This document shows positions 1-64,000 of a DNA stretch of 64,000 nt, one piece after another. The stretch covers positions 21,769,250 through 21,833,249 of the forward strand of contig CM026570.1 of assembly GCA_015143295.1 (NCBI GenBank), in the 5' to 3' direction. The notes under the pieces were generated by a model that saw only the letters and a program-made list of their open reading frames with translations, did no database searches and was not told where the DNA came from. The DNA is from Tetracentron sinense. Its lineage: Eukaryota > Streptophyta > Magnoliopsida > Trochodendrales > Trochodendraceae. Each line of letters begins with the position of its first letter. Position 1 is the stretch's first letter. The position numbers and the translations under genes are program-made.

Positions 1-93
1 AGCTCGGTATTCATAGGACCATCACAAAATCAGTGAATCCTTCATTTTTCAGTCGAATAAGACCACGAGTGCGGGTCCCTGTTTCCTAACATA
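1..93 (+). other. Athila leader, left part (no gene)
   Basis: Short non-coding stretch that becomes contiguous with 16681 onward when the LINE and one target copy are removed. It probably belongs to the 5' leader or LTR of the Athila-type element. No coding capacity is seen. Confidence 0.4.
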
Positions 94-109
94 CCCACAG
101 GTCCCTACT
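94..109. repeat. LINE target site duplication, left copy
   Basis: The 16-bp string CCCACAGGTCCCTACT is repeated exactly at 16665-16680. The two copies bracket a T-run on one side and the start of LINE ORF1 on the other, as expected for target-primed insertion of a minus-strand LINE. Confidence 0.92.
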
Positions 110-125
110 TTTTTTCTTTTTTTTT
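110..125 (-). other. LINE poly(A) tail
   Basis: A run of T with one C lies next to the left target duplication. On the minus strand this is the 3' poly(A) tail of the LINE. The exact border with the duplication is ambiguous by one T. Confidence 0.85.
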
Positions 126-241
126 CAATCAAAACACCCAGTGGGGGCGGGGGTTAGGCAGACCCCTACCTGTTTATTAAAAATAAAAAAGAAAAAACAA
201 CGGGGGGGACATAAAACCTTACCCCAGTAAGACCTGACTCT

Positions 242-1512
242 TTAGAATCTAACATTAAAAATGGGAGACTTGTCCATGCGAATAATTCCTTTCATAGGCA
301 CAGGACACTCACTAAGATTTCTGAAAAAAAATTTGTCCAAGTTATTGCATGCTTCTTTCGAAAGATAATCAGCTACTTGATTGTTTTCTCTGAACGTATG
401 CTGAAAAATCAAGTTACACTTTTCCTTCAATCTGAGAATTAATTTCCACCAATACCATATTTTCCATGGGGGATCCTTGTTGCCATTAATTACATCTATG
501 ATAACTTTGGAATCACTTTCAACCACTATCTTCGAATAACCATATTGATCACATAAGATACACCCGTCATAAACCGCCCTGAATTCAGCAATAGTATTTG
601 ATTCCAAACTATAGTGGGCATAAAAAGCGAAAATCATGTTTCCATTAGGATCACGTAAAATACCACCGCCGCCACTAATCCCTGGATTATCTTTAGAAGC
701 GCCATCTGTATTGAGTTTGAACCATCCTGGAGATGGATTCATCCACTTTGTTACTATGGGCCTCTTGATCTTTGGATGCACCAATTGAATCTTGAAATAC
801 TCACATAAATCTCTGTCCCTATAGCTGAGTGACTTTGTAAGCTTGTAGTTGACAACCATTCTTTGAGTCCAATCATTTATTCTTCTCAAACACTCCTTCA
901 TAGGTCTTTTGAAATTTTCAAATCTCGATAAGTTCCGAAACATCCAAATTTCCCAGCACACAACCATAGGGATAGCATTGCATAGAAACCCTCTTACCGA
1001 ACCAACCTTGCCATCCTTGAAAAATCTCATGATTCTAGTGTGAATAGAATCTTCCTCACTAATTTGAATGTTTAGAGCAATTCCCACTCTTTTCCAAATG
1101 GTAGAAGCAATTTCTCCTTGACAAAACAAATGGGATAACGATTCCCTTTTAGAGGATAAACAACATTCACATTTACTTGATAGGAAAATACCTTTGGTTT
1201 GCACACTTAAGTCCACTGGAATAGAATTATGGAAAATTTTCCAAATCAGCACCGAGATTTTTAATGGAATAGCCTTTCCAAATACACTGTGCCCAACTTA
1301 ACTTGGGAGAAATCTCACGAACATCCTCCCAACAAGACTTTGTAGAAAAATTCCCAGAGCTCTCTTTTGTCCAAATAATCCTATCCTCATGGTTAGATAA
1401 CTCATAAGATTTTTCGTTAAGCCTTTCTATCATATTTCTTGGAAGCATATTGAAATCATCTGAGTTCCAAATCCTATCTTGCATCATATCCTTCAATAAA
1501 GGGAAATAACTT
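242..1512 (-). pseudogene. LINE ORF2, C-terminal part: zinc-binding segment and RNase H
   Basis: This is the 3' part of ORF2, cut off from its N-terminal part by Tekay-1. The first part (about 1512-1280, minus) continues the reverse transcriptase tail. Next comes a Cys-rich zf-RVT-like segment (KCECCLSSKRESLSHLF). A plant RNase H domain follows (LNTDGASKDNPGISGGGG, then AEFRAVYDG, ESDSKV and NNQVADYLSK), carrying the acidic D, E and D residues of the family. A one-base frameshift near 1250-1280 breaks the frame; on either side the two frames give consecutive family sequence. This RNase H is known from many plant L1 elements and is thought to help remove RNA from the cDNA hybrid. Confidence 0.9.
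1508..1512. repeat. Tekay-1 target site duplication, left copy (AACTT)
   Basis: AACTT lies directly before the TGTAGAGCCC start of the LTR and recurs at 12011-12015 directly after the other LTR. LINE ORF2 reads through when the element and one copy are removed. Confidence 0.93.
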
Positions 1513-1820
1513 TGTAGAGCCCCAGACTTTTTCATGCTTAATACATGACACTTTCGTTGTCATCTTGCCTTTTTAAGAGGTACGATTAATAAATGAGGAA
1601 GAATTTGGAAATTTTGAAATGTCAGAATTGTTCCTTTTCGAAGTACGAACACAACGCAAGTTGAATCGTCAAAATCGGACGAACGAGTCAAAAGATATGG
1701 CCAAAACAGTCTGTACCTGTAGGAATTCGTAGCACAGACAACGTACTCTGATAACGTATACTGTGTGCATCCGTGGTACAACTCACCACGGGCACGTTGT
1801 CCAGCTCACCACGGGTACGT

Positions 1821-2385
1821 TTCACAAGCACCACGAGTTGGCACTATTCACAAGCACCACGAGTGGCACTATTCACGGACCACGAGTGGCACTATTCACA
1901 AGCACCACGAGTGGCACTATTCACAAGCACCACGAGTTTGCACTATTCACAAGCACCACGAGTTTGCACTATTCACGGACCACGAGTGGCACTATTCACA
2001 AGCACCACGAGTTTGCACTATTCACGGACCACGAGTTGGCACTATTCACAAGCACCACGAGTGGCACTATTCACGGACCACGAGTGGCACTATTCACAAG
2101 CACCACGAGTGGCACTATTCACAAGCACCACGAGTTTGCACTATTCACGGACCACGAGTGGCACTATTCACAAGCACCACGAGTTGGCACTATTCACAAG
2201 CACCACGAGTTGGCACTATTCACAAGCACCACGGGTGGCACTATTCACGGACCACGAGTGGCACTATTCACAAGCACCACGAGTTTGCACTATTCACAAG
2301 CACCACGAGTGGCACTATTCACAGACCACGAGTTGACACTATTCACAGCACCACGAGTTGGCACTATTCACAGCACTATTCACAG
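1821..2385 (+). repeat. Tandem array in LTR: about 22 units around CCACGAGTGG
   Basis: Units of 22-26 bp alternate between two forms, one with a CAAGCA spacer and one with a CGG spacer. Each has the near-palindrome CCACGAGTGG (or CCACGAGTTGG, CCACGAGTTTG) and the string GCACTATTCAC. The array sits in U3 just upstream of the TATA-like box, where Tekay-2 instead carries the GATCGATC palindrome cassette. All three forward frames are open across it because no unit contains a stop; I do not regard these as proteins. An enhancer role is inference. Confidence 0.95.
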
Positions 2386-2488
2386 AAATCCCAGTAAGGG
2401 TATTTCGGTCTTTTGGTCAGTTCACTCTTACCTTAAGAGTTTAACCTGAGCCTTTTGGGCATCATTCGACACTTAGAGAGTTTGAGAG

Positions 2489-2496
2489 AATATAAG
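2489..2496 (+). promoter_or_regulatory. TATA-like box of Tekay-1 5' LTR
   Basis: AATATAAG lies about 100 bp after the tandem array, near the position where Tekay-2 has TATATAAG. In the 3' LTR the same place reads AATAGAAG, so the motif is lost there. Confidence 0.5.
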
Positions 2497-3684
2497 AAAG
2501 AGGAGAAGGCGATTCCAACCTAGGGTTTCCATTTGGGAGAGAAATCAAAGGGTTTGAAACCCTAGATCAACCTCAAGCCCGTTTTCTTCAAGATTTCGGT
2601 GCAAGCATTCGTGGAGCTCACGAATCAAGCTAGGGCAGCAACTCACAGTCATTTGGAAAGAGGGTTTCTTCCTCATTTCTTCAAGGTCGGTACTTTTTAC
2701 TACCCTCCTAGTTATAGTTCCTCTTTCCCCTTCTTTTCTCTTCATTTTCTTTCATTTACACATGTGTAAAGGGTGAATGGTGAATGGTGAATAGAGATGG
2801 GATGGGCGATTGGATGCCAATGGTTGTGTGTGATGAACAAATGGGGAAGGGCATTGTTCCAATAATGAACGTACATGTATGATTTGAGTAAAACTCATCT
2901 AGAAAAGCATGTTGTAGGATAAATCCATAATGAACACACCATGTTTGATGAAATGCCAAGGTGAACACAGTGAGCTGAAAATTTGGAAATGCATGCCTAA
3001 TAAATTATGAATATTGCTAGGGACTATGATAGTGTGTTTCCTGCTTTCCCATAATGCTATGAATATTACATTACTCAATCTTTGATGCTATATGTGTTGT
3101 GAAATTACCCAAATGTCATCTTTAAATTTGAATGCAAGTATGTACACGGTTCCCACGAGCACGGCATGCATGGCATGATTTATCGAGGTTTTCAAGAACA
3201 TGGTTAGAGGTGGGACATATCCTACGATATGTTTTACCTCGCTTTTCACAAGAAGACAAGAACCAACATTCCACGAGGGGTCTCTCCTCACTCACAAGTG
3301 CATATCATGAAGAAGGGTCTCCCTTCCCTCGCAAGTACATACATATCATAAAGAAGGGTCTCCCTTCCCTCTCAAGGCATCTCACAAGTGCATCTCACAA
3401 GTGCATCTCACAAGTTACATGATCACAAGCATGCATGACATGACATGACATGACATGAATCAAGCAAGATAGACAAGACAAGCTTTCACGTACGAAAAGA
3501 TATTTCAAGTCAAGTGCACGATGTTTTCAAGAGGATTTATCGGTTTTCTACGAGTTTCAAGCATGATTATAAACTGCTTTACTGCCTTGTATGATATAAG
3601 TTGTTTCCGTGTGACAAATATGAATTTCTCCTGATTATGTATTGCCATGTTTATGCTATAATTGTTGGTTAGTATTCGGTACCC

Positions 3685-3705
3685 GCTGAGTATTCCATGC
3701 TCAGC
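3685..3705 (+). other. Conserved LTR hairpin GCTGAG...CTCAGC
   Basis: Six-base inverted repeat with a nine-base loop. It is present at the same place in all Tekay-type LTRs of the window (near 11571-11591, 18320-18345 and 25870-25895 on the minus strand, 44665-44685, 55452-55471), always about 10-20 bases before the micro-ORF. Confidence 0.6.
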
Positions 3706-3715
3706 CGTACTTCTT

Positions 3716-3835
3716 ATGTCGGCAGGTTCTGAGGGAGCTGCTACTCCATTTGATGTTTGTGCTCCTGGTCCATGGGTGGAGGAGGAGTATGTCGAGGAGC
3801 CTTTGGAGGAACCTCCAGTAGAGGGTTACCAATAG
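3716..3835 (+). CDS. 39-codon LTR micro-ORF (conserved acidic peptide)
   Basis: ATG to TAG, 39 codons, in the downstream part of the LTR. The core reads PFDVCAPGPWVEEEY and is followed by an acidic, proline-rich tail ending in GYQ. The same 39-codon length and frame occur in Tekay-2 LTRs (18190-18309, 25740-25859) and, with ATA for ATG, in the truncated LTR at 44696-44815. A fourth, divergent LTR keeps the core at 55505-55549. Between copies 1 and 2, 3 codon changes are silent and 8 are not, so selection is not proven. I recognise no family. In the transcript it would be an upstream ORF before gag, or the end of a spliced exon. It could also be conserved as RNA. Confidence 0.45.
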   Translation: MSAGSEGAATPFDVCAPGPWVEEEYVEEPLEEPPVEGYQ

Positions 3836-4129
3836 GTGGTTGTAGATTCTGAGTAGATTAGCTGTGGGTGAGACGAGAGTCAGATTTATGTATTTTGGCG
3901 GGCATGTCCGCACTTTCTTTTGGATTCTTTTTGTATAAACTTGGATTGATTATGTATATACATAGAGGTTTGGTAGACTTCCGCTATACCATGTTAGAGC
4001 ATGTTTCCGCTGTTTTGTCCTCTATCGTATATGCTCTGTGGGTTTTGCAGGTTAGTTGTCAAGCAAGTCATGATTAGTCGTCCAAAGTTCACTCTAACTC
4101 CTAGGGTGGGTTTCGGGTCGCTACAGAAG

Positions 4130-4141
4130 TGGTATCAAAGC
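4130..4141 (+). promoter_or_regulatory. Primer binding site, tRNA-Met type (Tekay-1)
   Basis: TGGTATCAAAGC four bases after the LTR end. The usual form is TGGTATCAGAGC, as in Tekay-2 and the copia element, so one base is changed. The leader 4142-4479 before gag holds nothing else I can identify. Confidence 0.85.
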
Positions 4142-4479
4142 TTAGGCTTTAGGTCTCTAGGGTCACTTAGAATCTTATACCACGGCTTGACAAGAGCATA
4201 TGTCAGGAAACAAGTTAGGAAGAAAGTAAGTCGGAAGAGAGTCTTGATCCAAGTGTAAGACTAAACTTTAGTCTTAGTCAAAATTGTTGTTTCAACCAAG
4301 TACGAGCCTTAGGAACGCTAGAACACCAAAGTATAATATTATAAATACCCTGATGACTTAATGCGATGTAAATTAGTATTATACAACTAATACAAATTGG
4401 ATTATTGTGAAATGGCATTGAAGTAAACTGTGGTTTAAAGTTAGACTCATGTGGTGTTATTATTCTCAGGACTTGAGTC

Positions 4480-5719
4480 ATGAGACGGAACACACGGGGT
4501 CGTGGACCACATACCAGAGCTTCCTCTTCTTCACGGGATGAGGATGAGCAGCCGGACCTCTCTCGAGTCTTAGGCTCTATTGCTGAGACACTCGCCATAC
4601 TGGCGGCTCGGCAAGCTATACCATCATCGGTGGCACCTACTCCACCGCCCGCAGCTCCAGTACATCGTACCGCTGGAGTTTAGGCATTCAGGAGATTGAG
4701 GCCTCCACCATTCCATGGGAGTGTGGACCCTCTTACTGCGGAGGCATGGATCCTCCAGATGGAGAAGATCCTTACGGTCCTCTCACCTACAGAGGAGGAG
4801 AGGGTAGCATGGGCAGCTTTCATGCTAGAAGGCGAAGCCCACCATTGGTGGTTGTCCGCACTGAGGACGAGAGATTTGACCATGCAGGGTCTACCTTGGA
4901 CTTGGGAGGAGTTCAAGGATACTTTTTACAAAAAGTATTTTCCGATTGGAGCACGGGAAAAGAAAGAGAGAGAATTCATCAACCTTGAGCAAGGTTTGAT
5001 GTCAGTGGCACAATACGAGGCCAAGTTCTCGGAGTTGTCGAGATTTGCGCCTCATATGGTTGCTACTGAGGCAATGAAGGCGAGGAGATTTGAGCAAGGG
5101 CTCAAGGATGTGATTATGGAGAAGGTGTCCGTTTTCAGGCATACTACCTACCCTGAGGTAGTAGACAAGGCCTTATTGGTCGAGGCCAATTCGGAGACAG
5201 TGTCCAAGAAGAGGGAGTGGGCGAGAGGCCAAGCTAGTAGTTCAGCACCTCCAGAGAGGCGGACTCGTTATCAGTATGCGTGGCCAGCACCATCGATGAG
5301 GCCTTCTTATGCGCCTCCAGCTCCACGGTAGTATGTGCCTCAGGCACCGAGACCTTAGGCTCTTCCAGCCCCATGGCCTGTTGCACCTCAGACGATGAGG
5401 TATGCTCCGCTTCCAGCCCCTCCGACTTATACACACGAGGTCTGCACTTCATGCGGCAAAAGGCATCCAGCAGGAGATTGTCGAAGAGCATCTGGTGGAT
5501 GTTATCATTGCGGTCGCCAGGGCCACATGATCAGGGATTGCCCCAGTCGGCATTTATCAGGCCAGTCTCAGGGGATTAGTCCACCAGCAAGCCCAGCAGG
5601 ATCATATCAGGCGTCATCTCAGACTACCCGGTCTACACCACAGTCTCACCAAGCGAACCAGGGGCGAGTTTTTGCCTTGACAGAGGGTGATGCACTTGCA
5701 TCTGACGATGTGGTGCAAG
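4480..5719 (+). pseudogene. gag: Tekay-1 gag (three in-frame stops)
   Basis: Encodes the capsid/nucleocapsid protein of the element. The start MRRNTRGRGPHTRASSSS matches the intact Tekay-2 gag. A retrotransposon gag domain follows (AEAWILQMEKI, HHWWLSALRTRD, WEEFKDTFYKKYFP), then two zinc knuckles: a variant CTSCGKRHPAGDC and a canonical CYHCGRQGHMIRDC. Stops at 4681, 5329 and 5356 interrupt one continuous frame. At the last two, Tekay-2 has CAG, so the change is C to T; at the first it has GAG. The exon ends at 5719 in a GT donor that is also present in Tekay-2. Confidence 0.9.
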
Positions 5720-5863
5720 GTACGCGTTTGGAGTTATTTTCCTTATTCGTGATGGTCATGTTATGTTTTATCCCATGTGTACGTACTTGGTATGCTATAT
5801 ATGTATATACCTATGTGTATACACTGTTGATGCTTGAATTGACGTAACTAGTTAAAATTTCAG
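5720..5863 (+). other. Intron between gag and protease (Tekay-1)
   Basis: Begins GTACGC and ends AAAATTTCAG, 144 nt. Splicing joins CAA G to GA ACC and gives the normal protease start GTLLVNE in the same frame. Without splicing the frame meets TAA at 5845. The same donor, acceptor and length are found in Tekay-2 (23685-23828). That the intron is used is inferred. Confidence 0.75.
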
Positions 5864-8800
5864 GAACCCTACTAGTCAATGAGTGTTTGGCTCGAGTGTT
5901 GATTGATACCGGGTCTACTCATTCATTTGTCTCGCCGAGTTTTTCAGAAGGCTTTTCTATAGAGCCAAGTCAGCTAGATTTGGAGTTAGCCATTTCGACT
6001 CCTCTCGGCAAAACAGTATTGGCAGATAAAGTGTATGGAGATAGTGTGGTCCAAGTTGGGAGCCACGAGTTGGCGGTTGATCTCATCGTCCTTGGATTCC
6101 AAGACTTTGATGTTATATTGGGAATGGATTGGTTAGCAGCACATCATGGGCATGTAGCTTGCTTTGAGAAAATGGTACTCTTCAAGCCGGTAGAAGGAAA
6201 ACCATTTCACTTTCGAGGGTTGAGAAGTAGAGACATTGCCCGCTTTGCGGCGTTGAGCTTAGCTAACCCTGAAGCAAAGGACTCATCGACTATTCCGGTT
6301 GTGTGTAAATTCCTGGATGTATTTCCAGAAGAGTTTCCAGGATTGCCTCCAGATAGGGAGATTGAGTTTGTGATCGAGCTTGCACCAGGCACAGCTCCTG
6401 TTTTCAGAGCTCCATATAGAATGGCCCCTATTGAACTCAAGGAGTTAAAGACTCAGTTGGAGGAATTACAAGGCCTTGGTTTCATTCGACCAAGTGTCTC
6501 ACCGTGGGGTGCCCCGGTGTTGTTTGTTAAGAAGAAAGATGGCTCGATGCGGATGTGTGTCGATTACAGGCAATTGAACAAAGTCACTATAAAGAATAGG
6601 TATCCCTTGCCTAGGATTGACGACTTGTTCGATCAGTTGAAGGGAGCGAGATTTTTCTCAAAGATAGACCTTCGATCGGGTTATCACCAGTTGAAGATTA
6701 AGGCGGAAGATGTTCCCAAAACTGCATTCAGGACTCGGTATGGACACTACGAGTTCTTGGTAATGCCTTTTGGACTCACGAACGCGCCGGCAGCCTTTAT
6801 GGATTTGATGAACCGGGTGTTCCGGCCACACCTTGATAGGTGCGTGATTGTATTTGTGGATGACATCTTGGTCTATTCCCAGACACGGGAAGATCACACA
6901 CGCGACCTATGCCTTGCTTTGGAAATGCTAAGAGAACACAAGCTATACGCCAAACTTAGCAAGTGTGAGTTTTGGTTGGAAGAGGTGGCATTCCTAGGCC
7001 ACGTGGTTTCTGCAGAAGGTATCTCGGTGGATCCGAAGAAGAACGAAGCAGTTATGAGTTGGGCGAGGCCCAAGAGTGTTACTGAGATACGTAGTTTTCT
7101 TGGATTGGCAGGCTACTACAGGAGATTCGTAGAGGGTTTCTCTAGCCTTGCAGCACCACTCACTTACCTGACAAGGAAGAACGCCAAGTTTGTATGGAGT
7201 GATAAGTGCGAGATCAGTTTCACGGAACTGAAGAAGAGGCTTACTACAACCCCTGTCCTTACTGTGCCATCTGGACCTTATGGGTATGAGGTGTATAGTG
7301 ATGCCTCACACGTTGGACTTGGGTGTGTACTCATGTAGCATAAGAAAGTCATTGCCTATGCATCAAGGCAATTGAAGGAGCATGAGAAGAATTATCCCAC
7401 GCACGACTTAGAGCTTGCGGCGGTCGTGTTTGCACTTAAGATTTGGCGTCATTACTTTTATGGGGTGGAGTTCTATGTGTTCACTGATCACAAGAGTCTC
7501 AAGTATCTCTTTTCCCAAAAGGAGCCGAATCTAAGGCAACAGCGGTGGATGGAATTTCTGAAGGACTATGATTGTACCATTCAATACCACCCAGGCAAAG
7601 CAAATGTAGTGGCTGATGCTTTGAGTAGAAAACCTCAAGGGTTGTTAGCACACATGTTAGTTCAAGAATGGAAGCTACTAGAAGATTTGGCAAATCTAGA
7701 CATCAGTGTGAATAACTTTGTCCGTGGTCCTATCTTGGCAAATGTTACGGTTCGGCCGTACATTATAGATTTGATCCAAGAATATCAAGCCATGGATGCG
7801 GAATTGTTGGCTTATTGGGACAAGGAAGTTGCTAAGGGTAGTGAGGACTTCTCTCTCACTAGTCGGGGTGCTATCACATTCAAAGGAAGGTTGTGTGTTC
7901 CGGCCAACGCAGATCTTCGACGAGAGATCATGGATGAGGCACATCGTTCGAAGTACACAGTGCATCCAGGGGGTACAAAGATGTACCGGAACCTCAAGAG
8001 TCACTTTTGGTGGCGGAATATGAAGTGGGATGTTGCGGAATATGTAGCACGGTGCTTGGTGTGTCAACAAGTGAAAGCAGAACACATGCGACCCGCCGGT
8101 CTATTGCATTCCCTTCCTATTCCCGAGTGGAAATGGGAGAACATATCCATGGATTTCATAGTTGGCTTGCCAAAGACGGCAAGGGGCTCAGATGCGATAT
8201 GGGTAGTAGTGGATCGTTTGACAAAGTCCGCTCATTTCTTACCCTACCGTACTACCTTCAACTCTAGTCAGTTGGCTGCACTATACATCAAGGAAGTAGT
8301 TAGACTACATGGGGTGCCAGTCAGTATTGTGTCAGATCGGGATCCAAGATTCACGTCAAGATTTTGGAAAAGTTTCCAAGAGGCTATGGGTTCCCAACTT
8401 GATTTCAGCACCGCCTTTCATCCACAAACGGATGGACAAACCGAGAGAGTGAACCAAGTCATTGAAGACATGCTTCGAGCTTGTATGTTAGATTTCAGAG
8501 GCAGTTGGGAAGAGCACTTGCCTTTGGTTGAATTCGCTTATAATAACAGCTATCAGGCAAGTATTCAAATGGCACCATTTGAGGCCTTGTATGGGCGAAG
8601 TTGTAGGTCTCCTCTCTATTGGGATGAGGTAGGAGAAAGGAAAGTGTTTGGTCCGGAGTTGATTGAGCAAACTGCAAACACAGTTAAGATCATCCGGGAT
8701 CGATTTAAAGCCGCTCAAGATCGCCAGAAAAGTTATGCGGACACACGCCGTAGGGACTTAGAATTTCAAGTAGGGGATCAAGTTTTTGTGAAAGTATCTC

Positions 8801-9189
8801 CTAGCAAAGGGATCATGAGATTTGGGAAGCGAGGCAAGCTCAGTCCTCGGTATGTTGGGCCTTTTGAGATTATCACACGGGTTGGTGAAGTTGCTTATCG
8901 AGTAGCTCTTCCACCTCACATGGCTGCAGTTCATAACGTCTTCCATGTGTCCATGTTTCGGAAGTATCTTGCGGATCCTTCGCATGTCATAGACTTGGAA
9001 CAGTTGGAGATTCGAGAGGACCTCACCTTGATTGAAAAGCCAGTCCGGATTTTAGATCGAAGGAATCAGGTGCTTCGCAACAAGACAATCCCTTTGGTTC
9101 TTGTGCAATGGCAACACCATGCTCGGGAAGAAGCTACATGGGAGCGTGAAGCCGAAGTCAAAGCAAAGTACCCAGAATTCCTTGAATGA
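5864..9189 (+). pseudogene. pol: Tekay-1 pol: protease, RT, RNase H, integrase, chromodomain
   Basis: One frame with a single stop at 7336-7338, where Tekay-2 has CAA for Gln. Domains in order: protease with the DTGSTHS active site just after the exon start; reverse transcriptase with [11 protein letters not shown] and the catalytic FVDDILVYS; RNase H with [11 protein letters not shown] and [10 protein letters not shown]; integrase with the zinc-binding segment CLVCQQVK and the catalytic D, D, E residues ([26 protein letters not shown]); and a C-terminal [14 protein letters not shown] segment of chromodomain type. The order protease-RT-RNase H-integrase is that of Ty3/gypsy, and the chromodomain marks a chromovirus. 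Confidence 0.92.
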
Positions 9190-9277
9190 GTTTCTGTGTG
9201 AAGTCTGTATATGACTTGTAATGTTCTTTTGATTTGTAATGCAAGTAGTGTCTGAATTTCGAGGACGAAATTTTTGT

Positions 9278-9290
9278 AAGGGGGGGAGGA
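9278..9290 (+). promoter_or_regulatory. Polypurine tract (Tekay-1)
   Basis: AAGGGGGGGAGGA lies directly before the 3' LTR start TGTAGAGCCC and would prime plus-strand DNA synthesis. Confidence 0.9.
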
Positions 9291-9598
9291 TGTAGAGCCC
9301 TAGACTTTTTCATGCTTAATACATGACACTTTCGTTGTCATCTTGCCTTTTTAAGAGGTATGATTAATAAATGAGGAAGAATTTGGAAATTTCGAAATGT
9401 CAGAATTGTTCCTCTTCGAAGTACGAACACAACGCAAGTTGAATCGTCAAAATCGGACGAACGAGTCAAAAGATATGGCCAAAACAGTCTGTACCTGTAG
9501 GAAATCGTAGCACAGACAACGTACTCTGATAACGTATACTGTGTACATCCGTGGTACAACTCACCACGGGCACGTTGTGCAGCTCACCACGGGTACGT

Positions 9599-10262
9599 TT
9601 CACAAGCACCACGAGTTGGCACTATTCACAAGCACCACGAGTGGCACTATTCACGGACCACGAGTGGCACTATTCACAAGCACCACGAGTGGCACTATTC
9701 ACAAGCACCACGAGTTTGCACTATTCACAAGCACCACGAGTTTGCACTATTCACGGACCACGAGTGGCACTATTCACAAGCACCACGAGTTTGCACTATT
9801 CACGAACCACGAGTTGGCACTATTCACAAGCACCACGAGTGGCACTATTCACGGACCACGAGTGGCACTATTCACAAGCACCACGAGTGGCACTATTCAC
9901 AAGCACCACGAGTTTGCACTATTCACAAGCACCACGAGTGGCACTATTCACGGACCACGAGTGGCACTATTCACAAGCACCACGAGTTTGCAATATTCAC
10001 AAGCACCACGAGTTGGCACTATTCACAAGCGCCACGAGTGGCACTATTCACGGACCACGAGTGGCACTATTCACAAGCACCACGAGTTTGCACTATTCAC
10101 AAGCACCACGAGTGGCACTATTCACAAGCACCACGAGTGGCACTATTCACAGACCACGAGTTGACACTATTCACAGCACCACGAGTTGGCACTATTCACA
10201 GACCACGAGTTGACACTATTCACAGCACCACGAGTTGGCACTATTCACAGCACTATTCACAG
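9599..10262 (+). repeat. Tandem array in 3' LTR: about 26 units
   Basis: Same CCACGAGTGG / GCACTATTCAC units as at 1821-2385, with about four extra. The last two form a repeated pair (GACCACGAGTTGAC plus AGCACCACGAGTTGG). This indicates unequal exchange or slippage after insertion. Confidence 0.95.
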
Positions 10263-11600
10263 AAATCCCAGTAAGGGTATTTCGGTCTTTTGGTCAGTTC
10301 ACTCTTACTTTAAGAGTTTAACCTGAGCCTTTTGGGCATCATTCGATACTTAGAGAGTTTGAGAGAATAGAAGAAAGAGGAGAAGGCGATTCCAACCTAG
10401 GGTTTCCATTTGGGAGAGAAATCAAAGGGTTTGAAACCCTAGATCAACCTCAAGCCCGTTTTCTTCAAGATTTCGGTGCAAGCATTCGTGGAGCTCACGA
10501 ATCAAGCTAGGGCAGCAACTCACAGTCATTTGGAAAGAGGGTTTCTTCCTCATTTCTTCAAGGTCGGTACTTTTTACTACCCTCCTAGTTATAGTTCCTC
10601 TTTCCCCTTCTTTTCTCTTCATCTTCTTTCATTTACACATGTGTAAAGGGTGAATGGTGAATGGTGAATGGAGATGGGATAGGCGATTGGATGCCAATGG
10701 CTGTGTGTGATGAACAAATGGGGAAGGGCATTGTTCCAATAATGAACGTACATGTATGATTTGAGTAAAACTCATCTAGAAAAGCATGTTGTAGGATAAA
10801 TCCATAATGAACACACCATGTTTGATGAAATGCCAAGGTGAACACAGTGAGCTGAAAATTTGGAAATGCATGCCTAATAAATTATGAATATTGCTAGGGA
10901 CTATGATAGTGTGTTTCCTGCTTTCCCATAATGCTATGAATATTACATTACTCAATCTTTGATGCTATATGTGTTGTGAAATTACCCAAATGTCATCTTT
11001 AAATTTGAATGCAAGTATGTACACGGTTCCCATGAGCACGGCATGCATGGCATGATTTATCGAGGTTTTCAAGAACATGGTTAGAGGTGGGACATATCCT
11101 ACGATATGTTTTACCTCGCTTTTCACAAGAAGACAAGAACCAACATTCCACGAGGGGTCTCCCCTCACTCACAAGTGCATATCATGAAGAAGGGTCTCCC
11201 TTCCCTCGCAAGTACATACATATCATAAAGAAGGGTCTCCCTTCCCTCTCAAGGCATCTCACAAGTGCATCTCACAAGTGCATCTCACAAGTTACATGAT
11301 CACAAGTAAGCATGCATGACATGACATGACATACAAGAATCAAGCAAGATAGACAAGACAAGCTTTCACGTACGAAAAGATATTTCAAGTCAAGTCAAGT
11401 GCACGATGTTGTCAAGAGGATTTATCGGTTTTCTACGAGTTTCAAGCATGATTATAAACTGCTTTACTTCCTTGTATGATATAAGTTGTTTCCGTGTGAC
11501 AAATATGAATTTCTCCTGATTATGTATTGCCATGTTTATGCTATAATTGTTGGTTAGTATTCGGTACCCGCTGAGTATTCCATGCTCAGCCATACTTCTT

Positions 11601-11720
11601 ATGTCGGCAGGTTCTGAGGGAGCTGCTACTCCATTTGATGTTTGTGCTCCTGGTCCATGGGTGGAGGAGGAGTATGTCGAGGAGCCTTTGGAGGAACCTC
11701 CAGTAGAGGGTTACCAATAG
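11601..11720 (+). CDS. 39-codon LTR micro-ORF, 3' LTR copy
   Basis: ATG to TAG, same frame, length and peptide core (PFDVCAPGPWVEEEY) as 3716-3835. It is preceded by the same hairpin. As it lies in the 3' LTR it would be expressed only by a transcript from this LTR or as part of the 3' end of the genomic RNA. Confidence 0.4.
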   Translation: MSAGSEGAATPFDVCAPGPWVEEEYVEEPLEEPPVEGYQ

Positions 11721-12010
11721 GTGGTTGTAGATTCTGAGTAGATTAGCTGTGGGTGAGACGAGAGTCAGATTTATGTATTTTGGTGGGCATGTCCACACTT
11801 TCTTTTGGATTCTTTTTGTATAAACTTGGATTGATTATGTATATACATAGAGGTTTGGTAGACTTCCGCTATACCATGTTAGAGCATGTTTTCGCTGTTT
11901 TGTCCTCTATCGTATATGCTCTGTGGGTTTTGCAGGTTAGTTGTCAAGCAAGTCATGATTAGTCGTCCAAAGTTCACTCTAACTCCTAGGGTGGGTTTCG
12001 GGTCGCTAAA

Positions 12011-12015
12011 AACTT
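12011..12015. repeat. Tekay-1 target site duplication, right copy (AACTT)
   Basis: Matches 1508-1512 exactly. Confidence 0.93.
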
Positions 12016-14906
12016 GGACATTCAGTGACCAATTCTATCAAAGGCACCTCTTCAAACCATATGTCGAACCAAAAATTTATAGCTTCACCCGTCCCAATTA
12101 GCCACTTGCAATTGAGAATCGTCTTTTTGATCCAACAACCAATGTCTATCCAAGTTTTTGAACCTTTTAAATAATTGTCAATCATCCAAGGGTGATTATT
12201 CTTCAGATATTTGCTTCTAAAATAATTACTCCACAGCCCCTTATCTGTAATAATTTTCCATGCCATTTTCATTCGGAAGGCATTAGCTACATCTATCAAC
12301 TTTCGGATGCCCAAACCTCCCTCTTCACATGGTTTAGTAATTTTATTCCACGCCACCCAATGAGTTCGGTTGTTCCCTTGGCTATCGTTCCAAAAGAAAG
12401 AAGCAAACATACTTTCTACTCTTCGGATAATTCCTTTTGGAATATTGGAACCCATTAAACTATGAATTGGCATCGAGGCTAACACATGCTTCAGTAGAAC
12501 AAGTTTCCCTCCACTAGATAGTAATTTCCCTTTCCATCCTTCCATCTTTCTCCTCACTTTATCAATGATGTAGTCATAGTAAATGACTTTCATCCTACCT
12601 TTGAATATAGGAATTCCCAAGTATTTGAACGGAAAACTGTCAATAGCAATTCCACTATTAATAATCAACCTTTCTCGATCCCTTTCAGATTTATAATCCG
12701 GAACATAAGCTGCACTTTTTCCTTTGTTAATTCTTTGCCCCGAAGCTGCTTCGTAGAATGATAAGAATTTAAATAGCTGAATAATAGACTTCTTCTTACC
12801 ATTACAAAAAATGAGTGTATCGTCTGCAAACAGTAAATGGGTAATAGGAATAGCATATCTCGAAGTCCTAAAATATTCAACCTTATTTTCTTGAAAAATC
12901 TTCTTCAAGCCTCTACTCAAAACCTCTTCAGCAAGAATAAAAATAGCCGGAGATAATGGGTCTCCTTGACGCAAACCCCGCGAAGATTTGAAGAAACCAT
13001 GAATTCTTCCATTAAGGATAACCGAGAAATAAGGTGAAGATATGCAACCTCTGATAAGCTGTAAGAATTTTTCATTGAACCCAAATTTTTCCAGCACCAA
13101 CATAAGGAATCTCCATTCAAGTCTGTCATAAGCCTTTGCCATATCCAATTTAAAAATGATATTGCCCCCTCTCACTTTCTTGTTGATATTGGCTGTTAAG
13201 TCTTGTGCCATGGAGATATTGTCGATAATATTTCTCCCTTTCACAAACGCTGACTGTTCCTCAGAAATTAGCTTAGGCAAAAGACATCCCAATCTTGTCG
13301 CAAGCACTTTCGAAATGATTTTGTATAGAACATTACACAAGCTGATAGGCCGGAAGTCACTGAAGCTAATCGGAGTTTCTACCTTGGGAATCAAGCATAG
13401 AAACTTCGCATTAATTGCTCTTGGAATAACCCCATGCTCAAAGAAAAACTGAACCGCAGCTACCAAGTCTTCTTTAACAATCTCCCAACAATATTGGAAA
13501 AAAAGTGCCGAAAATCCATCCGGACCAGGAGCACCAAAAGCCGGCATCTCAATCACCACTTTATGAATCTCCGCCAAGTCTGAGACTTTACATAGAGTCT
13601 CATTATCCTCAGCCGTAACTAAAGAAGGAATATACTCCTCTATATTTTCTTCCCCAACCACTGAATCTGATAGAAGAATATTTTGAAAAAATCTTACCGC
13701 TTCATCACCCATTTCCTCTTCTTTATTCAAACTGATCCCATTACTATCCTGTATAGAATGGACAATATTTCTCTTCTGATTATGTTGACAAACAGCATGG
13801 AAGAATTTCGTGTTTTTATCCCCTTCTTTAAGCCAGTGTTCTCTGGATTTTTGCTTCCAGTAAATCTCTTCATACTCTAAATATTTTTTTAGATTAAGTT
13901 TGGCCTTACCAAGCTCTTCTTCCCCCTCTTCAGTCCAAATAAATTGTAATTGGTTCTCTAGATCTTCCACTTTTCTTTCACATGCTCTCAGCTGAGCAAA
14001 AATATTACCGAACCTGTTTTTGTTCCAAGCAGATAGTTTAACTTTAAGAGTTTTAAGCTTCAAAAAGAAAGATATTAGGGGATTACCTGGACTATAAGAT
14101 TTCCAATGCTCCTTTACAATATCCAAGAAACCATCCTCTTTAACCCACATATTCTGGAACTTGAAGGATGAAGGGCAACCATTCTTATTATCGACAGCCG
14201 ATATTAAAAGCGGAGCATGATCCGAAGGACTTCGAGGAAGATGAGTGATGATGGTCTGAACCTTTAAGGACTGCCAAGCGGAATTATAAAGCACTCTATC
14301 CAGTCTAGCCCATATGCAATGAGCCCTTTGCCTGTCATTACACCACGTAAACCGATTCCCAAGATAATTACCTTCTATTACACCACAATGAGAAATCATC
14401 TCATTGAAATCATCAATGGCTAGAATGTCTAGACTTCTACCTCCTTTTTTTTCCCCAGCGTGTCTTATAACATTGAAATCACCCCCAATAATCCAAGGAG
14501 TTGAGCTATTCGAACTAATACTCCTTAGCTCTTCCCACAGCTCTCTTCTTTCATTACGACCACAAAATGCATATACAAATGAGAATCTAATAGGGCAAGA
14601 TTTTCTATCTTTTAACAAAACTGTAAAACACTGAGATGTTTTCCTAATAGACAGAACTGAAATATCATCCTTCCAGAATACCCAAATTCTACTATCATCA
14701 CCATTGTTAGCTGCATAATTCTTAAAACCCAACTCTTTGCCACATTTGTCCAGAAATTGTAAATTCTTTTTCGGATCTAGAAGAGCCACCACTGAAATCT
14801 TACTCTCCAAAATCATCGATTTCAATCTCCTACGGGAATTTGAGTTTCCCGCCCCTCTTATATTCCAAATAATCGAACTAGACATTAGTAACCAATTGAT
14901 TTTCAC
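12011..14906 (-). pseudogene. LINE ORF2, N-terminal part: endonuclease and reverse transcriptase
   Basis: An open frame of 966 codons runs from 14906 and continues into Tekay-1, so the stop near 12006 comes from the insertion. The N-terminal 230 residues are an apurinic-type endonuclease (WNIRGAGN, IGGDFNVI, SDHAPLL). The middle is a non-LTR reverse transcriptase (FRPISLCNVLYKIISK, LDMAKAYDRLEW, LRQGDPLSPAIF, and catalytic LLFADDTLIF). The frame continues at 1512 on the other side of Tekay-1 with no gap. The start overlaps the tail of the preceding frame by 29 bases. The endonuclease nicks the target and the RT copies the LINE RNA there. Confidence 0.93.
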
Positions 14907-15264
14907 TTTGAAGACTCACTCTCGTCTTCGATCTAGTGATTCTTGCAGTAGCCAGTGCTGAATTCTCTTGTATTTTTTCTGGACTACTCCCCAAGTAATT
15001 TTTCAGCCATGCTGAACTCGTTATTCTTTTAGAGAAGAGCTTACAACTGGTGATGAAATCCTCCTTATTTTGATATGGTAGACCACGGCTCATCTTCATT
15101 GCTGATGTACTGCCTTCCTCCATACGGATCTTCTCTTTGGGATACCTTTCTTCCTTTGATTTAAATTTCACCCGAGGCTTGGCAAGTTGTAGATGATTTA
15201 ACAGCAGTTGGATATCTTGATCTTCCTTCGAATGTTCACCTGGAAATACGGAAAACTGATCCAT
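14878..15264 (-). pseudogene. Continuation of LINE ORF1 after an in-frame TAG
   Basis: A 128-codon frame in the same register as ORF1, five codons after its TAG at 15280-15282. It is Lys- and Ser-rich without a recognisable domain and ends 29 bases inside ORF2. Either ORF1 was originally longer (about 574 residues) and was cut by a stop, or this is a small separate frame. I favour the first because the spacing keeps frame. Confidence 0.55.
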
Positions 15265-15279
15265 CTTTTTCGCCGGCTC

Positions 15280-16605
15280 CTAATTCTCTTCTTGATATTT
15301 GTATTCCTTGTTATTCAAATCTATTTCGACTGAACAAGTCTCTTCATCGTGCCACTCCTTTCCTTCTAAGTTTATAACTTTTAGCCTCTTTGAATAATTT
15401 CCATCTCCTTTCCTTCCTCTCAAATCTATTTCTCCATTTTTCGTATCATCTATTTTTTCTACATCATCTTCAGTTAATCCCACCGAGCAATCTCTTTGAA
15501 TCTTAGCACCCCCATTCAAGTTTGGTGTGTTTTGCATGCTAGATGAAATTTCCCCCTCTTCTCCAATATCTTTACTTTCTCCTCTTCTATCACCTTGTCT
15601 TCCTTCCTCTAAAAGATGGAATTGATTTGATACCTTCAACCTTTCCTGCTCCTCATTCTCTATTTTTTTGTTCTTCCCGAATACTTTTTCTACCCAAACC
15701 GCAGTAGATTCTGATGTATTTTTTTTTGGAGCTGCCTCTATTTTCTTTTTATCTTTCGCTACATCTTCCTTTGGATTGAATTTATTTTTCTGACTTTCTA
15801 TTTTTTTGTAGATCCTTTTTCCATTCCCTTTACAATCTTCACTCGTATGCCCTATTCTTTTGCACTTGACACAGATTGTTGGCTGTTTTTCATATACGAT
15901 GGTTTGCCATCTCCCCGATGTACTCAGCCCAAGCCAAAACCGATCTATTCTTTCTTTCGTAACATCCATCTCTACACAAATACGAGCCAAACTAGGTCTG
16001 GAAAGCGTTTTTGTAGGTCCATCTACTTTTAGAACCTTGCCCATAATGCCTCCAATCGCTTTCAAATCCTTTGGGTTGAATAGATTTATTGGTAAACCTG
16101 GTAGATTGATCCAGATCGGCACTACTGTTTGATTCGCTCCAGCATGAAATAATGGATTCCACTTGAAGAACCGAACCATCTGCCCTTCTAAATAACCATA
16201 TTCTTTTAACCACACTGATAAAAAATCTTCTTCAGATTCAAATCGGATCAGCATGTGCCTATCATCTAGAATACCAACAGCAATATCTAATTTCGTATGA
16301 AGAGAATCTTGAATAAAACCTTTTAGATCTGCAATAGATGATCTTCCAAAAGGGAATTTCGCAATAAGAGCATGCTGGAAAACTGCTGCTGAGGATTCTA
16401 GTTCTTCTGAGGAATAGAATAACACTGGTTCTCCTTGGAATGTAGATGGTTTTTTCACATCCTTAATAGATTCAAAACTGAACTCCTTCTGAATAAATGG
16501 ACCCATGCTCGATCTTGGTTTGTCCCCTACCACCGAAGCATATGACATTCTCTTTGGATCAGGTGGACGAGGAGGAGATCTTCCTCTCAAAGCTGCGGCA
16601 GCCAT
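15280..16605 (-). CDS. LINE ORF1: RNA-binding protein with DUF4283 and zinc knuckle
   Basis: 441 codons beginning MAAAALRGRSPPRPPDPKRM. Residues about 70-230 look like a DUF4283-type domain (FQHALIAKFPFGRSSIADLK, MLIRFESEEDF, PIWINLPGLP). A CCHC zinc knuckle, CVKCKRIGHTSEDC, follows near residue 245. The rest is charged and Lys/Glu-rich. This is the usual nucleic-acid chaperone ORF of plant L1 elements, which coats the LINE RNA. The start lies 59 bases from the element's 5' end. It may be truncated by the TAG at 15280. Confidence 0.88.
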   Translation of the reverse strand: MAAAALRGRSPPRPPDPKRMSYASVVGDKPRSSMGPFIQKEFSFESIKDVKKPSTFQGEPVLFYSSEELESSAAVFQHALIAKFPFGRSSIADLKGFIQDSLHTKLDIAVGILDDRHMLIRFESEEDFLSVWLKEYGYLEGQMVRFFKWNPLFHAGANQTVVPIWINLPGLPINLFNPKDLKAIGGIMGKVLKVDGPTKTLSRPSLARICVEMDVTKERIDRFWLGLSTSGRWQTIVYEKQPTICVKCKRIGHTSEDCKGNGKRIYKKIESQKNKFNPKEDVAKDKKKIEAAPKKNTSESTAVWVEKVFGKNKKIENEEQERLKVSNQFHLLEEGRQGDRRGESKDIGEEGEISSSMQNTPNLNGGAKIQRDCSVGLTEDDVEKIDDTKNGEIDLRGRKGDGNYSKRLKVINLEGKEWHDEETCSVEIDLNNKEYKYQEEN

Positions 16606-16664
16606 GAAAACCCTAGCTAGGTTTCCACGAAAGCTATGCTAACTTGCTCCTAAAAATTCGCAAT
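16606..16664 (-). other. LINE 5' UTR
   Basis: 59 bases between the 5' end at the target duplication and the ORF1 ATG. No clear internal promoter motif can be seen. Confidence 0.7.
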
Positions 16665-16680
16665 CCCACAGGTCCCTACT
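16665..16680. repeat. LINE target site duplication, right copy
   Basis: Exact match to 94-109. The flanking bases differ, so the duplication is 16 bp. Confidence 0.92.
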
Positions 16681-17272
16681 ACTTTATTATACTGAGCTCT
16701 TAAGTGGCCTCCTTAAAATCTTGTTGGTTAACTGTGCTTGTTGACTTAGGAACACAATCTGGCCCAAGTTATTCTTTCGGGAATACACTTGTCGAACTAC
16801 TTGACTGATCCGGCTAGTCTGGGAAGTACTTAAGCTTGCCATTGTGTGACACGTCTGTCTAGGCTACGGATTCTCTTGTAGTTAACTCATGTTAGTACTG
16901 GAAGGTTAACTTGCAAGTGAAACCTTTGTGAGAACCCTAGAGTGCAAGTCAGTCCGACGGATTAAACAAGATAAAATCAGTGGTCCCGCCCATTGTCATA
17001 ATCTACTTGCCCACACAGATAAAAAGATAAAGCCCAGAAAACTGTTGATTGTTTAGCTTTGGCTTAGGGTTATCTTTGTGTTCTGTGCGCATCATATAGA
17101 TTCACTCAGATTAGTGTCTCCTTTGGTAATTTTTTGCCAGCTCTAGGGCGTATTTTTCAAGTATATGCCCTGTTGGGTCCGATCCAACAAGCGATTGATT
17201 CGATCTGAGAGTCATTCAATTCTCCTAGAATCATTTACAGAGTCTTCCCCTCCCTCCTCCCTTCAAATTCCC
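16681..17272 (+). other. Athila leader before gag
   Basis: About 590 bases of non-coding sequence between the LINE and the gag start, continuous with 1-93 before the LINE inserted. No primer site is visible, so the 5' LTR must lie left of the window or has been lost. Confidence 0.5.
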
Positions 17273-17888
17273 ATGGCAGCAGAAAGGCCCCTCATTGAGA
17301 CCTATGCACCCATTTCTGCTAACCCTCCTAATTGTATTGTACTTCCACCAACGGACGTGGCTCAATTCGAAATCAGATCGCATACAGTACAAATGCTACC
17401 TACCTTCCATGGTCTTGCTAGAGAAGATCCATACACTCATTTACGGCAATTCCTAAATATCTACACATTATTTAAAAATCAGTACCTCAATGAAGAAAAT
17501 GTCAGATTAAGGGTCTTCCCATTCTCTCTGAAAGATAAAGCCTCTGCTTGGCTTTACTCTCTTCCTGCTGACTCGATTACAACTTGGGCCGAGTTAGTTG
17601 CTAAATTCATGTCCAAATTCTATCCGATGTCTAGGACAAATGAAATGAAACAATTCATTCAAGACTTCCGACAGAAGTCTGATGAAAAATTCTATGAAGC
17701 ATGGGATATATTTCAGGATTTTCAAACCAAATGTCCCCATCATAACTTTGACAAGGGTAGCCTTGTTAAATTTTTCTATAAAGGACTTACTGATGAGTCC
17801 TGGAACATGCTGGAATCTATGTGTCAAGGAAAATTCATGCACAAGACTCCTACAGAAGCCTACTTATTCCTCATAGAATTAGGAGAAA
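17273..17888 (+). pseudogene. gag: Athila-type gag, N-terminal part
   Basis: I take the ATG at 17273 (context CCATGGC, peptide MAAERPLIETYAP) as the likely start, although the frame is open from 17165. The segment has the retrotransposon gag fold motifs (FHGLAREDPYTHLRQF, FPFSLKDKASAWLYSLP, EAWDIFQDFQTKCPHH). The frame is cut at LIELGE by Tekay-2 and resumes at 27813. It would form the capsid of the element. Confidence 0.88.
17884..17888. repeat. Tekay-2 target site duplication, left copy (AGAAA)
   Basis: AGAAA directly before TGTCGCGACC, repeated at 27808-27812. The Athila gag frame is restored when the element and one copy are removed. Confidence 0.95.
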
Positions 17889-18189
17889 TGTCGCGACCCA
17901 AAACCCACCCTAGGAGTTAGAGTGAATCTTGGACGACTCAATCATGACTTACATAACTTGCTTGACAAACCAACCTGCAAAACCCCATAGAGCATATACA
18001 ATAGAGGACATTATCGCGGAAACATAACTATAAAACACAGCGGAAGTCTAACAAACCTCTAAGTATATACATATGGTCCAAGTTTATACAAAAAAGGTAA
18101 CCAAAAGAAAGTGCGGACAGACCCGCCAAAATACATGGATAAAATCTCTCATCTCACCCACAGCTAATCTACTCAGAATCTACAACCAC

Positions 18190-18309
18190 CTAATGGTAAC
18201 CCTCTACTAGAGGTTCCTCAAAAGGCTCCTCGACGTACTCCTCCTCCACCCATGGACTCGGAGCACAGATATCAAATGGAGCAGCTGCTCCGCCGTCACC
18301 TGCCGACAT
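18190..18309 (-). CDS. 39-codon LTR micro-ORF (Tekay-2, 3' LTR)
   Basis: ATG to TAG, 39 codons, beginning MSAGDGG with core PFDICAPSPWVEEEY. Same length and frame as in Tekay-1 although the surrounding LTR has indels between the two. The conserved hairpin precedes it. No known family is recognised. See 3716-3835 for the limits of the evidence. Confidence 0.45.
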   Translation of the reverse strand: MSAGDGGAAAPFDICAPSPWVEEEYVEEPFEEPLVEGYH

Positions 18310-18650
18310 AAGAAGTACGGCTGAGCATGGAATACTCAGCGGGTACTAAGCACTAACCAATAGTCATAGCATACGGATAGCATACATAAAGGAGGAAGCA
18401 AGTTGCATATATAGAACATGAACAATTTATATCATACAAGGAAGCAAAACAATTTATAATCATGCTTGTATTTCGTAGAAAGCCGATGAAACCTCTTGAA
18501 AACATCGTGCACTTGACTTGACTTGAAAATACCATTTCCGTGCTTGAAACTTATTATGTTGTCTTATCTTGTCATATCATGCGTGTCATGTCATGTCATG
18601 CGTGTCATGCGGTTATCATGCTTGCTTGTTCATAATTTAAACATGTTCAC

Positions 18651-18863
18651 ATGCCTAGTTGCCGTTCATAGTCCGTCACAACTAGTACCCTATATGCAGA
18701 TGGGTATGCCTAGTTGCCGTTCATAGCCCGTCGCAACTAGCATCCATGCAGAATGTGAATGCCGAGTTGCCGTTCATAGCCCGTCGCAACTAGCATCCAT
18801 GCGGAATGTGAATGCCTAGTTGCCGTTCATAGCCCGTCGCAACTAGCATCCATGCAGAATGTG
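18651..18863 (-). repeat. Hairpin minisatellite, four units of about 53-55 bp
   Basis: Four units each contain TAGTTGC (once GAGTTGC) and GCAACTA (GTCACAACT in one), separated by CGTTCATAGCCCGT. Each unit can therefore fold as a 6-7 bp hairpin. They lie in the transcribed part of the LTR, downstream of the TATA box in element direction. Confidence 0.85.
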
Positions 18864-19800
18864 TGATGCTATGTTATGCGTGTCATGCCATGCTATGCTA
18901 TGCGTGTCATGCGATGCTATGCATGTCATGCGAGGGGATGGGAGACCTTTCCCTATGAAATGCATGATTGTCTTGCCCTTGTCAAAAGCGAAGTGAAACA
19001 TATCTTAGGATATGCCCCACCTCTACGTCCCATACTTAAAACATCGGTAAATCACGTCATTTCATGCGTGCTCGTGAGATCGTGTGCATACTTGCATTTG
19101 GAATTAAATATGGCAATTTGGGGTAATTCACAAAGCATAGCATATAACAATTTAAGTGAGTAATAATCTACGCATTTTAAGAAATGTAAGAAACACACTA
19201 TCATGAACCCTAACAAATTTCAAGAGCAATTAAGCATGAGTTCCCTTAATTTATCATTTATTTTGTTCACCTTGGCATTTCATCAAACATGAGGTGTGTT
19301 CATTATTCACTTAAACTTAGATCATGCTTTCCTAGGTGGGTTATGCTCACATCACACTTGTATGTTCATTATTAATACAATGCCCTTTCCCATTCATTCA
19401 TCACCTCATCCACACGGCATCCATTCGCCAACATCCATCTTCATTCACCATTCATACCACCAATCTCATAACACATAAATAAATGAAGGAAAACAAGAAG
19501 AAATAAAGGAAAAGGGAAGCTATAACTAGGAGGGTAGTAAGAAGTACCGACCTTGATCAAGTGAGGAAGAAATCCCCCTTTCCAAAACGACCGTGAGTTG
19601 CTGCCCTAGCTTGAGGAGAGTGCCCCACACGAGCTTGAGCCGAGACTTGGAGAAAATAGACTTGAGGATGATCTAGGGTCTCAAACCCCTTTTGATTTCT
19701 CTTCAAAATGGAAACCCTAGGTTTAGGAAAACCTTCTCCTCTCTCTCTATCTCTCAAAAGACTCTAAGGGTTGAGAATGAGCCCTAAAGGCTCGGGCAAT

Positions 19801-19810
19801 CCTATATAAG
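19801..19810 (-). promoter_or_regulatory. TATA box of Tekay-2 LTR
   Basis: CTTATATAGG on the minus strand, about 60 bp downstream of the palindrome cassette in the direction of transcription. Confidence 0.75.
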
Positions 19811-19870
19811 AAAGGGTATAACCCCCGAATGCCGAAAATGCCCTTAGTGAAAATTCTGTAAAACGCGAGG

Positions 19871-20054
19871 ACCGAGCGATCGGTGTTAATGACCGATCGA
19901 TCGGTTGCCTACCGATCGATCGGTTTCATAACCGAGCGATCGGTTGAAATTTCACTCTCTGGAAAATTTCTCCATACAAACTTTCTGACCGCGCGATAGC
20001 TACCGATCGATCGGTTATGGACCGATCGATCGCTGACTGGACCGAGCGATCGGT
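19871..20054 (-). promoter_or_regulatory. GATCGATC palindrome cassette (Tekay-2, 3' LTR)
   Basis: 184 bp. In element direction it has three palindromes of the form ACCGATCGMTCGGT, then AGCTATCG, then TTTGTATGGAGAAATTTTCC and AGAGAGTG...TTTCAACC, then four more palindromes. The same order and spacing recur in the copia LTRs (31138-31322, 41054-41238) and in the LTR at 54326-54511. It lies just upstream of the TATA box, the usual place for LTR enhancers. The enhancer role is inferred. Confidence 0.8.
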
Positions 20055-20266
20055 TCTCTGTATGTCTGGACTGTTTTGACCATATCTTTTGACTCGCTCG
20101 TCGGATTTCGACGATTCAACTTGCGTTGGGTTCGTCTTTCGAAAACGCACATTTCTGACGTTTCGGAATTTTCGATTTCTCCTTTATTTATTAATTAGAC
20201 TACAAAAATGGCCAATTAGCTACGAAGGTGCTATTCATTAAGGATGAAAAAGTCCGGGGTGCTACA

Positions 20267-20280
20267 TTCTCCCCCCCTTA
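20267..20280 (-). promoter_or_regulatory. Polypurine tract (Tekay-2)
   Basis: On the minus strand TAAGGGGGGGAGAA directly precedes the 3' LTR start. Confidence 0.9.
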
Positions 20281-20358
20281 CAAAAATTTCGTCCCCGAAA
20301 TTTGGACGATACATACATGCATCAAATCAAAACAAAATTATAAGCCATATGAACAAGT

Positions 20359-23300
20359 CTATTCAAACAACTCGGGATACTTTGCTTTGACTTCGGCTTC
20401 ACGCTCCCACGTGGCTTCTTCTCGGGCATGATGTTGCCATTGCACGAGAACCAAAGGGATTGTCTTGTTGCGAAGCACTTGATCTCTCCGATCCAATATG
20501 TGAATCGGCTTCTCAACCAACGTGAGATCTTCTCGAATTTCCAACGGTTCCAATTCTAGTACATGTGAAGGGTCCGCAATGTACTTCCGAAGCATAGACA
20601 CGTGGAAAACGTTGTGAACCGCGGCCATGTAAGGTGGAAGAGCTACTCGATAAGCAACTTCGCCAACCCGCGTGATAATCTCAAACGGTCCAACATAGCG
20701 AGGACTAAGCTTGCCTCTTTTGCCGAATCTCATAATCCCTTTACTAGGAGATACTTTCACAAAAACTTGATCCCCTACTTGAAATTCCAAGTCCCTGCGG
20801 CGCGTGTCCGCATAACTTTTCTGGCGATCTTGAGCGGCTTTCAATCGATCCCGAATGATCTTAACTGTGTTTGCAGTTTGTTCAATCAATTCTGGACCAA
20901 GTAATTTCCTTTCTCCTACCTCATCCCAATAGAGAGGAGACCTACAACTTCGCCCATACAAGGCCTCAAATGGTGCCATTTGGATACTTGCCTGATAGCT
21001 GTTATTGTAGGCGAATTCAACCAAAGGCAAATGCTCTTCCCAACTGCCTCTGAAATCCATCATACAAGCCCGAAGCATGTCTTCAATGACTTGGTTCACT
21101 CTCTCGGTTTGTCCATCCGTCTGTGGATGAAAAGCGGTGCTGAAATCGAGTCGGGAACCCATAGCCTCCTGGAAGCTTTTCCAGAATCGCGATGTGAACC
21201 TTGGATCCCGATCTGACACAATACTAACGGGCACTCCGTGCAACCTCACCACTTCCTTGATGTACAAAGCGGCTAACTGGCTAGAGTTGAAAGTAGTTCG
21301 GTACGGTAGGAAATGAGCGGATTTCGACAAACGATCCACTACTACCCATATCGCATCTGAGCCCCTTGCCGTCTTTGGCAAGCCAACTATGAAATCCATG
21401 GATATATTCTCCCATTTCCACTCGGGAATCGGAAGGGACTGTAATAGACCGGCGGGCCGCATGTGTTCTGCTTTCACCTGTTGACACACCAAGCACCGTG
21501 CTACATATTCCGCAACCTCCCTCTTCATATTTCGCCACCAAAAGTGACTCTTGAGGTTCCGGTACATCTTCGTACCCCCTGGATGCACTGTGTACTTCGA
21601 ACGGTGTGCTTCATCCAAAATCTCTCTTCGAAGGTCTGCATTGGCTGGGACGCACAGCCTTCCCTTGAATGTGATAGCACCCCGACTAGTGAGAGAAAAG
21701 TCTTCACTGCCCTTGGCAACTTCCTTGTCCCGGAAAGCCAACAATTCCGCATCCATGGCTTGATACTCTTGGATCAAATCTATAATGTACGGCCGAACCG
21801 TAACATTTGCCAAGGTAGGACCACGGACAGAGTTATTCACACTGATGTCCAGATTTGCCAAATCTTTTAGCAGCTTCCATTCTTGAACCAACATGTGTGC
21901 TAACAACCCCTGAGGTCTTCTACTCAAAGCATCAGCCACTACATTTGCTTTACCCGGGTGGTATTGAATGGTACAATCATAGTCCTTCAGGAATTCCATC
22001 CAACGCCGTTGCCTTAGATTCAATTCCTTTTGGGAAAAGAGGTATTTGAGACTCTTGTGATCCGTATACACATAGAATTCCACCCCGTATAAGTAATGTC
22101 GCCAGTTCTTGAGCGCAAACACGACAGCGGCAAGCTCTAAGTCGTGCGTGGGGTAATTCTTCTCATGCTCCTTCAATTGCCTCGATGCATAGGCAATGAC
22201 CTTCTTGTGTTGCATAAGCACACATCCAAGTCCAACGTGTGAGGCATCACTGTACACCTCATACCCAAGAGGTCCGGATGGCACTGTAAGGACAGGAGCT
22301 GTAGTAAGCCTCTTCTTCAGTTCCGTGAAACTGATCTCACACTTGTCGCTCCAAACAAACTGCGCATTCTTCCGTGTCAGGTGAGTGAGCGGTGCTGCAA
22401 GGCTGGAGAAACCCTCTACGAATCTCCTGTAGTAGCCTGCCAACCCAAGAAAACTGCGTATCTCCGTGACACTCTTGGGCCTCGCCCAATTCATGACTGC
22501 CTCTATCTTCTTTGGATCCACCGAAATGCCTTCCGCCGATACAACGTGGCCTAGGAATGCCACCTCTTCCAACCAAAACTCACACTTGCTAAGTTTGGCG
22601 TATAGCTTGTGCTCTCTTAGCATTTCCAAAGCAAGGCGCAGGTCGCGTGTGTGATCTTCCCGTGTCTGGGAATAAACCAAAATGTCATCAACAAATACAA
22701 TCACGCACCTATCAAGATATGGCCGGAACACCCGGTTCATCAAATCCATAAAAGCTGCCGGCGCGTTCGTGAGTCCAAAAGGCATCACCAAGAACTCGTA
22801 ATGTCCATATCGAGTCCTGAAAGCAGTTTTGGGAACATCTTCCACCTTAATCTTCAACTGGTGATAACCCGATCGAAGATCTATCTTTGAGAAAAATCTT
22901 GCTCCCTTCAACTGATCGAACAAGTCGTCAATCCTAGGCAATGGATACCTATTCTTTATAGTGACTTTGTTCAATTGCCGGTAATCGACACACATCCGCA
23001 TCGAACCATCTTTCTTCTTGACAAACAACACTGGGGCACCCCACGGTGAGACACTTGGTCGAATGAAGCCAAGGCTTTGTAATTCTTCCAACTGAGCCTT
23101 TAACTCTTTGAGTTCAATAGGGGCCATTCTATACGGAGCCCTGCAAACAGGAGCTGTGCCTGGTGCAAGCTCGATCATAAACTCAATCTCCCTGTCTGGA
23201 GGCAATCCTGGCAACTCCTCTGGAAATACATCCAGGAACTCACTCACAACCGGCATAGTTGATGAGTCCTTTGCCTCGGGGTTAGCTACGCCCAACGCCG

Positions 23301-23684
23301 CAAAACGAGCAATCGATCTGCTTTTCAACCCGCGAAAGTGGAATGGTTTTCCTTCTACTGGCTTGAAGAGTACCATTTTCTCAAAACAAGCTACATGCCC
23401 ATGATGTGCTGCTAACCAATCCATTCCCAATATAACATCAAAGTCTTGGAATCCAAGGACGATGAGATCAACCGCCAACTCGTGGCTTCCAACTTGGACC
23501 ACACCATTTCTATACACTTTATCTGCCAATACTGTTTTGCCAAGAGGAGTCGAAATGGCTAACTCCGGTTCTAGCTGACTTGGCTCCCCAGAAAAGCCTT
23601 CTGAAAAACTCGGCGAGACAAACGAATGAGTAGACCCGGTATCAATCAACACTCGAGCCAAATACTCATTGACTAGTAGGGTTC
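20359..23684 (-). CDS. pol: Tekay-2 pol exon: protease, RT, RNase H, integrase, chromodomain
   Basis: The exon begins at 23684 after the splice acceptor (GTLLVNE) and runs without a stop to 20359. Motifs in order: protease DTGSTHS; RT with [11 protein letters not shown] and catalytic FVDDILVYS; RNase H with [10 protein letters not shown] and [10 protein letters not shown]; integrase with zinc residues around CLVCQQVK and the acidic triad in [16 protein letters not shown] and TDGQTERVN; and C-terminal [14 protein letters not shown] of chromodomain type. All catalytic residues I can check are present. There is no ATG needed at the exon start if it is spliced to gag; the first Met is at 23661. 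The product is a polyprotein that copies the RNA and inserts the cDNA. Confidence 0.95.
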
Positions 23685-23828
23685 CTGAAATTTTAGCTAG
23701 TTACGTCAATTCAAGCCTCAACAGTGTATACACGTAAGTAAATATATATATAGCATACCAACTACGTACACGAGGAATAAAACATAACACAACAATCACG
23801 AATAAGGAAAATAACTCCTAACGCGTAC
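23685..23828 (-). other. Intron between gag and protease (Tekay-2)
   Basis: On the minus strand it begins GTACGCGTTAG and ends AAAATTTCAG, 144 nt, the same as in Tekay-1. Unspliced RNA stops at TAG three codons into the intron (23818-23820) and gives Gag only. Spliced RNA gives one Gag-Pol frame. Both copies keep donor, acceptor and length. Confidence 0.78.
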
Positions 23829-25077
23829 CTTGCACCACATCGTCAGATGCAAGTGCATCACCCTCTGTCAAGGCAAAGACTCGCCCCTGGTTCGCCTGGC
23901 GAGACTGGGGTGTAGACCGGGTAGTCTGAGATGACGCCTGATATGATCCTGCTGGGCGTGCTGGTGGCCTAATCCCCTGAGACTGGCCTGGTAAATGCCG
24001 GGTAGGGCAATCTCTGATCACGTGGCCCTGGCGACCACAGTGAAAACATCCACCCGATGCTCTTAGGCAATCCCCAGCTGGGTGCCGTCGGCCGCATGAA
24101 GGGCAGGCCTCGTGTGTGCGGGTAGGAGGGGCCTGAGGTGGAGCATATCTCGCCACCTGAGGTGCAACTGGCCATGGGGCCGGGAGAGCCTGAGGTCGAG
24201 GTGCCTGTGGCACGTACTGCCGTGGTGCTGGGGCCGCATAAGTCGGCCTCATCGGTGGTGCTGGCCATGTATACTGATAAGGGCCGGTACGAGCCCGCCT
24301 CTCTGGAGGTGCTGAACTACTGGCTTGGCCTCTCGCCAACTCTCTCTTCTTAGACACCGCTTCAGAATTGGCCTCAACCAATAAGGCCTTATCCACTACT
24401 TCGGCGTAAGTGGCGTGCCTGAAAACCGACACTTTCTCCATGATGACATCCTTGAGCCCTTGCTCAAACCTCCTCGCCTTCATTGCCTCGGTGGCAATCA
24501 TATGTGTCACGAAGCGTGATAGCTCCGAGAACTTGGCCTCATAAGCGGCCACAGACATCGAACCTTGCTCAAGGTTGATGAATTCTCTCTCTTTCTTTTC
24601 CCGAGCTCCAACCGGGAAATACTTCTTATAGAACGTGTCCCTAAACTCCTCCCAAGTCCAAGGTTGACCCTGCATGGTCAAGTCTCGTGTCCTCAATGCG
24701 GACAACCACCAATGGTGGGCTTCACCCTCTAGCATGAAAACTGCCCATGCTACCCTATCCTCCTCTGTAGGCGAGAGGACCGCAAAAATCTTCTCCATCT
24801 GGAGGATCCACGCCTCTGCTGCGAGAGGGTCCACACTCCCATGGAAGGATGGAGGCCTCAATCTCCTGAATGCCTCAACTCCAGCTGTACGATGTACTGG
24901 AGCTGCGGGCGGTGGAGTAAGTGCCGCTGATGCCGGTATAGTTTGCCGAGCCGCCAGGATGGCGAGTGTCTCAGCAATAGAGCCTAAGACCTGAGAGAGG
25001 TCCGGCTGCTCATCCTCATCTCTAGAAGAAGATGAAGCTCTGGTGTGTGGTCCACGACCCCGTGTGCCCCGCCTCAT
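23829..25077 (-). CDS. gag: Tekay-2 gag exon
   Basis: Begins MRRGTRGRGPHTRASSSS at 25077 and is open for 416 codons to the splice donor; without splicing the product is 419 residues. The gag domain spans about residues 80-230 (AEAWILQMEKIFAVL, HHWWLSALRTRD, WEEFRDTFYKKYFP). A Pro/Ala-rich linker follows. Two zinc knuckles near residues 340-370, CPSCGRRHPAGDC (variant) and CFHCGRQGHVIRDC (canonical), bind the RNA. It packages the element's RNA in the cytoplasmic particle. No defect is seen. Confidence 0.95.
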
Positions 25078-25422
25078 GACTAAAGTCCTGAGAACAATAG
25101 CACCACATGAGTCTCACTTGAAAACACAGTTTATTTCAATGTCGTTTCACAATAATTTGATCTGTATTAGTTGTATAATACTAATATACATCACATCAAG
25201 TAATCAGAGTATTCATCACATTATACTTATACTTTAGTGTTCTAGCGTACCTAGGACCCGTACTTGGTTAAAGCAACCATTTTAGACTAAGACTAAAGTT
25301 TAGTCTTACACTTGGAACCAGACTCGCTCCCGACTTACTTCCTTCCTAACTTGTTTCCTGACATATGCTCTTGTCAAGCCATGGCATAAGATTCTAAGTG
25401 ACCCTAGAGACCTAAAGCCTAA

Positions 25423-25434
25423 GCTCTGATACCA
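25423..25434 (-). promoter_or_regulatory. Primer binding site, tRNA-Met type (Tekay-2)
   Basis: TGGTATCAGAGC on the minus strand, four bases after the 5' LTR. The leader 25078-25422 holds no other feature I can support. Confidence 0.92.
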
Positions 25435-25739
25435 CTTCTGTCGCGACCCAAAACCCACCCTAGGAGTTAGAGTGAATCTTGGACGACTCAATCATGACTT
25501 ACATAACTTGCTTGACAAACCAACCTGCAAAACCCCATAGAGCATATACAATAGAGGACATTATCGCGGAAACATAACTATAAAACACAGCGGAAGTCTA
25601 ACAAACCTCTAAGTATATACATATGGTCCAAGTTTATACAAAAAAGGTAACCAAAAGAAAGTGCGGACAGACCCGCCAAAATACATGGATAAAATCTCTC
25701 ATCTCACCCACAGCTAATCTACTCAGAATCTACAACCAC

Positions 25740-25859
25740 CTAATGGTAACCCTCTACTAGAGGTTCCTCAAAAGGCTCCTCGACGTACTCCTCCTCCACC
25801 CATGGACTCGGAGCACAGATATCAAATGGAGCAGCTGCTCCGCCGTCACCTGCCGACAT
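25740..25859 (-). CDS. 39-codon LTR micro-ORF (Tekay-2, 5' LTR)
   Basis: Identical to 18190-18309. In this LTR it would lie in the 5' leader of the genomic RNA, upstream of gag, and could act as an upstream ORF. Confidence 0.45.
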   Translation of the reverse strand: MSAGDGGAAAPFDICAPSPWVEEEYVEEPFEEPLVEGYH

Positions 25860-26191
25860 AAGAAGTACGGCTGAACATGGAATACTCAGCGGGTACTAAG
25901 CACTAACCAATAGTCATAGCATACGGATAGCATACATAAAGGAGGAAGCAAGTTGCATATATAGAACATGAACAATTTATATCATACAAGGAAGCAAAAC
26001 AATTTATAATCATGCTTGTATTTCGTAGAAAGCCGATGAAACCTCTTGAAAACATCGTGCACTTGACTTGACTTGAAAATACCATTTCCGTGCTTGAAAC
26101 TTATTATGTTGTCTTATCTTGTCATATCATGCGTGTCATGTCATGTCATGCGGTTATCATGCTTGCTTGTTCATAATTTAAACATGTTCAC

Positions 26192-26404
26192 ATGCCTAGT
26201 TGCCGTTCATAGTCCGTCACAACTAGTACCCTATATGCAGATGGGTATGCCTAGTTGCCGTTCATAGCCCGTCGCAACTAGCATCCATGCAGAATGTGAA
26301 TGCCGAGTTGCCGTTCATAGCCCGTCGCAACTAGCATCCATGCGGAATGTGAATGCCTAGTTGCCGTTCATAGCCCGTCGCAACTAGCATCCATGCAGAA
26401 TGTG
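26192..26404 (-). repeat. Hairpin minisatellite in Tekay-2 5' LTR
   Basis: Same four units as at 18651-18863. Confidence 0.85.
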
Positions 26405-27411
26405 TGATGCTATGTTATGCGTGTCATGCCATGCTATGCTATGCGTGTCATGCGATGCTATGCATGTCATGCGAGGGGATGGGAGACCTTTCCCTATGAA
26501 ATGCATGATTGTCTTGCCCTTGTCAAAAGCGAAGTGAAACATATCTTAGGATATGCCCCACCTCTACGTCCCATACTTAAAACATCGGTAAATCACGTCA
26601 TTTCATGCGTGCTCGTGAGATCGTGTGCATACTTGCATTTGGAATTAAATATGGCAATTTGGGGTAATTCACAAAGCATAGCATATAACAATTTAAGTGA
26701 GTAATAATCTACGCATTTTAAGAAATGTAAGAAACACACTATCATGAACCCTAACAAATTTCAAGAGCAATTAAGCATGAGTTCCCTTAATTTATCATTT
26801 ATTTTGTTCACCTTGGCATTTCATCAAACATGAGGTGTGTTCATTATTCACTTAAACTTAGATCATGCTTTCCTAGGTGGGTTATGCTCACATCACACTT
26901 GTATGTTCATTATTAATACAATGCCCTTTCCCATTCATTCATCACCTCATCCACACGGCATCCATTCGCCAACATCCATCTTCATTCACCATTCATACCA
27001 CCAATCTCATAACACATAAATAAATGAAGGAAAACAAGAAGAAATAAAGGAAAAGGGAAGCTATAACTAGGAGGGTAGTAAGAAGTACCGACCTTGATCA
27101 AGTGAGGAAGAAATCCCCCTTTCCAAAACGACCGTGAGTTGCTGCCCTAGCTTGAGGAGAGTGCCCCACACGAGCTTGAGCCGAGACTTGGAGAAAATAG
27201 ACTTGAGGATGATCTAGGGTCTCAAACCCCTTTTGATTTCTCTTCAAAATGGAAACCCTAGGTTTAGGAAAACCTTCTCCTCTCTCTCTATCTCTCAAAA
27301 GACTCTAAGGGTTGAGAATGAGCCCTAAAGGCTCGGGCAATCCTATATAAGAAAGGGTATAACCCCCGAATGCCGAAAATGCCCTTAGTGAAAATTCTGT
27401 AAAACGCGAGG

Positions 27412-27595
27412 ACCGAGCGATCGGTGTTAATGACCGATCGATCGGTTGCCTACCGATCGATCGGTTTCATAACCGAGCGATCGGTTGAAATTTCACTCTC
27501 TAGAAAATTTCTCCATACAAACTTTCTGACCGCGCGATAGCTACCGATCGATCGGTTATGGACCGATCGATCGCTGACTGGACCGAGCGATCGGT
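27412..27595 (-). promoter_or_regulatory. GATCGATC palindrome cassette (Tekay-2, 5' LTR)
   Basis: 184 bp, the same as 19871-20054 apart from a single base. This is the copy that would act on transcription of the element. The TATA box follows at about 27342-27351. Confidence 0.8.
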
Positions 27596-27807
27596 TCTCT
27601 GTATGTCTGGACTGTTTTGACCATATCTTTTGACTCGCTCGTCGGATTTCGACGATTCAACTTGCGTTGGGTTCGTCTTTCGAAAACGCACATTTCTGAC
27701 GTTTCGGAATTTTTGATTTCTCCTTTATTTATTAATTAGACTACAAAAATGGCCAATTAGCTACGAAGGTGCTATTCATTAAGGATGAAAAAGTCCGGGG
27801 TGCTACA

Positions 27808-27812
27808 AGAAA
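27808..27812. repeat. Tekay-2 target site duplication, right copy (AGAAA)
   Basis: Matches 17884-17888. Confidence 0.95.
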
Positions 27813-30800
27813 ACTCCCAGCATTGGACAACTAATTCTGAATTTGGTCGAATTACTCTACCCTCCAGGACTTCCACGGGACATGAGGTTAAAAGTGATCC
27901 AGAATTGAAATCCCTACTCCTGGAACTCACAAAATATGTTTCAGCCTTAGCTGTATCGTTTCAGAAACCAATACCTTCCAATACTGTCATGCATGTGGGT
28001 CAGGATAACCCAATCATGCATTGTGATTTATGACTGCAGAATACCCATTCCACTTCTACATGTCCTTTAAATGAAGGATGTGCCCCACAAATCCAAAAAG
28101 AGGTTTGTAACTTCAGCACCTTTAAACCTCCCACTCCAAATTCCTATAGCCAGACTTACCATTCGGATACTAGGAATCATCCAAATTTTTCTTGGGAGCA
28201 ACAGTCTGCCCCACAGCAGCGACCGCAACAGGGCACTTATCCTCCAGGGTTTCACCAACCCAATAGGCCATATAATGGGCAGTTTTCACAACAGCAGTAC
28301 CACCAGTATCAGTAACCTCACCAGAATTCTTATTCTGGACAGCAGAGAGCCCCTCCACATCTGCCAAATCAGCAGTTCATCCCAGTTGCTCCCCAGTCCT
28401 ATAATTACTCTGCCCCTCTGAGCTCCAATAGAGAGTTGGTGCAACAGCTTCCCTTAGCTGCACCACAACATCATACTCTTAAACCTGGTCTAGAAGACCT
28501 TCTCTCTCAATTTATAACACGACAAGAACAATCTTACCAGCGTTTAGAGCACCAGCTAGGTCAATTAGAAGCCGAGAGAGAGAAGGGCAAATTCCCTAGC
28601 CAACCTATTGGCAATCCAAAGGGAAATGCCAAGGAGGTAGTTTATGAAGTCGGTTTGCAATCCACAAACCACAACTTTTAGGGTGAGGTACAAGCTGTTA
28701 CCACACTCCGCTCAGGCAAAAATGTTGACATGGGAGTACAACCATGTCCAGTGCCATCAAAGGCACTAACTGCTCACTTAGAGGAACCCAGCTCCAAAGC
28801 TGCTGCCTCTACCTCTGCACCCAAATCTGATATTCCTCTGCAGAAACTTCAGGCTAAGGACGAGCCAATTTTTCAGTTGAAGCCACCTTTCCCAGAAAGG
28901 CTTGTTCAAAATAAAAGGGATCAACAATTCTCAGAGATCATGGAAGTCTTCAAAGACTTACAGATCAACATCCCGTTCCTTACTGCTATCAAGCAGATTC
29001 CAACTTATGCTAAGTTCCTCAAGGACTTATGTACTGTCAAGCAGCGTACTCATGTACCCAAGGATGCCTTTTTGGCCGAGAAGGCCACTGCGTTCATTCA
29101 ACGCAATGGCATTATAAAATTCAAGGATCTTGGAAGCCCTACCATTCCGTGTGGAATAGGGAATGATTTCACCTGCACCGCCTTACTCGACTTAGGAGCC
29201 AGTGTGAATCTCCTACCCCACTCAGTCTATCAGCAGTTAGGCTTAAAGGACATGAAGCCTACTAGGGTCACATTAAAACTTGTGGACCAATCTATAAAGA
29301 TCCCTAGAGGTATCATTGAGGATGTCCTAGTAAAAGTTGCAGACTTTTACTATCGGGTCGATTTCATCATTCTCGACACAAAACCATGTCCGGATAATAG
29401 GATACCTGTCATTTTGGGCAGACCTTTCCTAGCTACTACTGATGCACACATAGGGTGTAGGGATGGGAACATGTCGATCACTTTTGGCAACCTCAAAGCC
29501 GAGGTCAACATCTTTCGCTTAATGCACCAACCTACCGATGTCGACATGGTTGAGGAAATGTGTGCTGTTGAGAGTCTAACTCAGGACTCTCTCGAAGACA
29601 TACTTCGTCAGTGTCTCGAACACTTTGGGGCTGATTTTCAATCTGAAATAGCCATTTCTGAAGTCAATGATCTCTTAGAGTCTACTCCTTTGATTTCTAC
29701 TCCTGCTCCACTCAATGAGTTTGAGCCTTTGATAACCTTGGATAGAGAACCACTTTCCATCCTCTCTGTATCCATTGAGATCGAATCCACTGATGCCTCA
29801 GTGCCTAAGCTTGAACTGAAACCTCTTCCTTTAGAGCTCACATATGCTTACCTTGGACCAGAGGAAACTTATCTCGTCATCATCGCATCTGCTCTCTCTA
29901 AATTCCAAAGAGAGAAACTTCTAAAATTGTTGAAAAAGCACAAGACCGCCATTGGTTGGACGATCGATGACATTCGTGGGATAAACCCTTCTGTTTGCCA
30001 ACACCATATCTATCTAGAAGATGATTCCAGGACTTCTAAGGAGCCTCAAAGGAGGCTAAATCCTATTCTAAAGGAAGTTGTCTAGGATGAAATCCTTAAA
30101 CTGCTGGATGCAGGAATCATCTATCCCATCTCGGACAGCAAATGGGTCAGTCCTATTCATGTTGTGCCCAAGAAAGCAGGATTCACAGTGGTGGAAAATG
30201 AGAAGCAGGAAATGGTCATCCAACGACTAAAGAAAGGTTGGAGAGTTTGTATTGATTACAGAAAACTCAACACCAACACTAGGAAAGACCATTTTCCACT
30301 GCCCTTTATTGATCAGATGTTGGAAAGATTGGCTGGTCACTCCTACTGCTTCTTAGATGGATACTTTGGGTACAATCAAATACCCATCGCCCCTGAGGAC
30401 CAAGAGAAAACTACTTTCACCTATCCTTTCGGCACATTTGCCTATCGTCGCATGCCCTTTGGCCTCTGCAATGTACCTGCGACTTTTCAAAGGTGCATGA
30501 CTAGCATTTTTAGTGACATGGTAGAGAGATTTCTTGAAGTCTTCATAGACGACTTCTCTATTTTTGGACCATCTTTTGATGAGTGTCTCCTTCACCTGAG
30601 TCTGGTTTTAGAGCGGTGTCAGGACAAACGCCTTGTCCTAAATTGGGAGAAATGTCATTTCATGGTGAAGAAAGGCATAGTTTTGGGCCATGTGATATCC
30701 GATCAAGGGATCGAGGTTGATAAGGCAAAGATAGATGTTATCTCTACTCTACCAATCCCTAAGTCTGTTCGTGACATTTGATCTTTCCACGGACATGCTG

Positions 30801-30825
30801 GTTTTTATCAGAGATTTATCAAGAG
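27813..30825 (+). pseudogene. Athila-type gag C-terminus, protease and N-terminal RT
   Basis: One frame interrupted only by stops at 28031, 28313, 28679, 30083 and 30779. It holds the rest of gag, then a Gln/Pro-rich stretch (28100-28420), the LRSGK segment, and a retropepsin with LLDLGASVNLLP and the downstream PVILGRPFLAT. The reverse transcriptase follows, with WVSPIHVVPKK, VCIDYRKLN and catalytic VFIDDFSIFG. The frame is cut at FYQRFIK by the copia element and continues at 41975. Several stops fit C-to-T changes in CAA, CAG or CGA. The element is dead but its frame is otherwise undamaged. Confidence 0.9.
30821..30825. repeat. Copia target site, left copy (AAGAG, imperfect)
   Basis: AAGAG here against AAGGA at 41970-41974. 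The uninterrupted RT would read ATC AAG GAT, so the left copy has changed. The duplication is inferred from position and frame, not from identity. Confidence 0.6.
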
Positions 30826-31137
30826 TGTAAATTCCTAAATAGGTGTTGGCAAATTCCATGATCATTAGATAGGTCATGTGAGTCGAGTCGTCGAGTCATG
30901 TTCAACTTGTCAGAAGAGAAGAGCTAAAGCTTAAAAAAGATTGAAGAAAGTGAAGAAAAAGCTCCTACTCTGGATCTAGAAAGGTAATGGACTTAGAGAC
31001 CCCTACCTAGGTTGGATTTGGCTTAGATAACTCTAAACATACCTAGGAGGATAGTTTTAAACCTAACAAAGTTGTTTGATCTTAGTTGAATCAAATAAAC
31101 AAGAAAAGACATATGGTTTGAAACAAATTCTGTCTCA

Positions 31138-31322
31138 ACCGATCGCTCGGTATTGAGACCGATCGATCGGTGGCCTACCGAGCGATCGGTGGCTATCGAC
31201 TGGACCAAATTTGTGTATGGGGTATTTTTCCAGAGAGATGATTTTCAACCGCTCGATCGGTCACGGGAACCGAGCGATCCGTTTTGGACCGAGCGATCGG
31301 TAATGAGCACCGATCGATCGGT
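31138..31322 (+). promoter_or_regulatory. GATCGATC palindrome cassette (copia 5' LTR)
   Basis: 185 bp. Palindromes ACCGATCGCTCGGT, ACCGATCGATCGGT and ACCGAGCGATCGGT come first. Then GGCTATCGACTGG, then TTTGTGTATGGGG...TTTTTCCAGAGAG and TTTTCAACC, then four more palindromes. It aligns end to end with the 184-bp cassette of the gypsy element Tekay-2 and lies 47 bp upstream of the TATA box. Confidence 0.82.
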
Positions 31323-31368
31323 CCCCGTAAAAAGAATTTTTATTTTTCTGGATTCTTTTTCTAAACCC

Positions 31369-31376
31369 TATATAAA
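31369..31376 (+). promoter_or_regulatory. TATA box of copia LTR
   Basis: TATATAAA, 47 bp after the cassette. Confidence 0.8.
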
Positions 31377-32056
31377 CAACTTTTTGGAGACCTAATTCGT
31401 GTCTTTGTTTATTTTTGAAACAATAGAGGTCTGAGAAACTCTTCTAGGGTTTTTCCTATTGTTCTATTAGATCTTTGTTGATCCCTCCTCTTTCTTTGAT
31501 CCTAGAGAATGCAAGTATAGATCTAAACCTTTGATCTTGCATTGTGTGATCTCAGATCTATATGAGATCCCTCTAGGGTTTGAAATTTCCTAAATTGATT
31601 CACAACCCTACACCTTGTGAGTGTGTCTGGTGTTTGATCCGGAGCCTTCGTGGAAGGAGATCGATCGTGTGTGATCGTGGTTTTGAAGTAGCATGAGAAG
31701 ATTTGGTCGGTGTGGAACCAAAGCTGCTACGGCGGAGATCGAACCTGCTGGTTCGTGGAAATCAAGAGTAAGAGTCTATACCTATGAACGTCGTTTCTGT
31801 TTTGGTAAGGTCTTGTCTTGTACTTGATATCTTTTCATAGTGAAGTTTATTGCTGGACAAGGTCCCGTGGTTTTTCCCCGTTAGGGTTTTCCACGTAAAA
31901 ATCTTCTGTGTTTGATTTGTGTGGATTGTCTGAGTGAATTGTTCATTGATTTCTAAACATATTAATTGAAAATTTAAAATTGGTTAGAAATTATTAGATA
32001 GACCTATTCACCCCCCCTCTAGGTCTTAGAGATCATTGATCTGGATAAATTTCAAT

Positions 32057-32068
32057 TGGTATCAGAGC
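32057..32068 (+). promoter_or_regulatory. Primer binding site, tRNA-Met type (copia)
   Basis: TGGTATCAGAGC two bases after the LTR end. Confidence 0.93.
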
Positions 32069-32115
32069 TTGTTCACTGATAAGGCTAATCCCTTAAGTGT
32101 GATCCTGTATTATCC

Positions 32116-33587
32116 GTGATCATGAGTACTCTAAGAGAAGGAGGATCCGTCTCTCGTCCCCCACTTTTTGATGGAAATAATTATGCATACTGGAAAGCTA
32201 GAATGAGAGTCTTTCTCAAATCAATTTACGAGAGAATCTGGATGTCTATACAGAATGGGTGGACTACGCCCATAAAAACTGTAGGTGATTTGACTGTCGT
32301 CAAATATTATGATGAATGGACCAGAGAAGAGCTTGAGTCAAGTGGATGGAACACTAAAGGTCTCAATGCTATCTTTACTGTAGTCACTGCTGAGGAATTC
32401 AGACGAATTTCTTCATGAGAAACAGCAAAGGAGGCTTGGGACATTCTTGAAATTACCCATGAGGGTACTACCACTGTTAAAATCTCAAAACTCCAAATGT
32501 TAACCACCAAATTTGAACATTTAAACATGGATGACAATGACACTTTTGATGAATTCTATGCAAAACTTAGTGACATTGTCAACGCTAGTTTCAATTTAGG
32601 TGAGAAAATATCTGAGTCCAAAATAGTTAAAAAAGTTCTTAGATCTCTCCCAGAGAGATTTCAACCCAAAGTCACTGCAATCGAAGAGAGTAAAAATGTT
32701 GACTCTCTGAAGATTGAGGAATTGGTTGGTTCACTCCAAACCTATGAACTCAATCTCCGTCCATCCAAGAAGAACAAATCTTTAGCCTTGAAATCCATCA
32801 AGGAAACTTTGGATGAGGATGACAGTGATGGAGATATGAATGAGGAAGAAATGGCTCTCTTCGTTAAAAAATTTTGAAAATTTTTTAGAACGAAAAGAGG
32901 TTCAATCCCAAACAGGGAGGAAAATCTTTTGAGAAGTCAAAGTCTAAGCCCTGGGAAAACAAGAAAAATTCCAAGAGTGGCGACAAGAAATCCCAAGGTG
33001 TTCAATGTTATGAATGTCATGGCTTCGGTCATATTTCACCTAACTGTCCTAACAAGAAGAAGAGTAAGGGCAAGGTGATGAATGCCTGTTGGGATGACAG
33101 TGATTCCGAGAATGAAGAAACGGACAGTTCCTCTTCAAGTGAAGATACTGGAAATCATACGGCTTTCACTGTTTCCCTTTCTGGGATTCTTGAGACTACC
33201 TCTGCGGTTGATGAAAAGGATAGAAGTGATGAGAGTGTTCATACTGAGTCTAGTGATGACATACGGAAGAGTCAAACTGACTCTGAAAGTGATGAAGATT
33301 TGAAAACAACTTATGATAAGTTGTATGCTGAAAGTTTGAAACTGACTAAAACAAAAATCTCCTTGAGCAAAAAACTCAAAATCATTCAAAATGAAAGAGA
33401 TATTTGTAAACTAGTAGCAGAAGAGAAGAGTGCTCTAGTTAGTCAGTTGGAAAATGAAAAAGAAGCATTTGTTATGAAAGTTCAATGTCTTTTGGAAGAG
33501 AATGTCTCATTGACTAATGTGATTAGAAAATTAGAAGTTGAAAGAGACACTTCCATGAAAGAAATTGAAGAGTTAAGAACTCTGTAA
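32116..33587 (+). pseudogene. gag: Copia gag: UBN2-like capsid, zinc knuckle, coiled coil
   Basis: The start (MSTLREGGSVSRPPLFDG, then NNYAYWKARMRVFLKS) is typical of SIRE-type gag. The capsid segment LTTKFEHLNMDDNDTFDEFY follows after a TGA at 32416. The frame shifts near 32880; in the new frame comes a CCHC knuckle CYECHGFGHISPNC near 33010, an acidic Ser-rich stretch, and a long coiled coil (33300-33660). A TAA at 33585 lies in that coiled coil, most likely a point mutation because the frame continues. Confidence 0.87.
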
Positions 33588-36500
33588 ATGGAGCTGGAAA
33601 CTTTTAAAGACTCTCTTGTTGATAAGGTGAAATTTCTTGAAAAAGAACATCAAATTACCCTTAAAGACAAGACTGACTTGATTCAGAAGGTCTATACTCT
33701 TGAAAAAGAAGTAAGAATGTTTGGTAACACTAGCTGCCTAGATGAATTAGTTAGAAAGTATGGGTCAAATTCGAGTAGATCTGGGATAGGACATGCTGAC
33801 ACACCAGCTGGTCCTTTAGCTGTTGGTACAATGGCTAGTGTAGTGTTTGAGCCAATACATTCTGATCCTAAAGTGAATCTACCTTCTACATCAAGTACTA
33901 AGGCTTATACAAATTTTGTAAAGCCTAGAGATACAGCTCCTAGAGTGAATGCATTGAGGAATCAAATTCCTTTTAGAGGAAATCCTCCTCCTCTCCCAAG
34001 ATTCATACCCACATGTCACTTTTGTGGTGTGAGAGGTCACATACGACCAAATTGTAATGCTTTTAGGAGAGCTCCTCAAAATGGTTCATGGAACCAAAAT
34101 CAAATTCAAGGGACTCTTCAAAGGCAGATTCAGGTTCTGGCTGAAAAGTCTAGAATATTGAGCGAAGATGTTAATAGAATTGCTCAAATCTCTATGACAA
34201 GAACTGGTCAATTTATTCCAAATGATTATTCAAGAGGAAAGAATTTGACTAATCAAAAAGCTAGAACTGAACAAAATAAGAAAAGGTCAAGGAGGAAAAA
34301 AAGGAAAAAGGTTTCTAATACACAGTTTAATGATCAAAGATCTAAACAAAGTTTAAAGACTGTGAATGTAAGAAAGGATGACCTGAAGAGCTTCGTCATT
34401 CACACTGCCTTGAAAGCCCAAAACATAGAAATGTGGTACTTCGACAGTGGGTGTTCTCGGCATATGACAGGTAACAAGTCCTTATTTACTCAATTTGAGG
34501 ACTGTCCAGATGGGACTGTTACTTTTGGTGATGGAAGCAAGTCTTTAGTAAAGGGGAAGGGTATCATCGATTCACCAGGCATACCAAAATTGAAAGATGC
34601 CTTGTTTGTTGAAGGACTAAAAGCTAATTTAATTAGCATAAGTCAACTATGTGATAACCATGCTGTGCACTTTACCCAAAATAAATGTTTAGTCATTAAT
34701 GGTAAAGGTAAGTGTGTTCTAGAAGGGTTGAGAACCACTGACAATTGCTACGGCTTAATTCCCAATCCTAATCCCTCAAATGTCTGTTATAAGACTAAAA
34801 TTGAGGAAGTTGATTTATGGCACCGAAGACTAGGTCACATGAACTTCAAAGACCTATGCAAAATCTCTAAGCAAGAGCTTGTGAGAGGTGTTTCCAAACT
34901 AGGAAAGCCTTCTACTGCTGTGTGTGGGCCATGCCAAATTGGTAAACAAATTAGAACCCCACATAAGAAGACTTCAAGTATTGCTACTTCATATCCACTG
35001 GAATTAATTCATATGGATCTTATGGGTCCTACAAGAACTGAAAGCCTAGGTGGAAAGCGATACATCCAAGTCATGGTTGATGATTTCTCAAGAATGTCAT
35101 GGGTGACATTTATAAGAGAGAAATCCGATGCTTTTGACAATTTCAAAAGTATTTGCTTGAAAATTCAAAATGAGAAAAGATGCCCAATCACTCGAATTCG
35201 AAGTGATCATGGAAAGGAGTTTGAAAACTCTAAGTACAACGACTTTTGTGATGAGTCGGGTATCAAACATGAATTTTCTGCACCTATTACACCTCAGCAG
35301 AATGGTATAGTAGAGAGGAAGAACAGGGTTCTCCAAGAGATGGCTAGAGTTATGATTCATAGCAACAATCTAGCTTCTCATTTCTGGGCTGAGGCAGTTA
35401 ACACTGCTTGCTATATAGTTAATAGAGTTTTTGTAAGACCTGGAACAAGGAAAACCCCATATGAGTTGTGGAATAACAAGAAACCTAGTGTCAAGTACTT
35501 TCGAGAATTTGGAAGTAAATGCTATATCCTTAAGGATAGAGAGCAACTGGGCAAATTTGAATCCCGGAGTGATGAAGGGATATTTCTTGGATATTCCACC
35601 AACAGTAGAGCTTATCGAGTGTATAACTTGAGAACCTCTACGATTATGGAGTCCATAAATGTAGTTGTGGATGACTCCGGTGTTGAAACTGTGCAACTTG
35701 AGGATGATGAAAGTGCTAAATATGAAAATGTTGAAACTGTTTCAACTCCACCTATAAATAAGCACTCATCTCCATCAAAACCTACACATTCTAGGGTTAT
35801 GAGTCCTCACACCCCCACTGATATAATTGGTGATGTTGAAAGTGGAGTGAGAACGAGGAAACAAATTGAAAATGAAGTTAGCTACATTTGCTATACTTCA
35901 TCTTTTGAACCCAAGAATGTAGCTGAAGCTCTTGCGGATGATAATTGGATAAATGCAATGCAAGAAGAGTTACTTCAGTTTACTAGGAATGATGTTTGGT
36001 ATTTAGTACCTAGGCCTAACAATACAAATGTGATTGGTACCAAATGGATTTTCAAGAATAAATGTGATGAAAAAGGTACTATCATAAGAAATAAGGCTAG
36101 GTTAGTTGCACAAGGATACACCCAAATTAAAGGTATTGACTTCGATGAAACGTTTGCTCCTGTAGCCAGGCTAGAATCAATAAGAATTCTTCTAGCTGTG
36201 GCTTGCCATATGAAATTCAAACTTTTTCAAATGGATGTTAAGAGTGCCTTTCTGAATGGCATTCTACATGAGGAAGTCTATGTGGAACAACCAAAAGGGT
36301 TTGAAGATCCACATCACCTTAATCAAGTCTATCGGCTAAAAAGGGCCCTCTATGGTTTAAAGCAAGCTCCAAGAGCTTGGTATGAGAGGCTGACTACTTA
36401 TCTCTTGGAAAACGGATTTTCGAGAGGGGGAGTAGACAGAACCCTTTTCATAAAAAATGTGAAAGGTGATATTGTCATCGCCCAGATATATGTTGATGAC

Positions 36501-37432
36501 ATAGTGTTTGGTTCCACATTAGACTTACATGCTCTTTCATTTGCTGAACAAATGAAAAATGAATTTGAAATGAGCATGGTTGGTGAGCTAAGTTTCTTCC
36601 TTGGTCTTTAGATTAAGCAATTGGATTCTAGGATCTCAGTATCTCAAATCAAATATGCTAAAAATCTAGTGAAGAAATTTGGCATGAGCTCTGCTAAGCA
36701 TGTAAGAACTCCTATGAGTTCTACTACAAAATTTAGTAAAGATGCGTCAGGCAAAGATGTTGATCAAACTTCTTATAGAAGCATGATTGGTAGTTTACTC
36801 TACCTAACTGCTACTAGACTTAACATAGCCTTTAGTGTTGGTGCTTGTGCCCGCTATCAAGCGAGCCCAAAAGAGTCTCACTTGCTTGCAGTTAAGCGTA
36901 TCATTAGATATGTGAGTGGAACTCTATCATTTGGCCTCTTGTATTCTTTTGATACAAATGCCACGATAGTTGGATATTCCGATGCCGATTGGGCCGGAAA
37001 TGCTGATGATAGGAAAAGCACCTCTGGAGGATGTTTCTATATTGGAAACTGCTTAGTTGCTTGGCTTAGCAAAAAGCAGAATTCAATTTCATTGTCCACT
37101 GTAGAAGCTGAGTACATAGCAGCTGCAGTTGTTGCACTCAACTTCTGTGGATGAAGCAGATGTTGAATGATTACGGGATTGAACAGAGCACTATGACTGT
37201 GTATTGTGATAATTTAAGTGCTATCAATATTTCCAAAAATCCCGTTCAACATTCTCGCACAAAACACATAGACATAAGACATCACTTCATCCGTGATCTT
37301 GTTGAGCAAAAGATTGTGTCTATAGAGTATGTCCAAACAGAGAATCAATTTGCGGACATTCTAACAAAACCCTTAGATTTCCTTAGGTTTGAACTCCTTA
37401 GGAAATCCATAGGTTTGTGCGGAGTTGAGTAA
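33588..37432 (+). pseudogene. pol: Copia pol: second zinc knuckle, protease, integrase, RT, RNase H
   Basis: Domains in order: end of the coiled coil; CCHC knuckle [14 protein letters not shown] near 34016; protease [16 protein letters not shown]_pre-integrase [11 protein letters not shown]; integrase with [21 protein letters not shown] and [15 protein letters not shown] with [21 protein letters not shown] and catalytic [10 protein letters not shown]; RNase H with GYSDADWAGNADDRKSTSGG and VYCDNLSAINISKNP. A TAG at 36609 stands where related elements have Gln (LGLQIKQ). A frameshift near 37120-37150 separates the last 93 codons. Integrase before RT makes this copia. It is non-functional. Confidence 0.92.
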
Positions 37433-38618
37433 AGATGTACTTGTTTTATAGCCTATGTGTTCTTCATGTTCTATTTATGTCATAGAGCTATTTTTTTGTT
37501 ATTTTCTTTAAGTAATAAAAATCCAAAAACATTCAAAATATTGAAAAATATTGCAAAAAATAATGTGTTTGTATGACCTTCTTTCCAATCATTTTGCTTA
37601 AAGTTATTTCCTTGAAATCATATTTAAACATATAATGCAAGGATAAATATTTCATAGGATTGGATAAATTAGGATAGGTCAACTGTTGGTTTGATCTTGT
37701 GATTGAATTTGGTCATGCTAACTAATCTCAGTTAGAGTTGAGTAAACAAAGATGTTATCTAATGCACATGCACTCTAACTGATTCTTTAGATGGTTTTAG
37801 TTCCTATTTAAAAAATTCTGATATTATACCATATGGTTCCCTAGATTAATCAAATCTAGTATAACCAATGTCATAAAAAATTCCATAAGGTGAGCCCCCT
37901 AGTTATAAAAATTATTGACATGGAGAGGACTACCTGTGAGTTTGTGTGATAGCTACTAGTGAATGCAAACAGTGAGTAATGGCTACCTAGACAAATAGTA
38001 GGTATCCATATGGATTGCAAGTGTGAAAGCCCCCACTATCATTAGAAAGAGCTACCTTCTCACTTGAGTGAAAGTCACCAATGTGCTAAAAAAAAACTAT
38101 ATATGTGTCCTCCAAAAAGAATTTTCACAATGAGTACAATTTGACTGAAAAAGAAATGAAATAAATGTGTTAGTCAAATTTGGGGTAAAAATTGCTCATC
38201 ATATAAGTATGGATGTTTATTGGTTTTAAAACTAGTTTTTGAAAATTTTAAAGTACCATTTGAGGTATAATGTCAAAATCTAGCTTAAGGAAGGAAACCA
38301 ATTCAAAGAGTCAAGTAATGAATTTTTATTTCACACTCACCTTACTTCTAATTGTTTCTTGACTCTGATTGTGAATTTGATGCAAATACCATAATTAATC
38401 ACCGGTGAAAATCAATTATTGTTTACATAATCCTTGTTTATGACTGTACTTGATACATCAATTCTTGGGTGATTATTCTTTATGATTTTAATGAAATCAA
38501 TTTTTGCAAATTTTTTTGGTGAATTGGTTATTTTGAGGTGAAAATGAGTTTTCAATGTTCCATTGGTTGAGGGGGAGAAAAGGTTTTAAAAGTAAAATTT
38601 TTGAAAATTTTACAGACC
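37433..38618 (+). other. Copia spacer between pol and extra ORF
   Basis: About 1.2 kb, AT-rich, with no coding frame I can support. A purine-rich string (AGGGGGAGAAAAGG, about 38569-38582) near its end resembles the polypurine tract used at 40730. Confidence 0.6.
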
Positions 38619-38676
38619 ACCGATCGCTCGGTGTTAAAGACCGATCGATCGGTCTTTCGTGAACAGAGTTATAAAA
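38619..38676 (+). promoter_or_regulatory. Two palindromes plus TATA-like box before the extra ORF
   Basis: ACCGATCGCTCGGT at 38619-38632 and ACCGATCGATCGGT at 38640-38653 match the first two palindromes of the LTR cassette. TATAAAA follows at 38670-38676. The extra ORF begins about 190 bases on. This could be an internal promoter for that ORF; the role is inferred. Confidence 0.55.
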
Positions 38677-38867
38677 CCCTCATTTCTATTTTTCTTGTTC
38701 ACTTGTTCTCCGAACTCTAGAGCGATCTCTCGGTTTCCTCTCCTCCAAATCCTTCCTACGGTCATTCCATTCACCTCTAAGGGTTTTCCAAGCATCAAAA
38801 AGGTAAGACTTGTGCGTTTTCTTGAGTATAGATTGATTTTCTCATCTAGGGCATCGTCGATTCATCA

Positions 38868-40157
38868 ATGGCTTTCCTTTTGTCCTTAATCCTCTTAGCC
38901 TATCTCATGTCTGGCGTTCCCAAACGCCGAAAGTTGGTCCTCAACAACCAAGAGGACCCTCCTGAAGATGAGCAAAACCTAGAGCCTTTTACTTTCACTC
39001 CAATAGGGCATGGTATTTCAATTGGGGACAAGCCAATTCGTAGAATGATAGATTCTACAATTGAGAATCGTCAAAAATCTTTGGCTGATAAAACTAGGAA
39101 AAATAAAGGTAAAGCTTCATCTTCCCAGTCCAGTCAGTTATCCCAGTTCATAAGTCCTACTGCTGCTCAACTCTATAGTGAGTATTTTAGCAAGAAAGGT
39201 GTAATGGTTGAAAGGGAAATTTAAATTGCCGATTTTGGTGATTATTATCTTCCTAAACTCATTTCAGATCGTAAATGGGAAGGTATACTTACCTTATCCG
39301 GTCATGCTTCTGTCCAGTTAGTTAAGGAATTTTACTCTAATTTTTCTGAAATCAACCATAAAAAATGGTCATTCAAATCTCGAGCATTAGAACAATCTGT
39401 TGTCATAAATGCTGATTTGATTTCTAAATTCCTTGGCTGTCCTCGAGTTCCAAATGCATATTATCCTTATAATTATAAGAGTGATGAGAATAAAGACACC
39501 ATGGAACATGTTGTTACCTTTCTTTGTGGTACTCCTACGTTTTGGGTTGGGTCTCTTATTGAAGTGGCGAAACTCACTAAGGATGCTAGACTAGTAAACC
39601 TAGTTATGAGTGCAAATATCCATCCAAAGGTTCATAATGCGGACCTTAGGGAAGATAGAGCTAGGTTTCTATTTAGTCTTCTACGTGGGCGTGATATTGA
39701 TCTTGCCGCTCACATCATTGACTTGATGATCCAAGCCTATCAAACTGTTACAGCAGTTGGAGCCCTACCATTTGGTTCACTCATCACTAAACTTCTTGGT
39801 TCTCAAGGAGTTATCGCTCCTCCTGGTGTTCCTACTCGAGTTCCTAAGGGTCCAATCAACAAAAAGACCCTAGCTCAGAGTTTTTCACATGCCTCAGTTC
39901 GAGATACAGAGGAGGGAGTAGAAGTTGGTGCTGGGTCATCTCGTCCTCCTCCGACCACTATGGATGATCTTGCCAGGATGATACGAGAGATGCAGATGGA
40001 TCTCAGGACTCATGTTTCGTCATACGAGGAGTTTACTACAGACGTTCGTGGTAGACTTGGATCTCTCGATGCAGCAGTGCTGGGCGTACAGAGAGATGTT
40101 CGGGATTTTCGAGCTTACTATGAGTCCCAGCTCACTTCTGATGATGAGCAGGATTGA
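38868..40157 (+). pseudogene. Extra ORF behind copia pol (plant transposon protein domain-like)
   Basis: A frame of 430 codons including the stop, broken only by TAA at 39222. The N-terminus is hydrophobic (MAFLLSLILLAYLM) followed by basic PKRRK; an alternative start at 38907 would omit the hydrophobic part. The middle (residues about 100-310: WEGILTLSGHASVQLVKEFY, ADLISKFLGCPR, LPFGSLITKLL) looks like the 'putative plant transposon protein' domain seen in many plant elements. The C-terminal 70 residues look like a coiled coil. SIRE-type elements are known for an extra, sometimes envelope-like, ORF here; the hydrophobic start is the only envelope-like trait I see. Function is unknown. Confidence 0.7.
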
Positions 40158-40729
40158 TAGATAGATTGATGTACTAGGATAGAAACTCCTTCTGATTCAT
40201 GTGTATATTTTGGAGTTTATCGTAGTTCTAGTTTTTGTTTGACATTTCGATGTATTTTGTCTTGGTTGTGCTTAGTACAAACCTATTTGGATGGTTTCAC
40301 TTGTTATGGATTTCTGCTTTTGGATGGTTTCTTATATCTCATCTCATTTGTGTTTATGCGTTCATTTTATTGTTAATAGTCCGCCTTTGGCATTTTGAGC
40401 CAAAAAGGGGGAGAGTGCATGATAACACATGGATATGATGATTTTGTGGACGTGGATGATAATTGTGTGAATGATGTTATGGAAACATACTTAACATGTT
40501 TTGGATATGTTTTGGATATTTCCCATATTTTATTTCCCATGCTTCACAGGTTTTTGATTTAGCATGTGCAGGCAAACAGGTTCTAAGTTTGGTGAATCAT
40601 GACAAGCTAACATGTCAACAGTCATGTAATTATTTTTGAGTCATGTAAAGGTCAATTTTCCATTTTTGAATCATTTGGGAAAATTTGAACCTAGTATATG
40701 AGTTAGTCTTGTTTTGTCCCGGAATTGCC

Positions 40730-40741
40730 AAAGGGGGAGAT
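40730..40741 (+). promoter_or_regulatory. Polypurine tract (copia)
   Basis: AAAGGGGGAGAT directly before the 3' LTR start TGTTAATTCC. A similar string (AAAAAGGGGGAGAG) lies at about 40402-40415. The spacer 40158-40729 has no gene. Confidence 0.88.
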
Positions 40742-41969
40742 TGTTAATTCCTAAATAGGTGTTGACAAATTCCGTGATCATTAGATAGGTCATGTGAGTC
40801 GAGTCGTCGAGTCATGTTCAACTTGTCAGAAGAGAAGAGCTAAAGCTTAAAGAAGATTGAAGAAAGTGAAGAAAAAGCTCCTACTCTGGATCTAGAAAGG
40901 TAATGGACTTAGAGACCCCTACCTAGGTTGGATTTGGCTTAGATAACTCTAAACATACCTAAGAGGATAGTTTTAAACCTAACAAAGTTGTTTGATCTTA
41001 GTTGAATCAAATAAACATGAAAAGACATATGGTTTGAAACAAATCCTGTCTCAACCGATCGCTCGGTATTGAGACCGATCGATCGGTGGCCTACCGAGCG
41101 ATCGATGGCTATCGACTGGACCAAATTTGTGTATGGGGTATTTTTCCAGAGAGATGATTTTCAACCGCTCGATCGGTCATGGGAACCGAGCGATCCGTTT
41201 TGGACCGAGCGATCGGTAATGAGCACCGATCGATCGGTCCCCGTAAAAAGAATTTTTATTTTTCTGGATTCTTTTTCTAAACCCTATATAAACAAATTTT
41301 TGGAGACCTAATTCGTGTCTTTGTTTATTTTTGAAAGAGTAGAGGTCTGAGAAACTCTTCTAGGGTTTTTCCTATTGTTCTATTAGATCTTTGTTGATCC
41401 CTCCTCTTTCTTTGATCCTAGAGAATGTAAGTATAGATCTAAACCTTTGATCTTGCATTGTGTGATCTCAGATCTATATGAGATCCCTCTAGGGTTTGAA
41501 ATTTCCTAAATTGATTCACAATCCTACACCTTGTGTGTGTGTCCGGTGTTTGATCCGGAGCCTTCGTGGAAGGAGATCGATCGTGTGTGATCGTGGTTTG
41601 AAGTAGCTTGAGAAGATTTGGTCGATGTGGAACAGAAGCTGCTACGGCGGAGATCGAACCTGCTGGTTCGTGGAAATCAAGAGTAAGAGTCTATACCTAG
41701 GAACGTCGTTTCTATTTTGGTAAGGTCTTGTCTTGTACTTGATATCTTTTCATAGTGAAGTTTATTGCTGGACAAGGTCCCGTGGTTTTTCCCCGTTAGG
41801 GTTTTCCTCGTAAAAATCTTCTGTGTTTGATTTGTGTGGATTGTCTGAGTGAATTGTTCATTGATTTCTAAACATATTAATTGAACATTTAAAATTGGTT
41901 AGAAATTATTAGATAGACCTATTCACCCCCCCTCTAGGTCTTAGAGATCATTGATCTGGATAAATTTCA
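40742..41969 (+). repeat. Copia 3' LTR
   Basis: 1228 bp, same layout as 30826-32054, ending AAATTTCA before the resumed Athila sequence. Confidence 0.93.
41054..41238 (+). promoter_or_regulatory. GATCGATC palindrome cassette (copia 3' LTR)
   Basis: 185 bp, with a few substitutions against 31138-31322, one of which changes the third palindrome. Confidence 0.82.
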
Positions 41970-41974
41970 AAGGA
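41970..41974. repeat. Copia target site, right copy (AAGGA)
   Basis: Matches the sequence expected from the uninterrupted Athila RT; the left copy differs at two bases. Confidence 0.6.
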
Positions 41975-42611
41975 TTTTTCTCAAATCACTTGTCCCTTGT
42001 GTAGTCTCTTGGCTAAGGATAGCCCATTTGTTTTCAACACCGAGTGTATGACTCCATTTGAGCGCCTCAAATCTGAGCTCACCTCTGCTCCTATCATTCG
42101 TCCTCCCAATTGGACCCTTCCGTTCGAAGTGATGTGTGATGCTTCCAATTATGCCTTAGGTGCAGTTCTAGGGCAGAGAGTCAACAAGCTGCCACATGTC
42201 ATATACTATGCCAGCAAGACTTTAAATTCAGCACAACTGAATTATTCCACCACTGAGAAAGAGCTCTTGACTGTAGTATTTGCCTTGGATAAATTCAGAT
42301 CTTATTTATTTGACACAAAGGTCATAGTCTACTCAGATCATGCAGCACTGCACTATCTTCTTTCCAAGAAGGATACCAAACCCAGGCTGATTCGTTGGAT
42401 TCTTTTATTACAAGAATTTGATCTAGAAATTCTGGACAAGAAAGGAATTGAGAATGTGGTCGCTGACCATTTATCTCGACTGACTGTAGAGTCCATCTCT
42501 GAACCTCTACCCATCCTTGAGACCTTTCCTGACGAACAACTGTTCGCGGTCTCGGATTCTCCGTGGTATGCTGACATTGTCAACTATCTCGTGACTGAAG
42601 CCATTCAATAA
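41975..42611 (+). pseudogene. Athila-type RT end and RNase H
   Basis: This continues the reverse transcriptase cut at 30825 ([18 protein letters not shown]). RNase H follows with [45 protein letters not shown] and [10 protein letters not shown], so the acidic residues are present. After the RNase H the frame ends at TAA 42609 and no integrase is found, so the integrase has been deleted. Confidence 0.9.
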
Positions 42612-42729
42612 TTTGACAAATGGAGTTTTCTCTGAATAATGAGAAATAGTGTGTAGCATGTGCCAAACCCTTTCAAGCTCCATTTTTTTGCACTAATTGC
42701 TAAGGACTAGCAATATGTTGGTTGGAGGT

Positions 42730-44263
42730 TGTGATATTCGCTTAAAAGTGTTTGTTTTTCACGATTATCCTTTGAGAATTATTGAACTCTCCTATGTAAA
42801 ACTTTTATCTTTACAAACTTTTCTACGTAAGAGTTTTATCAATTGCATAGAACACACTTTTCTAGTTAAAATGGTGTATTTGCATAGTTTAAACACATTT
42901 ATGAAAGTCTAGATACTGAGTCATTTCGATGAACTCTCATTACGTGTTTTAACTGTCTCAGGAACCCTAACTGGACGATTCTCAAGGACCGAAGGCCGTA
43001 GTTAAGCATCAAAGCCCATTACCGAAGACTAAAGAGCCAACAGGCTATACCAAGTAGATGCAGGCTAAGTGTGAGCTAAGCCAAGAGATTACAATTACAG
43101 AATGAGGCCTAGGGAGCTGAAGAGTTGATTTCCAAGAAAAAGGACTTGAGTAATAAAGATCACTATACAAGACAAAGGAGAAAAGCTTGCTTAGTTGGTG
43201 AAATTTATGGGAGACAGTGTTAGAAACCAGGGTTCAAAACCCTCTGCCATCATTTTCTCTTCTTTTTTTTCAAAATACTAATCTCTCTCTCCTAATCCTA
43301 TTCGTCCAACCTTAATCATCTTAGCCATCCATCCTTACTTTTCAAAACCCTAGTTGGTTCAAAAACCCTAATCCCATCTCTTTTTCCTAAACCTAGCCAC
43401 CACCTTCTAGCCTAAATCCTAGCCACCCATCTCATTTTCTTTCAAAACCCTAATCCCCTCCCATTTCTTACATTCTTTCCTAATTTCTCTCCCATCCTAA
43501 CAACTCACTTTTCAAAAGTGCAACCCTAATTTCTCTTTTTCTCTATGAAATCCTAGCCGTCCATCCCATCACACCTTCTTTCTCTCCAACCCCTTACTAT
43601 GATCCTATATAACCTACACCATCTCTTCCTCTAAAAAATGGTTCCTTCCCCCCTAACTTCTCTTCTCGTCTCTCTCTCATTTCTCAATCCCTTTTCTCTC
43701 TCTCTCTCTCTCTCACCCCACTCTCTATCATCTAACCTCTTCTCTCTCACCCACGGATCTTTGGTTCTCTCTCTATCTCTCGGCATATCTCCATCTTTGG
43801 TGACTCTTGCAAAGGAATGAGAAAAAGAAAGAAAGTGAAGAAGAAAGCTCTCCATCTCACCATTTTTACAGCTTTACTTTCGAATATTCTTGCAATTTCT
43901 TTGTCTTCAAGTGTTGTAAGTATTTTTTAATTTAATGAATCATTCTAAATAAATGTTAGTTTTTTTTTCTCATGTTTAATTATGTTTTATGCTTGTTTCA
44001 TGGATAGTGGTAGACCTTAATAATTTCTCAAACAAAAGTATTTTTTAAAAATCCCATTATTCCATCATTCTCACCACTCCACCATTTTAATCTTTTCTTT
44101 ATTTTATTTCTTTTATTTTCTTTATTGCACTAACTAACTAACCCCGAGTGAGGATTCGACATCCGACACAAGCCCTATACCATTCTCATATGTATGCAGG
44201 ATTCGGATTAAATTAAAGTATTGAAATAGGGTGATTCGTTTCAACGACCGAAAAGCCCTGTTT
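42730..44263 (+). repeat. Probable 3' LTR of the Athila-type element, truncated
   Basis: A GGACTAGCAAT...TTGGAGGT stretch before TGTGATATTC at 42730 resembles the tract and LTR start of such elements. A TATA box (TATATAA, 43606-43612) and a CT-rich leader with a (TC)n run at about 43695-43714 follow. The partner LTR is outside the window, so neither border can be checked. The right border is where Tekay-like LTR sequence starts. Region 42612-42729 holds no gene. Confidence 0.45.
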
Positions 44264-45118
44264 CAGTCTCCCTTCCCTATCAAGTACATATCATGAAAGA
44301 AGGGTCTCCCTTCCCTCTCAAGTGCATATCATAAAGAAGGGTCTCCCTTCCCTCTCAAGTGCATCTCACAAGTGCGTCTCACAAGTCCAAGCATGCAAGC
44401 ATGACACGCATGACATGACACGCTCGACAAGACCAAGCAAAACAAACATGACAAGTTTCAAGCACGCAACGAGTATTTTAAGTCAAGTCAAGTGCACAAC
44501 TATTTCAAGAGGTTTTATCGGCTTTTCTGTGATGCAAGCATGAATATAAATTGCTTTACTTCCTTGTTATTATATGAATTGTTTCCTGCGTTATAATATG
44601 AATTGTTCTCTGCTTTATATATTGCTATGGTTATGCTATGACTGTTGGTTAGTATTTGGTACACGCTGAGTATTCCATGCTCAGCCATACTTCTTATATC
44701 GACAGGTGATAACAGAGCGGCTGCTCCTTTTGATATCTGTGCTCCGAGCCCTTGGGTGAAGGAGGAGTATGTCGAGGAACCCGTGGAGGAACCTCCGGTA
44801 GAGGGTTACTATTAGGTGGTGATAGATTCCGAGTGAGTGGCTGTGGGTGAGCTTGAGAGTTATATTCATGTATTTTGACGGGCCTGTCCACACATTTCTT
44901 TGTTTAAATTTCCTTTTTGTATCAAACTTGGATCACTGTATATACATAGAGGTTTGTAGATTTCCGCTGTGCCATGTTTGAGTATGTGTCTGCTATTTTG
45001 TCCTCTTTGTATTTGCTCCAGGTGTTTTTGTAGGTTTGTTTGTGAAGCAAGTCATGTAAGTCATGATTAGTCGTCCAAAGTTCACTCTAACTCCTAGGGT
45101 GGGTTTTGGGTCGCGACA
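44264..45118 (+). repeat. Truncated Tekay-like LTR
   Basis: Matches the downstream third of Tekay-1 LTRs (the AAGGGTCTCCCTTCCCTC repeats, the hairpin, the micro-ORF region and the GGGTTTTGGGTCGCGACA end) but lacks the upstream part with the promoter. It is more diverged than Tekay-1 and Tekay-2 are from each other. No target duplication can be defined. Confidence 0.85.
44696..44815 (+). pseudogene. Micro-ORF homologue with lost start
   Basis: 39 codons without a stop before TAG, in register with the Tekay micro-ORFs, but ATA replaces ATG. The core reads PFDICAPSPWVKEEY. Against Tekay-2 about eight codon changes are silent and eight are not. Confidence 0.45.
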
Positions 45119-45615
45119 TAGGTTTTATATTATTGTGATTGAGATCATTCATAGTGATTGAGATCATTATCTCTATGGATATTGTGAAATGGTATTTATT
45201 TTTCAAGAGATTAAATAGTAGGATGATTTATGCTTAGGGAAGACTAGTAATTCCACAGCCCTAGTTTAGTGTGGACTTTTTGTGCCAACTGAAGATAGAT
45301 CATTCATAAGAATTGATCACTTGATTTATTCTCTTAAATTAAGTTGAGACGTGTTGTCGCACTCAATCTAATTGTTTACATATTATAATGCTCTAAATGA
45401 ATGCATGAGATCACTGTTAGGAGGTTAGTGGTTGATTCGAATCCCCTAGATTTGTCTCCCTTAATTTCACCAAAATCGACTTAGTTGTTTTCTCTTAATT
45501 AAAATCTTAGGTTAATTTCTGTATCTGTTAAACAATCCAAACATCCTCATTCACCATTAAAATTACAATTAATCTTATAAAATAAGCAATATAGTTAACC
45601 TATAAAGTCATACTT
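45119..45615. other. Unassigned AT-rich stretch
   Basis: About 500 bases with no coding frame and no border I can define. A GTGATTGAGATCATT string occurs twice near its start. Confidence 0.4.
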
Positions 45616-47033
45616 TGTGTTGGCTAAATTCTGATGTCAATGTAAGTCTTGTGTCACTATCGTATGGTTGTTCAAGATTTGTGACGCTGAAGCTCCAAAG
45701 ACTCAAGTCAACTCATTCCGTATAAAGCTTTACTCACGTTCGTAGGATGGTAAGTGACCTAGATACTTAAAGGAAACTGAGTGTGCAAAAGGACACTCCA
45801 AACTAGTTATTATGTAATCCTTTATCACCATTTCTAGTCTCAATCCAGGATTTAAAGTCTATATTCTGAACTTGTTTCCCCATATATAGATTATGGATTC
45901 CAATTATTTTTATATTATTTTATACAGGGAATTCGAGTAAAGAGCTTTTATGGAAATCAACTGAGAAAGAAAAGTCAAAAAAACAAAAAAATAATCATAA
46001 CTTAGACCATTCTCTGGATTTGAGAAAATAAAGCCCAAGACCTAAGTCAAAGAGTCAAAGCCCAAGACCAAGTATAGAAAGATTCTCTCACACATGGGTG
46101 AAAAATCTTAGCAAGATATGGATGAATGTGATTTTGGTATAAAAAGGATGGAACTCTCTTGAATTGGAAAAAGGAAGTGTGCTATATTGATAATTCTATT
46201 TTAGAAAAAGGAAAAAATCTAAATCAAATAAAGATGAAAGGGAAGAACAGCAACTATATATATCCCATGCCGTACGAATATCCCACCATCACTTTGCACA
46301 CGCTGGTGCTAGTTACAGCTCTCGAATATCCCTTACGCAGTCTACTCTCTTCTTTTATTATTGTTTTATTTTTCATGTTTATGGATTGCTATATCCCTAG
46401 GCTTTGCTAGGATTGAATTCTCTTAATGAGGTAATGTTAATTTGATTTAATCCATTTAATGTTTTAAATGTTTATGATTTCGATAGCAATTATTCTTCTA
46501 GTTTGAATCTCTCTTTCAATTGAATCTCTTGGGTTTAAATCTTTTCACAAGTTTAGTCATGTTTTTCTCTTAGTTAGGTAATAATTCTTGATTTCTCAAA
46601 CAAAAAAACTCTAATGTCAACGAATATTATCTGTAGCTGTTATATTGCATCTGGGTATATTGTCGACCTCAAATCTTTCTGGTGAAGCTATTGTTTGGGT
46701 TAAAACTTGGTTTGGATAGTTGAGTAGTAATTGATTTTAGGTTTTTTTATAAATTGAATTTCTAGATCTTCCGATTGAGGGCTTAAGATGATGTGAAATC
46801 CCCAATTGAGTTATACTTTGGATTAATCGAATTGATATTACATCATCATTAAGAGGAGGAAACCCGATGTCTTGGCACTCTCTCATTGATATTCTCCTTA
46901 AATTAATTGTAACTTTCTCTATCAAAAATCTGCAATCTCATTTTCTACAAGTGTTCCCTATCTTCACTTCTCCCTATGTACCGACAACCCTTTACTGTAC
47001 TGCAAAAGTACCACATATCTTTGAGCAACATCA
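45616..47033 (+). repeat. Orphan LTR of a Ty3/gypsy element
   Basis: The 3' border is supported by a tRNA-Asp type primer site six bases on. A TATAAAA box lies at 46138-46144. The 5' border (TGTGTTGGCT) is a guess from the terminal TG. No matching second LTR or gag follows, so the rest of the element is gone. Confidence 0.5.
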
Positions 47034-47038
47034 AATTT

Positions 47039-47056
47039 TGGCGCCGTTACCGGGGA
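47039..47056 (+). promoter_or_regulatory. Primer binding site, tRNA-Asp type
   Basis: TGGCGCCGTTACCGGGGA is the usual primer site of Athila and related gypsy elements, with one base different from the common GTTGCC form. Confidence 0.75.
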
Positions 47057-48524
47057 GCAAAGTGAAAGCTAATATTAGTTTAATTAATTCTCTTTATTTT
47101 GTTTTGCATGCATAGTTACCAGAACGAATTAGGTATGTAGCTGGGCAACCCTGAAAGGAGTAGTTTCTCTTCCTATGTCGGTTGGTCTCTTAATCAGCAT
47201 ATCAAATGATCTCTTTAAATTCCTTTTAAAATTCATCTTAATTGACTTAAACTTAGGGAGTAAGTTACCATATTCGGATGGGGTCTCAAGGTGCTTAACA
47301 CCATCATCTGGACTTAATCGAATCTCTTACCTAGACCATTTGAGTAGACCATAGGCCCTTATCCATTGCAAAATATGATATCCTATTTTTGACATATTTT
47401 AAATAGGTGGTGACGACTCCTAATTTTGAAGTTTAGCGCCGTTCCTTTACAGGGCCCAACTCAAAAAAAAAAAAAAAAGCGATAAATCCAATGCTTACAT
47501 TGAATATAGCTAGACGGGGGTTCATATAGTCCTCTTCTTAGCCGAGTAAGGGACTATTGCTTTTCCAAAAATACTCATTTTTTGGTTGCTCGCATGTCAG
47601 GGAGGTAATGGGTCAAGTTTAAGATTCTAAGCCTTTGTAAATGTATCGAGTTTGAGCGGGCCTATTCAAAAATCAACACAAAAAAAGCCCAAACCTAGTA
47701 CCGCCCCTACTCCTGAAATTTATTTCAAATAATAAAAACTGATGTGACTTTTCTGAAATTGGGGGCATACTAACAATTTTTGTGTAGCCATGACCATGGA
47801 TTCACTCTTAGTAACCCAAAACTCCTAATCTGCTACTCGATCCCGCTCTCGAACCTCGCTTTCACCTTGGGAGCTCAATTTCAACTTTTGTAAACCTCTC
47901 TCTCACCTACAGAGTGTTGTTTTTATGTAAAGTTTTATTTTTATCCCAACTTTTCATGATAAGTGGGGTATAGTTTGTCATTTTTTTTTTGTAGGGTAGA
48001 AGATTCAGGTAAGATTTGTTAATTATTGGTGATCTTGTAATTGAATTTAGAATGATAATTTAATATATCAATAGTTATTTTATTTTTTGTTACTACAAAT
48101 TTGAATGATGAATGATTTTATTAATTCTTTCTTATAGTTTAGAAAGTATAAAAGATATATTTGCATTATATAGCGGTGCTCCGGAGGTGCTCTCGACCCT
48201 ATCCAAAATTAAAAATTTGACACTCTCGCGTGCTCTCTCTCGCTCTCACTCCCGCTTCTTGCTCTCGCTTTGGTTACTTAGGTTTCACTATGTCTATGTC
48301 TTTTTTTTTGTGAGAGATATGCAGTTAGGCCACAACCCAATTAGTAGGTTAGTATCCGTTCTAAGTCATGGGCAGGTGGAGATGACAACACTCACCCTTT
48401 TGGGAGTGGAACCCAAATCAATGGAGTGGTGACTAGCACACACTACTGATGGGGCTAGGGAAGCATTTCCCATGGTTTAAAAAAAAATGGTTTCACTAGT
48501 TAAACATGCTAAGAATGAGAAAAC
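47057..48524. other. Unassigned region left of the Tat element
   Basis: About 1.5 kb. The first 100 bases look like the leader of the orphan element. The rest has A- and T-runs, a CT-rich stretch near 48230 and no frame that resembles a protein. I see no gene. Confidence 0.4.
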
Positions 48525-48529
48525 TTATC
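48525..48529. repeat. Tat element target site duplication, left copy (TTATC)
   Basis: TTATC directly before TGTAAGGGAT, repeated at 60425-60429 directly after the 3' LTR. Confidence 0.88.
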
Positions 48530-48766
48530 TGTAAGGGATACAATTCGTAAAAATGATTAAGTGTTGGAGAACGAGCTAGTGTTCGTTGTTATGTCAACAG
48601 ATGAGAGACACATACCCAAATTGAGAGCGAATCCTTGCTCTTCTGGACAATGGACCCATTGTCTCCATGACAACATATTCGTTACCCGGAAGACGAACGT
48701 AGCCGTCCTCTTTGGATAACGGTTATTCTATTCGTGTTCTCATACACAACGAGCCCGAGCTCAAGT
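48530..48766 (+). repeat. Remnant of Tat 5' LTR
   Basis: Matches 59744 to about 59985 of the 3' LTR, then breaks off. About 440 bases of LTR including the TATA box, plus the primer site, are missing. Confidence 0.88.
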
Positions 48767-48793
48767 CGGGGCCACTTCTGACTCGTATGCTCA
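48767..48793 (+). repeat. 27-bp templated filler at a deletion junction
   Basis: An exact copy of 48976-49002 in the gag sequence 200 bases downstream. It sits precisely where the 5' LTR breaks off. Confidence 0.75.
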
Positions 48794-48892
48794 AGTCGAG
48801 CACAAGAGCTCAGGGTTCATAATAACCCAAAAGATGTCTATCAACCTCGAGAGGAGCCACGTGTCCATAATTTTTAGGAGCCAATCAATCCA

Positions 48893-50400
48893 ATGCAAAG
48901 TGGTGACCAAAAAGCGAGACTGACACTCAAAGACGTGGAGGCCCTTATCAATGCCAATGTGAAGAGCTCAGTAGGCGGGGCCACTTCTGACTCGTATGCT
49001 CAGAGATATAAGGACGATGTGGACACCTCTCCCTTCTCCATAGAAATCACCAAGTCGTACACTCCTTCAAGGTTCACAAAGTCGAACTTCGTCATGTTTG
49101 ATGGGAGGAAGGACCCCATCGATCACCTGACCAACTTCAAGAATGTGATGGCCGTTCGTAATCCCGATGATAACCGTCTGTGCAAGGCCTTTCCGAGCAG
49201 CTTAACTGAAGCAACAGCACGATGGTTCCACAACCTACCCCCTAGCTCAATCAAGATTATGAAAGAACTCAGGTCAGTTTTTATTAACCAGTATATTGTG
49301 AATAAGAAGAAAAAAGTAAGTGCAGATTCTCTCTTTGCTGTAAAGATGAAACCAGCAGAGCCCTTGAGGGAGTTCATTCAGCGATTCACCAATGAATCTT
49401 CCTGTATCGACAAGATTACAGATGATAGCTGCATAGCAACTTTCAAGAACGCTTTGCCAAAACACTCAGAGTTGTACAAATCTTTAACTCTTGACTACCC
49501 CACCAAGCTGGAGGAATTGATGGTTCGTGCTGCCAAGTATGGGAGATACGAAGATGACACTACGGTCGTATCATGACCAAAAGGAAGAGGATTGGAGTCT
49601 GTGCGGAGAAATCGCAAAGCGTCATCATCGAAGAAGGAAAAGAGACCGAGGTACAAGTCTTCTAGTAGTGAGGAGCCACCCCGAAGAGCACCACAAGAAA
49701 GGGTGGTATATGTGGAAGCAACCGGATTAGCCAAATCGGTGCCCGTATGAAGTGTTTCAAAATCACTATCAGCAGCAGAGCAGAACGGATAGGTGTCTTG
49801 TTCAGACAGATCAGCAGTGGGAAAGGCGTCCTTCTCAACCTAACTAGGAGCAGCTCAGATATAATCAAGGCCCTAGATAGTGGGGCAATCAGACAATGGA
49901 AAGGCATCCTTTCCAGGCTTGGACTGATCAAATGAATTTTATGGTTAGCCCGGCAACAATTATGAAGTCAATGGAGGATAAACCTTTCTTCGAGTGACCT
50001 TCACGAGCTGTTCGTGATGTCACCTCATGGCCATGGGCACATGAGTATTGCCATTATCATAAGTGTCATGGTCATCTCACTAATCGTTGTCAAATCTTAA
50101 GGGAATATCTAGAGAAGCTAGTCCAAGAGGGTTACCTGGGGGAATACTTGGATCCCAGTAATGGCGGTGCAGTGCGTACCAAGGAACCACCACCTCCATC
50201 CCGTGATGAAGAACCTTCAAATAATATTGGTACTAGAGGAGGAGGAGGAAGAGCGCAATGGGCACCATCAATGTCATCCATCGTGCTCAGACGTTGGTGG
50301 AAGACTTAGAGCAAGAGTTCAGAGCGAAGTCAAGGAAGCTGTCTTATATGGTAGAAGTATGTCAGATGCAGTCAGCAAAAAGGGGCATTGAGCAAGCTCT
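48893..50400 (+). pseudogene. gag: Tat-type gag
   Basis: The frame from 48893 is open for 227 codons and shows the gag domain (FVMFDGRKDPIDHLTNF, EATARWFHNLPPSSI, FIQRFTNESSCI). It then decays with many stops. A CHYHKCHGHLTNRC zinc-knuckle-like motif of the Tat type lies near 50047, followed by LEKLVQEGYLGEYL. It once formed the element's particle. Confidence 0.85.
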
Positions 50401-50421
50401 TACTTTCTTTGATATCACGAT

Positions 50422-53400
50422 ATGTCAACCGCGATCAGACCTCACTACGATGCTCTCGTTCTCACAATGCGGATAGGCGACTTCGACATCAAGAGGGTGC
50501 TCGTTGATTCCAGGAGTGGAGCAGACATTCTTTATCTCCATGCCTTCACACAGATGAAGCTGGATCCTTCTACTCTTGTGGCAGCTCAGACCCCTTTGTT
50601 TGGGTTTGATGACAGTTCGATGCAGCCCATAGGGGATATCGTTATGTCCGTTATAGTCGGACCAATTGTTCTGCCGACGCGATTCTCCGTCCTCGATGCA
50701 CCGTCTCCATACAATGCTATTCTGAGGCGATGGTGGACCCATGAAATGAAAATTATTCCTTCCTCCTATTATCAGGTGTTAAAGTATCCTACCCAGGAGG
50801 GGTCCAAGGAGTTCCGAGGAGACCAGTTGGCGTCTTAGAAGTGTAACTACACTCCACCCGTTGTGCCTAAATAGCAATTACAGGTCAGAACCGTAGTGGA
50901 GGAGAGCTCGGGAGAGGCGTTGTGCAGACCATCTGTTGAGCCCACGAAAAGTGTCAACTTGGGAACGAACGGGGAGCCGAAGATGCTGCAAATCGGGATG
51001 AGCTTGACAGCAGAAGAGGAGATTGAGCTACTGGATTTTCTGAAATAGAACCTTAATGTCTTTTGTCTGGTCTCACAAAGATATGATAGGAATAAGCCCG
51101 GATATCATTTTTCATCACTTCAATGTTGATCTCATTGTCCAACCAGTCAAGCAAAAGCCCTAGAGACTTGCCCCAGCTTATCATGATGCTGCCAACGAAG
51201 AGATCGATAAGCTCATCTTACACGGGTTCATTCAAGAAGTGCAATATCCTAATTGGATAGCGAAAGTGGTAGCTGTGCCGAAGAAGAATGGGAAAGTGAG
51301 AGTCTGCATTGACTTTACTAGTGTCAATAAAGGGTGCCCAAAAGACTTTTTTCTTATGCCTAGAATTGATAGACTTATCAATGCTACAGCTGGCCATGAG
51401 ATGCTGTCGTTCATAGATGGTTATTCAGGCTATAACCAAATTCTTCTCATAGAGGATGACCAAGAGAAGACTTCTTTCATAACAGAGCGTGGTCTATTCT
51501 GTTATCGTGTTATGCCCTTCGGTCTGAAGAATGCAGAAACCAGTTATCAATGCCTAATGAACCTGATGTTTAGTCCAGTATTTGGCAAGATAGTGGAGGT
51601 ATATATTGATGATATTGTGGCAAAGAGTCGAGCACGAGCTACTCTTGTGACAGATCTGGCCGACCCTTTCTCTATTCTCCAAACTTTCAATCTGAAGTTG
51701 AACCCGGAGAAGTGTATATTTGGTATTCCCTCAGGGTAAGTTCTTGAGCTATCTTGTTAGTCAGTGTGGCATTGAGGTTAATCCAGCTCAAATCTGTGAT
51801 TTGTTAGACATGTCGGAGCCAAAGATGAAGAAGGAGATTCAAAAGTTGACAAGACGTATTGCTGCTCTCAACCGCTTCATTTCAAAATCATCTGATCGTT
51901 GTAAACCCCTCTTCGAGTTGCTGAGAAAGGATTCAGTCTTCAAGTGGACACCGAAGTGCTCTCAAGCCTTTACTGCCCTGAAGGAGTATTTGGGCTATGC
52001 TCCCATTCTTTCCGTGCTTGAGCCTGGTGAAGTGTTGTATCTCTACCTCTCTGTCTCGGAGCAGGCTATTAGTTCTGTCTTACTCAGGAGTTGTGGTGGC
52101 ATGGAGAAGCCTATCTATTTTATCAGCAATGCCTTTCTTAAGGCAGAGTCCAATTACAGTAAACTCGAAAAGGTATGTCTTGCTCTTGTATTTTCTGCTG
52201 AAAAGATCTGTCCTTATTTTCAAGCTCATACTATTATTTTCATCACGACGTATCCCTTGAAAATCGTGCTAGGCCAACCCGAATTGACGGGGAGGATGTC
52301 AAAATGGGTTGTGGCGCTCAGTGAATTTGACATTCAGTATTGAGCAAGGATCTTAGAGAAGGGACAAGCCATGGAAATTTTTTTCTCTGATTTCCTCGTA
52401 AACGAAGCTGGTGTAGAAGTAGATCTTTATCTTCACGGGCTCCCAAACGAGGTGGACAACGGGAACATTGAGCAGAACGGAGTACGTGTGCAAGACAAGT
52501 CGGTAGCGTGGAGTTATTAGGTCTTATATGTTGATGGATATTCCAATACCAGTGGTGCAGGACTTGGTGTTGTGCTCATCAACCCAAAGAATGTGAAAAT
52601 CCAGAAAATAGCACGTCTAGACTTCGTCGCCTCTAACAATGAAGCTGAGTACAAAGCATTGTTGCTTGGGCTGCAAAGTGCACACGACTTGAGGATCACC
52701 AAGTTGAAGGTGTTATGTGATTCTTAGCTCGTAGTGAATCAGATGAATGACATCTATGAATGCAAAGATGATCAGATGAGATGTTATGTTGCACTTCTTC
52801 GTGATCAGTGTGAAGTCTTTGCTACTATTGAGATCAAGCATATTAAGAGAGATGACAATAGGCATGTTGATGCTTTGGCCTACCTCGCTTCCATGTTGCA
52901 GACTGATGAGCCTAAAGCAGTCCTTATAGAATATAAGGAATGTATTTTTATCAAGTTACGGCCTCAACAAGAAGTATTCTTTGTTAATTTAGTTCTGAGC
53001 TGGATGACGGGCTTGATAGCGTATTTGAAGGATGGATTCCTCCCTATTGATGTGAAAGAATCAAGGCATATCCAGTATAAGGCACCTCGTTATGTCCTAC
53101 GGCATGGTGAATTGTATAGAAAGTCATTTTGGGGGTCCACTCCTGTAGTGTGTTCATCCTGTAGATGTTGAGAGGATTCTTATCGAGCTCCATAAAGGGA
53201 TTTGTGGCATTCAATCTGGAGGAAGGACAATGCCTCTCCTAGCTTTGGGGCAAGGTTATTTTTAGCCTTAGATGTAAGCTGATGCTAAGAAATATGTGAA
53301 GAAGTGCAGTCAATGTCAGCATTATGCTCGGTTGATTCATGCTTCAGCTCAAGAGTTAAACACCGTGTCTCAGCCCTGGTCATTTGCTGGTTAGGGACTT

Positions 53401-54090
53401 GATATTGTGGGACCCTTTCGCAAAGCTCCAGGCAACTTGATCTCTCTCTTAATGGCTACCGATTACTTCTCTGGTTGGATAGAAGTCATTCCCCTTGCCC
53501 GTATCAGAGAACAGGAGGTGAAGAAGATTATCTAGGATCGCATCATCTGTAGGTTTGGCATTCCTCAGTCCATCATCACTGACAACGGAAAGTAGTTTAC
53601 GGGGAGAATTATTACTAAAATTTGCAAAAAGCTTAAGATTAAGCACATTTTCTCATCACCTTATTATCCTCAAGGGAATGGACTAGCCGAGGCAGCTAAC
53701 AAGAATATCTTGAATGCATTCAAGAGAAGGTTAGAAGATTCGAAGGGACCAACGAGCTGCATAACGTGTTATGGGGTATAGGACAACACCAAGGAATCCT
53801 ACAAATGAAACTCCGTTCTCTTTGACCTATGGAATGGAAGCTGTGATTCATACAAAGATCAGTCTACCCACAATATGTTCTTGCAATGGTAAGAAAGCAG
53901 GAGAGAAGGATAAGAATATAGAGCTCATTGCTATTCATCTGGATTTATTGGAAGAGAAACGAGAAGATGCCAGCATCCAGATGGAAAGATATCAGCAACA
54001 ACTGAGGAAAACCTACAACAAAAAAGTACAACGGAGAGTTCTTCAGGTTGGGGATCTCGTCCTTCACAAGGTGTTCCAGAATACTAGAGA
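50422..54090 (+). pseudogene. pol: Tat-type pol: protease, RT, two RNase H domains, integrase
   Basis: Protease 50422-50838 reads VLVDSRSGADILY where the family has Asp-Ser/Thr-Gly, so the active-site Gly is Arg. RT (51080-51737) has VCIDFTSVNKGCPK and catalytic VYIDDIVAKS; an extra base near 51737 shifts the frame. RNase H (51740-52343) follows with PIYFISNAFLKAESNYSKLE. A second RNase H (52530-52900) has LYVDGYSNTSGAGLGVVL, NNEAEYKALLLGL and DDNRHVDALAYL. Integrase (53170-54090) has KCSQCQHYA, ITDNGK and YYPQGNGLAEAANK. At least ten stops are visible. The second RNase H is the lineage marker. Confidence 0.88.
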
Positions 54091-54325
54091 TGTAGAACCC
54101 CAAATCCGCATTTCACTAAGTAGTAAATAGTATGTGAATAGTGCTCAAGTGTGGTTTTGTACACCTATGGTCCTTTTGTTAATATACGAGTTTGGATTAT
54201 GGCGTGCATGTTCTAGTAGGTCTATATATCCTTAAGGAGTGTGTTTAAAGCATAAAAGAGTGTTGGAATGAGATTGGAGAAGATCCAAGTAGTGAGAACA
54301 AGGTTTTACAGCAAAACAGGGGATC

Positions 54326-54511
54326 ACTGATCGCTCGGTGTTATCCTCCAATCGACCGGTCCTCTATTGATCGATCAATAGCTATCGACTGGTTAACTTT
54401 TTTGTATGAGGAAAAATTCTAGAGAGGGTGTTTTCAACCGATCTCTAGGTTGAAACCACCGATCGACCGATAAGCCACCGATCGCTCGGTCTGAACCACC
54501 GATCGATCGGT
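54326..54511 (+). promoter_or_regulatory. GATCGATC palindrome cassette (third LTR family)
   Basis: 186 bp with decayed palindromes (ACTGATCGCTCGGT at the start, ACCGATCGATCGGT at the end) and the same core (TAGCTATCGACTGG, TTTTGTATGAGG, TTCTAGAGAGGGTGTTTTCA). The TATA box lies 57 bp downstream. Confidence 0.8.
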
Positions 54512-54567
54512 TAAACGCAAATTTTCTTCATTAAGGGTGTTTAAGACTTTAGCCATCACCCCTTACC

Positions 54568-54575
54568 TATATAAA
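54568..54575 (+). promoter_or_regulatory. TATA box of the solo LTR
   Basis: TATATAAA, 57 bp after the cassette. Confidence 0.75.
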
Positions 54576-55480
54576 GGCTTGTTCGTGCCTTAGGGTTTCA
54601 GAAACCCTTAGTGCATTGCTTTTGAAGGATTTTGAGAGGAGAAGAAGGAGAGGAGCAAGGTGGTTGTTCAAGCTTGAAGGAAGATCAAGTCCTTTCATTC
54701 CTTTAGTGTTTCTCTACCAAGAACTTAAGGTTCTTGCTTGTTCAAGCTTTTGGGAATCAAAGTCTTTGATTTTACCAAGGTAGATACACTCTACTACCAC
54801 TCTTGCAATACTACTAAGTTACTAAATATTGTTCTTCTTAATCTCTTCTATGTACATATCTTAATTAGTATGGTGTGAAAGGATGTTGTTTGTATACTTG
54901 GATGTAAGTTATTATTATGATGCACTCTAAGTGTTTGATGAAATGCCTCTAAGAGTTTTTGGGTGTCAAAATATACTAGTACTCTTGTATGCTCATATGC
55001 TCGCATGTCTCGCATGAACCGAAGTTTTCCATGGATTTCTCAAAGTTACAAAAGGGTTTTTCAACAAATGACTTATAAGGAATGATTCTAATCAACTCTA
55101 TGATTTGTCTAAGATTGGTTCACAAGCTCTAAGGATCATGATACACACTCACAAGAACTCCATGATATCTCTAAGATCGTCTCACAAGCTCTAAAGATCA
55201 CAAAGGAAATGCTCTAAGATCTCTATGGTATTAGCTCTATGGTTTTGCTCTATGCTCTACGTCTCTACGGATCATAATTGACTCTAAGTAACTCCATGAA
55301 CTCACAAGGCTATAATTATCGCATGACTCACACGGTTATGGTTTTGGTTTCAGATACATGGTTTCTACGCTTTGATATGCTTTAAGGATTTCAGTCTCCA
55401 TGCTTCGTATGATCTATGCTATATTGTTTTATTATTGTTAGTTTGTATACACTGAGTATTCCACGCTCAGCCGATATTTG

Positions 55481-55627
55481 TTATCATCAGCAGGTGCTCG
55501 AGCTCCGTTTGATCTATGTGGCACGGAACCATGGGTAGAGGAAGAGTACTTCGACCCAGAGCCTTCCATGGACCACTACCAGGACGATGGTTCAGTAGAT
55601 AGGTGTCAAGACTTCAACTTTTGTTGA
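55481..55627 (+). pseudogene. Divergent micro-ORF homologue in solo LTR
   Basis: The frame reads APFDLCGTEPWVEEEYF after the hairpin and ends at TGA 55625. There is no ATG at the place used in Tekay-1 and Tekay-2; the sequence there is TCATCAGCAG, which could be a splice acceptor. The tail is longer and different. Only the 15-residue core is conserved. Confidence 0.4.
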
Positions 55628-55926
55628 CCTACTTAGATTTAGCACTATGTTTTGTTATGTGAGAGTGGGACTTGTCCACTCCACCTTTTGGATTCTCACA
55701 TGTATATTTGGTTGGTTCCTACTTGAACCAAGTTATAGGAGTATTTACTTTACTTCCGCTATGTTTAGTGTTTTGTTTCCGCTGTGCATTGTATATCGTT
55801 TCCGCTATGTATGTTCAGGTACTCTGACAGGTTTACATGTGTGCCTTATGTATCATATCGGAGGTATGATACGGTGGTCACGAGTCAAAGTATCCCTAAC
55901 TCCTAGGGGGTATTTGGGTCGCGACA

Positions 55927-56077
55927 GCTTAATAGTGGAAAGCTAGGACCTAATTGGGAGGGACCTTACATTGTAGATCGACTTGGCAGTCCTGGTGTAT
56001 GCTACCTTAAAGATTTACATATTAATGTAATCCAAAAATCCTGGAACATCATGAACTTGAGGCAAATTTTTCAATAA
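55927..56077 (+). pseudogene. Tat integrase C-terminus
   Basis: LNSGKLGPNWEGPYIVDRLG continues the integrase interrupted at 54090, followed by GVCYLKDLHIN. It ends near TAA at 56075. The stretch 56078-56721 holds no gene I can support. Confidence 0.82.
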
Positions 56078-56721
56078 AATTTGGAGCTATACATCGAAGC
56101 TATTTATATCTATCTATTCTTGCGTTTATTCAAAACATTATGCAAAAAATTATTATTCAAGTGTTGAGTAAGATGTCCTGAATGTCTTGCAAAGTCAAAT
56201 GACTTCTCATTAGAACGGGGTACTCGTAATGGGACATATGTGGCTTAGTCAAATGAATTGTCATCTGAGCAAACCAGAGACTTATACTATTGAAATGTCA
56301 TATGAGCAAAAGTATCCTACTACGAGTTACCATAAGTTCATCATATGAAATGTCATTTGTCAAATTACATTCACGATGTACTATTTTGTGTTACATTTTA
56401 GTGATCCTTCCATCTATAAGTATAAGTCAAAGTATAAACTACTCTCTTTGTCAAAATTGAGATTAATTAATTTATTCTCTGTTTTTATGTACGAACTACT
56501 CTCTTTGTGCTTTGAGAATAAGCCAAAGTTTAACATAAAAGTTCGAAGGAAAAGAAACAAAAGAACTGGCATTCATAAAACCCTAAACGGGAAAAAATAT
56601 AAAGGAGCTAAGTACAATGGGGACAGGCCTAAAAAACACAACATAAGCGAAGACAAAGACAATGAGGCCCAGATGACAACATACACAATGGAGCAAAAAG
56701 TAAAGACAAAGACAACGGTCT

Positions 56722-59062
56722 TCAAGCAGTAGGATTTATAGTAGTAGAGGTTTCATCGATGATCTGGACAACGGAGCAAGGTTCAGCAGCAGGAGTATTA
56801 GAAGCAGGAGCAGTGGGAGCATCAACAGGCATTTCTGAAGGGGCAGAAGCGGAACCTTCAAAAGGAAGAGGCTTTTTAACTCCTTCGACTTCAGGTTCCT
56901 CACTAGGTTGAGCTATGAAAGAGTTTTGGAGCTCGGACTGATCAATATCTATTAACCATCCTTGCACCCGGAGCTGCTTCAATACCTCTTCTTCGGTCTC
57001 CACCCGGTCTTCATCAATCAATATATCTATCTCCCTCTGAAAATACTGACGAAGATCTTCTATTAGAGTGAGAGCTATAGCCGTCTCTTCCTCGAGCTCC
57101 TTTGCAAGAGCTGCCTTCGCTGCCGCTGATTGTTCGAGCTGTCTCTCCAGAGTCTAAGAGACTACCTCCAGTTCACTGATCCGAAAGATAGCGGCATCAG
57201 CTTCTTTCCTTGCTTTCATCTTCCCTTCCGTTGTCTGTCGCACCTCTTCCTCGGCTGAGTTCAGCTTGCTTTCAGCCTGTTATTTGTCTGTTTGTGCTTG
57301 TAACCACTCGTGCTACAAGTTATTTCTTTGTTCTTCCATGGCCATAGCCCTGTCTTTCCAGTACGTAACTGCGTCTTTGAGATTGGTGTAGCGTTTGGTA
57401 CCGCGTTGGTACATCTCTGTGAACAGGTTGTTCATCTGTGGAAAAGAATGCAAGGTTAATTCAAAGTAAATCACAACGAAGAAAAGAAAAATGTAGGACA
57501 ACGGGAAAGCTTTACCATGGCAAGAGCTCAGTTCGTAGCATGGTACATCTTCGTCACATGCATCTGTTTTACTGACTCGATGTTAGCGGAAAGCCTCATG
57601 GCGAAATTTGTGGCTAAGGCCACAAAGTGCTTGGCCATTGCTGAGTCTTCTATGTTCAGCCTGCCGAACTTAGAGAAATCAAGGACCCAAGGAATGTCTT
57701 CTCTCAGTGTGCCCATCTCCTGTTGTGGAGGAACAGCATTCGACGTGGCAGTAACAGCGAGAGCAACAGCAACTTCGACTATAGTAGCAGTGCTGACCGC
57801 TACAAGGCCAGTGGTAGGAGCTGGTTCTCTGATCATCAGAGGGGCTGAAGATGGGGTTACAGCAGCTTTGCCTTTGTCGAGGCGATTCTCTTCCTTTCTT
57901 TGCTTTTAGGCCTTTGGGCTAGCCAAAGCATCAACTTTCTTTCTCTTTGCTGGCTCAACGGTAGCATCATCCTTTGTGATGTGGTGCTCTTCGGCAGCAA
58001 GGGCAAAACAAATGATTGTTGTGCAAGTCAAGACTTTCTGACCAGAGGGGGGCATTACTTGCCATTTCTTCTTCTTGTTCTCTTTCTAAGGTAAGTGCAG
58101 GAATAGTGTTAGTGGGACGGGAGGAAAACGGACCAACTTGTCCTTGATCATCGGAAGGGGTTGGATTTAGCTCGCTTGCTATCTCCCAAAGTTGTTTCTT
58201 CGGTAGCGGCTTCCACTTGACGTAATTTTGCTCCCTTTAGTCTACTGATGGTAGTCAGTACTCGTTCTTCAGCCGATGTGAGTCCGTGAAGTGTACTATT
58301 CTCTTCGGATCTGCAAGAAACAAAGAGTTTCAGTACAACGAGTGGAAGACAATGAGACTATGACAACGGGTGGTGACAACGTGAGGGTAAAGACAACGAG
58401 CAACAGGCAACAAACAACGGGCAACAGAAGTAGTTACCTAGTTTCTCTTGGAAGACGTTGGGAACAGAGGAAGTCTCTGATCTCCAAGCCCCAGAGATAA
58501 TGAAAGGTGTTGCCTTCCAGTTCCTTTCTATATCTGTTAAACCCGAGATGAAGTCGGGGACTTTGGGTTTTTGGTTCCAGGAGTAGTAGTTCTCGACATC
58601 GTCATTACTTCCTTGGCACTTGAAAATGTGACGAAAGTGAAAGAGATGTCTGACATCGATTTGGTATTTGTCCTTAATGAACTTAATCACTAAGGACATT
58701 TACTTGTGGAAGTTAGGGTGCATCTGAACCGGAGCGAGTTGTAGGATAGAAAGGACATTTTCTAGGATGGGGTGCAAGGGAAACCGTAGTCTGGCCTCGA
58801 GCTGAGCGAGGTAGACAACGGTGCAAGCAAAAGAGCGCTTATTAATAAAAGCATCTTCTCATTTAAAATGGAGATGGACCTGAGGCAGGAGGGAAATTGA
58901 AGCGAGTTCGGTAAATGTCCAGGTAGTCTTTTTGGCATTGACGGAGATGGGGAGTTTCAGCAATGTAGGCACCATACGGTGCACTATTAAAGCAACTAGC
59001 TTCACCATCGCTAGAGGCCTAACTTCTTCCTCTACCCTAACAATTTCTAAGGAAGCAGACAT
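56722..59062 (-). pseudogene. Spliced antisense gene of the Tat element
   Basis: ATG at 59062 in a good context (ACCACCATG), peptide MSASLEIVRVEEEVRPLAM. The frame continues through FTELASISLLP, YLAQLEARLRFPLHPILENV and SNDDVENYYSW to VPNVFQEKLG at 58438, with stops at about 58858 and 58700. A GT-AG intron (58437-58311) leads to DPKRIVHFTDSHRLKNEY. Further on, about 57500-57000, a Glu/Lys-rich coiled coil appears (MEEQRNNL, LNSAEEEVRQTTEGK, LAKELEEETAIAL) and the end is Pro/Glu-rich. Antisense ORFs in this place are known from Tat elements such as Grande; their function is unknown. Several stops make it a pseudogene. Confidence 0.65.
58311..58437 (-). other. Intron of the antisense gene
   Basis: GTAACT to TTGCAG on the minus strand, 127 nt, T-rich. 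It joins two stretches of plausible protein. Confidence 0.55.
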
Positions 59063-59300
59063 GGTGGTAATTGAGGGAGTATCAGAACAACACAAGAAGA
59101 AAAAGAAATAGAGTCGAGAAAGACAGAGAAACCAGAAAAAAGCAAAAGGACAAAATAGAAGACTGGAAGCAAAGGAGAAGCTTACCCAAAAGCAATGAGT
59201 GCAGGAAACCTTGGAAGCTTGAAGTCTTTGGCTGAGGCGCAAATCCAGCAGGGTAACAGTGCTTCAATGATATGGTGAAAAAGACAATATAGTGATCCGG

Positions 59301-59310
59301 CATATTTATA
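59301..59310 (-). promoter_or_regulatory. TATA box of the antisense gene
   Basis: TATAAATATG on the minus strand, about 240 bases upstream of the ATG at 59062. A possible 5' UTR intron begins GTAAGCTTC near 59187. The remaining region 59311-59731 holds no gene. Confidence 0.5.
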
Positions 59311-59731
59311 GGCAACTCAACAAAATCACAGGACGAAAGAAATCTCCATCAATGTCGTACACGTAAACAAAAGAAAGGTCAAGATGGTCATTTCCTTAAA
59401 ATTTAAATAGTGTCTCAGAAATAACATTGTTGAGGATGGAAATATCCTTCATCTTCGCCGTACACATAAGAAAATTTAAGGGCATGATTGTCTTTTTTAG
59501 ACAAATAAAGTAACCGTCGGAGAGAATGAAGCGTCTCGAATTCCGACAACGTAATGATGACAACCTGCTAAACATTAATAATGCAATGACAATTTCATAC
59601 GCATGAGGCAGCTGGTACGGCAATTCGCATTCAGGTCTTACCGCTCACGCAACATTTCAGTCGCCATGGAGGGACAAGTATTCTTAGCATTGAGCTATTG
59701 ATGATACTTCGAACTACATTCAATGTGTCAT

Positions 59732-59743
59732 CAAGGGGCAATT
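59732..59743 (+). promoter_or_regulatory. Polypurine tract (Tat element)
   Basis: CAAGGGGCAATT directly before the 3' LTR; somewhat eroded. Confidence 0.6.
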
Positions 59744-60424
59744 TGTAAGGGATAAAATTCGTAAAAATGATTAAGTATTAGAGAACGAGCTAGTTTTCAT
59801 TGTTATGTCAACAAACGGGAGACACATACCCAAATTGAGAGCGAATCTATGCTCTTCTGGACAACGGACCCGTTGTCTCCATGACAACATATTCATTACC
59901 CGGACGGCGAACGTAGTCATCCTCTTTGGACAACGGTTATTTTATTCGTGTTCTCATATACAACGAGCCCAAGCTTGAGTCAACAAGGAGACCGACTCGC
60001 AGGAGGAAGTGATCAGGAGGTGATCATTCTACTCTGACAATAGGTGAAAAGCACTGTCTTGGCATTTAATGCTGGTCACTTATGCGTTCTGTCAGACCCA
60101 AACCGACTCAATTAATAGTAGGCTCACATGTGTGACACATAAGGCCCCGAATATGTCTGAAATATTTGGTAATGAGTGTAGTGCACGTGATATGGGCATC
60201 CATGGATATCCTAAGCTAAACCTATAAATACCCCCAAAGACTCAGTGATTCAGGACCAGGAAATTTCGTATCTCTCACTTTTATTATTTTTACTATTCAT
60301 CATCTTCTCCACATACTTACTTTGGCATCGGAGTGCAGGACAGGGTTCAAACCCTCCACCTTCAACCTTCTACTAGAGATCGCAGCATCGCTGACGCGTG
60401 GACTTTCCGGAAAATTTTCACACA
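59744..60424 (+). repeat. Tat 3' LTR
   Basis: 681 bp, TGTAAGGGAT to TTTTCACACA. A TATA box (TATAAATA) lies at 60221-60228. Confidence 0.88.
60221..60228 (+). promoter_or_regulatory. TATA box of Tat 3' LTR
   Basis: TATAAATA after AAACC. It points toward the glycosyltransferase fragment about 720 bases downstream and could in principle drive it. Confidence 0.7.
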
Positions 60425-60429
60425 TTATC
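60425..60429. repeat. Tat element target site duplication, right copy (TTATC)
   Basis: Matches 48525-48529. Confidence 0.88.
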
Positions 60430-60944
60430 TCATCTAAAATAGTGGATAGTTCTCCCGCAATCAAAATTTAAAAAAAAAAAAACCAAAAATAAACAAACAA
60501 TCAATGAGTAGCAAACCCATGGGTAGGCTATTTATCATAACTCGTGTCCACGTGTCCTTTTAAACCCTGGTTAAGCTTTAAAAAATTAAAATTCAGATTT
60601 TGATTTTGAGTTTTTTTTCTAAAAATTAAGGTTTAATTCTTTAACTATATTTCATGCAATTGAGTTGGCTTTGTGAGAGTGAATCGAATGGAGCCAACGC
60701 TCTTTCTTTTAAATGAAAACAATTTAGGAATCTTGGCCAAGCCATAAGCATCCGATAGGAAGACTACCACACACTCCTTCACACTAATCAAGGCAAAGTC
60801 ATATACCAAAAAAAACAAAAATCAAGGCAAAGTCGACATCACAAACGTCATCATTGATACAACCCATTCTTGCTTGCTTAAATTACTCCCTAGTCCCTTC
60901 TAAGAACAAAGAAATTAATCTCGAAAGAGGTTCAGACCCCAGCC
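60430..60944 (+). other. Upstream region of the glycosyltransferase fragment
   Basis: About 500 bases, AT-rich with A-runs. It holds GTGTCCACGTGTCC near 60545, which includes a CACGTG core. No coding sequence. Confidence 0.4.
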
Positions 60945-61091
60945 ATGGAGCAACAACACTTCCTAATCGTAGCCTTCCCCGCTCAGGGCCACATAAACCC
61001 GGTTCTCCAGTTCGCCAAGCGCCTTATTCGCACCGGCGCTCATGCCACCTTCGTCACCAGTGTCATTAGGCAAGTTAGTTTCACGTCTTGA
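60945..61091 (+). CDS. UDP-glycosyltransferase, first exon or fragment (UGT75-like)
   Basis: The ATG at 60945 (context GCCATGG) opens 48 codons. The first 41 ([33 protein letters not shown]) match the N-terminal sugar-acceptor domain start of plant family-1 glycosyltransferases, including the catalytic His of PAQGHINP. After VIR the sequence loses similarity and stops at 61089. There is AG|GCAAGT at that point, the consensus of a GC-AG intron donor, so this could be exon 1 of a gene that continues outside the window. I find no PSPG box on either strand up to 64000. A truncated pseudogene is equally possible. It is the only sign of a host gene here. Confidence 0.7.
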
Positions 61092-61347
61092 TATTTTTCG
61101 AAAGCGCGAAAAGATTTATGATTCGATGGCTATTTTCTTCATGACACGTGTTTCCATTAAAAGAAAGACACGTTAACAGTCCCCAATGGTGAGCCTTGAA
61201 AATGTAGTAGCATTATTCGAATGATATGACGAAAGTAGCCATTAATGGCAGTTTGAATCTCACAGATTTTTGGCCTCCACATCGGTTTGTCTACGGTAAG
61301 CCAATCCATCCATTAATGCGGAATTCAAGAGTATTCTATTCTCCACA

Positions 61348-61496
61348 CAGAGGCGGAGCTAGGATTCTCTCATTGTTTCTTTAAAAGCCCAAGTTCAGGG
61401 GCCATCGCTTTGGTAGTTTGGTTTGTGTCAGATTGTAAGGTTTTTTATTTTCTCTCAGAAGTTTCGGCCCTACGGGCCCATGTGGATCCGCCCCTG
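61348..61496. mobile_element. MITE-like element
   Basis: 149 bp with imperfect inverted ends (CAGAGGCGGAGCTAG against CAGGGGCGGATCCAC). The flanks TCTCCACA and CTCACACA are similar but not identical, suggesting an eroded 8-bp duplication of hAT type. No coding capacity. Confidence 0.45.
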
Positions 61497-62984
61497 CTCA
61501 CACAACAGCCCTTTAACGATGATAGGATGCTTCTCCTTAAGTACTCCCACCTCGCCCCAGTTTTTTTGGAGGGTGTGGTTGAAGGCTTGAGTTAAGATTG
61601 GGGACTATGTGTGGTGCGCGTGAGTATATTATTAACAAAAAAAAAAAAAAACTCATCATCATCATCGTTTCTACGACTCATCTTAGTGGGTGTCTCACAT
61701 CTTAAACTGAGTGTTGGCGAGAAAATATCTCAAGTTTGTAAGTACCCCTGCCTTGTGTCATTAGAACACAAGACTTTACTCCCCTACGTTCTTTTCTTGG
61801 ACGACGTGAAGTAATTGAAGGTTCAGTACGAGGCCTCTGTAGAGGCCTGGTGTCCCCTATAATAGGAGATCCCCTTTTGGCATTGTCAATAACATTTGAT
61901 CGCTTGCATATTTTGGACAAATTCATCGTCTCTGACACCATCTACAGGAGGCTCGTTAGTAGCTAGGTAGAGGAGACCCAGCATCCAATGCACCTTCACT
62001 ATGAGCCCAACCCAACTCCTCGGTTGCCATCATACCGGTGAACGTGCAATCAATAGATGAGACAAATAGTTATATTAAACTGAAAAACCAATCTCAACCC
62101 CCCAAAAAAAAGTAAAAATAAGACCAATCTCCATTCATGAAATTATCCATCTCCATCCATGATACTCACATCTCCTTGAAATCATTGTTCCTAATAAAAT
62201 ATTTTTTACAAACATCACAACTCAAAACGAAATGGGCAAGTTATGTGAATCCAAAAGGAGTTGTTGACAAAGTGCCAGTGTTGGTTGTTACCATTTACAA
62301 GAGAACAATGAACTTTTACCTCCAATTCACAGGATAAAATGAAAGATGGCAAATAAAAATCACCAAAAAAGAAGACACATATATGTGAATCATCTACACA
62401 GAATAAAAGCTATGAGTCAAGAAAGTTATAACAGAATTACCAAAAGGAAATCTTACAACAGTGATCTATCAAAGTTACCACAAGTTGAGGACTGTAAAGA
62501 ATTCCAGAACCTTGACTAATAGGGAAGCATTGCCTAAAGAGGATTGATTATAATTGGAATATGTTGGCTAATTGCTCATATGAAGAAAACTACCCAAAAA
62601 ATAACTAAAATTTTCTTCTAAAAAGAACTATACACGTAAAGGGTATAGGGGGTTGAATCATTCAATTCGTTAACTAGCAAAACCCAAATGTTCAGTCACA
62701 ATAACGCATTAGGTCTTTCATTCTTATTTCTTAATATACAAACCCTAATGGGCTGTAATGGAAGATGATAAATGAAAATCTCCTTTGCTACTCTCCACAT
62801 TTAGGTCATCAATGGAGATTGAAGAAGAAATGAGAAGAATGTGTGTAAAGGTTGGGAAAGAAGACAACAATGAAAAAAAAAGAGTAAGAAATGCTACTTG
62901 AATTCTGGCATTGTTGGTAGGACGGCGGTGACTAGTGAACAATGGTTTCAAATAGCAAGCAAGGCCGTCTTCCTCCTTCAATGG
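61497..62984. other. Non-coding region
   Basis: About 1.5 kb, AT-rich, with no frame that resembles a protein. If the glycosyltransferase has a long intron, this would be inside it. Confidence 0.4.
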
Positions 62985-62989
62985 AACCC
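62985..62989. repeat. TRIM target site duplication, left copy (AACCC)
   Basis: AACCC, repeated at 63720-63724. Confidence 0.9.
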
Positions 62990-63271
62990 TGATATGTATC
63001 AAAATAGTCAGAGTAGTTATTTTAGGGAGTTCCAGTAACTGTAGGATTCTGTTATCTTTGTAATATTATAAACGGGATGAATGATAGAAAGGAAAAAAGG
63101 AAAATTACAGAACTTCGATAGGGGTTTTTAGGAGGTGTTGACCTCTGTCGAATGAGACCAAAAGGTGTTGATCTCCTTTTGACGAGATCAAGAGGTCCAA
63201 TGTCCCTCCAATGATCTTATCTTCTCCCTCTTTTTTCTATTTTATTTTATTTTTGTAAAAAGTTCGTATCA
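62990..63271 (+). repeat. TRIM 5' LTR
   Basis: 282 bp, matching 63440-63719 with a small number of substitutions and short indels. Confidence 0.92.
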
Positions 63272-63439
63272 ATTGGTATCAGAGTTGGGTTTCAATGCTA
63301 TGGGAGATCCAAGACTGGCAGCACAAGATGGAGTTCAAGAGCATGTAGAACCAGCAATACAAAGAAGAAGAGAAAGCCTAAGAAGAAGAATTAATATCTT
63401 CTTAACCTTGAGATCAAGGTTACATTAAGAAGGGTAGAA

Positions 63440-63719
63440 TGATATGTATCAAAATAGTAGAAGTAGTTATTTTAGGGAGTTACGGTAACTGTAGGATTCT
63501 GTTATCTTTGTCATATTATAAAAGGGATGAATGAAAGGAAAAAAATGAAAATTACAGAACTTCGAAATGGGTTTTTTAGGAGGTGGTGATCTCTCTCGAA
63601 TGAGACCAAAAGGTGTTGATCTCCCTTTGACAAGATCAAGAGGTCCAATGTCCCTCTAATGATCTCATCTTCTCCCTCTTCTTTCTATTTTATTTTATTT
63701 TTGTAAAAAGTTCGGATCA
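63440..63719 (+). repeat. TRIM 3' LTR
   Basis: 280 bp, directly preceded by the purine tract and followed by AACCC. Confidence 0.92.
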
Positions 63720-63724
63720 AACCC

Positions 63725-64000
63725 TTACATATGAGAGAATAATTTCAAAAAAAAAAAGAGGACAAAACCCTTGTGCGAATGAAACCCCAACAAAAAAAAT
63801 CTCTTTTATATGTTCGTAGATAGGGTGGTTCCGTCGACTTCTTGCTGAAGTAATAAAACAGACTTCCCATAAAAGCCATAGGAGGGTAGCTTTCGCAGGA
63901 AGTGAAGTTCCAACTTTCCAGCAAATTCCAACTTCGGCAAGAAGTCATTTGACGTTTAGAAAGCCAAACGACATTTTTTACAACTTTTAACTTTTAAAGG
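63725..64000. other. Right end of window, non-coding
   Basis: AT-rich, with no gene or repeat border seen. Confidence 0.4.

Follow-up and report, generated by a model that had tools for sequence, protein, structure and literature searches.

Copia and gypsy retrotransposons in the 64,000-nucleotide stretch of DNA analysed here (the window) carry one and the same cassette in their LTRs, and the controls set out below confirm that the sharing is real. Its anatomy, its distribution over the two superfamilies and its pattern of conservation are matters of direct observation. We give a probability of roughly one half to the following reading: the cassette would be a promoter-proximal LTR module that is bound by protein, and its core, and probably also its palindrome array, would have been exchanged between the superfamilies long ago.

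Anatomy of the cassette and its host elements

The cassette consists of seven dyad-symmetric 14-bp sites, spaced about two helical turns apart, three of them ahead of a fixed core and four behind it. In the 5' LTR of a SIRE-type copia element (S), on the plus strand at 31138..31322 (S1), three palindromes are followed by an abutting 14-mer, the core and four further palindromes. The copy in the 3' LTR (S2, 41054..41238, plus strand) matches S1 at 183 of 185 positions. The two copies in the Tekay-2 gypsy element (T2) lie on the minus strand, at 19871..20054 in the 3' LTR (T2a) and 27412..27595 in the 5' LTR (T2b), and match each other at 183 of 184 positions. The fifth copy (X, 54326..54511, plus strand) sits in a Tekay-type LTR that is probably solo. 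All five, of 184-186 bp, are present where an earlier note on this DNA had placed them. That inventory overlooked a partial copy (copy N, 38619..38653, plus strand) with two palindromes of the S dialect, located inside the SIRE element upstream of an env-like ORF. A TATAAAA motif stands 16 bases past copy N (38670..38676, plus strand), and a third, weak palindrome with 3 mismatches is found downstream of it, at 38721.

Between palindromes 3 and 4 lies a stretch that in S1 measures 57 bp (31191..31247, plus strand). It holds the 14-mer, a GGCTATCGACTGG-like piece abutting palindrome 3, and the core, which reads ...TGTATGGGG...TTTTTCCAGAGAG...TTTTCA. Counted from the core end, the sites start at about -100, -80, -61, +10, +31, +50 and +71, about 20 bp apart, and for most SIRE and most Tekay copies these starts differ by no more than 1-2 bp. 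The window contains 34 palindromes, defined as 14-mers with at most 2 mismatches to ACCGATCGATCGGT, and all of them fall within the five cassettes and copy N; ten first-order Markov controls yielded none at the same threshold.

All copies have one orientation relative to transcription, as the earlier note had stated: T2 and S follow the coding strand, and X, which lacks a coding region, is oriented through its LTR relatives. The cassette ends shortly before a TATA box, at distances of 46 bases in S (5' LTR box at 31369..31374, 3' LTR box at 41285..41290, both plus strand), 56 in X (54568..54573, plus strand) and 61 in T2 (TATA-like boxes at 19802..19809 and 27343..27350, minus strand), a range slightly wider than the 47-60 bp first claimed. 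By the simple motif used, a TATA-like sequence was found in 39 of 40 SIRE instances but in only 31 of 51 that are Tekay-type or unclassed, which counts against a promoter-proximal role.

The S element is a copia element by domain order, with rve ahead of RVT_2 in its pol (33588..36611, plus strand). Its 5' LTR (30826..32054, plus strand, ends read from the letters) is 97.9% identical to the 3' LTR at about 40742-41969, and the env-like ORF (PF20167) occupies 39225..40157 (plus strand). The Sirevirus marks of a poly-C signal and an LTR/PBS junction are present, and AGGGGGAG lies at 40732-40739, starting 10 bp ahead of the 3' LTR (TG at 40742). The RVT_2 pol order, the poly-C signal, the LTR/PBS junction and AGGGGGAG are all SIRE/Sirevirus features in the available text of Bousios et al. 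2010 (PMC2829016). The element is flanked by fragments of another gypsy pol.

The 3' LTR of Tekay-2 (17889..20266, minus strand) is 99.5% identical to 25439-27807, and this value together with that for S suggests recent activity of both elements. Its pol (20359..23700, minus strand) has clear RVT_1, RNase H and integrase domains and a weak chromodomain (E 3.3e-4; 21.0 bits, below the Pfam cut-off of 25.1); the label Tekay is the name used in the earlier note. A related element, Tekay-1, carries a 667-bp tandem array of CACGAGTGGCACTATTCAC units (1712..2378, plus strand) at the LTR slot occupied by the cassette in Tekay-2. The flanks of this slot are homologous in the two elements (79% and 75%), and the difference between them is a clean swap of tandem array and cassette. 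The array of CACGAGTGGCACTATTCAC-type units recurs near 9490-10255, precisely at Tekay-2's cassette slot.

The earlier note had treated X as a third LTR family. X-type LTRs at other loci adjoin Tekay pol, with 74-87% amino acid identity to the T2 pol at L025, L041, L043, L044 and L048 and 68-79% at L049; X therefore belongs with T2, and a third family or separate superfamily is refuted. No partner LTR for the window copy was found in the window, and the copy looks like a solo LTR. The X LTR is inserted in an old gypsy element, which a further repeat pair at 48527-48767 and 59741-59981 (90% identity) encloses.

Sequence shared between the superfamilies

Whole cassettes match at 138/185 (T2a-S1), 136/188 (T2a-X) and 128/187 (S1-X) positions. 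The alignment scores of 202, 185 and 157 compare with dinucleotide-shuffle maxima of 49, 42.5 and 44, and in each case none of 1000 shuffles was as good. With the palindromes masked, as the earlier note had proposed, the interval from palindrome 3 to palindrome 4 continues to surpass shuffled sequence: of 20000 dinucleotide shuffles, 0, 1 and 0 equal its 34/57, 28/43 and 32/57 matches. The spacers of the window cassettes are equal in length within one base but not in letters, which align no better than shuffles (1648, 1085 and 4404 of 5000 as good). At the BLAST threshold used, homology between T2 and S is restricted to 19850-20055 and 31137-31340, in agreement with the statement that these gypsy and copia LTRs share nothing else.

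Cores from other loci extend this result. Twenty-eight SIRE x Tekay core pairs average 27.4 matches in 42, a value inflated by the choice of cores by pattern or eye, against 11.1 ± 3.0 in flanks taken at equal offsets (maximum 25, n = 1376). The core of one distant SIRE locus, L064, was found by eye and is weak (20-26/42 to other cores); the pairs that include it, at 22-26 matches, reach the control maximum. This core-picking bias does not enter the shuffle test done with the copies in the window. Common descent of the non-palindromic core, as the earlier note had argued, is thus well supported. Regulatory sites can converge, and the palindrome half of the signal could have done so, but full convergence with no part of common descent is extremely improbable: the core surpasses shuffles, and it recurs with fixed spacing and orientation throughout the genome.

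We searched the 1.16-Gb genome with a palindrome-free core pattern of 35 places, allowing up to 1 mismatch, and obtained 3622 matches against 0 for the reversed control. The first 30 loci in contig order, a non-random sample, were fetched and classed by their cassette-masked LTR flanks (Tekay panels: T1, T2 or X) as 6 SIRE/copia, 24 Tekay-type gypsy and 0 other. The cassette is therefore neither confined to one superfamily nor an assembly artefact, since thousands of copies are spread across both superfamilies. Neither of the two outcomes that would have undone the earlier note's claim, a core no better than shuffled sequence and a cassette limited to one superfamily, is observed.

A search with SIRE LTR ends gave 1091 matches (control 0), and the core was found at up to 4 substitutions in 24 of the 30 loci fetched. 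At the remaining six (L052, L053, L055, L061, L064 and L076), the cassette region of L055 is a run of N, and cores are recognisable by eye in L053 and L064. At L076 a Tekay LTR is inserted within the SIRE LTR's cassette, about 800 bp ahead of the SIRE LTR end, and carries another array, of GTACAACGTACACGTTGTTGC-like units. In the more distant SIRE families L052, L061 and L064 the corresponding part of the LTR holds other palindromes (CAGACGTCGACGTCTG, TTGGGTCGACCCAA and AGGGTCGACCCT), all TCGA-centred. Several S-family cassettes (L057, L060, L062, L066, L070, L073 and L080) have a Tekay-like core, GAAATTTTCC or GAAAATTTCC, and not GTATTTTTCC.

The core also occurs together with a different palindrome, CGGTCGACCG, in 78 genome matches (control 0). 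Among the 12 such loci fetched, L082 is SIRE; L083, L084, L087, L089, L090, L091 and L093 have Tekay flanks or the Tekay marker; and L086 is one of a pair of matches 7.3 kb apart with Tekay pol in between (74% amino acid identity, L094). The class of the other three is not firm: L085 and L088 are unclassified, and L092 has kept a weak T1-like flank. A copia gag next door to L092 made it a candidate for a non-SIRE copia carrier, which was ruled out as that copia element is bracketed by its own repeats. A search for ATCGAT cassettes that bear the Tekay marker and the first part of the 14-mer gave 4032 matches (control 0). A 25-mer of copy N has 992 genome matches at up to 2 mismatches (reversed control 0), and a by-eye comparison among the matches listed pairs at least seven S-type LTR ends of the plus strand on C1 with a copy N some 6.6 kb downstream, the arrangement seen in the window. 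Copy N is therefore a feature of the family.

Dialects and the history of the cassette

The ATCGAT and GTCGAC dialects each occur in both superfamilies. The nearest SIRE relatives sampled have an S-like LTR backbone, a similar core and the different palindrome CGGTCGACCG, which Tekay LTRs use too. S and L053 are 73% identical over 707 bp of LTR backbone outside the cassette and 85% in gag amino acids, whereas the flanks of ATCGAT-type Tekay cassettes are not clearly related to S (z at most 2.5). Within the cassette the order is reversed. S is 65-72% identical to the ATCGAT-type Tekay cassettes (T2, L009, L010 and X), 54-57% to its SIRE relatives L053 and L082 (54% to L053), and 56-57% to the GTCGAC-type Tekay cassettes L087 and L093.

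Compared by region, S and the Tekay_GATC cassettes are 81% identical in the palindromes, 75% in the 14-mer, 72% in the core and 23% in the spacers, for which the null is 0.22 ± 0.07. The corresponding values for S and L053 are 0.44, 0.41, 0.65 and 0.37. The sharing of palindromes, 14-mer and core alongside spacers at the null points to selection on the sites and not on the whole stretch.

We built an unrooted tree from 82 of the 94 pattern-collected cassettes, with identical, short and N-holding ones dropped. SIRE_S (31 rows) and Tekay_GATC (37 rows, including X-type and flank-classed ones) join at 100/99 and form separate groups, supported at 100/98 and 91/95. L053 and L082 join the GTCGAC-type Tekay cassettes (100/79 and 99/79), and L064 joins L085 and L092 (81/85). 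A single SIRE clade is rejected on the whole cassette (p-AU 0.022), where the tree is driven partly by the palindromes, and is not rejected on the 57 core columns (p-AU 0.10), where it is little resolved. The region, spacer and tree results together point to an old exchange, or to palindromes that changed in parallel while the core they surround had been shared since earlier times.

The earlier note's proposal in its simplest form, a recent transfer of the cassette from gypsy to copia or the reverse, fits the sharp end of homology at the cassette edges, and nested Tekay-in-SIRE insertions exist, one of them within a cassette (L076). It is nonetheless very unlikely, given that S and Tekay_GATC stand apart in the unrooted tree and that their spacers are at the null, while Tekay cassettes keep a mean mutual spacer identity of at least 0.44 in every backbone bin, near-random bins included. 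An S-type GGCCT spacer behind the Tekay marker likewise has 0 genome matches (exact matches, with X-type LTRs lacking the marker). The spacer argument carries a caveat, as spacers can be lost: SIRE pairs with a backbone near 0.45 drop to a spacer identity of 0.19 (59 pairs).

Parallel change is a possible account, though a doubtful one. Core and slot would have been shared long ago, and the ATCGAT palindromes would have arisen separately in S and in Tekay, tracking the same host factor. The presence of both palindrome centres in both superfamilies speaks for this, as do the S spacers, which are nearer to L053 than to Tekay, the env-side copy N, which shares the LTR's dialect though it lies outside the LTR, and the core-only tree, which needs no transfer. 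A GGCCT spacer ahead of palindrome 3, common to S, S', L053 and L082, hints at inheritance in place with changed palindromes. Two features argue against it. The abutting 14-mer (GCTATCGACTGG-like, at most 3 substitutions in 12) is common to S and Tekay_GATC (31/31 SIRE_S, 35/37 Tekay_GATC and 2/8 Tekay_GTCGAC cassettes) and absent from all three other SIRE cassettes, as also from three unclassed ones. The S core is moreover closer to 12 of 13 Tekay cores (29-34/42, with 26 in X) than to those of L053 and L082 (26 and 28 of 42).

The horizontal exchange put forward in the earlier note thus loses its recent form, and its old form is supported, not proven. The unrelated spacers of S and Tekay count against an old transfer as well, and because of them no donor is visible. 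In the preferred reading of an old exchange, SIRE and Tekay most likely owe their common module to a single ancestral sequence that crossed from one superfamily to the other in the distant past and gave rise to the core and probably also to the ATCGAT-type array; the same host factor would since have held the module letter by letter while the spacers drifted. A broader statement, which we hold tentatively and at somewhat less than even odds, is that the whole module of array, core and register, in two dialects, may have passed between Ty1/copia and Ty3/gypsy, swapped at one LTR slot, so that unrelated elements would be rivals for a single host activator and would shift dialect in step.

Predicted function and comparison with known systems

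The position of the cassette 46-61 bases before the TATA box, its register of about 20 bp, its conserved core and its CpG excess fit a protein-bound promoter-proximal array. CpG observed/expected ratios are 1.5-2.0 in the three cassettes and 0.5-0.8 elsewhere in the LTRs that hold them. We infer protein binding and activation from this arrangement; the array is most likely bound by a dimeric host protein. The same evenly spaced palindromes before the start signal in both kinds of element suggest that one plant protein switches both on, and one activator common to both is plausible. The palindromes would be occupied by dimers of a single DNA-binding protein of the host, a second factor would probably sit on the core, and the two together would recruit transcription to the LTR TATA; in the SIRE element, two further sites lie ahead of the TATA at the env-like gene. 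A literature search gave, among the entries listed, no usable support for a LOB-domain protein as a candidate binder of CCG-N6-CGG.

The arrays could instead act through structure, as RNA hairpins in the 3' U3 or DNA cruciforms, and through the small RNAs these provoke. Predicted RNA folding is strong in the three cassettes (z -6.2, -8.1 and -4.3), and maize Sirevirus palindromes have been linked to small RNAs, as cited in the available text of PMC10760457. The three cassettes fold differently, however, the conserved core is not palindromic, and most palindrome changes are one-sided, which argues against selection for base-paired stems. Of the 211 palindromes from S, 86 vary at position 6, 34 at position 9 and 0 at both (13.9 expected); of the 265 from Tekay, 133 vary at position 9, 4 at position 6 and 3 at both. 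Complementary double changes, over all positions, number 0/211 in S and 6/265 in Tekay. We consider a structural mode of action quite unlikely.

Copia and gypsy elements are not known to exchange regulatory parts by any established process, and the shared core offers a handle for testing such exchange. That each superfamily has both dialects points to a single host factor, which may act on thousands of LTRs. Identifying this factor would explain how two major lineages of plant retrotransposons are co-regulated and why Sirevirus palindromes vary among species.

Three known systems resemble the cassette in part. For the first, Del, we take the name to denote the Tekay lineage. Cruz et al. 2014 (PMC4029996, available text) describe a plastic 5' CpG island in Del LTRs as a derived monocot feature found in none of five eudicots. 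Tekay-1 and Tekay-2 similarly swap a variable CpG-rich LTR stretch; unlike the cassette, the island is absent from the eudicots of that paper, whose main text, as available, does not use the term "palindrom". The second system is that of maize Sirevirus LTRs, which according to the accessible part of PMC10760457 carry clusters of palindromes (CACCGGACNNNGTCCGGTG). As here, one palindrome occurs in more than one element class, copia and Helitron; unlike here, that part describes no core or register common to superfamilies, and maize Ty3/gypsy elements are said there to be generally without an obvious structure peak. The available portions of PMC2829016, PMC4029996, PMC10760457 and PMC11656987 describe no core, register or dialects common to copia and gypsy elements. 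Literature searches returned, among the matches listed, no sharing of a palindrome module with gypsy and, for literal palindrome strings, no plant LTR paper.

The third system is the repeated palindromic motif (RM) that Bousios et al. 2010 (PMC2829016, available text here and below) found in 13 Sireviruses and not in classic copia elements. RM boxes are dyad-symmetric and CpG-rich and lie in the first LTR half shortly before the TATA, with more before the env-like gene; that paper could not name a common binding factor. The S element has the same kind of boxes in the same two places. RM calls for at least 8 motifs per element, and S has seven per LTR plus two full and one weak before the env-like ORF; RM stands upstream of the LTR TATA and ENV, as do the S cassette (46 bases) and copy N. 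S is itself a Sirevirus, as RM carriers are, whereas T2, X and, among the 30 loci fetched for the core, 24 have Tekay-type flanks and are not. The RM signature is CGG..CCG; the ATCGAT dialect has CCG..CGG (CCG-N6-CGG), the GTCGAC dialect (L053 and L082) has CGG..CCG, and Tnd-1 in the table of PMC2829016 also lacks the signature. That text describes no fixed core and no gypsy carrier, whereas here array, core and spacing are common with gypsy/Tekay. Palindromic boxes before TATA and ENV are thus already known from Sireviruses, and their sharing with gypsy was not seen in the literature searched. The Vitis RM in PMC2829016, CGGTCGACCG, is the dialect of L053 and L082 here.
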